From Eublepharis macularius (taxonomy: Eukaryota > Chordata > Lepidosauria > Squamata > Eublepharidae): a stretch of 64,000 bases of DNA. Positions 1 to 64,000 of this stretch are shown in pieces. The position numbers and the translations under genes are program-made. Under the pieces are notes generated by a model that ran no database searches, had not been told where the DNA came from, and was given only the letters and a program-made list of their open reading frames with translations. The stretch is taken from the NCBI RefSeq assembly GCF_028583425.1, contig NC_072792.1, positions 16,109,676 to 16,173,675 on the forward strand, given 5' to 3'. How positions within the stretch are numbered: position 1 is the stretch's first letter; every line of letters starts with the position of its first letter.

Positions 1-252
1 GCTTCGCCTACACCTGGACTTGCAAGAAGCCCCAACCATACTGTACATGGTAGCTATATATACATGTAGACACCCAATCAGATACATGCATGAGTTTAGC
101 TGAGTCATTCACTTCATGGTCTCCTGACTCTTATGTTAACCATCTGACTCTATGTCACCTGATGTGTCTACCTGTCATACTGATCGTTCTGATCTAAAGC
201 CTCTGCACACTGGCTTTTGACACTTGGATATCAACACATGCATGCCCCTGCA
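1..252. other. No recognised feature
   Basis: AT-moderate sequence with a short TATA-like run near position 55. I see no repeat, RNA gene or open frame of note. Confidence 0.5.
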
Positions 253-423
253 CTCACATGATGGCATCACCCACAAGTGACGTCACCAGAAATGAAATCA
301 TTGTGCAGGTGTGGGGCTGTGCATGCAAAGTGCTCAAATGAAGCATGCTGGGGACATGAGAAAGGCAAATGCCAGGTCCCCAGCCTCCCGCCAGGATGGT
401 AAGGGGACCTGGCAACCCTATTC
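253..423 (-). mobile_element. Long GTTGCCAGGTCCCC-type interspersed repeat, partial
   Basis: Read on the minus strand, the copy starts AGGGTTGCCAGGTCCCCTTA and runs through a GC-rich stretch to a TGACGTCA motif at 278-285. The same start and the same kind of CRE-containing interior occur at 54341-54683, so this is a dispersed family. It looks non-autonomous and DNA-transposon-like. The far terminus is not clear, so the outer limit is approximate. Confidence 0.6.
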
Positions 424-518
424 CTTACATTGACAGGCTGCTGGCAAAGCATCTTTAGCTGCAAAAAATAGAAGTGAAAGACGGCTAGGGGAAGTCATAA
501 ATGCAGAGGAGTTCACTG

Positions 519-627
519 TGTTAGTCTGTAGTAGCAAAATCAAAAAGAGTCCCGTAGCACCTTTAAGACTAACCAACTTTATTGTAGCATAAGCTTTCGA
601 GAATCACAGTTCTCTTCGTCAGATGCA
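519..627 (-). mobile_element. Penelope-like repeat, family B (single arm)
   Basis: On the minus strand this carries CTGACGA, a 6-bp hairpin (GAGAAT/ATTCTC type), GAAAGCTTATGC and then the stretch ending in 'AGTCTTAAAGGTGCTACG'. The same unit recurs at 38255-38372 and, in degenerate inverted pairs, at 15786, 24612 and 26428. The CTGANGA-hairpin-GAAA order resembles a hammerhead core, as reported for Penelope-like elements. Assignment to Penelope is inference; a different non-LTR origin is possible. Confidence 0.55.
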
Positions 628-1006
628 ATCTTTGATTACTTTCCTCTCTCCCTACCTGCTTGTCCGAACTCATGGGCTTTAAGCTCTGAAACAAAATAAA
701 CCTTTTACAACCCCTCCCACTTTTTTCTTGCTGTTTTGCTGATCTTTAACATTTCCACAGGGGGTAGATAAATTCTGTGAAGCACACATTACTGCCTGGA
801 GAACTATGACTTGTCCAAACACCCACACCAGCAAGGTTTTCTTTTGGGGGGGCAGGGTCTGTGCTTCAATTTCTACATGGAGGCTAAATTGTGATGGAAC
901 CCCAAAACAACAACAACATAGGATTTCTGCTTACAGTGAATACAAGCCACAGTTGGCAAGCCAGATACAGACCGTAGTTTAGCATTCAACCAGCAAGCCA
1001 TTTTGT

Positions 1007-1329
1007 CGAAGGCTTTCACGGCCGGAGAACGATGGTTGTTGTGGCATCTTCAGAGGTGTAGCACCAAAAGACAGAGATCTCTCAGTGTCACAGTGTGGAA
1101 AAGATGTTGGCAGGTCATTTGTATCTACTCAGGAGGGGTGGGGTTGAGCTGAGTCATCCTGTAAGAGTTTCCCAGGGTGTGGAATGCCAACATCTTTTCC
1201 ACACTGTGACACTGAGAGATCTCTGTCTTTTGGTGCTACACCTCTGAAGATGCCAGCCACAGCTGCTGGCGAAACATCAGGAACTACAATGCCAAGACCG
1301 CGGCAATACAGCCCGGAAAACCCACAAAA
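1007..1329. mobile_element. Penelope-like insertion, inverted (head-to-head) copy
   Basis: The element is flanked by an exact 18-bp duplication (989-1006 and 1330-1347). Inside, 1043-1112 is the exact reverse complement of 1185-1254 (70 bp), separated by a 72-bp spacer. The right arm continues into a hammerhead-like fold and the stretch 'TACAGCCCGGAAAACCCAC'. The left arm lacks the ribozyme segment and passes directly to its outer end. A shorter copy with a 12-bp TSD is at 55306-55447. Variable-length TSDs, inverted arrangement and a ribozyme-like motif are known of Penelope-like elements; the family name is inferred. Confidence 0.65.
1241..1281 (+). ncRNA. Hammerhead-ribozyme-like motif (degenerate)
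   Basis: In order: CCT (1241-1243, stem I), CTGAAGA (1244-1250, fits core CUGANGA), T1251 extra, GCCAGC (1252-1257) pairing with GCTGGC (1265-1270) as stem II, GAAA (1271-1274), CATC with an NUH-type site (1276-1278), then AGG (1279-1281) pairing back with CCT. Two departures from an active ribozyme are the extra T between the core and stem II, and a stem III that can only form between two copies. Activity is doubtful. Confidence 0.45.
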
Positions 1330-1407
1330 ACCAGCAAGCCATTTTGTTAGGCAGCTTGGATTCAGACATCATACTAAACCAGAGTTTAAACAAAACACAA
1401 TTAATAA

Positions 1408-1733
1408 GAGTCTCTCTACACGAGACATCTTACGTAAAGATGCTCAAGTGAAAATTTTAGCTGGGAAGCATAGTTTAAAAAGTCAGAGCCAAAGGCTCTG
1501 TCAATTTCACCTCTCTACTCTAGCAGGTAGAGATTGCTCCTCAGAGAGTTTGCTAATTTCATCAGAGCCTTCCAGGGGCAAAAATGAAATTAACAAACCC
1601 TCTGAGAAGCGATCTCTGAAGGTTAGTGTAGAGAGGTGAAACTGAGGTGAAATTTAAACTATGCTTCCTGGCTAACGTTGTGTCTTCCTTCCCTTGAGCG
1701 TCCTTGTGTAAGACGTCTCATGTAGAGAGACTC
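1408..1733. mobile_element. Foldback MITE with GAGTCTCTCTACAC termini
   Basis: Begins GAGTCTCTCTACACGAGAC and ends with its near reverse complement, flanked on both sides by TAA (1405-1407, 1734-1736). A 3-bp TWA duplication is typical of PIF/Harbinger elements. Sub-terminal halves also pair imperfectly around 'TCTGTCAATTTCACCTC'. A second, more diverged copy is at 39820-40155. No transposase is encoded. Confidence 0.7.
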
Positions 1734-1736
1734 TAA

Positions 1737-3401
1737 GATATCCATTATAATGATTTCTGAATGCAGTGTAACACAAGCCTGAAAATATTTTTCAGGTTCC
1801 CTTTCCAAAATTTAAAACAAAAAAACAAAGAAACCTGTCACCAAAAGTAAAGTGTAAAAAAATCGCTGCAATTGCCCTCAATTTTTTGTAATTAATCAGT
1901 AATAAAATGTGATTTTAAAAATAACCAAGCCCATTTCACTCAGTATAGGATTTTTACAAGATAGATCTGGGAGAATGGAGGAAATGGACAGACGTAAACC
2001 TGCAATCTTCTTATAGGAGATTTGACAAAAGAAATTGGAACAAAAGGAATATGTCTACCTGAATAAAATGCTGTAATTTTCAAAATCGCTCCTATTTCTG
2101 GATAGTTTAAGACACCAGCATCTCAAAAAATGTATCAGGCTTGAATGGCTTATAATCAGTGAAATTCACTAATATCCCTGACATTTTGTATTGTGAAGTA
2201 TTAAGTGTTCACCATGTGACTCCCCCTCTCATCTCTGACAAAGGAGAAATAACTCCTGACATTTCAAACATAAAGAAAGCTTTGAACATAACTTTAAAAA
2301 TAATAAATAATAACATTCTTTATTATATCAGGACAGGAGAAAGTGTTTAATTTATTCCATTAGTATCCTGTTCTTCCAGTAAAAGTCAGAGTACCATATA
2401 CAGATGTCCTATTTTATTCTAACAACAACTCTGCGATGCAGATTACGGTAAGATATGTTGATTTTACCCTGGTCAACTTGATCACTGAACTCAATGTAAA
2501 AGCTACGCTCTAAACGCAGCCCTATAGAGGCTCTCTTTTGTGAAAACACAATTATGGCCTGATTTTAAAGTATTCGACACTTCTTAAGAATATGCAAAGT
2601 GTATTAGACATATCAAAAATAGTAAGATCAAGATTGATACCTGTCATATTTTAATACATGTCTACCCATGTCTAGCCAGGAGAAGAAAATTGTTGGCTAA
2701 GCTATCAGGGCATAATTTGTACTTATTGTACTGAGCTATTTTCTTAGATCTTTTTTGACATGCCACTAATAATAAATTGCTTTTTTGACAGCTCTTGTAT
2801 TGTTAAGGCAGTCTGAATAGCAATCTGGCTTAAATGTGTTTGATTAGTTTATCATTAACTGTGCCTTTGGTTAGCAGCAGTTTCCACAGTTCAGCTCCGC
2901 AGCTCTCTTCTTCATTTGTCACCTGGTAATGAGAAGCGGACAACTTCTTGAATTAAAGTTACTGCCAAGTTCTTTCCATATTTTCCAGACATTGCTAAGC
3001 TTTTAATAATATCCACAAAATTCATCAGGGGAACTAGTTTTTGCATACCACAGTTGCTCGAATGGAATCGTGGGTTTGTTGGAAAGATCATTTGCAAGAA
3101 CAGAATAAAGAACATTTAGCTAGGAGGTGGAGAGAAGCAAAATAACACGGGCAAAAATAGAACCCTTTAAAGAATCCATATGTGCATTAATTATGCATTA
3201 GGCACGCAACAGGCAGTGTGTTTTTGGTGCAATTACAGAACACCTTGGGTGGTGCAATAATGCATACATTTACAGACAAGCTACTGTTCGGGTTGAAACA
3301 TGGAATTTTGTGCGGATTTTCCCTCCAGTGTGTAATACTGCTTGTTTGGGGAACACACATACAGCAATCAATTCCTGTTTCAGGCAATCTGGTATTCTAG
3401 T
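1737..3401. other. AT-rich sequence, nothing recognised
   Basis: No repeat family, RNA gene or plausible exon was recognised. Short open frames here are within chance expectation for AT-rich DNA. Conserved non-coding elements cannot be excluded without alignment. Confidence 0.5.
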
Positions 3402-3415
3402 ATCTCATCGTATTA

Positions 3416-3535
3416 GTTTCAATTAACAATAATCGCGCCTCGGATTAACCTCATTGGCAAAAATATGGAACACTTCACAAATTTGTGTGTCATCCTTGTG
3501 CAGGGGCGTTGCTAATCTTCTCTGTATCGTTCCAA
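3416..3535 (-). pseudogene. Chimeric U6-U4 snRNA retropseudogene
   Basis: On the minus strand, 3535-3459 (77 nt) matches U6 snRNA from about nt 31 to the terminal T-run without indels. It is followed at once by 3458-3416 (43 nt), which matches U4 snRNA from about nt 26 to 68, including the 5' stem-loop stretch GAGGCGCGATTATTG. The whole insert lies between perfect 14-bp repeats ATCTCATCGTATTA (3402-3415 and 3536-3549). Several U6 differences are CpG decay (GCGC to GCAC, TTCG to TTTG). Both snRNAs are truncated and no promoter or poly(A) is present, so it is not functional. Reverse transcription with template switching is inferred. Confidence 0.9.
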
Positions 3536-3689
3536 ATCTCATCGTATTACTAAAAAGGACATATATCATATTTAGATCAGATGGTCATACACACAATAAA
3601 GGAACAATTTTACCTAGCAGTACAGTTTATATTATAGCCACTGTTAATGCTTCCAGGATTTTCAGCTAAATCTGGAAGGGCCTTAGGAA

Positions 3690-3866
3690 GGAATTTAACT
3701 GCAGTCATTTACTTTGTTTTATTCATTTTGTTAATGTATTTTCATTATCTTAGTTTTAATTTAATATTAGTTTTTATTTAATGTAATTGTTATTGTCCCC
3801 CTTCTTTTGTAAGCCACATTTTTTAAAGAGATGGGAGAGATATAAAATGCAATAATAAATAAACTT
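3690..3866 (+). mobile_element. LINE 3' end fragment
   Basis: A T-rich run leads to 'TGTAAGCCACATTTTTTAAA', then a 'GAGATATAAAATGCAATAATAAATAAA' type tail (positions 3828-3864). This is the usual layout of CR1/L2-like LINE 3' ends in reptiles. Only the 3' untranslated end is present. Confidence 0.55.
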
Positions 3867-3947
3867 AAGAGCAGCTCAACCTGACCTGGATAGCCCTGGC
3901 AAGCCTGATCTCGTCAGATCTCAGAAACTGAATAAACCTAAGAGCAG
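3867..3947 (+). mobile_element. 5S-derived SINE, truncated copy
   Basis: Carries the 5S rRNA-like stretch 'CTGATCTCGTCAGATCTCAG' and stops before the 5S C box. The following 'AAGAGCAG' (3940-3947) is the left TSD of the hAT element that comes next. The same AAGAGCAGCTCAACCTGACC start reappears immediately after that element. Confidence 0.8.
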
Positions 3948-4948
3948 TAGAGATGGGCATGAAATGGGGAAGAAATGAATCCTGAGTTTCGGGGTTTGTC
4001 ACATTCCACGAACCACGAACAACAAACTTTCATGAAATTGTCCCGTGTCATGAAACAATTTGTTAGGTTTGTGATTTGTCAGATCCTGGGGCCCTACAAT
4101 GGCCCCCTTCATACCCAGAGATGCCAAACTCACAGGGAGACTTCAGCAGGCTCTCCTCCAGCCACCCTCCAAGATTAGTGAAGATTGCAATACGTTGACT
4201 GGGAGACCATCTCCCTTCTGTCCCTCCAGGTGCCACGGGCTCAGGGAATGAGTGGTGGCCTCTGTCAAGCTAGGCTCCAGAGCCAGGCAATGCCCTGAGA
4301 CTGGGGTGGGGTGGAGGAAAAAAGGCACCCTCACCCAAAAACCTTCCCAGCAAGGACAAGAGCAGAAAATGAGAAAGAGGCTTTTTAGTCTCTTTTGAAG
4401 CAGCAGGAAATCCAGCCGAAAGCTCCCAAATCCGTTCTCTCTCACTCCAAATCCCAGCAGCAGCTCCTCCCTCTCACTCTGTCTACTGGAACGGAAAGCA
4501 GGAGGCATAGAGCTGTTCCTTATATCAGAAATGCTCACATAGAGCAGAACAGGAGCTCTCTGGTTGGCAGACAGGCCTGTCTAACAGACATGAGATTAGT
4601 GTTCCCATGGCTACAGAAGACCCATCCCCCCTGTTTGCTGCTCTAATAGAACAAAATGGGAGCTCTCAGGTTGGCAGAGAGAGCGGCCTATCAAGGTTAT
4701 GTGGGATAAGATTGGGGTTTCCACAGCGATAAAAGGTCTGCAGACATTCTGAGTCTATGTTACCTAGGGAATCAATGGATTGGCACCAGCCTGTCTGGCA
4801 TCATGAAGCATTCATGAATTGAATGAATCAGCCCCAAAAGTTGTGGATATCATGACAAACTTGGCCCTACGAAACGCATTTCACGATACATGAATCAGCC
4901 CGATTTGTCATGAAATTTGATTCGTATTTCAATTCGTGCCCGTGTCTA
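3948..4948. mobile_element. Non-autonomous hAT element, 1,001 bp (GAACC family, long form)
   Basis: Termini are TAGAGATGGGCATGAA and the complement of TAGACACGGGCACGAA, flanked by the perfect 8-bp TSD AAGAGCAG. Sub-terminal zones carry degenerate GAACC/GGTTC and TCATGAA repeats like the eight shorter relatives in this window. The interior (about 4090-4800) is unrelated to the short copies and has no transposase frame. It may be closer to the parental element or have acquired unrelated sequence. Confidence 0.85.
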
Positions 4949-5185
4949 AAGAGCAGCTCAACCTGACCTGGACAGCCCAGGCAAGTCTGATCACACCAGA
5001 TCTCAAAAACTAAGCAGGGTCAGCCTTGGTTAGTAACCGGATGGGAGACCTCCAACAAAGTCCAGGGGTGCAGACGCAGACAATGGCAAACCACCTCTGT
5101 TAGTCTCTTGCTTTGAAAACCCCACCAGGGGTCGCCATAAGTCAGCTACAACTTGACAGCACTCTCCACCACCACCAAGAGGGGC
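4949..5185 (+). mobile_element. 5S-derived SINE (5S-Sauria type)
   Basis: The head follows 5S rRNA: 'AAACTAAGCAGGGTCAGCC', then 'TTAGTAACCGGATGGGAGAC', the 5S internal-promoter C-box region. The body runs through 'GGCAATGGCAAACCACCTCT' and ends 'GTCGCCATAAGTCAGC'. Other copies are at 18907, 38574, 40212, 44969 and 46530. Confidence 0.9.
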
Positions 5186-5220
5186 TCATAGCTACCAGTC
5201 CTTCACAATCTTAAGACTGG

Positions 5221-5440
5221 GATCTAGCATTACATAGTGATTAAACTGGTGGACTAGGGTCTGGAAGGCCAAGGTTCAAATCCAAACTTTGTCATGGGAG
5301 CTCACTGGGCAACGTTGTGCCAGTCGTACCATCTCAGCCTGTCTCAGTTCACAAGGTGGTTACCGTGAGGATGGAAGTTGCTTTAGGTAACCAGTGGGAA
5401 GAAAAACAGAATATATAAAGCTACATAAATAGACGGATAG
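5221..5440 (+). mobile_element. tRNA-derived SINE, degenerate
   Basis: A diverged A-box-like 'TACATAGTGATTAAACTGG' is followed by a B-box-like 'GGTTCAAATCC', then the 'TCAGCCTGTCTCAGTTCACA' body seen in related copies at 18684 and 54855. The tail is A-rich. Confidence 0.6.
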
Positions 5441-5913
5441 TTATTTCATCGAGAGGAATGCCACGTGTAGAGGCATGGATGACGATGAGTCTTCCACGTC
5501 AGAGCCGCTGACTCCCACCATCCACATATTTAGTTTGCTTTTAAGTGCTGTACTTTGGTCAGACTGATAGAGAAGGCACTAGTATGTTTGCACAATAGTT
5601 CCAACATCGCTTTAAAGGACTTTTATTTCCATTTACAGATTACAGACTTGGGAGCAGTAATTGCCAAGAGGAGTATCAAGAGGGGGGTGCTTTCTAAACT
5701 TTACGGCCATGCTGTTTTACCACCTGGAAACTGTCACATTGAAGCAGCTTTTATCCCAGAGGAGGAAAAAAATGTACCTATATTTTTTCCCCAGTGGGGG
5801 TAAAAGTAGTTTGGAGAGGGAAGTTTTAGAGAGTAAAATCATATGGTGGAAAGGTTAAAGACATACCCGCATCTCCCCATGGCTCTCAGTCCCTCCACTG
5901 CAATTTGTTAACG
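5441..5913. other. No recognised feature
   Basis: Unique-looking sequence; two overlapping open frames around 5555-5858 have no recognisable motif. Confidence 0.45.
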
Positions 5914-6147
5914 AATAACAACAGCATTCGATTTATGCAACTTAATGCCCAATCAGAGCAGTTTACAAAGTGTGTTATTATTATCCCCACAACAATCACC
6001 CTGGTAGGTGGGTGGGGCTGAGAGAGTTCCGAGAAGCTGTGACTGACCCAAGGTCAGCCAGCTGGCTTCAAGCGGAGGATTGGGGAATCAAATCTGGCTC
6101 TCCAGATTAGAGTCCTGCCACTCTTAACCACTACACCAAACTGGCTG
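5914..6147 (-). mobile_element. Sauria-type tRNA-derived SINE
   Basis: Minus-strand copy: head 'AGCCAGTTTGGTGTAGTGG' (A box), B-box region 'TTTGATTCCCCAATCC', then 'GATAATAATAACACACTTTG' and a GTTGTTATT tail. Full length for the family (about 240 bp) and moderately diverged. Confidence 0.9.
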
Positions 6148-7112
6148 TTAAATGAATTCCTTTAAAATGATCACAGAGCTACATGTTGTCACACAACGCC
6201 TTCTCTCTCTTGGTATCCCTTGGCCACCATTGCTCTATACAACCTCTTGGAACTTCACCCTGTGCCGATTTTTATTAAGCAGTTTAATACTGCTTCTATA
6301 TGTGCAAATAAATTGCAAAGATGCATACATCTGTGGCCCTCTCTTGTCTAAAGGAAACAACACCCTTCAGTGCTACCATGGGATTTCACACTACTCGGGG
6401 AAGTAGGGAGCCTTCGGCTTGCAGCACTCCTGGGGGGCACTTTCTAAAGTTGCAAACAAACCTGTAACTGGATAAATCACTGAAGAAATAGAGTCTCTAT
6501 ATCTGAATTATTGCTGAATAGGAAAGCTGCCCTCTTTCTACTTGGGTCTGCACATATCTAGCAAAATCGGTGCTCCATTATTTGCACATGTCTGGACTGC
6601 ACTTAAGGAAAATGTGTGGCTCTTCCAATCTAAGAATTCGAAAGGTGCTGAGTCAGAGTTCCATCTGGGAATGGCGCAGAGGTTTTTCACACTTGAGGAA
6701 CAGAATATTCTGTCAGTGTTTTGAGAATCTGCAGTCAGTGTCAGTAAAGATCAGATCACTGCAACAATTCTTCAGTCTTTGAACATCAGCTCTCAGCTAG
6801 GCATTCTGAGAAGTTTGTGGTGAATTTGTTTGCCAGGCCATAATATCTTGTTCCAACTCCCATAATTACATAAAACACAACCTCTCAATTGAATCATTCC
6901 GGTATCCCCTGCTGAAGTTCATCTTGAGGAGAGCACCTTGTCAAGCGAATTTGCACCGGCAAAGTAACCACTTGGTTATTGTTTGGTGTTCGTCCCTTTT
7001 TTGCACTTGCACATTCAGATGCATCCTTTAAATGGCCAAAATTGAGTAAAAACATTGCCTGAATTTTGTGCTTGTGCAATCAATAGCATCTAATTCAAGA
7101 AATGTTTATAGG
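6148..7112. other. No recognised feature
   Basis: Unique-looking sequence without a repeat family or exon that I can name. Confidence 0.45.
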
Positions 7113-7325
7113 GGTCGTTTTCACATGCACCCCGGGAGATCGCGCAAACTCACAGCATGAAGTGTCTTCCTAGCATGATCTCCCGGCATGATCCCCTTTA
7201 ATGGCTCAATGACGTCAGAAAAAGGGCCATTAAAGGGGATCGTGCCAGGAAATTGTACTGGGAAGGCGCTTTTATGCCGTGACTTTCGTGTGATCTTCCG
7301 GGCGCGTGGCTGTGTGAAAACGGCC
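7113..7325. mobile_element. Foldback MITE, GGYCGTTTTCACAC termini
   Basis: Left end GGTCGTTTTCACATGC pairs with right end GTGTGAAAACGGCC. A second stem forms in the centre, GATCCCCTTTAATGG with CCATTAAAGGGGATC, around a full TGACGTCA site at 7210-7217. CpG content is high compared with the flanks. Related termini occur at 29124, 46236, 56934 and 58641. No clear TSD. Confidence 0.7.
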
Positions 7326-7806
7326 AAGGTTAGTAGGGCTTGTGGGCAGTCAAAGAAGGTACATCGAGACACCTAAATAGAAAATCTCGGCTCAAAAGTC
7401 TCAAACTTATCTCCCCTACTTTTTTTAGAATGTTCCTTTCAAACTCAGAGGTAGCAGCAATGGACAAGTAGAGGACTGATACTAAAAAAAAAATCTAATT
7501 ATAAGAAAGCAGTGCAGCCATGTGCACAGATACATCCAAATTTGCTTGAATATATCGTAACAGCTCACCAATCTAGGGTTACTTGGTCATGACCAACAAG
7601 CAAGCTGTGAACTGAACCAGCAAGGGTTCAAGCATACAGAAACTTGCTCATAGCAAGTTCAAATTCAAGCAAACATATTATTTCCATATACGTTTTGCAA
7701 TAACTGCATTAATAGAAGAGTTTGAGATTAACCAGTACCTCAAGAACTATCCAAACCCTCCCTCTCCATGGTAGGGCTAAGTTTACAATGAATCGATATG
7801 AATGAG

Positions 7807-8208
7807 TCATTTGAGGAAGCAGTTCCTAAAGGTTTTAGGAAGCAGTTCCGAAAGACCAAATAATTCTCTGACCACATTAGTTTTGCTCTTTTTTAATTGC
7901 AGAGATTCAGAAGAATAGGCAGTTATCGTGGCTGCATTTTCCTTCCATGACCACTTGAAAGTGATATCCAAATGGGTTTTATTATTCTCTAGTGGAAAGA
8001 AGGTTATTTCTTGTACAGTATGGTGGATAGTAATGATTTTGAATGGAAAATAGCCACTGTACCATATGCCAGGGATGGAGGGAGCGACAGCTGGGAGACA
8101 ATAATCACTAAGTAAATAACCATATCTGTCATCTTCCTGAAAGTGAAGGACGAGGGCGTATGTGCCAGGAATGAGAGCTTGGAAAAGGCACTCAACACTT
8201 ATGTGCAA
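7807..8208 (-). other. Unassigned open frame, possible exon
   Basis: A 134-codon frame opens with TTG, not ATG, and sits just downstream (minus strand) of an AG at which an exon could begin (TWNLHISVECLF...). The sequence is not a repeat seen elsewhere in the window and has ordinary composition (…HFQEDDRYGYLLSDY…), with two cysteines. I do not recognise it. There is no strong polypyrimidine tract and no clear donor. A chance frame or a decayed exon are both possible. Confidence 0.2.
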
Positions 8209-8435
8209 GTTCCAGGTCTATTAATCACTGCTTTGACATTGTATTAGCACAATATTTACAGATGTCGAAGAACAGATTTACAAACCAAAATACGAACGAA
8301 GTTATCAATAAAGCAGAAATAACGTTCTTGGGTCTTCCCTCATTAAAACCTGAGATTCAGGAGAAGAAAGAACCAGAAAGGATTCTGGCGGGAGAGGGAC
8401 ATCGTCTAGTTGTAGCTTTAGGAGCAGATGATGAA

Positions 8436-8492
8436 ACAGTGCAATCCTAATACGGAGTAGCTTTGGAATAACTCTGTTTAGGATTGCACTGT
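8436..8492. mobile_element. Short palindromic MITE, ACAGTGCAATCCTA family
   Basis: ACAGTGCAATCCTAATAC pairs with the right end TTTAGGATTGCACTGT. Same family as 26196-26285 and the disrupted copy around 13465-13890. Internally deleted. Confidence 0.7.
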
Positions 8493-9289
8493 TAGTCAAT
8501 TAGAAGATTAGATCAGTCGGGATCTTTAGGTAGCTCCTAATTGAGGACTTGGGGACAAAGTTATCACCTGGCTAAAAATTTGAGTGGCTAGGCTGGTTTG
8601 TATCCTTTAAGAACAGTTTCTAGATATGAAGAAGAAGAAGAAGAAGAAGAAGAAACGGATCCAGCCTTATCCTGTTTTGTCATTCCCTTCTCATTGCTTT
8701 CTCCAGCTCCTCCTTCCAACCAATCCTTCTCCCCCTCACTTCTTTAAAAACTGTGTAACAAGCCACACAAGTCCCAAATTCTTATGAGGTCCCTTTCTCT
8801 CACAGAACCCTGGTCACCATTTTTTGTTTGCATGGTGCTTGCGAACAAAATGGCAGCCAAGCTCTTGTAAGAAAATGGAATCTCATGAAAGACTGGCCTG
8901 GAGGGTGGAAGATGAATGAGGAGGCAGTGAGCATTGGCAGTGAGGAAGAGATGGAAGAAGAAAAACAGCAAGTTTTCATGAGCGTTGGGAGGAACACTTT
9001 TTTTGGTAGCTGCTCCTTCCCTTTGGATTAACCTCCAAGAAGTAGGAGGATCCAGGTGTTTTCACCATAGTGTTTTTCTGGGCTTGCAACAGCATTTTGT
9101 TCCCAGATCGTTCATCTTGGTATGTTACTACACTGAGCCTGGTACTTAGAAAAAGAAAAGGATCTTTTCCTTGACCACGCTGTCCTTCACAAGCTTCCAA
9201 AGTATCACAAATTACCACTCCCAATCCCAGATGATATCAAAGATAACAACTCTGTCCCCTTCACAAAGGCTTTGCTGTTTGTTATACAT
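8493..9289. other. Mostly unique sequence with an (AAG)n tract
   Basis: An (AAG)10-like tract lies at about 8626-8655. The rest has no repeat or gene I can name. Confidence 0.45.
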
Positions 9290-9440
9290 TTGTTCATTAT
9301 ATGTATACCCTGCTTCTCAACCAGAACAGTTTCCAAATTGGCTCACAAGTAAACCTGGTCACAACTGACCCGCACTGAGCCCACTTGTTTGGGGAGGGCA
9401 GACTATAAATTTAAGTAAGTGAATAAATAAATAAATATTC
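9290..9440. mobile_element. Two LINE tail fragments
   Basis: 9290-9345 reads on the minus strand as a LINE tail (GTGAGCCAATTTGGAAACTG). 9350-9440 reads on the plus strand 'GGGGAGGGCAGACTATAAAT' followed by (AATA)n. Both are typical CR1/L2-like 3' ends, placed tail to tail. Confidence 0.4.
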
Positions 9441-9449
9441 AGACAATAA

Positions 9450-9672
9450 TAATAATAACAGTGTGCTTATATGCTACTCTTCTAGACAGATTACTGTGCC
9501 CCATTCAGAGAGGTGAACAAAGTTAGTGTTATTATTATCCCCACAGTTGGGTAGCTGGGGCTGAGAGGAGTGGCTTACCCAAGGCCATTTGCTGAGCTCA
9601 TGGCAGTTAGAGGGATTCAAACCAGCAGAGTGCTGATTCGGTGCTCAACCACCTGACCGCTATGCTGCAGCA
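9450..9672 (-). mobile_element. tRNA-derived SINE, variant head
   Basis: Minus-strand copy with B box 'GGTTTGAATCCCTCTAAC', a 'GGATAATAATAACACTAAC' body and a TTATTATT tail. The plus-strand relative is at 36757. The head differs from the Sauria-type copies while the body is shared. Confidence 0.6.
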
Positions 9673-9780
9673 GGTAACAGTTATCACCATGCACCTTGCA
9701 TAATCCCAGCTAATGCCGTAGCCGAATTTTGATTTTGTGTATGCCGGAGAGTTTCATTTGTGTGCTGTATGGGGAAAGCA

Positions 9781-10040
9781 GAATTATTTATTTACTTCCT
9801 TTATGCTCTACCTTTCTCCCCAATGGGGACCCAAAGTATCTTGTTTCATTATCCTGTCCTCTGTTTTATCCTCACAGCAATCAAGAGAGGTAGGTTAGGC
9901 TGAGGGCCAAGCTACACATGACGAATGACACTTGAACGGCAAGTGGATTGAGTGGAGGGCAAGTGAACAGGGAGAAATACACTTGCCGTTCAAGTGTCAT
10001 TCGTCATGTGTAGCTTGGCCCTGAGAGTATATATAATTAA
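9781..10040 (-). mobile_element. tRNA-derived SINE interrupted by a palindromic MITE
   Basis: Starts with TTATTTATTTAC and 'CCCAATGGGGACCCAAAG' and includes 'GAGGTAGGTTAGGCTGA'. It is cut at 9903/10022 by the 118-bp MITE, with TGA repeated on each side. The remainder after the MITE is short. Confidence 0.55.
9904..10021. mobile_element. 118-bp palindromic MITE, GGGCCAAGCTACA family
   Basis: Left arm GGGCCAAGCTACACATGACG, right arm its exact complement, and a ~38-nt asymmetric centre. TGA flanks both ends. Copies of equal length are at 19952-20069 and 47942-48059 and differ by only a few bases, so the family is recent. 3-bp TNA-type TSDs suggest PIF/Harbinger-like mobilisation (inference). 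Confidence 0.85.
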
Positions 10041-10284
10041 GGGATGGTGTCTCCCATTTTCTTTTAATCCCAACAGTGACTCTTCTTTCCTATCACTAGA
10101 ATGACCCCAAGGGGAATATTTCCCTCAATGAGGATTACTGCTTGCAGAGGGAGGCTCCGTCACTTGGATGGCAATGGTGACTGAAGGTTCTGGCTCTCTA
10201 TTCTCTCTTCCCACCCTCCTTCTTGGAATCTGCCCCGGAGAGTCAAGATAGTAATCATTGATGGTAGCCATCGCATAGTAAAGT

Positions 10285-10630
10285 AAAATGTGAACTCAAC
10301 CAGAAGGCCAGCAAAGGTACTGGCCACAGGAGGTGGTGGCAGCTACAAGCATTGCCAGCTTCAAGAGGGGACTGGACAAATATATGGAGCAGAGGTCCAT
10401 CAGTGGCTATTAGCCACAGGAGATAGATGGTATTCTCTTTGTGGGGAGGTGGTGCTCTGTTGTCTTGGTGCTGGAAGGAAGGCAGTGGGAGGGCTTCTGG
10501 TGTCCTGGCCTCACTGACAGTCCTTTAGATGGCACTGGATTTCTAGCCACTGTGTGTGACAGAATGTTGGACTGGATGGGCCACTGGCCTGATCCAACAT
10601 GGCTTTGCTTATGTTCTTATGTTCTTATGT
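10285..10630 (+). mobile_element. CR1 LINE 3' end
   Basis: Contains the CR1-like 'ACTGGATGGGCCACTGGCCT' and ends in short direct repeats of TTATGTTC, the 8-bp microsatellite ending that marks CR1 elements. 5' truncated, no reverse transcriptase remains. Confidence 0.85.
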
Positions 10631-11734
10631 ACTGGCCTTCTGGTACTGAAGATATTTTAGCTGGTACTGAAGATATACAAAATTATGGGCAACACTTTTT
10701 GCTTATAAAGTTATCATTGAGCTCCAGTTAGATCTATGGAGTTATAGAATAAATCTGAGGGCTGACGTCTGGATTGGGGAGGAAACCATTTTTCAGCAAT
10801 TCAAAAATGGCATTTTTAGCAACTGGGTTGTGTGAAATATTTGTTATAGTTATGAAACCCCTTCCAGTTAACCAGCATCATAGATTTGGGGCATTTTTTC
10901 CATGGGAATATTATAGCTGTCTTTTAAAATAATGAATGACGTTGAAACAGAATATGTGGGCTTTGCAATTCCCAAATCATTACCGTGCATCTTATAAGCA
11001 ATCTGCTTAATCCTGGGATGGTTCCCGCACTTGGTTGAATGTCTGTTGTCACCCACTGGAAGGGGACAGACTTCTGACTTAATGCATCAATGGAACTTTA
11101 AGAGAAAACGCTAATTAAACATAACCTTGGATGTCTTATTTTTTTCCGAATGATTTGTGTCAAAATAATGATTGCACGGCTAGCATTTAAATCAATTTCA
11201 TACAACTGTTGTGGGGGGGGGGGGGCGTTGAATAACCCAGATTTCACTTATGTTCCTTGCTGCACACAATATAGCATTTATTATAGCTAAAGAGATCTTT
11301 CACTCCTTTATAATTATGAACTTTGTATTCCTTTCCCACCACCCAGACATATTTAGAAAATCTATTAACTGACCCTGTTTTCAGCAAGTGATTAAAAGAA
11401 AAGGAGGAAAAAGAAAGAATTCTTTCTGATAACAGTCTGTGTTTCATTCTCTACTCATAAACATATGTACCACAAAATCAAATTAATAAAGCCCATGTCT
11501 TATACATGCTATATGAAAATATCAACTTCATACAAACATATGCATGAATTTGCAAAGTTTTATGAATGTATGATCCTGTGAGAGTTTCAGATTTGAAGAG
11601 TCCCAATCTCGCCCCTACCCCAAATCTGAGTTTGCCAAATTTTAATGCCTGTGATTTTTTTTACCACTTTTACCACATTTTAACATTGTAATATCTCCTG
11701 ATGTGTCAATTGCATCAACTGTTGTGGACTGGAC
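10631..11734. other. Unique sequence with a poly(G) run
   Basis: A G-run interrupted by the line end lies at about 11211-11224. No gene or repeat family was recognised in the rest. Confidence 0.45.
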
Positions 11735-12256
11735 TGGACTGGGACCAGGATATCTGCAGGATTGCCTCTCACCATATATTCCCTGGAGGGTATTTAGGTC
11801 AGTTGATAAACAACTGTTGGTAGTCCCTGGTCCCAAAGATGCTCGCCTGGCCCCGACCAGGGCCTTTTGGGTCCTGGTACCTACCTGGTAGAACTCTCTG
11901 TCTGTGGAAACTAGGGCCCAGAGGGACTTACTATCTTTCTGCCAGACCTGTAAGACAGAGATATTCTTCCAGGCATATGGCTGAAGCTGGGGCACTGGGT
12001 GAGCTCCTCTGCTGGTCTCCTGCTGAGGGGAGAATGAACCCCTCTCCATATAGTCTGCCAGCTCTCTTCATATGTATACCATCTCCTGCCCCATGGATGT
12101 ATTGGGTTGAGTTTGATATATGGGCCACTATATAGCTGCCTACTTTTACTGAGTTTTATGTTTTTAATATGTTTTAATATGACTTCTTGTTACCTACTCT
12201 GAGCCTGATTGCAGGGAGAGCGGGCTATAAGTCCAATGAAATAAATAACAATAATA
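11735..12256 (+). mobile_element. LINE 3' fragment with C-terminal ORF remnant
   Basis: A decayed frame corresponds to the C-terminal tail also seen at complement 12736-13090 and at 62140-62560. Shared blocks are 'CTGTAAGACAGAGAT' and 'TTCCAGGCATATGGCTGA'. It ends 'GAGCGGGCTATAAGTCC' plus an A-rich tail. Three related copies in the window support a CR1/L2-like LINE. Stops and frameshifts make it inactive. Confidence 0.65.
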
Positions 12257-12735
12257 AATTATAATCAAGTACTGAAAAGGCAGGCAGAAATCCCAAGCTG
12301 ACTGCAAAGCGCTTGTCTATAAATCCAAAGTTTACGAACTGTGAAATGAATCCCTTCCTGAAGCTTTTAATCTCCTCATTTAAAACCACTGAGTAAACAA
12401 TGAGCCAACTATATTGAACTATCAGCTTATCAGAAGAAGGACCAGCCAAGCATTAGTGCAGGATTTTTTGCGGGGAGGGGAGAGCTACACAGTAACCAAA
12501 CCCCACGCATCAACTATATTGATGCTATTTTTCTGTCAAGGTTTTCTGTAAATTGAACACACTTGAAAGTTGCAATTCTTAAAAAAAATAAAGTTTAAGT
12601 CAAAGTAGCAAACATGCAAAACAAACTATTTCCTTAGAAAAATCCTATTTCGTAACATGATTCGCACATGCTGTTAAGAGGCATTTCTTTGGCCGTAACC
12701 CTATTATTTCATTAGATATACCACAAACCCCATAA
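12257..12735. other. No recognised feature
   Basis: Unique-looking AT-rich sequence. Confidence 0.45.
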
Positions 12736-13090
12736 TGATTATTTATTTATTTATTTAATTCAATTTATATTCCGCCCTCCCCACATCAGCAGGCTCAGGG
12801 TGGATTACGATCAGTATAGTAATTTAAAATACATATAACTTTAAAACCAATAAAACCATATAAATATTTAAAACACACAGCAGCAGACTTCTTCAAAAAC
12901 CACCACCCAACCATCTCTAAAGTATTTAACAGGCTGGGTGGGTAGGGGGGCATGTTTTCCTCTAGTCGGCCGGTGGGGAAGCCCAACCAGCATGAACCAT
13001 ACGCCTGGCAGAACATCTCCGTGTTGCAGGCCTGGCGGAAGGATAACAAATCCGGCCGGGCCCCACTGCTTTGTTGATGCTGATATGGAA
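12736..13090 (-). mobile_element. LINE 3' fragment with C-terminal ORF remnant
   Basis: The tail (TTTATTTA repeats, 'CGCCCTCCCCACATCAGC') lies at the left. On the minus strand a frame includes LLSFRQACNTEMFCQAYG, the same tail block as at 11735 and 62140. 5' truncated. Confidence 0.65.
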
Positions 13091-13464
13091 GTACTGTTGT
13101 TGAATCCACTTTCAGTTGCCATAACTGACTATGCTCCATACACTACCATGGGCAAGGAAGCATGTATCTATCTAGGGTTCTTCCATGAATACCTCCCTGA
13201 AGGATTACTAAGAAATAGGCCAGCTGAGGTCTTGTAAAGCAGCACCAAACTCCATTGTCTTCAAACCAAAATGCACCATTTCTAGAGCAGCATGCAGTTT
13301 TACAGTTTAGGAGAATGGATACAGAAAACACACGTCTGCTTGTGGGGAGGGAGGGATATAAAGATGAAATAATAAATAAATAAGTAAACAAGGAAACGAT
13401 GGACAGCACAAGATGCTTAGAAACACAGGACCACTGTCCTTGGTGCTCTTGGTAAACATTAATC

Positions 13465-13890
13465 AATGGGCTTAGTCTGGAGTAGCGATGGGAACAAACC
13501 AAAATATGAACCAAAGTTCAGCACGAACCAGGCCGGTTCGTGGTTCACGAATCGGCAGTTCGTCAGAGTCCATTTCTGATGAACCGCCACAAACTTTAGG
13601 CTGGTTCGTTTGGTTCATTTTTTGGTTCATCATTGCAGACAGCCTGGTGTTGATCAATCAGTTTCCTAGGCAATAGGGGATGGGCTTTCTGTAGACCTTC
13701 TGCTGACCCAGAAGTGACAATTTGCTGACCCGGAAGTGGCGTTTTCATGTACCAGACAAACTGGTTCATGAACTGGCGCAGTTTTGTGAAAGTTTGTGTT
13801 TCGTGGTTCATGAAACGTGATGAACCACGGGTTTTTTCCCGGTTCATGTCCCTCTCTAGTCTGGAGTAACTTTGCTTAGTATTTCACTGT
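13465..13890. mobile_element. Palindromic MITE (ACAGTGCAATCC family) split by a hAT element
   Basis: The left remnant 'AATGGGCTTAGTCTGGAG' and right remnant 'TAACTTTGCTTAGTATTTCA' are the middle and right side of the small palindromic MITE seen intact at 26196. The break is the hAT insertion 13483-13858. Confidence 0.55.
13483..13858. mobile_element. hAT MITE, GAACC family
   Basis: Termini TAGCGATGGGAACAAACC and complement of TAGAGAGGGACATGAACC, with perfect TSD GTCTGGAG (13475-13482, 13859-13866). Sub-terminal GAACC/GGTTC repeats fold back. The centre contains the family's 'CTAGGCAATAGGGGATGG'. Confidence 0.9.
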
Positions 13891-13924
13891 TAGTCTCTCC
13901 ATCAGTTCTACTGAAAGCAAGGAC

Positions 13925-14135
13925 CCTTACTGGAGGAAAAGGCTCTGGTTGTGTGGAAGAACCTCATTTTGCATGCAGAAAGTACCAGGTTCTACCCCCA
14001 GCATCTCCAGTTAAAAGGACCAAGCTGGAGGTGATGTGAAAGATCCTGGAGAGCTACTTCCAATCTGAGTAAACAATACTGACCTTGACGGACCAATGGT
14101 CTGATTCACTATAAGGTAGCTTCACATACTAGTAA
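13925..14135 (+). mobile_element. tRNA-derived SINE, 'CATCTCCAGTTAAAAGGA' family
   Basis: B-box-like 'CAGGTTCTACCCCCAGC', then 'TCTCCAGTTAAAAGGACC' and 'GGTCTGATTCACTATAAGG'. A minus-strand relative at 49165-49580 is interrupted. Confidence 0.6.
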
Positions 14136-14189
14136 CTGAGCACTTTAAGATTAGTTAGCCCATTTTCCTGGAATTTCATTTGTCATGTT

Positions 14190-14433
14190 GTTGACAGCCA
14201 GTTTGGTGTAGTGGTTAAGACTCTCATCTGGAGAACCGGGGTTGATTCCCCACTCCTCTTGAAGCCAACTGGGTGACCTTGGGTCAGTCACAGCTTCTAG
14301 GAGCTCTCTCAGCCCCACTCAACTCACAGGTTGTTTGTTGTGTGGATAATAATAACATACTTTGTAAATCCCTCTGAGTGGGCATTAAGTTGTCCTGAAG
14401 GGCAGTATATAAATCGAATGTTGTTGTTGTTGT
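14190..14433 (+). mobile_element. Sauria-type tRNA-derived SINE
   Basis: Full length: A box 'GTTTGGTGTAGTGGTTAAG', B box 'GGGTTGATTCCCC', body, and a (GTT)n tail after 'CAGTATATAAATCG'. The 9-bp TSD TGTCATGTT (14181-14189, 14434-14442) shows an intact retroposition event. Confidence 0.92.
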
Positions 14434-14442
14434 TGTCATGTT

Positions 14443-15563
14443 TTCATCAGGATGGGACTTTTTCCGACTAGAAACAAACTGAATGATACTAGCAACCCCA
14501 CAAGAGAGAGAGAGAGAGAGACTGCTTGGAGTTCTTCCCATCCTTCAGTAATTGCACGCTGTAAAGCCAGGTGAAAAATAAACAGTTCTTTAATAAAGAC
14601 ATTTTTATTAAAAATTAAAAATCTTTGAAGGCTGCTAAAATGTAGAGGCCCCACTTCTGAACAATACTCCTCCTCTCTGTTCCAACTTTTAACCAGCTAA
14701 ACATTTTTTAAAGACTTTCAACTTGCTAAGCGTAACAAAGCTCCAGAGATTAGTAGTAAGCAAAGTCAAGAGGACATTTCCAACTTAGGAGCAGTTAGTC
14801 GAGGACAGAGGAGGAAGCATACAATGAACTGTACTTTAGGGTCTTAATAACCTTCCTGGCAATGTTGCACTAACGGCTAATCAATAGCAATTATTTTCTT
14901 CATGATAGAAAAAAGATTTAGTTAACCCCTTGAGTGTATTCTCCTCTTGGACGCTCTAAATGAAAAGTCAGTTCTTCATGAGGATGTGACACAAGCGGCA
15001 ATATAAAAAAGTTTTTCCAAATCTTCTTCAAGAGTTGTTGCAGAAGGGAAGTTATACAGGATGCCAGACTTATCCGTTGGTGCATCCTCAAGCGGCCCCC
15101 AATCCCAACCCCACTGTCAGGCCTACCGACACGAAACGAGCCCTCATGAAGCAAACTACTCCAAGCATCTATGAAGGACATACCAGACAACAACAAAACC
15201 CCTAGAGCTGTGTCAATTACTCTCTTGTTTTTATTTTTCAGAGAGTGAAAAGGAGGCAGAGAGCAGCTTTGTTACCGGGGAGCCATCTTGCCAGCTGCTC
15301 ACCATCTCAGCTGCAGGGATTTTCTTTTCCATCTCCTTCCTTTCCACAGGTATAATGGATGAATATGGTCAGAAGTGCCAGCTCCCAGGCTCAAATCCTT
15401 GAGTCTTTTGTTCTTGGTGGCTCACAGCCAGTGCTGTCAAAGGAACCAGCCGTAGGATCCAGTACTGACCCAAGAATAGTTGGTTTGTATTCTGTGGGGT
15501 TTTTTTCCTATCAATGTAAGCTGTTTTGGTTCTCTCTGGGAAGAAAAAAAAGGGGAACACTAT
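14443..15563. other. No recognised gene; (AG)n tract
   Basis: An (AG)8 tract lies at about 14504-14520. The remainder is unique-looking. Confidence 0.45.
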
Positions 15564-15715
15564 GGCTGATTCCGCACACGTTGGATAATGCACTTTCAAT
15601 GCACTTTAGCAATCGTTTGGAAGTGGATTTTTTTGTTTCCCACATGAAAAATTCAGTTCCAAATGATCTCTAAAAAGGATTGGAAGTGCATTATCCACCG
15701 TGTGCAGAATCAGCC
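15564..15715. mobile_element. Foldback MITE, GGCTGATTCCGCACACG family
   Basis: GGCTGATTCCGCACACGTTG at the left pairs with the complementary right end. The interior also pairs ('GGATAATGCACTT' with 'AAGTGCATTATCC'). A relative with the same outer stem is at 62571-62719. AT is present on both sides. Confidence 0.8.
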
Positions 15716-15785
15716 ATACTTAAATAAATAAATAAATAAATAAATATCACAACTAGCCAATCAGATCTGGCTACCAGATGGAATC

Positions 15786-16155
15786 AGTAGAAAAGAGCAA
15801 GAGTCCAGTAGCACCTGTAAGACTAACAAAATTTGAGGCAGGGTATGAGCTTTTGTGAGCCAAAGCTTACTTCTTCAGATACAGCTAGAATGTGAGTCAA
15901 TCTGAAATCTCTCCACTCTCCAAGATATAATGACAGATGGACTCACGTTCTAGCTGTATCTGAAGAAGTAAGCTGTGGCTCACAAAAGCTCATACCCTGC
16001 CACAAATTTTGTTAGTCTTACAGGTGCTACTGGACTCTTGCTCTTTTCTACTGCTAGCTCATACCCTATCACAAATTTTGTTAGTCTTACAGGTGCTACT
16101 GGACTCTTGCTCTTTTCTACTGCTACAGACAGACTAACTTGGATACCCATATTGA
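15786..16155. mobile_element. Penelope-like repeat, family B, inverted pair plus tandem duplication
   Basis: A left minus-strand arm (15789-15895) and a right plus-strand arm (from about 15937) are inverted repeats sharing TCTGAAGAAGTAAGCT-type cores. In the right arm, 'CTCATACCCTGCCACAAATT' to 'CTCTTTTCTACTGCTA' is then repeated in tandem (about 76 bp). The layout mirrors the inverted copy at 1007-1329. Confidence 0.6.
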
Positions 16156-17251
16156 TCTATCTCCATAGATGGAATTAGTGAGAGCAAGTGAAGGCTGTTG
16201 AGAGTGAGGACAGTGTAAATGAACAATGGAACATTTCTGCAAGGAACACTAAAAAATCAGACAAAAGGCACGGCAGCTGTTGACACTGCCAAAATTGTTT
16301 ATGAGAAATTCCATCGTTCTGGCTAATTTCTAGCACAGTTCCATTTGTGCATTATTTGTGAAAACATCCTCCATGATTCAGTTCAAAACGCACTATCACT
16401 GGGGCTGCATTTTTTAAAGACAACTCATAAATGCATGCCGAGGCCAAGGAGAACACATTGCTGTTACTGAAGCACGAATGTCAAAATCATATTTAGGTTG
16501 GCATTGCAGAGGTGTTATTATGGTGCAGAACAGAAACATGTCAACGCAAATGTTTAGATTTGGGACGAAAAGATCAAATCAATGAGCAATCAGCATCAAA
16601 GCTGTTTTATAATATTTACAATCAATCAAACCAGTTTTGTTCCATTAATGGATGCTGCTGGCAAACAAGAACATGGTGGATAGTCAGATTATCAAAGGAA
16701 TAAGAATGGTTGCTTTTGGGTCCTTTGTCTGATGGCACACTCTTAAACGCACTGAAATGAAATGCATTTCAAAATTTAACATGATCTTTTACAGACTGGC
16801 AGAGGTTTTTCCCCCTCCTCATTTGTCATTTATCACAATATGTCACCATATGGGGATAAATTGGAGAACAAGATGTATTAATTTGATCGAAGAAAATAAG
16901 ACATAATGAGACTCAGTTTGGAACAGAAGAATTCAGAATAAAATATTTCAAAACGATGCCAATGATGATAGTCGTGAAACAGGAAGATTCAAACAACAGA
17001 AGCTGGAATATAGATTTACAAAGCCATTTTTGATCAAAGAAATTATACGACTTTGTAATGTTCTCCAGGAGGCAAATTAGGGTGGGAGTTCTATGATGAT
17101 AGCAAACTATTGTCTCTCCACATGCATATAATATAGCTCCGAGAACAGAAACAAGAAAACTGGGGCTAAATCTGGTGGACTCTCTGTCATGGTGTATCGA
17201 CCCAGAGACTCTCATCCCCCATCTCTGATGGCTTTCCTAGCCACTCAGAAC
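16156..17251. other. No recognised feature
   Basis: Unique AT-rich sequence; no repeat or gene recognised. Confidence 0.45.
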
Positions 17252-17677
17252 TAGAGATGGGCACGAACTGAAATATGAACCAAAATTAAGCACGAACCAG
17301 GCCGGTTCATGGTTCGTGAACCAGCTGTTTGTCAGATCCCATTTCTGATGAACTGCCACGAACTTTAGGTTGGTTCGTTTGGTTCATTTTTTGGTTCATC
17401 ACTGCAGACAGCCTGGTGCCAATCAATCACTTTCCTAGGCAACAGGGGACGGAATTCCAGCAGACCTTCTGCTGACCCAGAAGTGAACTTCTGCTGGCCT
17501 GGAAGTGACCTTCTGCCGGCCCAGAAGTGATGATTTTCTGACCAGGATGTGATGTTTTCATGAACCAAACAAACCGGCTCACAAACCAGGGGCAGGTTGG
17601 TGAAAGTTCGCGGTTTGTAAAATTTGATGAATCACGAACCACATGGTTCTTTTTTCTGCAGTTCGTGCCCATCTCTA
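17252..17677. mobile_element. hAT MITE, GAACC family
   Basis: TAGAGATGGGCACGAAC termini on both sides. TSD imperfect (CTCAGAAC / CTCAGGAT, 6 of 8). The interior has the 'TTCTGCTGACCCAGAAGTGA' direct repeats common to the family. Confidence 0.9.
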
Positions 17678-18683
17678 CTCAGGATGCCTAGGAGCCCCTA
17701 AGAGCTCTGGTCATTCGTTTGAAGCAACCCAGCTTCCTGGGTTCATTTGAGTGTGTGTACCTCTTTGGCAAGCAACACTGGACAAGCAGGTAAAATACAT
17801 TATTCGAGTGTATTAAAGAAAGAACACAAAAGCATGTGCAAGGCAGACTCCGCTCTTCAGAAGTATTTAGGCAAGGCAGAAAACACATAATGGCTTGCTG
17901 ATCTAAATATGTTCTTACTAGCTAAAATATTACTGGCTATCTGACTAAGCATTCCATGAGTTGGTTCCAAAGATGGTTGATCTTACCAAAGTCTATTCAT
18001 GCCAGCTTATTCTAGGTATCCTGGAGGTAGCATGGAGCTGTGAGCAGCTCTCTCTCACATTGCAGGTAGTTGGCAATGGCTACAGGGTAGTAAGACTGAT
18101 CTGGTAAACTGCCTAGAGACAAAGAGGCTTCTTGAAATCTGGAGGGGCTTCAGCCCACTCAAATAACCAATCAGAGCTCGGTCTCTTAATCGGACATTAC
18201 AGCCCTGTGAAAGTTTAGGGAGTATTGCCAGAGCTGAGATCAGCACCAGGCTCTCGTCTCATGAGAAGAAAGCAGCCCATGTGCAGCTAATTAACAGAGT
18301 TTGGGACTTTCCCACCAAACAGGCCTAGTAAGAAATTTGTAGGACAAGAGGTCTGAACCAAAGTTTCAAACTTAGCATTCTGTACTAAGTGGTACAAGGC
18401 CTGGTTCTTACACAAGGGTATATAAATTCAAAAAGTAAGCTCTAGCTAGGCAGAACTTGATGCTGTTTCAGTTCCTGAAATCACAGACTAAGCACAGGAA
18501 TATAACTTTTAGTAGTTGTCCTAAAATATCTATTTACCTATTTATTTGCTTCATAAATGCTCAGATATTCTTGCAGAGAATCAAGGCATCAAAGGTTTAA
18601 TCTAGATGGCACAATGGGTTGGATCCAATTGCTCCCCTCAGCTGATTTTTTTTTTTTTATTGCAGGAGAAACTGCTGGCTAAA
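17678..18683. other. No recognised feature
   Basis: Unique-looking sequence; a T-run at 18648-18658 only. Confidence 0.45.
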
Positions 18684-18875
18684 GTGCTAGATATCATTTA
18701 GAAGCTGGAGTTCAAATTCCCACTGGACTCATTGGGAGACCTTGGGCTAGTCATTCAGCCTAACCTACCTCACAGTGTTGTTATAAATGCAGAAGGAGGG
18801 AAGGGGCAATGTATGCCACCTCAAGTTCCTTGGAGAATTGTGGAATAAGCAATAAAGAAATAAGAAATCAACAAG
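18684..18875 (+). mobile_element. tRNA-derived SINE, degenerate
   Basis: B-box-like 'GAGTTCAAATTCCCACTGG', 'TAGTCATTCAGCCTAACC' body, and an AATAAAGAAATAAG tail. Related to 5221 and 54855. Confidence 0.6.
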
Positions 18876-18906
18876 CAAAAGTTTATTGGAGGAAGTGGAA
18901 GGGAAC

Positions 18907-19136
18907 CACTGGATGCAGCCTAATGGTGGTGGAAAGCATCCTCAAGTCATAGCTTATGGTGACCCCTGTTGGGGTTTTCATGGCAAGAGAATAACAGAAG
19001 TGGGTTGCCATTGCCTGCCTATGCAACCCTGGTCTTCGTTGGAGGTCTCCCATCCAATCACTAACCTAGGCGATTATACTTAGCTTCGGAGATCTGACAA
19101 GATCAGGGTCACCTGGGCTATCCACATCAGGGTGAA
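18907..19136 (-). mobile_element. 5S-derived SINE
   Basis: Minus strand; the 5S C-box region is seen as 'GGAGGTCTCCCATCCAATCA' on the plus strand, with the 5S head at the right. Full length and diverged. Confidence 0.85.
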
Positions 19137-19190
19137 TCCAGCCATATAAGTACATTTAAAGACCTGATGATTAAAGGTTTGGCTCCAGAT

Positions 19191-19541
19191 TAGAGATGGG
19201 CATGGACCGGGAAAATTCCAAACCATGCAGTTCGTGGTTCGTCGCATTTCACGAACCACGAACTTTCATGAACTTGCCCTGGTTCATGAACCAGTTCGTT
19301 CACTTCGTGAAAATTTCACTTCTGGGTCAGCAGAAGGTCTCCAGAGAGCCCATCCCCTCCCGTTGCCTAGGAAACTGATTGATTGATGCCAGGCTGTCTG
19401 CAGTGACGAACTAAATGAACTGGACTAAAATTTATCACAGTTCTTGAGAAATGAGCTCCCATGAATAGTCAGTTTGCAAATCATGAACCGGCCCTGTTTG
19501 TGATGAACTTTGGTTTGTATTTCAGTTTATGCCCACCTCTA
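19191..19541. mobile_element. hAT MITE, GAACC family
   Basis: TAGAGATGGGCATGGACCG left end, complementary right end. TSD CTCCAGAT / CTCCAGAC (7 of 8). Shortest family member here (351 bp), missing part of the internal repeats. Confidence 0.88.
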
Positions 19542-19699
19542 CTCCAGACTAAAATTTCCATCAGTGGAACAGAACTTTCCTCCCACTGCAGCTACTGATC
19601 ACCACAAAATGTTACTCCTCAGATGCCAGGAACTCTGAGGAACAAGAAGTGGGGAAGATGGGGGATGGAACATCAGAAGAAATTGCCAATTTAGCCTGG

Positions 19700-20275
19700 A
19701 TCCAAACCACTGGAGGATGATGAAGATGAAGATGAACTCATTTTGGTTATTACATGAGGAACGGTCTCTTGTTAAGGAGAAAAATGTCAGCCACAATAAG
19801 AATTTTGGTATCTTGAGGCAAGACATTTACTCATGCAATAATTACAAAAAGCACATTTTCTTCAACTGCCCATATTATAAGGAAGCATGTGATGAGAAGA
19901 TCACACCATTATTTGGTAAAATCTCTGGTCTCAATGATAAATTTAGACTCAGGGCCAAGCTACAAGTGACGAATGACACTTGAACGGCAAGTGGATTGAG
20001 TGGAGGGCAAGTGAACAGGGAGAAATACACTTGCCGTTCAAGTGTCATTCATCATGTGTAGCTTGGCCCTCAGTTATCGCCTATCTGATAAGAATGCCAA
20101 GGTTACCCATCAAATACCAGATACTGTTTGGTGATATTCAGATCTCAGAAATAGACTGTACTGTAACGAGATCCTAATTGTTTTATTTGCTCCATTGTAT
20201 GCCTTGAATTTTTCCAGTGTAAATATGTTATATGATCGGTCAAATGACCATAAATAAATTGAATGAATGAATTAC
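19700..20275 (+). mobile_element. Non-LTR retrotransposon C-terminal remnant, split by a MITE
   Basis: The frame from about 19717 contains HIFFNCPYYKEACDE, resembling the cysteine/histidine region near the C-terminus of LINE polyproteins. It resumes after the MITE as VIAYLIRMPRLPIKYQ and ends at a stop near 20177, followed by a T-rich 3' region and an AATAAATTGAATGAATGAA tail. The MITE at 19952-20069 interrupts it. 5' truncated and inactive. The clade is not assigned. Confidence 0.55.
19952..20069. mobile_element. 118-bp palindromic MITE, GGGCCAAGCTACA family
   Basis: Same length and structure as 9904-10021. Flanked by TCA on both sides (19949-19951, 20070-20072). Inserted in the LINE remnant, hence younger than it. 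Confidence 0.87.
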
Positions 20276-21036
20276 AAATGGAAAGAGAGCCACACAAATA
20301 GCAACCTCTGAGAAATTAATAAAAGACAGTTACAATTTTAGAGCGAGGAGAAAAAAAGAGATTGATGTGATGGGCTGGGTGCTGAGAATTATAACCTCTG
20401 ATGTTACATTTAATAAAATATATATTTCAGTTTTGTTTATCTCTGTTCTGTTTAGAAACAGAGGAGTGAGAGAGGGAAAGGTGCTCTACCCTCGCTTCTC
20501 TATCAGTTTTTCTGCCCTAAGTCTTCCTGCCTCCGTTCTTCTATTCAAACTTGCAACTGCTCTTCATTAAAAAAAAAATGTTTACGTGTCTCCTTCATAG
20601 CAACTAGGGGTGTGCAAGGAAAAAACTTTCGGCTTTCTTGTTTCGGGATTACCCGAAACAAGATTCTCTACCGTTAAAGCCGAAAGCCGAAACAAGAATC
20701 TCTTTCGGGATTCGGGATTCGGGATTCTTTCGGCATTCTTTCGGCATTCTTTCGGGTTTTTTTTTTTGGGAAAATGCCTCCGTCTTCCAGGACGTCTGGA
20801 GGAGGCATTTTCCCACCGAATAAGCCCAAAATTGGTGGGGACCTTCCTCTAACCCTTCTCTAACAACCACCCAAGTTTCAGACAGATTGGACTTTGGGGG
20901 GCCATGTTATGGCCCCCCAAAGCAGGTCCCCCATCCTCCCATAAGAAAGCGAAGGAGCAGCATATTGTTAGCATGCTGCTGCTGATCTTTCTTCATTATT
21001 TCCTATGGGGAAAAAATGAAGAGGCAGGCTTCCTTT

Positions 21037-21520
21037 GCCAGGGGTGGCATTTTGCATGCAAAATGCCCCCCTACCCTCAGGGGCCCTTCTCCCACCCCTC
21101 CTCCCACCCCCCACCAAGGCTCAGCCTGCTCCCACTTGGGGGGGCCATTTCATGGCCTCCCCAAGTAGGTGCTCTAATCTCTACCACTGACAGCTGGGGG
21201 AGGCTTGTGTTGCCAGGGGTGGCATTTTGCATGCAAAATGCCCCCCAACCCTCTGGGGCCCTTCTCCCACCCCTCCTCCCACCCCCCACCAAGGCTCAGC
21301 CTGCTCCCACTTGGGGGGGGCATTTCATGGCCTCCCCAAGTAGGTGCTCTGCTCTCATCTCTACCACTGACAGCTGGGGGAGGCTTGTGTTGCCAGGGGT
21401 GGCATTTTGCATGCAAAATGCCCCCCAGCCCTCTGGGGCCCTTCTCCCACCCTTCCTCCCACCCCCCACCAAGGCTCAGACTGCTCCCACTTGGGGGGGC
21501 CATTTCATGGCCTCCCCAAG
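21037..21520. repeat. Internal tandem repeat, left arm (period 175-180 bp)
   Basis: Three units start at 21037, 21212 and 21392. Each opens GCCAGGGGTGGCATTTTGC and contains the perfect palindrome GCATTTTGCATGCAAAATGC. The mirrored array is in the right arm. Confidence 0.9.
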
Positions 21521-23149
21521 TAGGTCCTCTCAGCCCCTAAAGTCCACCCCTTACAGCCCCACACAAACCCAATTCCCCCCCAGCTGCCACACACAGACCC
21601 AAATCCCCACATTAGCCCCTCACAGACCCAAATCCACCCCCACCTGCCCTACACCCATAACCCCAGGAACAGGCTGGCAAAGGCCAGCCCTCTCCCTTTG
21701 TTCCCTATGCTGGGAACTTCTAAACTCTCTTTCCCTGGGCAATTCTGCACAGCCCAGGGGTGCCACAATGGTGGGCACACTTCTGAGTGCCAGCTGGTCC
21801 CTGTGAAAGAGCACCTGAACCACAGACACCCTCCCTCAAATTCCCCCACCACCTACAGAGATGGCTGGCCAGCCAGCCCCATTGTTCCCTATGATGGGAA
21901 CCAACTGCACAACAAAGAATAAAACAAGAACAACACAAAATAAAGTTTTAAAAAAATTATATTCTCCCTTCCAAAGTACAAGTAGGCAAAGCATTATGAC
22001 ACATTACACCAGCAGTCCCCCACACAGAAAAATTAAAACAAAACTCACTTAACATCAGAGAATCACAAATCATGATTCCTGTCAAAAACACTTTATTTCT
22101 TGAACAGCTTTAGGTTACACAGCAGGGGGGAACACCAAAGGGCATGGCAGCACTATCTTACACAAAAATAACACAACTCGCTTCACATTAAAGAATCACC
22201 CCAAAAAATTGCTGTCAAAAGCACTTTATTTCTGTAACTGCTTTAGGAAGGCACCACAGAGCAGGAAAGCAGTGTACTACACAAAAATAACACAACTCAC
22301 TTCACATCAGAGAATCACACAAACACAATTGCTGTCAAAAACGGTGAAGTGGGTTGTATTATTTTTTGCAGTACATTGCTATCATGCCCTGTTGTGCCCT
22401 CCTACTGTGTAACCTAAAGCTGTTCAAGAAATAAAGTTTTTTTGCCAGGAATTGTGTTTTTGTGATTCTCTGATGTTAAGTGAGTTGTGTTATTTTTGTG
22501 TAAGATAGTGCTGCCATGCCCTTTGGTGTTCCCCCCTGCTGTGTAACCTAAAGCTGTTCAAGAAATAAAGTGTTTTTAACAGGAATTGTGCTTTGTGATT
22601 CTCTGATGTGAAGTGAGTTTTGTTTTAATTTTTCTGTGTGGGGGACTGCTGGTGTAATGTGTCATAATGCTTTGCCTACTTGTACTTTGGAAGGGAGAAT
22701 ATAATTTTTTTAAAACTTTATTTTGTGTTGTTCTTGTTTTATTCTTTGTTGTGCAGTTGGTTCCCATCATAGGGAACAATGGGGCTGGCTGGCCAGCCAT
22801 CTCTGTAGGTGGTGGGGGAATTTGAGGGAGGGTGTCTGTGGTTCAGGTGCTCTTTCACAGGGACCAGCTGGCACTCAGAAGTGTGCCCACCATTGTGGCA
22901 CCCCTGGGCTGTGCAGAATTGCCTAGGGAAAGAGAGTTTAGAAGTTCCCAGCATAGGGAACAAAGGGAGAGGGCTGGCCTTTGCCAGCCTGTTCCTGGGG
23001 TTATGGGTGTGGGGCAGGTGGGGGTGGATTTGGGTCTGTGAGGGGCTAATGTGGGGATTTGGGTCTGTGTGTGGCAGCTGGGGGGGAATTGGGTTTGTGT
23101 GGGGCTGTAAGGGGTGGACTTTAGGGGCTGAGAGGACCTACTTGGGGAG

Positions 23150-23625
23150 GCCATGAAATGGCCCCCCCAAGTGGGAGCAGTCTGAGCCTTGGTGGGGGGT
23201 GGGAGGAAGGGTGGGAGAAGGGCCCCAGAGGGCTGGGGGGCATTTTGCATGCAAAATGCCACCCCTGGCAACACAAGCCTCCCCCAGCTGTCAGTGGTAG
23301 AGATGAGAGCAGAGCACCTACTTGGGGAGGCCATGAAATGCCCCCCCAAGTGGGAGCAGGCTGAGCCTTGGTGGGGGGTGGGAGGAGGGGTGGGAGAAGG
23401 GCCCCAGAGCATTGGGGGGCATTTTGCATGCAAAATGCCACCCCTGGCAACACAAGCCTCCCCCAGCTGTCAGTGGTAGAGATTAGAGCACCTACTTGGG
23501 GAGGCCATGAAATGGCCCCCCCAAGTGGGAGCAGGCTGAGCCTTGGTGGGGGGTGGGAGGAGGGGTGGGAGAAGGGCCCCTGAGGGTAGGGGGGCATTTT
23601 GCATGCAAAATGCCACCCCTGGCAA
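23150..23625. repeat. Internal tandem repeat, right arm (mirror of left)
   Basis: Three reverse-complement units matching the left-arm array. Small differences from the left arm exist, for example 'GAGCATTGGGGGGC' near 23406 in place of 'GAGGGTTGGGGGGC'. Confidence 0.9.
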
Positions 23626-24074
23626 AGGAAGCCTGCCTCTTCATTTTTTCCCCATAGGAAATAATGAAGAAAGATCAGCAGCAGCATGCTAACAATATGC
23701 TGCTCCTTCGCTTTCTTATGGGAGGATGGGGGGACCTGCTTTGGGGGGCCATAACATGGTCCCCCAAAGTCCAATCTGTCTGAAACTTGGGTGGTTGTTA
23801 GAGAAGGGTTAGAGGAAGGTCCCCACCAATTTTGGGCTTATTCGGTGGGAAAATGCCTCCTCCAGACGTCCTGGAAGACGGAGGCATTTTCCCATAGAAA
23901 AGCCGAAAGAAAGCCGAAAGAATCCCGAAACGTTTCGGCTTTTTTCTTTCGGCTACCCAAAACGTTTCGGCATTCCCCGAAACGTTTCGGCATTCCCCGA
24001 AAGAAGCCGAAACACTTTTGTTTCGGCATTCTTTCGGCATTCTGAATGCCGAAACGCACATCCCTAATAGCAAC

Positions 24075-24611
24075 TACTTTGAACCTGACTTTTGGTAAAA
24101 TTCAGTACAAACACTCCGATGACTGATACTAGCAAGAAAGATCTTCAGCACCAACAGAGTTAAACGCAGGAACTGCCAAAGAGATCACACAGATGTTTCT
24201 ATGTATTCAGTCTGCTCTCAGAGGTGGAACAGGCACAATAGGTTTGTCACATTGGAGAATATGAGACTTGAGCAATAGTCTTTTTGTCTCCTCTCCCCAC
24301 TACAGAGGTAATAATATTGAGTGACCTTACAGGAATGACGTAAAGATACCTGAGTAATTTGAACATTCACAGTTATTTTGATATGATTCATAATTATAAC
24401 AATGACCACTCAGCTTTTATTTGTACAAGCAGTTTGAGGTTTAGAATAAGCAGGGAACTTTTTAATGACCAATTTTAGGTGGAGAGGTTTTCTTATCTCT
24501 CTCTCTTTTTTAAAAAAGTTGCTTTGTGCATTGAACACACAGCAACAGATCTAATCATTTGTTAGCTAAAAATATAAAGCTGTCTGCCTTCAGCATTAAG
24601 AGTTCATTGCA
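24075..24611. other. No recognised feature
   Basis: Unique-looking sequence between the giant element and the next repeat. Confidence 0.45.
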
Positions 24612-24832
24612 TGGCTGTTCTAATAAAAAGGGAGTCTAGTGGCACCTTAGAGACTAACACAATGTATTCCAGCACAAACTTCTTTGAGACAGATCTCACT
24701 TTATCAGATGCATAAGTGCATACATTGGATGAAATGCTCCTTTACTCATGAAAGCTCGTAACGGAATAAATTTTTTCAGTCTATAAGATGCCACTGGACT
24801 CATGTTTTATAACATGGCTACCCCTCTGGAAT
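24612..24832. mobile_element. Penelope-like repeat, family B, inverted pair (degenerate)
   Basis: The left arm has 'AGTGGCACCTTAGAGACTAA' and the right arm 'CAGTCTATAAGATGCCACTG', inverted relative to each other around 'TTATCAGATGCATAAGTGCA'. More diverged than the 15786 copy. Confidence 0.5.
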
Positions 24833-25259
24833 TATCACCTATTAAAATGATTTCATTGCTTGGGACTTGTTAAGTGATGGGTGCTACATAATGCTGGAGT
24901 GCATACATTTCTGCTAAGCCAAAACAAGCATCTGTTCTGGACTGCAGAAGTAGGGAGATATTTGGCCAACTTGCCATGTGGCAGCCTTACAGAATTCCAT
25001 AATAGACCTATTACTAGAGAAAGCTGAACAGGCAAGCAAACCGGATGGCCTGATCCTAAAACTTATGGTGCCAGTAAATTAGTAGCATACCAAAGCACTC
25101 TGCCAGCACAATCTTGCATCCTGTGATATTGTATCAAAATTGCAGGCACACTACAACGGGGGCAAACACTTTAGAATCAGCATGTGTTTAGATAGTGAAC
25201 GAGATGTGATGTTCCTAATCTACAAAATACTATTCTTTAGGATGTTAGGCTGTTACAAT
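24833..25259. other. No recognised feature
   Basis: Unique-looking sequence. Confidence 0.45.
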
Positions 25260-25663
25260 TAAAGATGGTCATGAACCGGAAAAAAACTGAACCATGTGGT
25301 TTGTGGTTCGCCAAATTTCACAAACCACGAACTTTCATGAACCTGCCTCTGGTTCATGAACTGGTTTGTTTAGTTCGTGAAAATGTCACATCCAGGTCAG
25401 AAAATCATCACTTCCGGGTCAGCAGAAGACCACTTTCAGGCCAGCAGAAGTTCACTTCTGGGTCAGCAGAAGGTCTGTGGGAAGTCCATCCCCTGTTGCC
25501 TAGGAAACTGATTGATTGGCACCAGGCAGTCTGCAGTGACAAACCAAAAAAATGAACCAAACGAACCAGCCTAAAAGTTTGTGGTGGTTCTTCAGAAATG
25601 GGATCTGATGAACTGTGGGAACCGGCCTGGTTCGTGCTTAATTTTGATTCGTGCCCCTCTCTA
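25260..25663. mobile_element. hAT MITE, GAACC family
   Basis: TAAAGATGGTCATGAACCGG left end. TSD GTTACAAT / GTCACAAT (7 of 8). Contains several 'CTTCTGGGTCAGCAGAAG'-like internal repeats. Confidence 0.88.
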
Positions 25664-25671
25664 GTCACAAT

Positions 25672-26195
25672 ACTATACTAGAGTTTGGTAGAACTTCTAA
25701 AGGTCACATTCTGCAGAATCAGTCAGAATGAGCCTTCTTGGCAAATATCACACACCCTAACTGTCCATGGATCACCCTGATTTTCTGATCCCTTGTCATT
25801 TTGCCTTTTGGGGAGATTCTGAGCACCTCTTTTTGAAACACTTGTTTTTCAAGGATGGAACAACCTCCCTGAAGTTTTAGAGCTTTGGGGACAAGATGGA
25901 GCTTGGCTGTACTGCCTGTTGTTCTTTTAAATAAGGAAAATGACTTGGATAGATTTACTAACACACCATGCAAGGCAGGCTGCTTGCAAATGAACCTGAT
26001 ATCCAGCAGTTGGAGACAATCTTTCAACAGTCTGTCAAGCAAGGATCTTTGAAGTGAGAATAGAGACGTTACAGGTGCCCAAGAATGTTCTTGTTTTCCT
26101 CCATGGAATGTTAGACTGTATTCTCTGGTCTGTAAATTGTAGCCACCTTCAGAGAAAAGAGTGAAAAGCCAGTCAACAGCCCAATGGATATAACA
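25672..26195. other. Unrecognised sequence with a 161-codon open frame
   Basis: The frame on the complement of 25719-26204 runs into the next MITE and has no motif I know. I treat it as chance unless homology shows otherwise. Confidence 0.35.
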
Positions 26196-26285
26196 ACAGT
26201 GCAATCCTATGCAGAGTTACTCCAGTTTAAGCCCATTGAAGTCAATGACCTTAGACTGGAGAAACTCTCCATAGAGTTGCACTGT
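26196..26285. mobile_element. Palindromic MITE, ACAGTGCAATCCTA family
   Basis: 90 bp, nearly self-complementary: ACAGTGCAATCC pairs with GGATTGCACTGT-like right end and 'CCCATTGAAGTCAATG' sits at the centre. Confidence 0.75.
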
Positions 26286-26427
26286 AAGTGAACAGATTCC
26301 TTGTTGGAATGCAGCCATATTACATGACCTTAGCAAAATAAAAACTAGCACCCCCAAAGTAGAGGAAATTTTTAATGAGGAATAAAAGCTTAATGAATGC
26401 TAAACCAGCAGGGATAGTTAAGTGAAT

Positions 26428-26590
26428 AGTTGTGTTGGTCTAGAACAGCAGAATATTTGTCCGGTGTCACCTTAGAGACCAACAACATTTTCAGAGTGTA
26501 AGTTTTCGAGAGTCAGAACTCCCTTCTTCAGACACCTGAAGAAGGGATCTTGAAGAAGGGAACTCTGACTCTCAGAAGTTTATAAACTCT
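26428..26590. mobile_element. Penelope-like repeat, family B, inverted pair
   Basis: A left minus-strand arm with 'GTCACCTTAGAGACCAACAA' meets a right arm reading 'CTGAAGAAGGGATCTTGAAG' and 'TCTGACTCTCAGAAG'. The hairpin core is duplicated at the junction. Confidence 0.5.
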
Positions 26591-26691
26591 CTAAAGTTTA
26601 TAAACCAAAAAGCTGACAGAAGAGAAAGAAGCATTACAAAGGCAGAAGAATGCCAATCTTTGGTACCCACTGATACATAAACGTGTTGTCC

Positions 26692-26762
26692 TAATAAGAA
26701 GAGCCCTGCTGGATTAAACCAATCTTCCATTTAGTCTTTCTAGTCCAGCATTACAACAAAAA
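26692..26762 (-). mobile_element. CR1 LINE 3' fragment
   Basis: Minus-strand version of the CR1-like 'TAAGAAGAGCCCTGCTGGAT' ending. Very short. Confidence 0.5.
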
Positions 26763-26872
26763 ACACCATACTATCAAAAGTAGTTCTCTTGTGATCCCTC
26801 ACTACAACTGTACCTCAACATAGAGCAAGTCAGATGCCTGTAAACATCTCAATAACTTGCATTACTTACCAG

Positions 26873-27322
26873 TAGAGATGGGCATGAACCGAAATATGAA
26901 CCAAAATTAAGCATGAACCATGTTGGTTCATGGTTCGCGAACTGTGGTTCGTTAGATCCCATTTCTGATGAACCACCACAGACTTTTAGGTTGGTTCATT
27001 TGGTTCATTTTTTGGTTCATCACTGCAGACAGCCTGGTGCCAATCAATCAGTTTCCTAGGCAATGGGGGATGGACTTCCTTCAGACCTTCTGCTGACCCG
27101 GAAGTGACCTTCTGCTGGCCTGGGACAGAACTTCTGCTGATCTGGAAGTGACCTTCTGCTGACCTAGAAGTGACGATTTTCTGACCTGGATGTGACACTT
27201 TCACAAACCAGACAAACCGGTAAGCGAACCAGGGGCAGGCTCGTGAAAGTTCGTGGTTCATGAAATTTGACAAACCACGGACCACATTGTTCGGGGTTTT
27301 TTTTGGTTCGTGCCCATCTCTA
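26873..27322. mobile_element. hAT MITE, GAACC family
   Basis: TAGAGATGGGCATGAACC ends. TSD CTTACCAG / CTCATCAG (6 of 8). 450 bp, one of the longest short-form copies. Confidence 0.88.
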
Positions 27323-28142
27323 CTCATCAGGTCTCTAGAGAGGTGGCATACACATTTTCTAAATAATTAACCAAATCAAGGCACAATTGAGAATTGCCGT
27401 TTTCAAAAACCAAAAGCCACAAAAAGGACATCTCACATGGGGCAGGGGAGTATGGCCTGCTCTTTTTTGGATGGCAAGGATCAAATATATTGGACAAATT
27501 ATGCCTAGGTCGTTTGCCAATTTGCCCAACACACATTGTATAATTTGTGTAGTGCTAGGCATAAATTGTCTTGAGTCCTGTCTCCAGCATTTGAGCGATG
27601 TTACTGTGGGATGAAATAGCTCAAATAGGAATAAGATTCCAGCACTAAATAGACAGGATTTCACACTCTTTGCACTTCATGAAACCATTGTGAAATATAT
27701 TTAAAAATCCACATTATTTAGAGTTATTTCTGAGAGTGCTGTAGTGTCCGAAATTTACCAAACAGCCCATTGTTCTCTTAAGCTGCTAATACCTTTCTAT
27801 TCTTACATTTGTTCTATTACTGTCTGTCTGTCTGTCTATCTGTTGGTCGGTTGGTCGATCGGTCGGATATTTCTTAAATTTATTAAGTTTTGCAGATTTC
27901 TAAAAACTTTTATGGATTTTTTTGGGTGCTAGTTTTGTGTTCTTTTCAACGGATTCTTTTTGTTTTTGTATTGATAATTTTTGATACTTTATGGTATTGT
28001 TTTTACTGGTAAGCCACTTTACAGGATTCTGGAGGGGCAGCCTCTACATTCTCTAAAAGAATGAATAAATGGGGTGATTGAAATTTCTTCATTTATGCTT
28101 AAAATAGCACTTTGGATCACAAGCATCAGGTTTATAGATCAT
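27323..28142. other. Unrecognised sequence with (CTGT)n/(GGTC)n
   Basis: A tetranucleotide run changes from CTGT to GGTC units at about 27821-27866. Sequence from 27990 to 28072 may be a LINE tail ('GGTAAGCCACTTTACAGG'). Confidence 0.4.
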
Positions 28143-28312
28143 GGGCTGGATCCAACCTGCTTTTCCCATGGTGAACAACAGAGGATAAGGTCCCCTTTGA
28201 CCAGCAGAAGATTATACAGGGAATCATGCTACCTAAAAGGATATAATGAATGGGGATGAAGTAAGGAGAGGAATAAGGCAAGTTTGAATAAAAAGCTGGT
28301 TGGATCCAAGCC
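28143..28312. mobile_element. Possible MITE, GGGCTGGATCCAACC ends
   Basis: GGGCTGGATCCAACCTGC at the left is complementary to the right end near 28312. No TSD is clear. The adjacent hairpin 'GGAAGTTTTCTGA' / 'TCAGAAAACTTCC' at about 28317-28353 is separate. Confidence 0.4.
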
Positions 28313-28355
28313 CAAGGAAGTTTTCTGAAAATATCTTTACTCAGAAAACTTCCCT

Positions 28356-29123
28356 AGCCACCACCACCAAATATAATACATGGGAAATTGGATGAGGTGA
28401 GGGGAGCAAGAAAAGAATATATCACTTAAAGAAAAATGTTTATGCCAAGACAGAAAAATAGTAAAAGAGTGTGGGCGTATAATAGACTGTATATATCTCT
28501 AGACCAACTTCATAACTATATGTTTTACCTTTCCGCAAATGCTGTGGACTCTGTTTTTTTTATTAAAGTTTTTGTAAAAGAAAGAATAACAAATAACAGA
28601 GAAATAAAACAAAGAGAAAAATTATATAAACTAAACTAAAAAGAGGCTTCCAATTTTCTTTTCCACAAATATAATTACAAATTTTTCTCTTACGCTTATG
28701 TTTACGAAAAAAGCTCTAATTTTTCTATTGTCTAAATTGCTTATTCATCAAACCTACAAACCATCAAATCATTACTATCGGTTTCATGCAAAAAGTTTAT
28801 AAAGGTTTCCAATCAGCAATAAACAAACTTATTGTCTTTTCTCTAATCAGAGAAGTAAGTTCAGCCATCACTGTGAGTTCGAGGACATTCACTAACCATT
28901 CCTCTATTGCAGGCAATATTGGACTCTTCCATCTTTGGGCATATAATTATCTCACTGCTGTTGTCACATATATAAACAAAGTCCTACGACTTCTTTCCAG
29001 CTGAGTGTACATTAGTTTCAAAAGAAAAGACTGGTTTCAATTGTATATCAATCTTTTAAAATCTTTAAAAGTGTATATCAGTCTTTGAAATCTTCTGTGG
29101 ACTCTGAACAACTGCAAACACAT
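28356..29123. other. No recognised feature
   Basis: AT-rich; short open frames only. Confidence 0.45.
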
Positions 29124-30031
29124 GGCCATTTCCACATGCCCTTAAAGGGACAGCACTCTAATGGAATGCTGGTGATGTCTTCGTTGGCGAAACAGGTGAG
29201 GGCAGTTTGGCTTCTGGGTTTTTTTGGCGCCTTTTCTGGGACTCCGGAAACTGTAAGCCAAGCTACAAGTGACTTTTTTTCACGTAGACAACAATGGACC
29301 GTTTTTGCAAGTTATCCTGGGAACTGAAGTCCCAGTATCCTTCCCCTCTCTGTTAGAATCGCTGCCTGAAGAGTCAGAGAAAGCTGGCTGCAGCAGCAGC
29401 TTTTGCAAATCATTCCTCCAGTCACAAGCCTGCTCTCACCGATCATTTGGGGGGCGGACAGCTGCTACTTTCTCCCTGGGTGTCCTGCTCTGGGGGAGCT
29501 GCTCTGGAGAAAGCTGCCCTTCCTTTTCTCCTGAGCTTTTGGAGAAAAACTGGAATGAGGGCATGTTAGAACAGCAGCAGATTCTTCCGCTGTCACTGCG
29601 GCTGGAGCTTTACCAACACGGCAGCTTTCTCCAGAGCAGCCCCCTGGGAGCAGGACGCCCAGGGAGAAAGTAGCAGCTACCTGCCCCCAAATGATCGTTG
29701 AGAGCAGGCTTGTGGCTGGAGGAACAATTTTCAAAAGCTGCTACTGCCGCCAACTTTCTCTGGCTCTTCAGGCAGCGATTCTAACAGAGAGGGGAAAGAC
29801 ACTGGGACTTCAGTTCCCAGAAAAACTTGTGGAAACGATCAAGTGTTGTCCACATGAAAAAAGTCACTTGTAGCTTGGCTCTGTGTTCTCAAAAAAGGTG
29901 CCCCCAAAAAGAAAAACCTGGAAGCCAGACAGCCCACAATTGCTTTGTAAATGGAGGCATCTAGATTCATGAGGAAAAGCCACCAGTGTTCAATGAGTGG
30001 GCCATCCATTTATGGGTGTGTGGAAACAGCC
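29124..30031. mobile_element. Foldback MITE, GGCCATTTCCACAT family, host of a second foldback
   Basis: The outer stem pairs 29124-29250 with 29885-30031 (GGCCATTTCCACATGCC with the complement at the right), flanked by CAT on both sides. Matching features in both arms are the 'GGATGGCCCACTC'-like and 'GGCGCC/GGTGCC' blocks. Its centre is occupied by the 627-bp foldback 29255-29881. The unbroken relative is 58641-58895. Confidence 0.8.
29255..29881. mobile_element. 627-bp foldback, AGCCAAGCTACAAGTGA termini
   Basis: Left AGCCAAGCTACAAGTGACTT and right complementary end, flanked by TGT on both sides. The arms are imperfectly complementary over about 270 bp each. The ends match those of the 202-bp foldbacks at 31841 and 48866 and nearly match the 118-bp family, pointing to one mobilising enzyme. 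Confidence 0.82.
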
Positions 30032-30034
30032 CAT

Positions 30035-31510
30035 GTTAAGAACATAAGAATGTGAGGTTCATGGCTTAAGCCGTGGACCAGTTTGCCTCAGCCCACATGA
30101 TTAAATGTGGCACAAGGCCTGGTTATTGGGGCTGAGGAGACTCAGAGAAACAGTAGGAGACAGCAGGAAATGTTTCTAGCTGTCCCCTTCCTTCTGCAGG
30201 CATTTATTAGAGACTGACAACCTTCCCTCCTGGAGTACATCACGGTACTACTGTTCACCAATCAGGGCCGAGCAAGAACTTGGGGGATTTTCACCAAATT
30301 TGGACCTGTTTTTCACCTGCTCCGTTGTGTCTTGGGTGGCAGGAGTTAAATAGACCTGGTCAGGTCATCGGTTAGGCCACAACTAATTTGGCAGGAATAG
30401 GACGGGTTACTCAGGATAAGTAGTGTTATTTGGCAAACACCTGGAGGCATCTTGGTGATTGAGTAAGTGTCTGGAACAGGTCATCACATGCCGTGCAGCT
30501 GGATGCACTGTGAAAGAATGTCCTGAGTGCTTAATATCGTCTCTCAAACCTGGTAGGTGACTTGCGGTCCATCAAGGGAGGCAGATAAAGCTGGACACCT
30601 CTTGGCATAGCAGTGACGTGCTGGCTATAATAAACAAGGGCGGGCAAAGTGCCAGCCAAGCTTGGAGACAGGGTGGACTTGCCAGGCAGGCACCCAGGGG
30701 GGAGGCCTAGAGCTACCCACTCTCAAATTGTCAGCTTTTAAATCTAGACAAAGATCAGCAGTTTAAAGTTAAATGATTCAATAAACACAAGCTTGTTGAA
30801 CCCACACATACTTCTCTATGTAATTATTGCCTTGTCTCATACTTAGGTAACTAAGTACCTTCCTCCATGATTTTTTCCAATCTCCTTTTAAAGCCATCAA
30901 TGCCTGTGGCCGTCACATGCCAGTATTTGACACAAAACCAAGCTATTGATAAGGCACCCATATAAAATGCAGTGTTTAGTATATTCCAGCCATGTTAACT
31001 TGAACAACTGCTAAAAGAGCAAAGTTCAGCAGTCTGATATTTAGTATTTAAGAGGAAAGGGGTGTGTGTGTAACTCTGAAAAACAATTTAAATCCAGCAT
31101 TTATTTCCCTTTGCAATAATATATATTTTTTAAAGATACAGATGTGAATATTCTGCAAAAATATACTTATAACGTGTATAGATTATTCATTAGGGAACAC
31201 ATCTTCCTTATGCGGATTGAATAACAAAAAAAAAATCAGCGATCTGAAATGTTAAGCATTCAAGATTTGACTTAGTTTCTCACACCCTTAAGCTTTAGCA
31301 CTCTGTAATATGAATGGCACTAATTATTTGAATGTTGCTATTCATTTTTTCTTTTTTAAAAATCTAGACTTTGTTGAGTATAAAAAGTAATTAATGTGAG
31401 AACTGCTCATTTGATGTCAAGATTGTGTTAATCAGTGAGCTACTTTGGGCTGAACTTGGATGTGTTTATAAAGAAGAACTTTCAATGGAACAAAAACATA
31501 GGATTGGAGC
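30035..31510. other. No recognised gene or repeat
   Basis: The first ~800 bp are GC-moderate, the rest AT-rich. The stretch around 31150-31450 is free of recognisable repeats and could be examined for conserved non-coding elements. Confidence 0.4.
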
Positions 31511-31716
31511 TAGGGTTGCCAATCTCCAGGTGGGAACTGGAGTTCTCTGGGAATTACAACTGATTTCCAGATTACAGTAATCCATTCCTGTGGAGAAAAA
31601 TGACAGCTCTGGAGTATGGACTTTATGACATCATATTCCCACTGAGGCACCTCTCCCTGAAATTCTGCCCCCCTTCAAATCTCTAGGAATTTCCCAAACC
31701 TGAGCTGGCAACCATA
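31511..31716. mobile_element. hAT-like MITE, TAGGGTTGCCAA family
   Basis: Starts TAGGGTTGCCAATCTCCAGG and ends GGCAACCATA. 8-bp flanks ATTGGAGC / TTTGGAAC (6 of 8). Relatives at 32467, 36722, 44631 and 49262. Confidence 0.75.
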
Positions 31717-31840
31717 TTTGGAACCCAAAATGTTTTTTGCCAGGGTTAACAGCACTAATACCGGTGAAAAAGCACTTCTGCTTGCAGAGATGGGGGTGAT
31801 TTTCCAACCCCCCCTTTTGACTGCATACTCCGAACTCTCA

Positions 31841-32042
31841 GAGCCAAACTACAAGTGACGTCTTACACAGGTTGGACACTAGTCGGCTTCCCTCAAGTTT
31901 TGATGGGAAATGTAGGCGCCCTGGTTTTACAGCTTGGCTCTCCATTACAGCTGCAAGACCAGGATGCCTACATTTCCCATCAAAACTTGAGGGAAGCCGA
32001 CTAGTGTCCAACCTGTGTAAGACGTCACTTGTAGTTTGGCTC
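31841..32042. mobile_element. 202-bp palindromic MITE, GAGCCAAACTACAAGTGA
   Basis: The two arms are nearly perfect complements, including 'GGTTGGACACTAGTCGGCTT'. The same 202-bp length is found at 48866-49067. Flanks TCA / TTA. Confidence 0.85.
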
Positions 32043-32466
32043 TTAGAATGACCCGGTTGCAGAATTTTGGGGGACTCTATAGACCTCGACAGGATGGGAC
32101 GTCAAGCACATTTCTTCCATTCTCTCCATGATACACGAGCTCTGACTCAGAAAAGATAGCACAACAGTTAAAACACTGCAAAGGATTCAGGTTTAAAAAT
32201 CTGGGGAAAACATACAACTGCAAGTCAATGTAGAATTTGTTTTGCTATTGAAGGCAAGGGTAAACTAGCCCTCAGGAGTTCTAGCATCCCACCACTACCT
32301 TTCCAGGTAACCAAAACACATGCCTGGAAATGTTTTGTTCCTTTGAATTTTCATGAAGCAGAATTCGCTGTGGAAACAGTCAAGCAGGAGCGGGAGAGGC
32401 ATCTCTGTGGGACCTTAAACTAGGAGACAGAACTGCTATAAACTTGAAGAGCAAGGGCTGTGTCCA

Positions 32467-32670
32467 CAGGGTTGCCAACTCCAGGTCAGGAAATCTCTGG
32501 ACATTTCAGTGGTGGATCTTGTGGACGGGAGGGTTTGGAGAGGGAAGTGGTATTATAATAGAGTCTACCCTACAAAGCAGCCATTTGCTCAAAGTGAAAT
32601 GATCTTTGTTGTGTGGAGATCAGTTGTAATTCTGGGAGATCTCCAGGTGCCACCTGATGGTTGTCAACCC
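32467..32670. mobile_element. hAT-like MITE, AGGGTTGCCAAC family
   Basis: CAGGGTTGCCAACTCCAGG start and 'GGTTGTCAACCC' end. TSD not evident. Diverged copy. Confidence 0.6.
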
Positions 32671-32812
32671 ACGTGGGATGAAGGCAGTGTATAAAGCTGC
32701 TTGACTGCATATTTTCTCAAAAGCCAGTATTTTTAAAAAGGTACAAAGCTGAAAAGAATGTAATTTCAGTTAAAGAACAGTTTTATTTTCTGTTGTTCAT
32801 GCTATTAGCCTC

Positions 32813-32988
32813 TTGTAGCTAGTTGGATGACCTTGGGTCAGTCTCCACTCTCTCAGAGCTCTCTCAGCCCCACCCACCTCACAAGGTGATTCTCGTGAGG
32901 ATAATAATAATGTGCTTTGTAAACCACTCTGAGTAGTTGTCCTGAAGCACGGTATATAAATCAAATGTCATTATTATCATTCGTCACG
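32813..32988 (+). mobile_element. Sauria-type SINE, 5'-truncated
   Basis: Body from 'GGATGACCTTGGGTCAGTC' to 'CGGTATATAAATCAAATG' and a TTATTATC tail. The tRNA head is missing. Confidence 0.8.
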
Positions 32989-33089
32989 ATTTGATTAGCC
33001 AGTATCTTGCCAGTGCCTCGTAGGAAAGCATCATCAAGAAGAAATCCTAACATGCTAGTTTCCTAAGGGTAGAGATCTGTCCATCTACA

Positions 33090-33240
33090 TATAAGAACAT
33101 AAGAGAAGCCATGTTGGATCAGGCCAATGGCCCATCCAGTCCAACACTCTGTGTCACACAGTGGCCAAAAACCAGGTGTCCTCAGGAGGTCTGCCAGTGG
33201 GGAAGGGACACTAGAAGTTCTAGAAGTTCTACACACAAGA
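33090..33240 (-). mobile_element. CR1 LINE 3' end
   Basis: Minus strand; plus-strand reading 'ATAAGAACATAAGAGAAGCC' then 'CCATCCAGTCCAACACTCTG', typical CR1 end. Confidence 0.8.
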
Positions 33241-33363
33241 ACATTCAGTTGAGGGCCTACACATGTACTCAGCTTTGCAAGAAGCATGTCATCACCATTA
33301 GGTTAGGATTCAGATATATAAAACCAGTCAGTCTGCTTAGCCTCTTCTAATCTGTGTCCAGCT

Positions 33364-33387
33364 TTCTCTCTCTCTCTCTCTCTCTCA
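33364..33387. repeat. (CT)12 microsatellite
   Basis: Uninterrupted dinucleotide run. Confidence 0.9.
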
Positions 33388-33435
33388 TTCCAGTTATACT
33401 GACTCATTTCTGGTAGCTGCTCCCACAATCTCTAT

Positions 33436-33660
33436 CATTCATTCCTTCATTTATTTATTTATTTCCCTCCTTTCTCCCCAGTTGGGAACCAAAGTCATTC
33501 ACATCATTCCCTCCTCCATTTCCCCCCTTCACAACAACCCTAGCCTAAGTATTTGTAACTGGCTCAAAATCGCCCAGCAAGCTTCCATGGCAGAGCTTGG
33601 AATCAAACCAGGCTTGCCCAAGTCCTAGGCTGTCACTCTGGCCACTACACCACACGCCCT
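33436..33660 (-). mobile_element. tRNA-derived SINE
   Basis: TTTATTTATTTATTTC tail at the left, 'CAGTTGGGAACCAAAG', a B-box-like 'TTGGAATCAAACCAGGC' and an A-box-like 'GGCCACTACACCAC' at the right, all read on the minus strand. Confidence 0.65.
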
Positions 33661-34039
33661 GTCTACTTTTCTTGATACCACTGAGTTATTCTTCCTCTTT
33701 GCTTCCCAAACTTCCTGGTTTAGCGCCTGTGTTGAAAAACTCCAGAGCAGTACCACATAGACACAGGATTACCTCTCAGCAAGGTCTCAAGGCTTACTCA
33801 GAAGTATTGCTGGAACTATCCCAACCAAGCCAATCCAGAAGTAAGTCCCATTTTATTCAATGGGGCCTACTCCCAGGAAAGTGTTCTTAAGGTTGAATGG
33901 AATATATAGAGCTCTGAATAGGGAAATGATGTGTTACAGCCCCTATTTATTTCTGTGCTGATGGCTAAATTGTTAATAGATACTATGGTAAGTTTTGGCC
34001 CAAAGAAGGTTGTTGGATATTTTCTAGGGCCCATCTCCA
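33661..34039. other. No recognised feature
   Basis: Unique-looking sequence preceding the Helitron-associated minisatellite. Confidence 0.4.
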
Positions 34040-34563
34040 TCTGTAATAATGCCCACCCTCTTTTAGCCGATTGGGATCAGGAGTGGACCAGGTGGCAATG
34101 CCCACACCCCCTTCTCCCAGCTGGTATCTGGAGCAGAGCAAGTAGTTAAGCCCGCCATCCACCTTCAACTGTCAGGATCAGGTGTGGAGCAGGAGGCAAT
34201 ACCTGTTCCTCCCTTCACCCAGCGTGGAGCAGGTGGCAATGCCCACCCCCCTTCACTCAGGTGGGATCAAGCTCGGAGCAGGCGGCAATGCCTTCCCCCT
34301 TCAACCAGCCATAGTCAGACACAGAACAGGAGGCAATGCCCCCCTCCTTTACCCAGGATGTATCAGGCATGGAGCAGGTAGAAAAGCCCTCCACCCCTTC
34401 ACATGGCCGAGATAAGGCAGATCAGGTGTGGAGCAGATGACAATGCCCACCCCCCTCCTTCATCAGCTAGAATCAGTGATGGAGGAGGAGCAAATGCCTG
34501 CCTGCCTGCCCTCCCCTTTCTAGAGCCCATTGTATTTTTTCCCACAATGGGCTTTGTTGCTAG
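34040..34563 (+). mobile_element. Helitron 3' end with internal ~50-bp minisatellite
   Basis: The right end has the stem GCCCATTGT / ACAATGGGC (34524-34552), then TTTGTTG and CTAG (34560-34563) followed by T. This is the hairpin-plus-CTRR terminus that defines Helitrons. Upstream are about ten degenerate units of roughly 50 bp around 'GGAGCAGGTGGCAATGCCC'. The 5' end is not identified. 'TCTGTAATAAT' occurs both at 34037 and just after the 3' end, which I cannot explain since Helitrons leave no TSD. Confidence 0.7.
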
Positions 34564-34761
34564 TCTGTAATAATTATAAACCAGCACTGGGTTGCATGTG
34601 TAACCCAGAATCCCCCAGTACATTGCAGGGAGATCTTCAGCAGATAAATCAACATGAATGATACATTGCAGTTAGAAAGCTCGAAAACTCCCTGCTCTTT
34701 TTTGCAGGGATGATGAATTTAAAGTTATACCCATTCTGTAGTAGAATAGCAGGGAGGTATG

Positions 34762-34882
<121 letters not shown>

Positions 34883-35597
34883 CTCAACATATATTTCTAT
34901 TACTGGATTTTGCAGTCGCAAGAGCAACAATAAACTTAATTAAGTACAATTGAAGGAAGGAAACAGGTCAGATGTAAATGGCTAGTTTCTCTCACCCTCA
35001 GAAAAAGCAGAGATAGAAGGACGAATAATGAGATCAATTTGCCGCCCGAGATTGCTATGATGCCCTATGATATAGGGCAGTGACAATCCAAATTAAGATT
35101 GTTTACAGACACACCACGGAAATCTCATTTAGAATGAGAATGGAATTCACAGTTACAGTCAGAGCATCTGCAACTCATTAACTGGAAGTGCTAATAGGCT
35201 CATGCTTTCCATCAGGCGTGCCTGCATGGTGGCAGCTACACCCAAACTGCAAAGTAATCTGTTCTGTTGTGGAATCATAACTACATATTGACAAGTTAAG
35301 CTGTGAGACTGAATCCAAGAGGATTTAAACTATAATGTGCGAATTCCCAGGAGGACAGCTGAAGGGACGTCCATCATTCATGCCAGAAGCCCACGCTCCT
35401 TTCCGATTTCCCCGTTCCTCTGTAATTTGGCATCCTGAAAGGAAAGCAACTGTAAAAATGTAAAAAAGAGCCCAGGCTTTCCAAGTCCTGCTTCCACATG
35501 CTTGTTTAGTAAGGACTGATTGAAAGCGGTATTAACTGACCAAGCTGTAAATATATGGGAGTTTTTTTTCAGTATAATTCTACAACAGACGATCAGC
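34883..35597. other. No recognised feature
   Basis: Unique-looking sequence. Confidence 0.45.
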
Positions 35598-35712
35598 TTC
35601 CACCTCACAGGGTGATGTTGTGAGGATAATAACCACACACTTTGTAAATCACTCTGAGTGGGTGTTACGTTGCCCTGAAGTGTGGTATATAAGTTGAAGG
35701 TTATTGTTGTTC
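35598..35712 (+). mobile_element. Sauria-type SINE, 3' fragment
   Basis: 'CACTTTGTAAATCACTCTGA' to 'GTGGTATATAAGTTG', then a TTATTGTTGTT tail. Confidence 0.75.
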
Positions 35713-35875
35713 CTAGAAGAAATTGTTCATGTCAAGCCCCTAGCCCTGAGGAGAATTTCATACATGACCCCAGAAAGGCAGTGTCAGAAATCATGCAAAT
35801 CCCAAATGCGAGGGTAGTTCCATTCTCTCTGAAGTGATCATGTGTTTTCAAACAAGAGTTTAACCTAATCTTGAA

Positions 35876-36299
35876 TAGAGATGAGCAAGAACCGGGAAAA
35901 AAACCGAACCATGCAGTTCGTGGTTCATCAAATTTCATGAACCATGGACCACAAACTTTCACGAATCCGCCCCTGGTTCATGAACCGGTTTGTTTGGTTC
36001 GTGAAAATGTCACATATGGATCAGAAAGTCATCACTTCCGGGTCAGCAGAAGGTCACTTCTGGGCCAGAAGAAGGTCACTTCCGGGTCAGCAGAAGGTCC
36101 ATCCCCTGTTGCCTAGGAAATTGATTGATTGGCACCAGGCTGTTTGCAGTCACAAAACCAAAAAACGAACCAAACGAACCAGCCTAAAGTTCATGGTGGT
36201 TTGTCAGAAATGGGATCTGACGAACCGCGGTTCACGAACCATGAACCGGCCTGGTTCATGCTTTATTTTGGTTTGTATTTTGGTTCATGCCCATCTCTA
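35876..36299. mobile_element. hAT MITE, GAACC family
   Basis: TAGAGATGAGCAAGAACC start and canonical end. TSD ATCTTGAA / CTCTTGAA (7 of 8). Confidence 0.9.
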
Positions 36300-36721
36300 C
36301 TCTTGAACAATGATCAGTCCTGACTGTAGGAATACAGACTGTCTGAATCAGCACTTTGAAATTTATGAATCTGTGACCAGTCCAAGGACTCTTCCCTAAA
36401 TCCTTGCCTGAGGTCCCAGGAGAATGGCCTACCAGATCCACAATGCTGTATGCATGTTAAGGTTCCAGGCCACCCCACAGCTCTTTTAAGTTGTGCCTTC
36501 TCTAATGAGGAGTTAGGCTTAGAGCATTCATCAACACCTTAAGCTTAAGTTTTGCTTTGCTACCCATTAGAGGAATTTGCATAGGTCCTCCTGGTAGAAG
36601 ATCTAGCCAACTGGAGATGCTTCTCTCCTTCTCTATCTGTTCTCTCCCCTAAACCTGTTCTCCAGTTATCTTCACTGGCTACTGTCCATCACAGCCTTCT
36701 GCCAAGCCAAGCGTCATCTGC
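36300..36721. other. No recognised feature
   Basis: Unique-looking sequence. Confidence 0.45.
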
Positions 36722-36965
36722 TAGAGTTGCCAACCACCAAGTGGGGCTTGGAGGTCTGCTGTAGCACAGTGGTTAAGTGGTTTGGCTGTGAATCAGCACT
36801 CTACTGGTTCGAATCCCACTACTGCCATGAGCTCAGTAGGTGGCCTTGGGTAAGCCACTCCTCAGCCCCAGCTCCCCAGCTGTATTGTGGGGATAATAAT
36901 AACACTAACTTGTTCACCACTCAGAGTAAGGCACTAATCTGTTTAGAAGTATATAAGCACAGTTA

Positions 36966-36997
36966 TTATTGTTGTTGTTGCCATTGCCATTGCCATT

Positions 36998-37032
<35 letters not shown>

Positions 37033-37053
37033 TGTCATTGTCATTGTCATTGT
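36966..37053. repeat. Hexanucleotide array, GCCATT then GCCGTC
   Basis: GTTGTT units pass into (GCCATT)n, (GCCGTC)n and (GTCATT)n. Created by expansion of the SINE tail. Confidence 0.9.
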
Positions 37054-37309
37054 CAGGGCTTTTTTTCTGGGAAAAGAGGTGGTGGAACTCAGTGGTGGAA
37101 CTCAAGACCGCACAATGATGTCACTTCGGGTCAGCTGGAACAAGGGGGAGTTTTTTGAAGTTCAAATTGCCCTTGGTGCTGAGCATCACAGAGGGCAATC
37201 TAAACTCCCCTCTGTCTGGAGATCAGGGGGTGGGGCCACCAGCCATGTGACCATTTTTAAGAGGTGCCGGAACTCTGTTCCACCACATTCCTGCTGAAAA
37301 AAAGCCCTG
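37054..37309. mobile_element. hAT-like MITE, CAGGGCTTTTTTTC termini
   Basis: CAGGGCTTTTTTTCTGGG left and complementary right end (AAAAAAAGCCCTG). 256 bp. 8-bp flanks GTCATTGT / GCTATTGT (6 of 8). Confidence 0.75.
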
Positions 37310-37592
37310 GCTATTGTTATTGTTATTAAAACTGATTTCCACACTAAGCCTTCAGCCATGGGATACCTGAAGTTGGTTAGCCAGAGGATAGTTTGGTGGC
37401 GGTCAACCGCAAACTGATCTTATGGGCAGCTCTTGGTGGTGCTGAAGAATGTGTTTACTGAGCATGTTTTCTCTTTTTGGAGAAAACAGCTGATTTGGAA
37501 GATGGACTTCACCTCTCTTCCCAAACCGCATCCTCCAACAAGCTTCTCCACCTAATCTCCAGGAATTTCCCAACTCAGAGCTGGCAACCCTG

Positions 37593-38254
37593 GCCTCCAC
37601 AGAGACAACCTGGCCTTCAAAGGCAAGTAAATGAACATTTCTGTCAGTACAAAAAATCATGTATTCTGCCCTCCTTCTTTCGTGCTAGTTTTGCAATCCT
37701 GCTCAAAGTTTCTCATGGGTAAATCTCACTGAATGCAGGGAGACTTTGCCGTATGTACCAATGGCTGCAGCCAAAGATAAGCCTCCATTGCACAAAATGA
37801 TTGACTTGAGAAATCACTTGCAAATAAAAGGTCATCATACATTCATTTCCTCAAGCATACATGGTGCAACAGGATCTTTATTAATGAATCAATTTTGCAT
37901 GGCTCAACTGTCACTGATGATTGGTTCTATTGAAACATTTTTTCCTCCAGGTGAATGCTTCTGTAATAATGTCTCCTGTGGGAATACAGGCAGAAAAAGT
38001 TGCATTGAAATGGAAAATTCACATGGATTTTCCAGAAAGGATGAATGAGCACGGCACCTGATGCTAGGCAGTGTTGCTGAAATCCATATAGATGTTCAAG
38101 TTCAAGGAAACCATTTCATAGTATTTTTCCTTGAAAGAATCAGTCCAAAACCACTTCTGGAGAAGAATATATTGCAGATATGAGCTCCATGGTGCCATTC
38201 TAAGCAGTTATATCCTTCTAAAACCATTAGTGTAATAGCCTGAGAACCAGAGGA
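37593..38254. other. No recognised feature
   Basis: Unique-looking sequence with a 100-codon frame at 37746-38048 of no recognisable family. Confidence 0.4.
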
Positions 38255-38372
38255 GTTAGCCGTGTTAGTCTGCAGTAGCAAAATAGAAAGGCGTCCAGTA
38301 GCACCTTTAAGACTAACCAACTTTACTGTGGCATAAGCTTTCGAGAACCACAGTTCTCTTCGTCAGATGCAG
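38255..38372 (-). mobile_element. Penelope-like repeat, family B (single arm)
   Basis: The best-preserved family B arm. On the minus strand it reads CTGACGA, A, GAGAAC, TGTG, GTTCTC, GAAAGC, in that order. Confidence 0.6.
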
Positions 38373-38573
38373 AGACGGGTGTAATTCTGCTTAGGATGAA
38401 CATCTAAAAAATTAATTCAATCTGAAGTCAACATATTTCAGAGGGGGGAGAACAAACTGCTCCATTATTAATCCAAATGGGCATACACACATGATGTGCA
38501 ACCATGATTTATATGTGCTTAGAGAAATATTCAGAAATGGAAAACCTTACACACAATTATGTCAGTGGTCAAC

Positions 38574-38792
38574 AACAGTGGTGGAATGCCCTCAAGTCAT
38601 AGCTGACTTACAGTGACCCCCTGATGGGGTTTTCATGACATGAGACCAACAGAGGTGGTTTGCCATTGTCTGCCTCTGCAACCCTGGACTTTGTTGGAGG
38701 TCTCCCATCCAATTACTAACCAAGGCTGACCCTGCTTAGCTTCTGAGATTTGATGAGATCAGGCCAACCTGAGCTATCCAGGTCAGGGTCAT
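38574..38792 (-). mobile_element. 5S-derived SINE
   Basis: Minus strand; 5S-like head at the right ('CTTAGCTTCTGAGATTTGAT') and complete body to 'CCCTCAAGTCATAGCTGAC'. Confidence 0.88.
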
Positions 38793-39819
38793 AATCCAAA
38801 TGAAATGTGCAGCTATGTACTAATAGTATCAATAGAACTACACATCAGGATTTCTGAAGGCTATGTCCAAAATATGGGTACAGGAAGGGAACAATAATAA
38901 AGGAACAGCTTTTTCACACTCCAAAGCCCCACTGAATTATTACCAAAATCCTACCGGAATTGTCTATGTGTAAAATGTATTGAAATATTAGTTTCTTAGT
39001 CATGAATAAATGGGCAGAAGTACAGCCGTGGCTGCTTGCTCATGAATTTCAGCTACGGTTAGACTAGTCTTTTTCCTCTCTCTAATACACTCATGTAAAA
39101 TTTCCTTGATCAGCATAAACCATTCTTTCATGTATTGGCACTTGCAATTTATTATCAGTGAGTGATTTCAAGGTGACTTAAATTTTAATAGCTTCACATC
39201 TTTTAGAAATGAAATTTCTGGAGTGATACAACAGAATAAAAATCTTGGCCATGTTTCATTGATTTGAGGTTCACGGGATATACCTGTAGAACCCACAAGG
39301 CACAGTATGTAATACTTAATACCTACAGCTTCCTTGTGGTTCTCCATAGCAACTGAAATGGAAGCCACTTGTTTCACAGAGATAAAATAACTTCTCTATT
39401 TTATTATATTTGACAGTTTCACTCAAGAGTTGAAGTGAGTTACCGATTTAACGGCGGGGGGCAGGGGGAGTTCTGTCATAGATTCTGGAATCGTTGCCCT
39501 TCCTAACACTGACCTCTCATATTGAACCTCTTAAAATCTGCAAAAAAGAAAAAAAAAGATGTTTAAACCACTGGCAAAACTGTGCAGCCAGATTTCACTG
39601 CAATTCACAGTGATCGAAACTGGCTTGCCTATAAAGCATAATTTAAACTTTCATGGCTTCAAAAATTCAATTCAGTTCATTAATTCTGTTCTCCAGTGAG
39701 CACAGAAATATACCAAATATTATAAATGCAGACACAGTAAATTCAGCCGACATACTGCTGTCCTTTATTCAGGGTAAACATTGAAAGAACATGGTAAACA
39801 TTGCCAGCTATGCATCTGT
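38793..39819. other. No recognised feature
   Basis: Unique AT-rich sequence, short G-run near 39456. Confidence 0.45.
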
Positions 39820-40155
39820 GAGTTTCTCTACACAAGACATCTTAGTCAAGAACACACAAGTTTAGGGAGATACGATGTTAGGCAGTTTAAAAAGACAGAG
39901 CAGAAGACTCTGTCAATTTCACCTCTCTACAGAGCCAGTGGAGATCACTCCTCAGAGGGTTTGTTATTTTCATCTTCACCTCGCCAAAGCCTCTGTCAAT
40001 TTCACCTCCCCTTTCAGGAGGTGAAACTTAAATTAACAAACTGTCTGAGGAGCGATCTCCAATGGTTCTCTCTTTTTAAACTATGCTTCCCAGCTAACAT
40101 TGCCGCTTCCTACACTTGAGCATCCCTGTGTAAGATGTCTTGTGTAGAAAGTCTC
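39820..40155. mobile_element. Foldback MITE, GAGTYTCTCTACAC family
   Basis: Diverged copy of 1408-1733. Shared internal blocks 'TCTGTCAATTTCACCTCTCT' and 'AAACTATGCTTCCCAGCTAA'. TSD no longer exact. Confidence 0.7.
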
Positions 40156-40211
40156 TATGACTGTGCCTGTGGATAACCATCTTTCATATACAGCTGCTAG
40201 GTGAGTTGTAG

Positions 40212-40433
40212 GATAGTTACACCTTGACCTGGATGGCCCAGGCTAGTTTGATCTCATCTGATTTTGGATGCTAAGTAGGGTTGACCCGGATTAATATTTA
40301 GACAGGAGATCATCAAGGAAGACCAGGATCACTATGCAGAGGCAGGCAATGGCAAACCAACTCTGTTCATCTCTTGCCTTAAAAACCATGTCAGCTACGA
40401 CTTGTTAGCAATTTCCACCACCAGGATAGCTAC
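40212..40433 (+). mobile_element. 5S-derived SINE, diverged
   Basis: 'TTGACCTGGATGGCCCAGGC' head, decayed C box, 'GGCAGGCAATGGCAAACC' body. Confidence 0.8.
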
Positions 40434-41122
40434 AGGACTCCGGTTGGCATTGTCTTATGTTTTCTTTAATATAAGAGTCATGCCATTTGGTTGTTGCTAC
40501 ATCACTAAGCTGGATGTTCGCCACCTTTCTAGGACCGTAGGATAAGACACTCCACCTCGCTCTCAAAAGCCGTGACACTTCTACTAAATCTTCTAAAATA
40601 TATGGATCCTATGAATTTGTCCCACTGACTCTTCCTATCAAGGTGCCTCCCCCTGTGCTTGAGGAAATTGTTACTGTTAGTGGAAGGAATCCACAGGAAC
40701 CAACCCTTAGCCAGTGTTTGGAGAATGACATTGTTAATGGTTTTTACTGTACTATAAAATAATGGTAGTAAGTAGGTGTTTCAAAGCACTTTTGGACTCC
40801 TCAGGCTGCAGGTAAGGAACATGTAGGCAATTGCCTGCATGCCAAGCATCTGACTCAGCTGTGCTAAAAACCATGTGCCCTCCATGTACTTCTAACCAAG
40901 CTTGGTTGCCCTTTGTGTAGTGGAATACACGGAATAGTCTAGAGGGCGTCCGAGCCTCACAGATGCCATTCACTCCTGGACACCTCCTTCTATAGTTGTG
41001 CCTCATAAGGAAGGAGTGAACCATGGCAATTGCTGGAGGAAGATAAGAGACCAGAAGATAAGGGGCCATATTTCCTCCCCAAGACAGCAGTTTGTGGGCC
41101 TTTCTGTATGAGAGCAGATGTA
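40434..41122. other. No recognised feature
   Basis: Unique-looking sequence; a 131-codon frame on the complement of 40752-41147 has no known motif. Confidence 0.4.
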
Positions 41123-41496
41123 TCACACTATATAAAAGGCAAGCCATATTGATGATGACTCACTTTTTATCTGCATACAGGCACATTGCTAACGACTCTG
41201 GCCTTGAGGCCACTGCTAAGTGCCTGCTTGCTGCAGGGAAGGGGCCCACTGAATCTTCACGCAGGTGCATTGCTGACGACTCTGGCCTTGAGGCCTCTGT
41301 GAAGCGCCTGCTTGCCGCCAGGAGGAGGCCTGCTGAATCGATGGCCTAGGCACTCCTCACCAAGCCTCCCCTCAGCGCCCTCCCACTTTGGCCATCAGGC
41401 TGCTATGAAGCGTCCCCTTGCTGCCAGGAGGGGGTGTGCAAAAATCAGTTTTCCAGAGCCTGTTGTATTTTTTCACACAACGGGCATTGTTTCTAG
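41123..41496 (+). mobile_element. Non-autonomous Helitron, 374 bp
   Basis: 5' end TCACACTATATAAAAGGC after A41122. The 3' end has stem GTTGT / ACAAC extended by GCC-GGGC type pairing, then CTAG (41493-41496) before T41497. This fits insertion between A and T with no TSD. The interior holds two ~84-bp direct repeats ('CATTGCTRACGACTCTGGCC'). The 3' 40 bp match the element ending at 34563. Confidence 0.78.
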
Positions 41497-41989
41497 TCTT
41501 TATTTATTAAGCAATGTTGTTATGGGTTTGGCCTATGCAGCCTGAAATTCAATAATGTTAATATTTCTTATATACAGTGGCTATTACTTCACAATGAGGA
41601 ATAATTGTTAGAAGATAGTCTACTCCTCAGAACTTGGAGAAGGTAACCATGCTCACCTGAGGATTTCCCTGAAGGTCTGGCAAAGAAAGAAAAACAGAGG
41701 CAGTCAGATGGCTAAAAGGTGGCTAATACATCTTATACATGCAGGTTCTTTATCTCTCTCAGGGCTGTTTTCACAAGATGGTGCCATGAGGTCTTCATCA
41801 ATGTGCCAAAATTTCCTTCTCTGGACCATTTCTGTTCCAGATAATGTCAGATGGGGTGGAGGAGTTGAAATTCCTTCTACACGTATCTAAGGGTCCCCAT
41901 CTGCAGTGGGAATTGTCTGTGTGGCAACTGAAAACAACACATAAGTCATACAGGACTCTGAAATTGTTCACTAGTTGGGTCTGTAGTCC
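41497..41989. other. No recognised feature
   Basis: Unique-looking sequence. Confidence 0.45.
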
Positions 41990-42412
41990 CCACTAGGGAT
42001 GCTATTCCCCCAGTAGAGGTGGGGATCCTCCAATCCCGCCTCTTCCAATCCCGCCTCTTCCACTCACCTGGCCAGCAGAGGAGGAAAGTGTGAGAATGGG
42101 CCCCCTAGGCGCTCTTGCCGAGCAGCATGCTTATATCACCTCTGGGAGTAACATCATCGAGCCACTCGTGAGAGCACTCCTGCACTTCTCAGCGGGCTGA
42201 TTTTGGCCCCAAATGGGACAAACTGGGGCCCAAATGGACCCGCTGAGAAGCACCCATGCACTCTCGCAATGTGCAATGATGTCCCTTCCTGGAAGCGCTG
42301 TTGTCATGCCACTCTGGGGAGCACGCCCAGAAGGAGCACCCAGGAAGCGATGAAAGGAAAGTCCTGTGCCCTCCCTCCCACTGGGATGTTAAGGGGGCCT
42401 GGAGTCCCTAGT
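41990..42412 (-). mobile_element. Possible DNA-transposon-like repeat, CTAGGGA ends
   Basis: ACTAGGGATGCTATTCCCCC start and 'GGAGTCCCTAGT' end. The GC-rich interior with 'TTGGGGCC'-type blocks resembles the interior of 54341-54683 on the other strand. Confidence 0.5.
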
Positions 42413-44630
42413 CCCCACCATGTGAATTCCATCTGTGGGAAACAACCCTAGGAATCTGATGCAGAATATAACATCTTTGTCTCCACCTCTGCTCTACCTG
42501 GACATTTCTAAATAATGCAATTATAATTTTTTATAAAATACAAAAATAAGAGTGTGTGTGTTTGGGGGGGGGCATAAATGTAGCCATTGAAAAATTAATT
42601 ATCATTTATATTCAGGCCAGTGTAATAAATGCTGTAAATGAAAGGCTGGTCTAAAGCAATTAGCTTTGAATCAATAGGAGATTTTCGCTTGGGGGGAAAC
42701 CCAGATGAAACTTGGAGATAGGATCATTATTATTAGTGTCACATTTATATTGCTCTTTATTAATTATCAATAATTGCAACCTAACAGAAGCACACACACA
42801 CACCCCGCCAACGCTGATGTCAAAGACATTCACCTCACTTGCACTTTCTTTTAGCAAGAACAGAGAAATATCTTTTGCAGATATCTGGCTTGCTGCTATC
42901 TAGATTAATAGGATAATGTGCTCTGGGCTTAATGCTAAGTTTCATGGCAGCACCAGCTTGGTCCAGGATGTTAGCCTTCAGTGAATGGCTTTTATGTTAG
43001 GCAGATATCATTATGAGTGATTGCTCCTCTTAGTAGCAAGGGAACAGTCACCTCTTTGGCATTGCTTTGTTCATGGCAAGCCTCCAGAACTCCCACAGTT
43101 CAATCGGAATTAAGTAGCCTTAATATGTTTGATGTTAAACATTTTCCAAAGCTACCAATTACGTCGACAGCTGAACACTGCAAGGCTATAAAGAAATCAG
43201 TTCCTTTATCTTTGCAAAAAAAAAAAAAAGTTGAAGTCTGCAGACCCAGGTAGGCTTTGCTAAGTTAACACATTTTCTTAAAAGCCATCCCTCCCATCTC
43301 CCCCCCCCCAAACTGCTCTACAGTCTGAAATTAAGTATCATCTTGTACATGAAGCAGTAATAAATGAATATGTACAGCAACCCATTTGGGAATCCAATAA
43401 GCACAGTAAGTCATTTGATATGTTACAGAGAAGGAAGGGAAATACAGAAAGGAGACTGCATCTGGGATGTATCCAAAGATGCAGCCCATGGGCCAATTTG
43501 GTCTGTCTGACTCCAGAGTTCAGCCATTCTGAGATTTTTAGCTTTTCAGATGTTCAAGTTTAACTCCTCCACAATTGCATCATGAAACTGGGGCAATATG
43601 AACAATTACTGGCAAGCACCATGCCTGCCAGTGTGGCTGAGTTTCAAGAGGAACTGATTGAGGGATCTTTGTGGAATTCATGTGGCCAACACACATGCAG
43701 ATTTCTGATCATGTTGTTACCCAAATAGGCAGTCTCCTAATTAGTTGGGAGAATTAGCTTAAAGGAGACAAGCGAGAGGGGGTAAACTGGGATTCTCCAC
43801 CTATGTTTATGGGGATTATTCCCTTAAGACAACTCTTGAAATAAGCCAGGCAGATGTTTAGCTGGAAAGTTTTTTTTAAAGAAGAAATAAAAGGGCAAAA
43901 GTACAGAAAATCACACAAAGCACACATGCAAGACTAACTAAAAGAAAATCAGCGGGGAGAAAGCAGTTTGGGGGCAGCAATATTACCAGTCTTGAGGATA
44001 GAGGTCCATAGAGGCAGCAGCAAAACAACCAGCATTTCACAAAAAGAAGGAGAGAAGGCATGTGTTCAGATTGAAAGACATACACACACTCACTGGTGGT
44101 GGCTAGAGTGTCCAGTTATAGAGCAAAATACTCCCTGGGGCAAGCTGACATCTCTGTCCCCAAACAATGACTTAATAGGTTATCTCTGGAGGTGGACAAT
44201 GAAGTTGGGACAGGCTTAATGGGTCTTCCTGAGGTGGACTATAGGTGTGAAGGGTGCTTAATGACCCTTTGAGTACAGGATAGGAAAAGCTACCAGGTTT
44301 TCTGAATAGCATTAAGTGGTGCTTAATCAGGGTAAATGGGTGAGGGAAAGTGAGGCAGAGCATTGATGAGTTCCTGGGAGCCTCATTGTCCTAAGTTATG
44401 CATCTCTCCAGGCCATGGAGGAGGCTATTAGTCAGGCAGCCACTCTGATTCTCCTAAAATATTTTTCTAGGCTTTTACCTGGCTGGCATTTATTTTGTTT
44501 TATTTCAGGCTGGGCAGTGCCTTCTACTTACGCTATATGAGTAGCCTACTGTTGACAATTGAACGCCTCTGTATTAGCAAGACCAGCTGACCAGATTTAA
44601 ACCAAAGGATCACATGCAGGTAGACAGCAC
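42413..44630. other. Long unique stretch
   Basis: No repeat family recognised apart from short (GT)n, (CA)n and homopolymer runs (poly-A near 43210, poly-C near 43300). No exon-like frame. This is one of the longest repeat-poor stretches in the window. Confidence 0.45.
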
Positions 44631-44842
44631 TAGAGTTGCCAACCTCCAGGTTGGAGATCTCCCAGAATTACAACTGATCTCCAGGTGACAGAAATCAGTT
44701 CCCATGGAGAAAATGACTGTTTTGGAAGGTGAACTGTATGGCATTATACCGCATGGAGGTCCCTCAGCTTTCCAAGCTCTGCCCTCCCTAGGATCCATCC
44801 ACAAATCTCCAGGAATTTTCTAACTCAGATCTGGAAACCCTG
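44631..44842. mobile_element. hAT-like MITE, TAGAGTTGCCAAC family (intact)
   Basis: 212 bp with a perfect 8-bp TSD GACAGCAC (44623-44630, 44843-44850). Ends TAGAGTTGCC and GGAAACCCTG. The best evidence that this family is hAT-mobilised. Confidence 0.88.
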
Positions 44843-44968
44843 GACAGCACACTTGCTCTACCTTTCATTTTATTTCCTTCTGAAGATTATCAGTTTCTAA
44901 GAATCTATGCTCTTCATTTCAATGTAGTTTTGTAGCACTTGTAGCATTTATTGTGGTGTAAGCATTGA

Positions 44969-45180
44969 TTGCCCTGACCTGGATGGCCCAGGCTAACTTG
45001 ATTCAGTCCGATTTTGAAAGCTAAGCAGGGTTGGCCTGGTTAGTGCTTAGAGGAGAGACCAGGGTCACCACACAGAGGCAGGCAATGGCAGGCCACCGCT
45101 GAACATGTCTTGCTTTGAAATATCCAGCAGGGGTCACCATAAGTCAGGTGCAACCTGTCAGCACTTCCAACCACCACCAA
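44969..45180 (+). mobile_element. 5S-derived SINE
   Basis: 'AAAGCTAAGCAGGGTTGGCC' 5S block, body ending 'GTCACCATAAGTCAGG'. Confidence 0.85.
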
Positions 45181-46235
45181 ACATTGATAATCTACTGCCC
45201 ATTCTGTCAGATGCACATAATGTTACACTCAATTGAGAGATGTGTGTTGGATCCAAACTAATGTGTTCACGAACAGAAAGGCATTTCTGTCTGTGGAGCC
45301 GAACCTTCCTACCTCCCCCCTCCCACTGAAGCCCACTGATCTCCCTGAAAAGCCAATCACGGGGGAAAGGGGACCCATGGGAATGGTATGGGGGTAAATC
45401 AGGGGTCTGCAACAGGAAGCAGGGACTAGCAGAACATTCTACTTCCCTTTCTGTAATAGAAAATTTAGTTTGGCTCCCCCCTTGTGTGTGTTGTGCATAT
45501 AAGGCTCCAAGCAATTGCTTGAAGCCTTGTGTACATATGTCTGACCGTGGATGGAAACTAAGGTTGGTATTGCAAATATACAAACACAAAGGCACCATAC
45601 AAACAAATGTCTGTACCTGTGTGTGCGCAGCACAATAACATATGCCACAATATATTTTCCAGTCTTAAGTTGTTGTCACACATCTTTTGTTGTTAGCCAC
45701 TAACAGTTTGGTTATTTCCATTCCGTAATACACCAATTAAAAATCATAGGTTTTAGAATATAGACAAAATATCCTCTTATATAGACTTGACTTTTTAACT
45801 CAAACCCTATTAGATAAGAATTTTGCCACTGATGATATCATCTTTTCAAAAAAATGAAATCACAAAGTTGAACACAACAGACTTCTCTGTAGCTTGCACG
45901 TAAATGTCCACATTCTCCGATTATTCAAACTTATTTGGGACTGTCCCTATTTTCTGAATCCTATTCCTCAAAAACCAGTGATCGTATTTTGCCTTTGAGG
46001 ATGTCTTTTAAGCATTTTTTAAAAAAAAATGTACACACACATTCATTAGAGATGTCCTTGACAGAGACGTACCATAGTAAAATACCTGAGCGTGGATGCA
46101 CGTTGCACATATGTGCAGTCGTGTATTCCTTGATATGTATGGCTAATTGCCTGCCATTTCATGCCGGGAAGGCCCATTTTGAACAGAACAATCCTGTGTT
46201 TCTAGCATATCATGAACAGAAAGAACAGAGACTCT
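45181..46235. other. No recognised feature
   Basis: Unique-looking. The frame at 45935-46534 runs through the following MITE and is not considered coding. Confidence 0.4.
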
Positions 46236-46342
46236 GGCCGTTTCCACACGGCTTACCTTGTTCCGGGAAACAGCAAAGCCTTGCACGAAATCACGCGAGA
46301 TTTCGCTGTTTTCCAGAACAAGGTAAGCCGTGTGGAAACGGC
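46236..46342. mobile_element. Foldback MITE, GGCCGTTTCCACACGG family
   Basis: GGCCGTTTCCACACGGCTTA pairs with the right end; a second pairing is 'ACCTTGTTC' with 'GAACAAGGT', then GAAA-rich centre. TCT on both sides. Confidence 0.82.
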
Positions 46343-46529
46343 TCTGTTTCGGAATGGCGTGAACACACCCAGTCTATATTAACTCTTTTTTCATTGTTTA
46401 AAGAGAAAATGCCAGTGCAGACCGAAACATTGCTAATTGTAAGTGTTCTACAGTCAGATCCACTAAATGATCTGCATTGTGTTCATTTCTTCTTATTACT
46501 AAAGAAAATTAATAGGGTCAGCTTGATAA

Positions 46530-47052
46530 CATAGACCTGACCCTGATAGCCCAGGTGAGCCTGATTTCATCAGATTTCCAAAGCTAAACAGGGTCGATCT
46601 TGGTTAATAATTGAATGGGAGATCTCCATCGAAGACCAGGGTTAAAGGGACAGGCAATATGAAACCACCTTTGTTAGTCTCTTGTCATGAAAATAATAAC
46701 AACAACAGCATTCGATTTATATACTGCTCTTCAAGACAACTTAACGCCCCTCTCAGAGCGGTTTACAAAGTGTGTTATTATTATCCCAACAATCACCCTG
46801 TGAGGTGGGTAGGGTTCTGAGAAGCTCTGACTGATCTAAGGTGAGGTGAATGGGGCTCAGAGAGCTCTGAGAGAGCTGTGACTGACCCAAGTTCACCCAG
46901 CTGGCTTCAAGCAGAGGAGTGCGGAATCAAACCTGGTTCTCCAGATTAGAGTCCTGCTGCTCTTTAACTACTGCACCAAACTGAAGATGGACTGCCAGGG
47001 GTTGACATAAGGCAGCTATGATTTGAGGGTACGCTCCATCACCAATATTTGG
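46530..47052 (+). mobile_element. 5S-derived SINE interrupted by a tRNA-derived SINE
   Basis: The 5S head and C box ('GAATGGGAGATCTCCATC') end at 'CTCTTGTCATGAAAA' near 46688. The remaining tail 'CCAGGGGTTGACATAAGGC' resumes at about 46990. Confidence 0.85.
46689..46983 (-). mobile_element. Sauria-type SINE nested in a 5S SINE
   Basis: Minus strand; tail 'AATAACAACAACAGCATTCG' at left, A-box complement 'ACTACTGCACCAAACTG' at right. Longer than usual because the 'GGTGAGG...GAGAGCTCTGAGAGAG' section is partly duplicated. Confidence 0.85.
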
Positions 47053-47698
47053 GGGAAAGGATGGAGTGCGGAGAACGTTCCAAGATTGATCCTTGGTATA
47101 TGAAAGAATGCCACTGTTTTCATTTAGTAAAGCTCGTAATGTCTCTTGAGCACTGAAGACTTCTGATTATGCCATTACAGGTCATGGGACATTGTATAGT
47201 CTGGTGTTTTTTCATTAGCTGTTGCTTGCCAAGACTCTCAACAAAGGATCCTTTAAAATTCAAGGCCTGACTTGTCCCATGATCAGTCTTAAACTGGATT
47301 TAATCAGCATTAGAAAATCCAGCAGAAGTCCCAAGCATCCCTGAGAAACGATAATTGAATTGGCAGTACAGATGGTCTCAAGATTTGGGATAACTATTTC
47401 TGTTGTTATTCCGAGATGGAAACAGTTGGCTAGCTGGAACAATCTTAGTAAATACAGCATCCTCTGTACTCTATTAGCCACTGTAAGGTTGCACAGGGTA
47501 GTCATTCCCTGCACAGACGCGTAGGAATGGATTGAAACAATGCAAGGGGTAATTTTGTCACAAATAACACAGCGTGCTGATGTTAATGGAACCACCACAG
47601 TAGAACCAGATGATGATGATGTGGTGCTGGAGAAGGAAGTCAGCAGCAATTAATCCTAATTCTGAAAGATCATTTCTCAAAGTGAAACAACAGGACGT
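47053..47698. other. Unrecognised sequence with a 129-codon frame
   Basis: The frame on the complement of 47260-47649 is serine/leucine-rich and unrecognised. Possibly a decayed retroelement; no firm assignment. Confidence 0.35.
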
Positions 47699-47875
47699 TA
47701 TAGAATCATAGAATCATCAAGTTGGAAGGGGTCTTACAGACCATCTAGTCCACCCTCCTGCCCAATGCAGGAACAGCCTAAAGCATCCCTAACAGTTATT
47801 TGTCCAGATGCTCCTTGAAGACTGCCAATGAAGGGGAACCCACCACATTTCCAGGCAGCCAATGCCACGGCTGCA
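47699..47875 (-). mobile_element. CR1 LINE 3' end
   Basis: On the minus strand it ends 'CTTCCAACTTGATGATTCTATGATTCTAT' type sequence (complement of 47699-47727), the classical CR1 tail of ATTCTATG repeats, preceded by 'GTGGACTAGATGGTCTG'. Confidence 0.92.
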
Positions 47876-47941
47876 ATTTATTATGAGTAACACCTTACTT
47901 CAGTAAATGGGGGGACTTAGAAACTCTAGCAACGTGGCTGA

Positions 47942-48059
47942 GGGCCAAGCTACAAGTGACAAATGACACTTGAACGGCAAGTGTATTTCTCCCTGTTCAC
48001 TTGCCCTCCACTCAATCCACTTGCCGTTCAAGTGTCATTTGTCACTTGTAGCTTGGCCC
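47942..48059. mobile_element. 118-bp palindromic MITE, GGGCCAAGCTACA family
   Basis: Third 118-bp copy, with its asymmetric centre in the opposite orientation to the other two. Flanks TGA / TCA. Confidence 0.87.
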
Positions 48060-48273
48060 TCAGATAATATTTAAATGACCCAACCACATGGGCAAATTGC
48101 ATGGCACCTGCAGAGTGGACAGTTATGTGGACAGTTTTCACAAGGAAAAACCCATATGACTGACCCCATAATGTTACTCTTCACCACCTAGGAGTCATTC
48201 ATAATACAGTAGGTCCACACAACTATAGAGTCCTTCAGTTTTATCTTGATTTATTTTCCCTCAAACTGGAAAA

Positions 48274-48525
48274 GATAATAACAACAACATTTGATTTATA
48301 TACCCCCTTTCAGGACAACTTAATGCCCACTTAGAGCAATTTACAAAGTATGTTATTATTATCCTCATGACAATCACCCTGTGAGGTAGGTGAGGCTGAG
48401 AGAGCTCCAAGAAGCTATGACTGACTCAAGGTCACCCAGGTGGCTTCCAGCAGAGGAGTGGGGAATCAAACCTGGTTCTCCAAATTAGAGTCCTGCTGCT
48501 CTTAACCACTACACCAAACTGGCTG
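48274..48525 (-). mobile_element. Sauria-type tRNA-derived SINE
   Basis: Full-length minus-strand copy, 'ATAATAACAACAACATTTGA' tail to 'AACCACTACACCAAACTGGC' head. Confidence 0.92.
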
Positions 48526-48865
48526 TATGTCAAAGCCAAAGTTAAGTACCTTTAGAGACCATTAACATCAATAGAAGAGTTAGGGACATACACTGAAATC
48601 AGTGAGACTTAGGGTATCGATCAAAAGCTTCAGAAATAATTTTGGTTCGCTGATTTTTGCTATTAGATTCATATATATATTTATATTTTTATGTTTATAT
48701 GGTATACACCTAGATAGGATTTTTTTAATGTAGTGTATAAAATGGTTCAAAATACAGAATCACAATTTCCATTGACACAAGCGAAAAACAAAATCAAAGC
48801 TGTAAGTTTCAGCAGAAATGAAAAATTCAAAAGCATCCATATGGTAAAGGCACTCCTGAGATGGA
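48526..48865. other. No recognised feature
   Basis: AT-rich with short TA runs near 48672-48700. Confidence 0.45.
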
Positions 48866-49067
48866 GAGCCAGGCTACAAGTGATGCCTGACACAGGTTGG
48901 ACTCTTGTCAACTTTCCTCAAGTTTTGATGGGAAATGTAGGCATCCTGATCTTGCAGCTGTAATGGAGAGCCAAGCTGTAAAACCAGGACGCCTACATTT
49001 CCCATCAAAACTTGAGGGAGGCTGACAAGTGTCCAACCTATGTCAGGCATCACTTGTAGCTTGGCTC
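48866..49067. mobile_element. 202-bp palindromic MITE, GAGCCAGGCTACAAGTGA
   Basis: Arms complementary throughout; interior identical in plan to 31841-32042 ('CCTCAAGTTTTGATGGGAAA' in each). TSD not preserved. Confidence 0.85.
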
Positions 49068-49164
49068 TGGGTGTTTCAGTGCTTTCATGAACTCATAGGA
49101 AAAGCCTGGGCCTTCTCAGAGAGCTCTCCAAAAGGTTGAGAAAGACCCAACATGATCTAAACTG

Positions 49165-49580
49165 AACAATGATACCTTATACTGAGTAAGCCCATTGGTT
49201 TATCAAGGTCATTCTTATCTACTCTAACTGGCAGTGGCTCTCAAAAAAAATTAGGTGCAAGTAGAGTTTCCAGCCTCCAAGTGGTGGCTGGAGATCTCCT
49301 GGAATTAAAACAGATCTCCAAGCTTCAGAGATCAGTTCCCCTGGAGCAAACGGCTGCGTTCAAGGGTAGATACTATGGCATTATACTCAGTTCAGGACTT
49401 TTGGCTCCCCAAACACTGCCCTATGGACCCACCCCAAAATCTCCAGAAATTTCCCAACTCGGAGTTGGCAACCTTCGGTAAAAGGCTTCACATCACCTAT
49501 CTTGAACGGATCCTTTCAACAGGAGATTCCAGGGACTGAATCTGGGATCTTCTCCTTCCAAAGCAGATACTCCATCACGG
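49165..49580 (-). mobile_element. tRNA-derived SINE split by a MITE
   Basis: The left part 'ATACCTTATACTGAGTAAGC' and right part 'CAGGGACTGAATCTGGGATC' are the two halves of the family seen intact at 13925. Confidence 0.65.
49262..49476. mobile_element. hAT-like MITE, TAGAGTTTCCAGCC (TAGGGTTGCC family)
   Basis: 215 bp; ends TAGAGTTTCC and GGCAACCTTC. 8-bp flanks GGTGCAAG / GGTAAAAG (6 of 8). Confidence 0.72.
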
Positions 49581-51875
49581 ATCTAAAAACCCTCCCAAAT
49601 CAGATGGGCGTTGTCCATCTCTGATTAAAACAAACAAGGAATAATCTGGAACCTTAAAGAATAACAGATAGGGTGGAGTGGATTTTCTCTGTTCTGTTCC
49701 ATTATTGTTCTAGACATTTGCCGTGTGTTTCAGAGGCTTACTGCTTCTGTATCTGGAAGCTCCTTTTACTCAACAGGGCTAGTAGCCGGCGATGGAACTT
49801 GTCATAAATAAGAGCCACTTGGCCTTGGGAAAATATACATAACTGTACTGCAGCAACACACTTGTTAGCCTAACTTGTCATGGAAAACATTGCTGTTTTT
49901 GCTACAATAATCACTTAACATGCCTACGGGCCCTCTGGAATTTGTCGTTGTAGTGTAAAATCAGATTACGGCTAAGGGCTAGACACTGATACATCAACTG
50001 GAGGCCTCTAACTTCAAACACACCAATGTTACTTTTTTTTTAAGTCGGAGGCTGTTGGAAGGGTCATTCTTGGCAAACATCTCATAACAACAGCTGCCAA
50101 TCATTTTGACAGAAATGGGGGGGAAATCTTGTCCCCAGAAGCAATTAGGGTCCACACTGCTAGAGAACTGAAACCAGAAAGCTCTATATATTATGACTGT
50201 GAAACAGCTGTATTGGAGAAGGATAAAACTGGAAATAGATTATGAATTACTCTTGCTACTCCTTGCTAGAGGCGATAATGTAATGCAGGTGCATATTTGC
50301 AACACAGAGGGGTATCTTAATACCCACTTTCCATGCAACTCCTGTCGGCAAAGGAACATATTTCCAGCTGTGAGCATGCATATGGCTTTTGCTACTCTTC
50401 ATCCTAGGGCTGTGTGGAACAAAAGCCAGGCGGATGTGATAGTGTAATAAGCAAGCGTAACACGCAGGCTACAGAGGCAACATTTCACATCTTTCCCCTG
50501 TTGTTAGCTCCCAGTGGTTGGATATAAGAATCCCAAACTGATATCTAAATTTCCCCCTCCATAGACAGAAACACATTACATCAACACCAGGGGAGCTTAA
50601 CTCTCAGGCTGCTAAAAGAACCACTCAAGATCTTATTTAATTATATTTAAAAAACTAACACAAAGGACCTGTAAACCACACACAAGATAATCAAGAACGG
50701 GACTGACACCTACCAGAAGAAAGCAAGCTTGTTCTTGCTGCTCTGCTACTAGCAAACAGCCAGCACAGGACATGGGCTGGAGTTGATTAGACTGTAAAGC
50801 TAAATTTATGGTCCTCATATGTTGAAAGGACCTCTAGAGGTTATTTTTATGCGGGAAGAAGGTGAGAAGATGCTGAAATAGGTAGACAACACTATATATG
50901 TTTCGTGCACACAAACACAAGCACGCACACGCCACCACCCCCACACCAAATGAGGAATGACAAAACAAAACAAAAAATAGTTTTCATGCTTGACATAATT
51001 TCCCTGTGGCATTGTGCCACCTCCAGAAAGACATCTATAACTCTTCTCCTGCTTGAAACAATCTCCAGCATGCCAGTCTGCCTAATGACGGAGGTACCCC
51101 CTGACGGTGCTTAACATTTAAGAATGCTGGAGCACCACGTTTGCCCAAACAACCTTTTTCCATTTACCGTACCTCAAAGGCCTTCTAATTTTTCTTCAGA
51201 GACAGAAATCCTTTAAGCCCATTGTATCCTTAGGCTACAAATTTACTGAGATTTAGGTTTCCAATAAGAGCGTCAAGATGAATGCCACCTTCTCATTTAT
51301 GAATCAATTTTTGCCCATCGGCTTTTCAGCGTTATTACTTTTTATTTTATTTTGTACTCAAAGGGCCAAACCTCAAAAATATATATGCTGGGGGGGGGGG
51401 GGGGAAGCACAAGAGGACAACATTGAAACTGGGCTAGAAGAAAAACCTGCGACTAGCTGGCTGGCAACCCACAGAAGTAGGGGGACATGGAGGGGCATTG
51501 TCACGCTAGAGTGACATCACTTCCAGGGGAAAACTGGAAGTGACATCATACCTCTCTAGGAATCACCAGAAACAGAAAGGTAAAACCACAGCATTTCTAG
51601 CAATTCCTAGAGAGGACTGGTATCACTTCTAAGTTTTCCACGGAAGTGGCATCATGCTATATCCTGTAGAGTTCCCACCACCATCATTTTTCACCTGCTG
51701 GTCACAGAAGCAATGGTAGGAAACAGAAGTCCTACTTGTGACCCATTTTCTCTTCAATGCACTACATTCAGATTTCCTGCAGAACACATGTTCTCCAGCC
51801 CAATTTCTCTTCCCAATCTGTCTTACTTCTCTCATCAGCATTTCACCACAACTATGAAAATATGTTATTTCTTAG
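49581..51875. other. Long unique stretch
   Basis: No repeat family or gene recognised except a poly(G) run at 51390-51403. Includes low-scoring open frames only. Confidence 0.4.
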
Positions 51876-52171
51876 GTAAAGGTAGTCCCCTGTGCAAGCA
51901 CTGAGTTATTTCTGACCCATGGAGGGACGTCACATCACGACTTTTTCTTGGCAGACTTTTGTTACGGGGTGGTTTGCCATTGCCTTCCCCAGTCATCTAC
52001 ACTTTACCCTCAGGAAACTGGGTACTCATTTTACCGACCTCGGAAGGATGGAAGGCTGAGTCAACCTTGAGCCGGCTACCTGAACCTGGCTTCTGCCAGG
52101 ATTGAACTCAGGTCATGAGCAGAGCTTGGACTGCAGTACTGCAGCTCACCACTCTGCGCCACGGGGCTCTT
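51876..52171 (-). mobile_element. tRNA-derived SINE, 'GTGGCGCAGAGTGG' family
   Basis: Minus strand: A box CCCGTGGCGCAGAGTGGTGA, B box 'GAGTTCAATCCTGG', body 'CCTTCCGAGGTCGGTAAAAT', tail 'AGGGGACTACCTTTACC'. Full length and well preserved. Confidence 0.9.
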
Positions 52172-53481
52172 ATGTTATTCATTAGTAATGTTGTATACCA
52201 TGTTTCTATATTATGCTTGTAAGTGTTTAGAAACGTCTTTCCTTAGCTGTAATTCAAGCAGCACAATCCTGCTGACACCTCAATCTATCTTTCGGGAGGC
52301 TTTGGTTTAAATGAAGATGACTTGGCAGCTGGCAAAAAAAAATTGTAATAAAGTTGCAGATGATAAAAACACACACATTTGTTTGACTGAAAAGCCTGCA
52401 AATCTCCATGTTCTCAAAGCTGCCCCTCTTCCCAGCTACATTTTCATAAGTAAATGAACAGCTTATACAGTTGACCTTTAGTAGTTATAGGTTTGCAGTG
52501 TTATGATTGTGTGTGTGTGGGAGGGGGGGGAGTAATTTCTCTCATTATATTTGAAATACATGGGTATGCTCTGAATAGTGCAGTCCTTTCTAGCATAGTT
52601 ACTTCCTTGTAAACCCATTGGCTTCCATTGCAGTTCTGCCATGTCTATAAGACAGAGCTGTTCCACCAGGCCTATGCTGGTGGCTGAGACACTGGTGAAT
52701 TGTCCTCCCTTGTATGTATGTATGTATGTATACACACACACACACACACAAATATCAATATTAGAGTTAAACTACAGTTTCAAAAGACATGGAATACCAT
52801 ATATATGATAATACGGACAAAGAATCTCCAGTTATTCACTTATTTATAAACGTGTGTTTAAGTAAAATAAATTTTTAGCCTAACATCAAGAATTTTATAT
52901 ACTAAGAGCCAAATGGCCCTGATCTGTGGATGCTTAAATCCAGAGACTGGAACAATGAATGGACAAGACAGATCTTCCTACACACCTTAAAAATGTTCCA
53001 GGTTTGCAGAAAAATCTGAAATCTAAAAAAAATATATTTGGGGTTTAAAAAAATCCCAAATTGATAAAAGAAACTGCTGTAGCTTCAAGAACCAGATGCC
53101 CTCAATGGTTGTTGCTAGGCAACCAGAACAGTATTCCGAGCTTGGTTTCTGTCAGGAAAAGGCAGGGTGGGTGGCGAGGCCCTTCCCAGGGCTGTTGGGG
53201 TCTTTGAGGAAGGACTCGATGGGGCCAGGCCCAGAAACAAAGCATTGACAACTTGCTCCCACATGACTTGCCTGACTCACCCAGGCCTGGCTGCTTGCTA
53301 CTGCTCAACAGCAATACAAACAAAACGCTGTGGAAACTGGCTAATAATTACTGTTTACACAAGGTGCTTTATAACCATTTGAACACTGAAAAATAATTAG
53401 TACAATTGGCAAAACGTCTGCAATTTGTTATAAAGTGCTCTTACGTCCAATATTTCAGTTGCCGTCACAATGAAGGCCCAC
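52172..53481. other. Mostly unique sequence
   Basis: A (GTAT)n-(CA)n compound microsatellite lies at about 52712-52751. An RFX X-box-like palindrome GTTGCTAGGCAAC is at 53111-53123, before a GC-richer stretch to about 53260. No exon recognised. Confidence 0.4.
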
Positions 53482-53488
53482 AAGATAG

Positions 53489-53753
53489 CCAGTTTGGTGT
53501 AGTGGTTAAGAGCGCAGGACTCTAATCTGGAGAGCCGGGTTTGATTCCCCACTCCTCCACTTGAAGCCAGCTGGGTGACCTTGGGCGAGTCACAGCTCTC
53601 TGGAGGTCTCTCAGCCCCTACCTCACAGGGTGATTGTTGTGGGGTAATAATGGCATACTTTGTAAAGTGCTCTGAGTGGGCATTAAGTTGTCCTGAAGGG
53701 CAGTATATAAATCAAATGTTGTTCTTGTTCTTGTTGTTATTATTATTATTATT
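53489..53753 (+). mobile_element. Sauria-type tRNA-derived SINE
   Basis: 'CCAGTTTGGTGTAGTGGTTA' head, (GTT)/(ATT) tail. TSD AAGATAG (53482-53488, 53754-53760). Near-consensus copy, probably young. Confidence 0.94.
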
Positions 53754-53760
53754 AAGATAG

Positions 53761-54340
53761 TAGATAGCAGATAGCTTAAATAATAAATTCCAACACAGAA
53801 CAGATGGTGCCTCCCGTGTTGAGCTTCTCTTGCAGCTGGCTGAGGGGTAGCCCTGTGTTCATTCCTCGTTTCAACATTAGCTTTTATCAAAACTATGATT
53901 TCCCCATAAGATAATTAGTTTATTCATAAGGCACAACAGTGTCAGCTCTTATTCGATAATGTTTCTAATCCATATTAGCCATTAGACCATTTCCCTCAGG
54001 AACAGTGTCTTCCAATACTTTCTTCTGGCAGCTGTCTGTTCTATGTTTAACCTCCTGAGAAACTGTTGAGATAACCAATGAAGTAGACCCATGAGCTCCT
54101 AGCAAGGGAAGAGAGGAGCATGTGCCACTTTGGGTCCCCATTAGCAAATAATCAAACACTAGCCAGGTTATGAAGCAAATATAACTACATTAACCCTTGT
54201 AGCATTAGTTTTTGTGATATTTCAGAAAGATTTCATCTCTATGCTTGACTTTAGACTTATCTTTGAATTTTCTGCTACTGTGCCCAGTTGTATCTGTTTT
54301 CACCTAATGTACTAACTGTTGTTCATTGTATTGTGTATTT
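53761..54340. other. No recognised feature
   Basis: Unique-looking sequence. Confidence 0.45.
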
Positions 54341-54683
54341 CGGGTTGCCAGGTCCCCTTACCCTCATGGGGGGTGGGAAGCCTGGCTCTTACCGCCTTCT
54401 TCCTGTGATGATGTCATTTCTGGTTGTGTGCGCGCTTCACCGTGGGTCAATTTGGGTCTCAAACAGGCCCAATTCAGCCCATTTGGGGCCCAAATTGGCC
54501 TGCAGCGAAGCATGAGAGCGCTCTTGGAGAGGCGCAATGACGTCAGTGATGCCGTCACCCTGCCCCAAGAGTGCACCTGGGAGGCCTGTTCCCAAGCCTC
54601 CCTCTCCCACCAGCTAAGTAAGTAGAGGTGGGGGGCGAAGGGTGAAAGCGGGGGAATCCTGTGCCCCCACCAGGGGAATGGCA
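54341..54683 (+). mobile_element. Long GTTGCCAGGTCCCC-type interspersed repeat
   Basis: CGGGTTGCCAGGTCCCCTTA start, GC-rich interior with inverted blocks ('CCAATTCAGCCC' / 'GGGCCCAAATTGG') and a TGACGTCA at 54538-54545. Longer copy of the family at 253-423. Confidence 0.65.
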
Positions 54684-54920
54684 TTCCTTTGTGAAATCCA
54701 CCTTGTCATGCTAACACAGCTTGGTTACTGTTTCACCCTGGCCGAATTTCATAACATCAGAAACATTAGACGGGCACTTCTTAGTTTTAACAACGTCGTT
54801 GTTATTGTTATAATGTTATAATGAAGAGACCACTGGATTTGGACTATTGACTAAAGTTAAAATCCTCACTGATCCTTAAAGCTTGTTTTACCTTGAGACA
54901 GTCAGTCTCTCAGCCTAACC

Positions 54921-55286
54921 CAGGGGTCCCCAACCTTTTTGAGCCTGCAGGCACATTTGGAATATTGAGAGGGGGTGGAATCCAACCCCAAAATAGCTGT
55001 CGTGGGAGACAGAGCCAAATGACTGCCATAGGAGGCAGAGCTGAATATTCCCCTCTTCACATTTCCTGGGAAGAAGGAAAGCCTGAAGAGGAAATGAAGC
55101 CACACAGTGACCAAGGAAAGCCCAGTTGCTTACCAGTCCCCCAGATCTTTCATTGGAAAACCTTTTCATTTGAATGAGGGCAGCCAATAACAATCTTTTC
55201 CTTACAATGGCCCCACATACCTTCTGAAATGCAAAGCAGGTTCTAAAGTGCCATGGTGCCCACAGGCACCACACTGGAGAACCCTC
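54921..55286. mobile_element. hAT-like MITE, CAGGGGTCCCCAACC termini
   Basis: CAGGGGTCCCCAACCTTTTT left; right end decayed (GGAGAACCCTC). 8-bp flanks GCCTAACC / ATCTAACC (6 of 8) with TA at positions 4-5, the Buster/Charlie-type target pattern. Confidence 0.78.
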
Positions 55287-55305
55287 ATCTAACCTATCTC
55301 ACAGA

Positions 55306-55447
55306 TATATTGTCGAAAACTTTCACACATTGACACATTGAAATGGAGAGATCTCTGTCTTTCGGTGCTACACCTCTGAAGATGCCAGTCACAGCTGCTG
55401 GCAAAACACCAGGAACTACAATGACATACAGCCCGGAAAATCTACAA
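55306..55447. mobile_element. Penelope-like insertion, short inverted copy
   Basis: Flanked by the exact 12-bp duplication CTATCTCACAGA (55294-55305, 55448-55459). The short left arm 'TTGTCGAAAACTTTCAC' is the minus-strand end and the rest is the plus-strand arm as at 1185-1329. Confidence 0.75.
55373..55413 (+). ncRNA. Hammerhead-ribozyme-like motif (inactivated)
   Basis: Same layout as 1241-1281, but GAAA is now AAAA (55403-55406) and the cleavage-site T is lost (CACC). Stem II keeps GCCAGT/GCTGGC with one wobble. Confidence 0.4.
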
Positions 55448-55510
55448 CTATCTCACAGAGTTGTTGTGAGGATACAACGTGATATCCCCTCAGATACTAC
55501 ACATAAAGTA

Positions 55511-56933
55511 GGAAGGAGATTCTCTACTTTGTTTCACTCTCTATTTGCCTGTCCTAAATCACCTCTGTGGGACAGCCCCCCCCCCATATTTTCTCTTGTG
55601 GGTGAGAAGGCAGCTGAAATACCAATTTCGCCCTGACAAACAGCACAAATGGCAGTCTTTCACTGTTCTGATTTCTTTTGCAGCTTCCAAAGACTACCTT
55701 TCATTAAAAAAAAATAAGTGAGAGGAAAGAGAAGGCCACATCTTTCTTGGGCTCTCATAGGCACTAATCTATGCTGGTTTCAGAATGTCACAGAATTATG
55801 CACCACTGTGATGTGTGTGTTAGGAAAAAGCTCAAATAAAAATCCTCAGAGTTGCCAGTGCTTGCATAGCAACACACGTGTTGCATAGTAAACAGGAGGA
55901 AAAGCCATTTTCAAAGGTTATCTGAAAGCATGTTAAATAGTTGACTATTCAACGAAGCGAAAAATAGATCCAGCGGATGAAATAATAAAACTCCAGGGAC
56001 AACACATCCACACACTATTTAGCAGAGAATGAGGTTCTGTAGAAACGGCAACAGAAGCAATGTTTCCTATGGTACTTATGGAAAATGATTGCATGCAAGC
56101 AAAGACCAGTGAAACATTAAACTATTCAGCAGCAGCTGTTTAGAGCTTTTTTGCTAAGAAGATGCACACAGCTGCATTTCAGGGCCGGTAATGCCTCTTT
56201 AGTTTATTCCTTTTCTGAAGCTGTTTCACATATAAGATTTCAGAGGCAAATATTATGCTCACTTGAAAAATACATTACAGTTCTATTGTAAGCAGTTGTT
56301 TTGTTAAAAGGCGCACACTAACATGGTTTAATGAAACCTTACACTGGGTTTGGTCCAAATGTGCCTTGTAGGTTTAGAAATGCACCACTTAATATTCAGA
56401 ATGAATGTGTGCGTGTGTGTGTGGGGGGTGCACGCGCACATCCAGATAAACTGCTTAGAATGGTAATTTATTATAGACTTGTACATGGTAAATCTCCAAG
56501 TTTCCCCGCCTTTCCATCAACAAAGAGAGATATTTAATTTAATCCCTCATCCTCTCCTTGTCTGAAATAAGCTGATGGTAAGTCTTCTTCTACAGTCGTG
56601 CACTTAAAATAATGTCACTGTCAAGTACCACCCCGGCAAGCCAGAAAATTACATACTGCCACACTCTTCATGTAGCTTTTGACACGCTAATATTTTCATT
56701 TCATTTTATGACCATAACACAGAACTTTTTCCCCTATAAAAATGTTGTTCAACAAGAACTGGGAAATATATTTTATAAAGTGGGGTGTACAGATAAATAA
56801 TCCATCTGAAGGGAACAGACATTTCCATTTCTTCCTGTGCCTTCCTCCAAATTTGGAAAATGTACACAGCATTTTACATTACCCATACAATATGCAATGT
56901 TAAGGTCATCAAAGCAGGACAGTGGCTGTTTTC
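55511..56933. other. No recognised gene or repeat
   Basis: AT-rich unique sequence with a short alternating GT/GC run at 56405-56440. Confidence 0.45.
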
Positions 56934-57075
56934 ACACTGCTTACTGGCCATGGGACATCATATCGAGCTCCTGGAATGACAACGTCTTTCTGGCGTGATT
57001 TCGTGCTAGGAAGATGCTGTCGTTCCAGGAGCTTGGCTTGATGTTCCATGGCCGGTAAGCAGTGTAAAAATGGCC
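56934..57075. mobile_element. Foldback MITE, GGCTGTTTTCACACTGC family
   Basis: GGCTGTTTTCACACTGCTTA pairs with the complementary right end; an inner stem is 'GAGCTCCTGGAATGAC' with 'GTCGTTCCAGGAGC'. AGT on both sides. Confidence 0.83.
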
Positions 57076-57543
57076 AGTGAGCTCAGGCAGAATATCAGCA
57101 TCATGACACAGGTTGTAAGTGGGCACATTTGTCCAGAGGAAAGCCCCCAAACAAAAATTCATGTAATACTTTTTATTAGGAGCAACTGAGTAATAAAAAA
57201 TATATATAAAAACTTGTGAGTTTTTTAGACCTCTTAATCAGGCGGAATGTTGAAGGGAAGAGAAGGGGAGATACTTCCAGCCCAAGTCCTAAGCCACTTT
57301 GTCTACATTGTATGTAGAATGATAGGAAGATTTAAGTGTCGCTGTGCTGGTTGGTGTTAGCATACTTTGGGGGCTCGGGAAAGAAGAAACAACGGCACCC
57401 CACAAGTGAATATATATATATATATATTAAGTGATTGATCAAATTACTATCTTAACACAAAAACAGAACACTGAGTGGGAAAGCGGTTGTCATTATACCA
57501 ATAAAATTGGAAATCAGCTTCAGATGATACACTGGGTCTAGAG
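57076..57543. other. No recognised feature; (TA)n tract
   Basis: A (TA)9 run lies at 57409-57427. Confidence 0.5.
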
Positions 57544-58261
57544 TAGAGATGGGCATGAACAGCAATATGAACAAAAAAAAAAGCCACGGACAGCCCAATC
57601 TGCTGTTCAGGGACAAGCAGTTCATGAGGCCCCATTCTAAGCGAACAGGTCGTTGTTGCAAGCCTCATTCCTTGCCCTTCATTGCTGTTCGTCAAGCTAG
57701 ACAGTCTGGCACCTGTAATCAATTCCCTTGGCAACCATGTATAGAGACTATCTGAACTCTGTCTGAATTCTTGCTGTTGCCCTGGAAACCCCAATCTAAG
57801 CCCAATTTAGCCAAATAGGCAGGTCTTCCTTTCAAAGCAAAGACCAGGGGGGAGGGGGGTTCCCAGCTCTGACTTTGCAGACAATGGAGAGACAGCTGCT
57901 GTTGGCATTTTGATAGAGTGCATTGGAGCATGAATTTTCTTTGTGTGTGGTGGGATAGGGATCTCCCCCTTCAAGTTCCAGGGCTGCTGCCAGGCTCTGG
58001 GCCCAAGCTATTATTTATTATTGGTACCTTTCCTGCTGCCTGCTCAGGTCAGGTTTCTGGGAGTGGTGCAGTAAGGATCTTGACTTGGATGATGGCTGGA
58101 GGAGAGCATGCTAGCCCCCACGAACAGCCAGTCATGAACATGTTCGTAAACAGGGCCATGTTCATGGTTGTTTGTGAGTCCCTATTTGTGGATGGCAATG
58201 AACAACGAACAACAAACAATGAACATCATGTTCATTTTTTTCCTGTTCGTGCCCATCTCTA
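57544..58261. mobile_element. hAT MITE, GAACC family, 718-bp variant
   Basis: TAGAGATGGGCATGAACAGC start, canonical end. TSD GTCTAGAG / GTCTGGAG (7 of 8). Sub-terminal repeats are GAACA/TGTTC instead of GAACC/GGTTC, and the interior is unlike the ~430-bp copies, so it is a separate subfamily. Confidence 0.88.
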
Positions 58262-58640
58262 GTCTGGAGAGATCACATTGTGCAGTGGGGGAAAGCAGGA
58301 AACCCCATAAGCATAGTTTATTCCAAAGTCATTTTCTTCCAGTTGAGGAATCCTTCTGTATCTGAAATTCTGTTATTTCCAAAACAGACAGAAGTTGAAG
58401 AGTGAAACCGTGGACAGCTTCTTCTCATGCCCTCATTTAAAAAATAAAACAGGAAACGGCTCCTAGCAGGGGTGGTGATGGGGAGGTGTGCCCCATGAGA
58501 CATCAGTTGGCATTTGCACAGATGCTCTGCTGGATGCATTAAATCATCAGGAATTGTAGAAAGACAGTATTTCAGATGATGAGCCTGCGTAGCCTAAAGC
58601 CTAGAAATTGTGGTAGGAGTGCTGATCCTGTATAGAACAT
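58262..58640. other. No recognised feature
   Basis: Unique-looking sequence. Confidence 0.45.
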
Positions 58641-58895
58641 GGCTGTTTCCGCATGCCCTAAAAGGGATGGCCCACTCACTGAATGCTGACAGCTTTCCCC
58701 CAGGAATCCAGATGTCTCCATCTGAAAAAAGATTTGGCTTCTGTTTTTTTTGGAGCCATTGGGAATGCACTTTCCATGATCACAAAAAAGGCTCTGAAGA
58801 AATGGAAGCCAAATGGCCCACAAAGCTTTTGCAAACAGAGATGTTGCCAGCATTCCATGAGCGGGCTGTCCCTTTACGGGCATGTGGAAATGGCC
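58641..58895. mobile_element. Foldback MITE, GGCTGTTTCCGCATGCCC family
   Basis: GGCTGTTTCCGCATGCCC pairs with the right end GGGCATGTGGAAATGGCC; the stem continues through 'GGGATGGCCC' / 'GGGCTGTCCC' and inward. Unbroken relative of the host element at 29124-30031. Confidence 0.83.
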
Positions 58896-58975
58896 CCCAT
58901 TATGCTAAAAGGATATCAAATTGGCCTTTAGATGTCAAGCTAGTCTTAACAGTATTCTCCTTTCTGACTCAGGAC

Positions 58976-59408
58976 TAGAGATGGGCACGAACCAAAATAC
59001 GAACCAAAATTAAGCACGAACCAGGCCGGTCCGTGGTTTGTGAACCAAGTTTCGCCAGATCCCATTTCTGATGAACTGCCATGAACTTTTAGGCTGGTTT
59101 GTTTGGTTCAGTTTTGGTTCATCACTGCAGACAGCCTGGTGCCAATCAATTAGTTTTCTAGGCAATAGGGGATGGACTTCCTGCAGACCTTCTGCTGGCC
59201 CGAAAATGAACTTCTGCTGGCCCAGAAGTGACTTTCTGCTGACCTGGAAGTGATGATTTTATGACCCGGAAGTGACATTTTCATGAACCAAACAAACCAG
59301 TTTGTGAACTAGGGGCAGGTTCGTGAAAGTTCGTGGTTCATGGTTCGTGAAAGTTGATGAACCACGAACCACATGGTTCGGTATTTTTCCAGTTCGTGCC
59401 CATCTATC
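58976..59408. mobile_element. hAT MITE, GAACC family
   Basis: TAGAGATGGGCACGAACC start; the right end is altered in its last three bases (ATC for CTA), but the 8-bp TSD CTCAGGAC is perfect (58968-58975, 59409-59416). Confidence 0.92.
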
Positions 59409-59416
59409 CTCAGGAC

Positions 59417-59827
59417 CCGGGAAAGCTGATCTCTTCTCAGGAAGAAGAGGTCATAAAAGAGGCCTGGGCATCACAATGTGTTGTAACTGTCATCCTGTGT
59501 TAGAAAAATGGATGTTGTCTAGCATTTTGGTGGCATCATAAAGCCTGGACTCCGTGTACTATGTGACTAGGTTTTGAGGGTGCTCTGGCACCTAGAGAGA
59601 GGCTAACTTAGGGGAGGAGGGGAACACACCTTTCTGAAGAAGGGTTTTAAAAGATGTGCAGTCTTTCGTATTGTGTGGTTGGAAGTAAGGTAGGAGAAGT
59701 TTGTTTCTACCGCCTGACTCTCCAGAGAGATATGCACTCATCCTGAAGGATGCTACGGTATCTTTAGTAATTCTCAAGTGCTGTAGCTAGACATGAGTAA
59801 TTTTCTTTTCCATTTTCAAATTTAGCA
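59417..59827. other. No recognised feature
   Basis: Unique-looking sequence. Confidence 0.45.
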
Positions 59828-60294
59828 GCCCCAAATCCTATTTCATTTAGGATTAGAAATACCTAAACCGAAGCAAGGTACACCCAATTTGGGACCACCT
59901 CTCATCGTATGTGCCCACAGGGTACTTGGATCTGCTGATAAACCATTGCTGATGGATCTGCTAATAAACAGTTGCTGATAGGTGGCCTCAGGGAGGCTCA
60001 CCTAATGTCAGTCCTTGGCAGGTAGACCCCCAAGTCCCTCACAGGAAGCACTCAGGTGCATTGGTTGAAGTAACTTTTATTAGAGATCTATACAGTCCAA
60101 GTGAGCTATACGAATGCATTGGCAGAAGTGACTATTCAAAAAAGGACAGTGTTAGTTATAGGGAAACTTCCCCCCCTTTAGTCTATTAACATTCTGGCGT
60201 GAAAAACCCAAAGAGTTACATGGGAACTGATTAATTTAAGCAAGACAGCACAGAATGCAATCATCTCAGTCTCTGAGAAAAGATACAGTGCTCG
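59828..60294. repeat. LTR-like direct repeat, copy 1
   Basis: Aligns by eye over ~460 bp with 61496-61942 in the same orientation. Shared blocks include 'GGGAGGCTCACCTAATGTCA' and 'GAATGCATTGGCAGAAGTGA'. On the minus strand an AATAAAAGTTACTTCAACC stretch looks like a polyadenylation signal near an R-U5 boundary, as in LTRs. Divergence is moderate (roughly 10-15 percent by eye). Confidence 0.55.
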
Positions 60295-61495
60295 CAGCCC
60301 TTTTAGTATGCTGCACCTTCTGACATATCACACCTTCTCTGTCTTTTATACTCTAATGTAGTACAATAAAGATCTTTCTTTGTTTAAGAAGAAAAGGTGT
60401 CCTCACCCCCTGGCCTAACTGCTCATCCATATGTTAGTACTTTGTACATGGTTAGAAGTTCACAAGCTTCAAACGGTTGGTGAGGATTGGAATCTATACA
60501 TTTGGTGATGGCAGGGAATGAATGGAAAATGACCAAAGAGGGAATGAAGGAAATCCCACCCTCCCCAGCCATAATATACTGTGCTGGCTAAAATGTATTA
60601 AAATGATAATTTTTAAAGCATCCTTAAAATTGTGCGTGTTCACCAATCTGCAAAGCACCAATCACAAATCAGTTTAGACTGATTATAAAAGAGCTCGATC
60701 CAGTAGCAATCCAGCCAGTTACTCACTGAAATCAAGGCTCTGAGACTAAGACCCTTTCTCAGTTCATCAAGTAAATGGGAGTCTTTGCATTCCAATAAGA
60801 CCCAGCTGACACATTAGTCAGGGAGCTGTAATAACTATTGTTTCTAACAATTGCTAGTCACACCAGGATAGCTATGTTCCAGCTTTCTCACTCGCCTTCC
60901 TCAGTCTGGCCTGGATTATTTGGGATAGTAGTGAAGATAACCATGGAAGAGGGAGTATGAGGGGAGCCGTGGGCCTGTAGATGTGGAGCTAATGATTAAA
61001 AAGCAATAGTGATATTTTGGAAGGTGAAATGTGGAAGGAGGACACAAAAGGACTTGACGGGAGGTTTGCTTGAGAATTCTTTCTGCTCTCTTGGTCACCT
61101 GTAGATGGCCACCCCCAACCCATCTCAAATTAAGGACTAAGATACAAGCTACCACATCCTGCACCAAACACATGACCTTCCTCTTCTGACAAAAGAAACA
61201 CCAGAGTTAATTAATTCATGTATTAAAACAGTTAAAATGTTAAAACATTTATACCCCACCTTACCACCTGGTTCAAAGTGGCTTACAATAATATTTTTTT
61301 CAAAAGCCATTTCAAACTAAAACCAAACTACACTAACAAGCACCAACTCTTTCTCTCTCCCCTCCCTTAAAAGATGCCTGCCAAATTTGCAACGTGACAC
61401 CAGCACTGCCCGTTTGTCTCTTTCCAGTTCAGTAATGCTAAATGTATGGACCAAGCCACGCTGAATAGAGGCAAGCACTTGGAAATTTGAAAAGT
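60295..61495. other. Sequence between the two LTR-like repeats
   Basis: About 1.2 kb without a retroviral-type frame or clear primer-binding site. A LINE-tail-like segment lies at about 61230-61300 ('TTTATACCCCACCTTACC'). If this is an LTR element, its interior has been deleted or replaced. Confidence 0.35.
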
Positions 61496-61942
61496 GCCCC
61501 AAATCCTATTGCATTTAGGATCAGAAATACCTAAAACAAAGCACGGCACACCCAAAGTGAGACCACTCGCATCATGTGTGCCCCAGAGGGGACTTTGATC
61601 TACTGATAAAGAGTTGCTGATGTTCCCTGGCCCCAGGGAGGCTCACCTAATGTCAGTCCTTGGCAGGTAGACTCCCACGTCCCTCACAGCAAGCACTCAG
61701 GTGCATTGGTTGAAGTATCTTTTATTAGAGATCTATGCAGTCCAAGTGATCTATACGAATGCATTGGCAGAAGTGACTATTCAAAAAGGGGTAGTGTTAA
61801 TTATAGGAAAACTTCCCGCCCTTTGGGTGCGTTAACATTCTGGCGGGAAAACCCCAAAGAGTTACATGGGAATGGATTAGTTTAGGCTAGACATAGTACA
61901 GAATGAAATTATCACAGTCTCTGAGAAAAGATACAGTCCTCG
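61496..61942. repeat. LTR-like direct repeat, copy 2
   Basis: Counterpart of 59828-60294. Similarity begins at GCCCCAAATCCTAT and ends at the ACAGTxCTCG block in both copies. Confidence 0.55.
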
Positions 61943-62139
61943 TTGCCTGTAGTTTGCATCCAAGGACACTTACTGTAGAACGGAAAGTAAATACCTTCAA
62001 CAGATAACAGACAACCCCCACTGGCTCAGTACATTTCATGTTAGCAGTTTACATACTATCAGATGATCAACACAGTGTACAGAATACAACATCAGCAAAC
62101 ACGATCAGCACAAAATGCAAAACAGGTATGCAGGCAGGC

Positions 62140-62560
62140 ATACATGGCATCTAGCCTCGACCACAGCCAGAGCCTTTTTGGTGCTGGCCCCAGCTTGATG
62201 GAACTCTTTGTCTGCTGAGATTCGGGCCCGGACACTCTTGTTATCTTTTCACTGGGCCTGTAAGACAGAGATGTTCCTCCAGGCATATGGCTGAGGTTGA
62301 GGCATGGGTGAGTTCTTCCTTCCAGTCTCCTGTTGGGAGGTATACTGTGCCCCTCCCACCCCAGCTTTCCCACCAGTTCATTTATCTTCATTTTTCCATC
62401 CTCATTCCCATGGGATGTTTGGCTGGGGTTGAGTAATGTGGGTGTGCCATCAAGAGATCTTCACTAAACTGCATTTTTAAAAAAATTTATGGTTTTAAAT
62501 ATGATTTTATTCATTGTTGTTTATCCAATCTGAGCCCACATAAGTGAGCCCTCAATACCA
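62140..62560 (+). mobile_element. LINE 3' fragment with C-terminal ORF remnant
   Basis: 'CTGTAAGACAGAGATGTTCC' and 'AGGCATATGGCTGAGG' match the copy at 11735-12256. It ends near 'TGAGCCCACATAAGTGAGCC' beside a foldback MITE. Confidence 0.65.
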
Positions 62561-62570
62561 AGAAACCAAG

Positions 62571-62719
62571 AGTGATTCCGCACACGTTGGATAATGCGCT
62601 TCCAATCCTCTTTATAGATGATTTGGAATGGATTTTTTTGTGTGCGGAACAAAAAATCCACCTCAAACGATTGATAAAGTGCATTGAAAGTGCTTTATCC
62701 AACGTGTGCGGAATCAGCC
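62571..62719. mobile_element. Foldback MITE, GGCTGATTCCGCACACG family
   Basis: TGATTCCGCACACGTTGGAT pairs with the right end; inner 'GGATTTTTTTGTGTGCGGA' region is also seen at 15564. Left terminus decayed. Confidence 0.78.
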
Positions 62720-64000
62720 CAAATTAAATCAAATCAAACTTTCAGGATTCTTGAAATTTATCTCCTGAAATTTTGTGATGATTTAGGTCTACTGATACTC
62801 AATTTTTACTTAGTAGATTTAGGTCTACTGATACTCAATTTTTACTCAATTTCTAAAAATTTTTACTCATTTCTAAAATGATACCAAAACTCCTGAAATG
62901 TTGGGGACATTATCATCATGGACTTTCTGAAATAACAAAACAAAATGTGTTTTTTTTGAGAGAGAGAGAAAGATAATGTAATATTTGCAACGAGACTCTA
63001 ATACTAAGACACTTGTACTTTACTGAAATGATATTACATTAGGGAAGAATTAGTGGAGTTAATTTATTAATAAACTGACAAGGCTAAAAGCCTAAACTCA
63101 TGTTAAGCACTGAAGTGGGTATTAAACATACAGGCATTGTTGCTTAGGTAAATGTTTAACAAAAACCTGAGCTGAAGGGTGCTGTTGCGAGATATGCAGC
63201 AATCATCCCTTTGAGTGACTCTCTTCTTTCAGTCAAGGTTGTGTTATACTTTTTCTTTTCTCTGGCGGATAATATGGGAGTTTTGAAGCCTTCTAAGGAC
63301 AACTGTTCCCTTCAAATTCATGCAGTTGGCAGAAAGATTCATGGACATATTTGAGCCATAAATAAAATAACTTTCTGACTTTCAAGTCTCACTACAGTTT
63401 TTCACTGGAGAAGCAAGAATTGCCCAGACAGCTGCCAGCTCCCTCAGAACTGCATTTTCCCTAGTTAACCCATTCCTTCCATAGGTTTCACTCTTGGAGA
63501 AGGTGGGGGGGAAGCCCTCACACACACCTCAATAAATCTAGCATAGATTTATGCTTCAAATGCCAGACTTGAGGTCAGGGACTGATGGTAAGCCAATTTG
63601 CACCTGAATGTACCCCCTCCCTCCCTACACACACACACACACACACAACCACATGGTACAGTATATTGGTTAAGCAAAATCTGCACTGATGTTCCATTTA
63701 GTTTAATTATTAAACCAAAATTTGAGCCAAATTCTAAACCATATTATAAATGCATGAAATCTAGAAAAGCAAATTCATATAGTGAGTTGAAAGTTACCAG
63801 TGGAGTTCTTGGACGATTAGTTGCTCCACATTATAGAAGACAGGACTATCAATAAACAGGAGGAAATATAGAGATTGAGATAAGGATTAAAGTGGTCCCT
63901 GAAACGTTACTAAAACACAAACCAAATATAAGAAGCAGGGTTTTTTTGGTTAAAACATTAGAGTCATTTTGAACAACGCAAAATAAAATTTCAATAAAGA
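62720..64000. other. No recognised gene; (CA)n tract
   Basis: (CA)11 at 63627-63648, a ~30-bp tandem duplication of 'TTTAGGTCTACTGATACTCA' at 62783-62841, otherwise unique-looking. Confidence 0.45.

Follow-up and report, generated by a model that had tools for sequence, protein, structure and literature searches.

A U6–U4 small nuclear RNA retrocopy, probably made by LINE template switching, in the genome of Eublepharis macularius

Background

Chimeric retrocopies formed when a reverse transcriptase switches templates onto U6 small nuclear RNA (snRNA) were reportedly described by Buzdin in 2003 and by Garcia-Perez in 2007, and an alternative, RNA ligation route to the U6/LINE-1 chimeras is said to have been described by Moldovan in 2019. 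Template-switch chimeras of U6 are on record with L1, L2, RTE and SINE partners, including some from Anolis (PMC4476161). As presented in two of the relevant sources, the U6/LINE and U6/SINE chimeras consist of a 5' U6 in the sense orientation, with an intact 3' U-run, fused to the copy of another RNA, and a single target-site duplication (TSD) encloses the whole (PMC4476161; Law & Burns 2026, PMC13174262). The mammalian U6/L1 chimeras are described with full-length U6, whereas the platypus U6-L2 chimeras are mostly truncated (PMC4476161). U4 is listed among the snRNAs known to fuse to LINE-1 (Law and Burns, PMC13174262), and Table 1 of a survey of human copies has no entry for U4 under 'repeat' (0 of the 32 characterised copies; PMC4476161). 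A second class of relevant retrocopies comprises the internally primed, 3'-truncated (tailless) snRNA copies that are known for human snRNAs (PMC4476161) and are also reported in anole (PMC5322556). Finally, template jumps have been described in tripartite chimeric retrogenes, in which the LINE machinery joined unrelated RNAs within a 14-bp TSD (PMC2104539).

Here we describe an insert in the genome of the squamate Eublepharis macularius, found in a 64,000-nt stretch of contig NC_072792.1 (hereafter, the window), in which a fragment of U6 is directly followed by a fragment of U4. As in the U6/LINE and U6/SINE chimeras, the 3' end of a sense U6 is joined to a second RNA-derived segment, with a single TSD around both parts, but the 3' partner in this case is U4 snRNA rather than a LINE, a SINE or an mRNA and, unlike in the mammalian U6/L1 chimeras, the U6 is 5'-truncated. 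The insert is therefore a variant of the LINE template-switch U6 chimeras, not a member of that class in the strict published sense. It shares with the tailless snRNA retropseudogenes internal priming in the A-rich stretch of U4, the lack of poly(A) and the presence of a TSD, but differs from them in that the copy of U4 breaks off at nt 26 and gives way to U6; the tripartite retrogene differs from it in containing a SINE part and a LINE part. Thus, the insert brings together, in a new manner, two retrotransposition routes that are already established: the copying mechanism is known, and it is the pairing of two snRNAs without retrotransposon sequence that is unusual. A full-text search of the open-licence literature (titles and the starts of abstracts) turned up, among the papers listed, no report of U6–U4 or other snRNA–snRNA retrocopies, which does not amount to establishing their absence in print.

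Structure of the insert

The whole insertion, including both copies of the TSD, occupies positions 3402-3549 of the window on the minus strand (G000:C3:16113077-16113224) and, in its own sense, reads TAATACGATGAGAT – U6 nt 31-107 – U4 nt 26-69 – TAATACGATGAGAT. The upstream TSD copy (3536..3549, 5' in the insert sense) adjoins nt 31 of a 5'-truncated U6 whose 3' end is complete, with five T's (3459..3535; cmscan RF00026, 88.6 bits, E 2.6e-21). At the junction, ...CATATTTTT|GCCAATGAGG... (3458..3459), the sequence passes without a gap or a shared base into U4, the 3' end of which is truncated and tailless (3416..3458; cmscan RF00015, 40.3 bits, E 6.6e-8), and this is followed by the downstream TSD copy (3402..3415). 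The two parts, both in the sense orientation and bluntly joined, are thus enclosed by one common 14-bp direct repeat, ATCTCATCGTATTA at 3402-3415 and 3536-3549 (14/14 identical), and the sequence of the insert contains neither a second direct repeat nor an A-tail at the U6/U4 join.

The cmscan match to U6 (3560-3459, minus strand) is stretched over the flank, U6 proper beginning at 3535. The match to U4 was obtained under an E-value threshold; because U4 is present as 43 nt only, its score is below the Rfam cut-off of 46 bits, and U4 is absent from the gathering-threshold listing. Aligned to human U4, the 43-nt part has a score of 38, compared to a maximum of 15.5 in 2000 shuffles, and the whole insert scores 41.5 against U4, compared to 16 or less for the rest of the window. 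The U4 match is therefore not a product of chance, an explanation that these two controls rule out. Among 4,466,000 comparisons across the whole window, 14-mers repeated at a spacing of 100-169 bp were found 51 times, that is, in the TSD pair, a repeat-rich stretch at 22159-22609, one 17-bp pair standing alone at 34089/34230 and an array of CTTT at 34762. Repeats of 14 bp at such a spacing are thus uncommon, but this is not the only one in the window; the telling point is that it abuts both ends of the snRNA insert. An earlier note on this DNA had described a gapless minus-strand junction of U6 (77 nt, from about nt 31) with U4 (43 nt, from about nt 26) and a perfect 14-bp TSD on both sides of the pair; both descriptions hold, and the U4-like part does align to U4 better than chance, the opposite of which the note had named as a refutation.

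Elsewhere, the window contains a large inverted repeat (20760-23901), with three pairs of collinear arms (173, 407 and 886 nt) that are 98-99% complementary, about 1.4 kb per arm in total, and with 180-bp tandem units inside. A related 22-bp unit (CACTTCCGGGTCAGCAGAAGG-like, on either strand) forms short arrays that are dispersed at 17466, 25409, 27084, 36032 and 59186.

For comparison with the species' own genes, the best-scoring U4 (L009 on C13, 131 bits) was taken as the true U4 gene, and the best-scoring U6 copies, an array of ~1.2-kb units on C4, were taken as U6 genes; at least 16 gene-like U6 copies, mostly in ~1.2-kb units, lie at G000:C4:37377892-37409183. The U4 gene has GGTTAATCC at the place where human U4 has GGTTTATCC, so the U4 of the insert differs from L009 only by C58T and by the loss of one A in AAAA (42 of 44 columns identical, with one C>T and one A deleted). 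Because of the lost A, local alignment of the window U4 stops at nt 67; with a gap allowed, the end is at nt 69, and it could be at nt 70 given that one T is common to U4 and the target site. The U6 part is identical to the species' own gene in 70 of 76 positions and has, in addition, the fifth T. The six substitutions consist of four at CpG sites and an adjacent TG>AC pair, and the CpG decay is uneven, with four of the five CpGs lost in U6 and all three intact in U4 (0/3 lost).

The TTTTT tail of the insert contrasts with the TTTT followed by C that ends all 16 of the C4 array genes seen: 15 of the 15 read by script end in this manner, and the sixteenth of the array loci given, L072, has no match to the script motif but is listed with TTTTC in the separate listing of U6-end patterns. 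In human, the mature form of U6, derived from a transcript with four U's, reportedly terminates in UUUUU>p (PMC10415362), so that the five-T tail fits a mature U6 RNA template, although one T may also come from slippage or mutation. Because the copy lacks the 5' ends of both RNAs and the 3' end of U4, the insert appears to be a dead retrocopy, that is, a non-functional relic.

Probable priming site in U4

By local alignment, the 3' end of U4 lies at nt 66-79 in 17 of the 24 non-gene-like copies, the window copy included. In the first U4 set of 24 loci, removal of five gene-like full-length ones (L009-L012 and L025, the best alignment of which is L010 again) left 14 of 19 copies with ends at nt 66-79. 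The second set contributed five new copies out of 20, of which L103, L105 and L107 end within this range and two end elsewhere, namely, L109 and L104, a 20-nt match that may be due to chance. For some copies, the end is imprecise because it overlaps the direct repeat (by 6 nt in L013). The U4 part of the insert displays the recurrent internal 3' truncation (nt 69/70), the absence of poly(A) and a TSD, and five other U4 copies have script-found TSDs of 10-13 bp (L013, L015, L018, L019 and L026). With its U4 end in the nt 66-79 hotspot, the window copy is a U4 retropseudogene of the tailless class in which cDNA synthesis went on to U6. L013, L015 and the window copy (3416-3420) are each one A short in the AAAA beside the priming site, a loss that may reflect slippage as the cDNA was started.

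Other small-RNA joins in the genome

A scan of 47 loci for U6 and U4, which did not extend to the U1 part of L107, detected at least two segments in L001, L114, L118, L051, L049 and L035. The joins among the loci looked at are few in number: one U6–U4, two U6–U6, one U6–5S-like and one U4–U1. In L051 (C5:38998422-38998544), a head-to-tail U6(56-107)–U6(1-71), the 3' end of U6, with five T's, is joined to the exact 5' end of the second U6. L118 (C5:57060560-57060870), a head-to-tail U6(64-107)–U6(48-77) with a T-run at the join, is enclosed by TCTTTTCAAGGTATTG, a 16-bp direct repeat by eye, 12 bp of which were found by script; this locus is complex, with a U6 end in the inverted orientation and additional copies of the flanks. 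In L107 (G000:C3:164202104 region), U4 nt 23-75 (30.2 bits, below its cut-off) abuts the 5' end of a near full-length U1 (140 bits); the only flanking repeat is a 7-mer that does not abut the insert, so there is no clear TSD. U6 is abutted by 5S rRNA-like sequence in L043 (C1:146679825 region; 27.1 bits, below the cut-off of 38, E 0.014), and L049 has the structure U6–AAAAAA–U6.

By script, L051, L043 and L049 lack a direct repeat of at least 6 bp in their flanks, and the joins that lack a TSD (these three and L107) are weaker cases than the window copy. L107, L051 and L118 resemble the window copy in that two small RNAs are joined in the sense orientation, with no LINE sequence identified, but they have other partners, and a flanking repeat is seen for L118 only. 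In L037, L085 and L123, U6 3' ends with long T-runs adjoin similar sequences that we take to be tRNA-SINE-like. An inverted U6 3' segment lies beside a sense U6 segment in L035, L114, L118 and L124 (in the latter, by eye only), an arrangement resembling the products of twin priming or fold-back.

Origin of the insert

The insert is probably a dead retrocopy produced in one event, in which a LINE reverse transcriptase began inside U4 and switched to the 3' end of mature U6. Under this scenario, the LINE endonuclease would have nicked the target at TATT/A or TATTA/C on the primer strand, and the primer would have annealed to the centre of U4 (GAAAACU, nt 64-70), with the cDNA running from about nt 69/70 to nt 26. 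The enzyme would then have left U4 within the 5' stem-loop and moved to a mature U6 with five U's, starting at its free 3' end; copying would have stopped at U6 nt 31, and joining of the second strand would have duplicated the target. The CpG losses in U6 (four of five) would represent decay after insertion. That this was a single retrotransposition event, with a start on U4 followed by the 3' end of U6, as the earlier note also proposed, is well supported by the U4 end hotspot, the single TSD and the alignments. A template switch is further suggested by the single direct repeat that encloses both parts, with none seen between them, and by the preservation of U6 to its last base, with five T's. 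In addition, other joins in the genome (L051, L118, L107, L037, L085 and L123) conform to this pattern, and in L051 and L107 the copy of the downstream RNA reaches the 5' terminus of that RNA to within one nucleotide, as expected of a template jump. Against the switch, the U6/U4 join lacks shared bases that would mark a jump, the CpG decay differs between the two parts, and this is one event (n=1) for which ligation prior to copying would leave the same DNA.

The nick sites (bottom strand) of 13 snRNA copies with TSDs of 10-18 bp have no common motif; in particular, an L1-like TTTT/AA consensus was not found over these 13 copies, one of which is similar (L018, CTTTTT/AT), so the nick sites do not point to a particular LINE. 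The nick in the window, TATT/A, is one change away from TTTT/A. A Tn-TA signature is reported for squamate Bov-B (PMC13295347), and the T-run upstream of the window TSD (TTTTTAG|TAATAC) seems, loosely, to resemble it.

The main rival to a template switch is ligation of the RNAs before copying, whereby RtcB or a tRNA ligase would have fused U6, through the 2',3'-cyclic phosphate of its UUUUU>p end, to a piece of U4 that starts at nt 26 and carries a 5'-OH, and a LINE would then have copied the product, with internal priming on U4. This is a published route for U6/LINE-1 chimeras (PMC13174262, PMC13247085), and the U6 copy runs to its very end, with exactly five T's, which corresponds to the human form that reportedly bears the cyclic phosphate (PMC10415362); we consider ligation a serious contender, if an unlikely one. 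It requires, however, a putative fragment of U4 beginning at nt 26. Furthermore, the other joins in this genome weakly favour switching over ligation: two of them are located at or within one base of RNA 5' ends (U6 G1 in L051, U1 in L107), and the 5' ends of U6 and U1 are capped, capped ends being poor ligase substrates, although the mechanisms behind these joins may differ.

Another candidate explanation, which appears improbable, is that the enzyme was copying U4 while it was paired with U6 and jumped to the U6 3' end of the same native U4/U6 di-snRNP. Co-folding of the species' U4 and U6 predicts that stem I (U4 56-63) and stem II (U4 3-16) flank the 5' stem-loop (20-52), with a third helix predicted at U4 73-79. 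The jump at U4 nt 26 would be inside the predicted 5' stem-loop, about 10 nt before stem II, and its position is compatible with a stall at that predicted stem. Yet, copying from nt 69 to nt 26 must unwind stem I first, only one such event is at hand (n=1), and U6–U6, U6–5S-like, U4–U1 and U6–SINE-like joins are present in the same genome. Joins between RNAs that are not partners imply that the proximity afforded by U4/U6 pairing is not required, and capture of the native duplex, which the earlier note had suggested, has nothing in its favour beyond compatibility and is not supported.

Two independent insertions, an assembly error or a recombination between separate copies of U6 and U4 might be envisaged given the many separate U6 and U4 retrocopies in the genome, and L049 may be such a case. 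For the window copy, this is very improbable: the perfect 14-bp repeat encloses the pair, and separate insertions are disfavoured by a join that has neither an inner repeat nor an A-tail.

Copy number in the genome

A genome search with the whole insert gave 41 matches (the best 40 of 61 candidates were scored), with one full match, the window itself; the others are U6-only or U4-only. The junction pattern (exact, with a spacer of 0-12 nt) occurs at two places in the 2.24-Gb genome, the window and one on C10 (L034/L054). The latter was dismissed as a chance occurrence, with no U6 (alignment score 18) and only a 10-base U4 word. Two junction-crossing matches, C2:23493021 and C4:149191381, are plain U4 copies (L015 and L013, respectively), a weak resemblance between U6 and U4 explaining the alignment. 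Twenty copies of the U4 5' stem-loop were found (up to two mismatches; 0 in the reversed-pattern control), and U6 lies in the upstream 300 nt of just one of them, the window copy (upstream U6 score 122, compared to 24 or less for the other 19).

The U6-end pattern occurs at 181 places (70 for the reversed-pattern control), the first 100 of which were listed; the places examined, among the matches listed, were all 18 exact ones (six already-known loci and 12 new) and four with one mismatch, and cmscan found no U4 in the 16 new stretches. The family searches scored the best 48 of 236,259 candidates for U6 and the best 41 of 134,821 for U4, so that the resulting counts are lower bounds. In viral contigs, the junction was found 0 times, a result that is not informative for a large eukaryote genome.

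The insert is single-copy as far as searched, in accord with the earlier expectation that no common repeat has this junction. Its membership in a dispersed U6–U4 SINE-like family has no supporting point and, with one full match, a junction pattern confined to the window and one chance place, and 19 of 20 stem-loop copies free of upstream U6, has a negligible probability; within the limits of the search, which found no dispersed copies sharing the junction, an ordinary SINE family can be ruled out for this genome.

Implications

The window copy is a well-preserved member, with a clean TSD, of the small set of small-RNA joins in this genome. That both templates are snRNAs suggests that template joining needs neither LINE RNA nor poly(A). 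It is conceivable, albeit doubtful, that the templates of LINE reverse transcriptases in this genome are assembled spliceosomal particles and that the snRNA–snRNA joins (U6–U4, U6–U6 and U4–U1) comprise a LINE-free class of chimeras; were this the case, such joins would be a record of the small RNAs, U4/U6 included, that were in each other's company at the time of copying. If these joins were compiled genome-wide, the statistics of their breakpoints and partners could tell apart ligation, free switching and the capture of paired RNAs.
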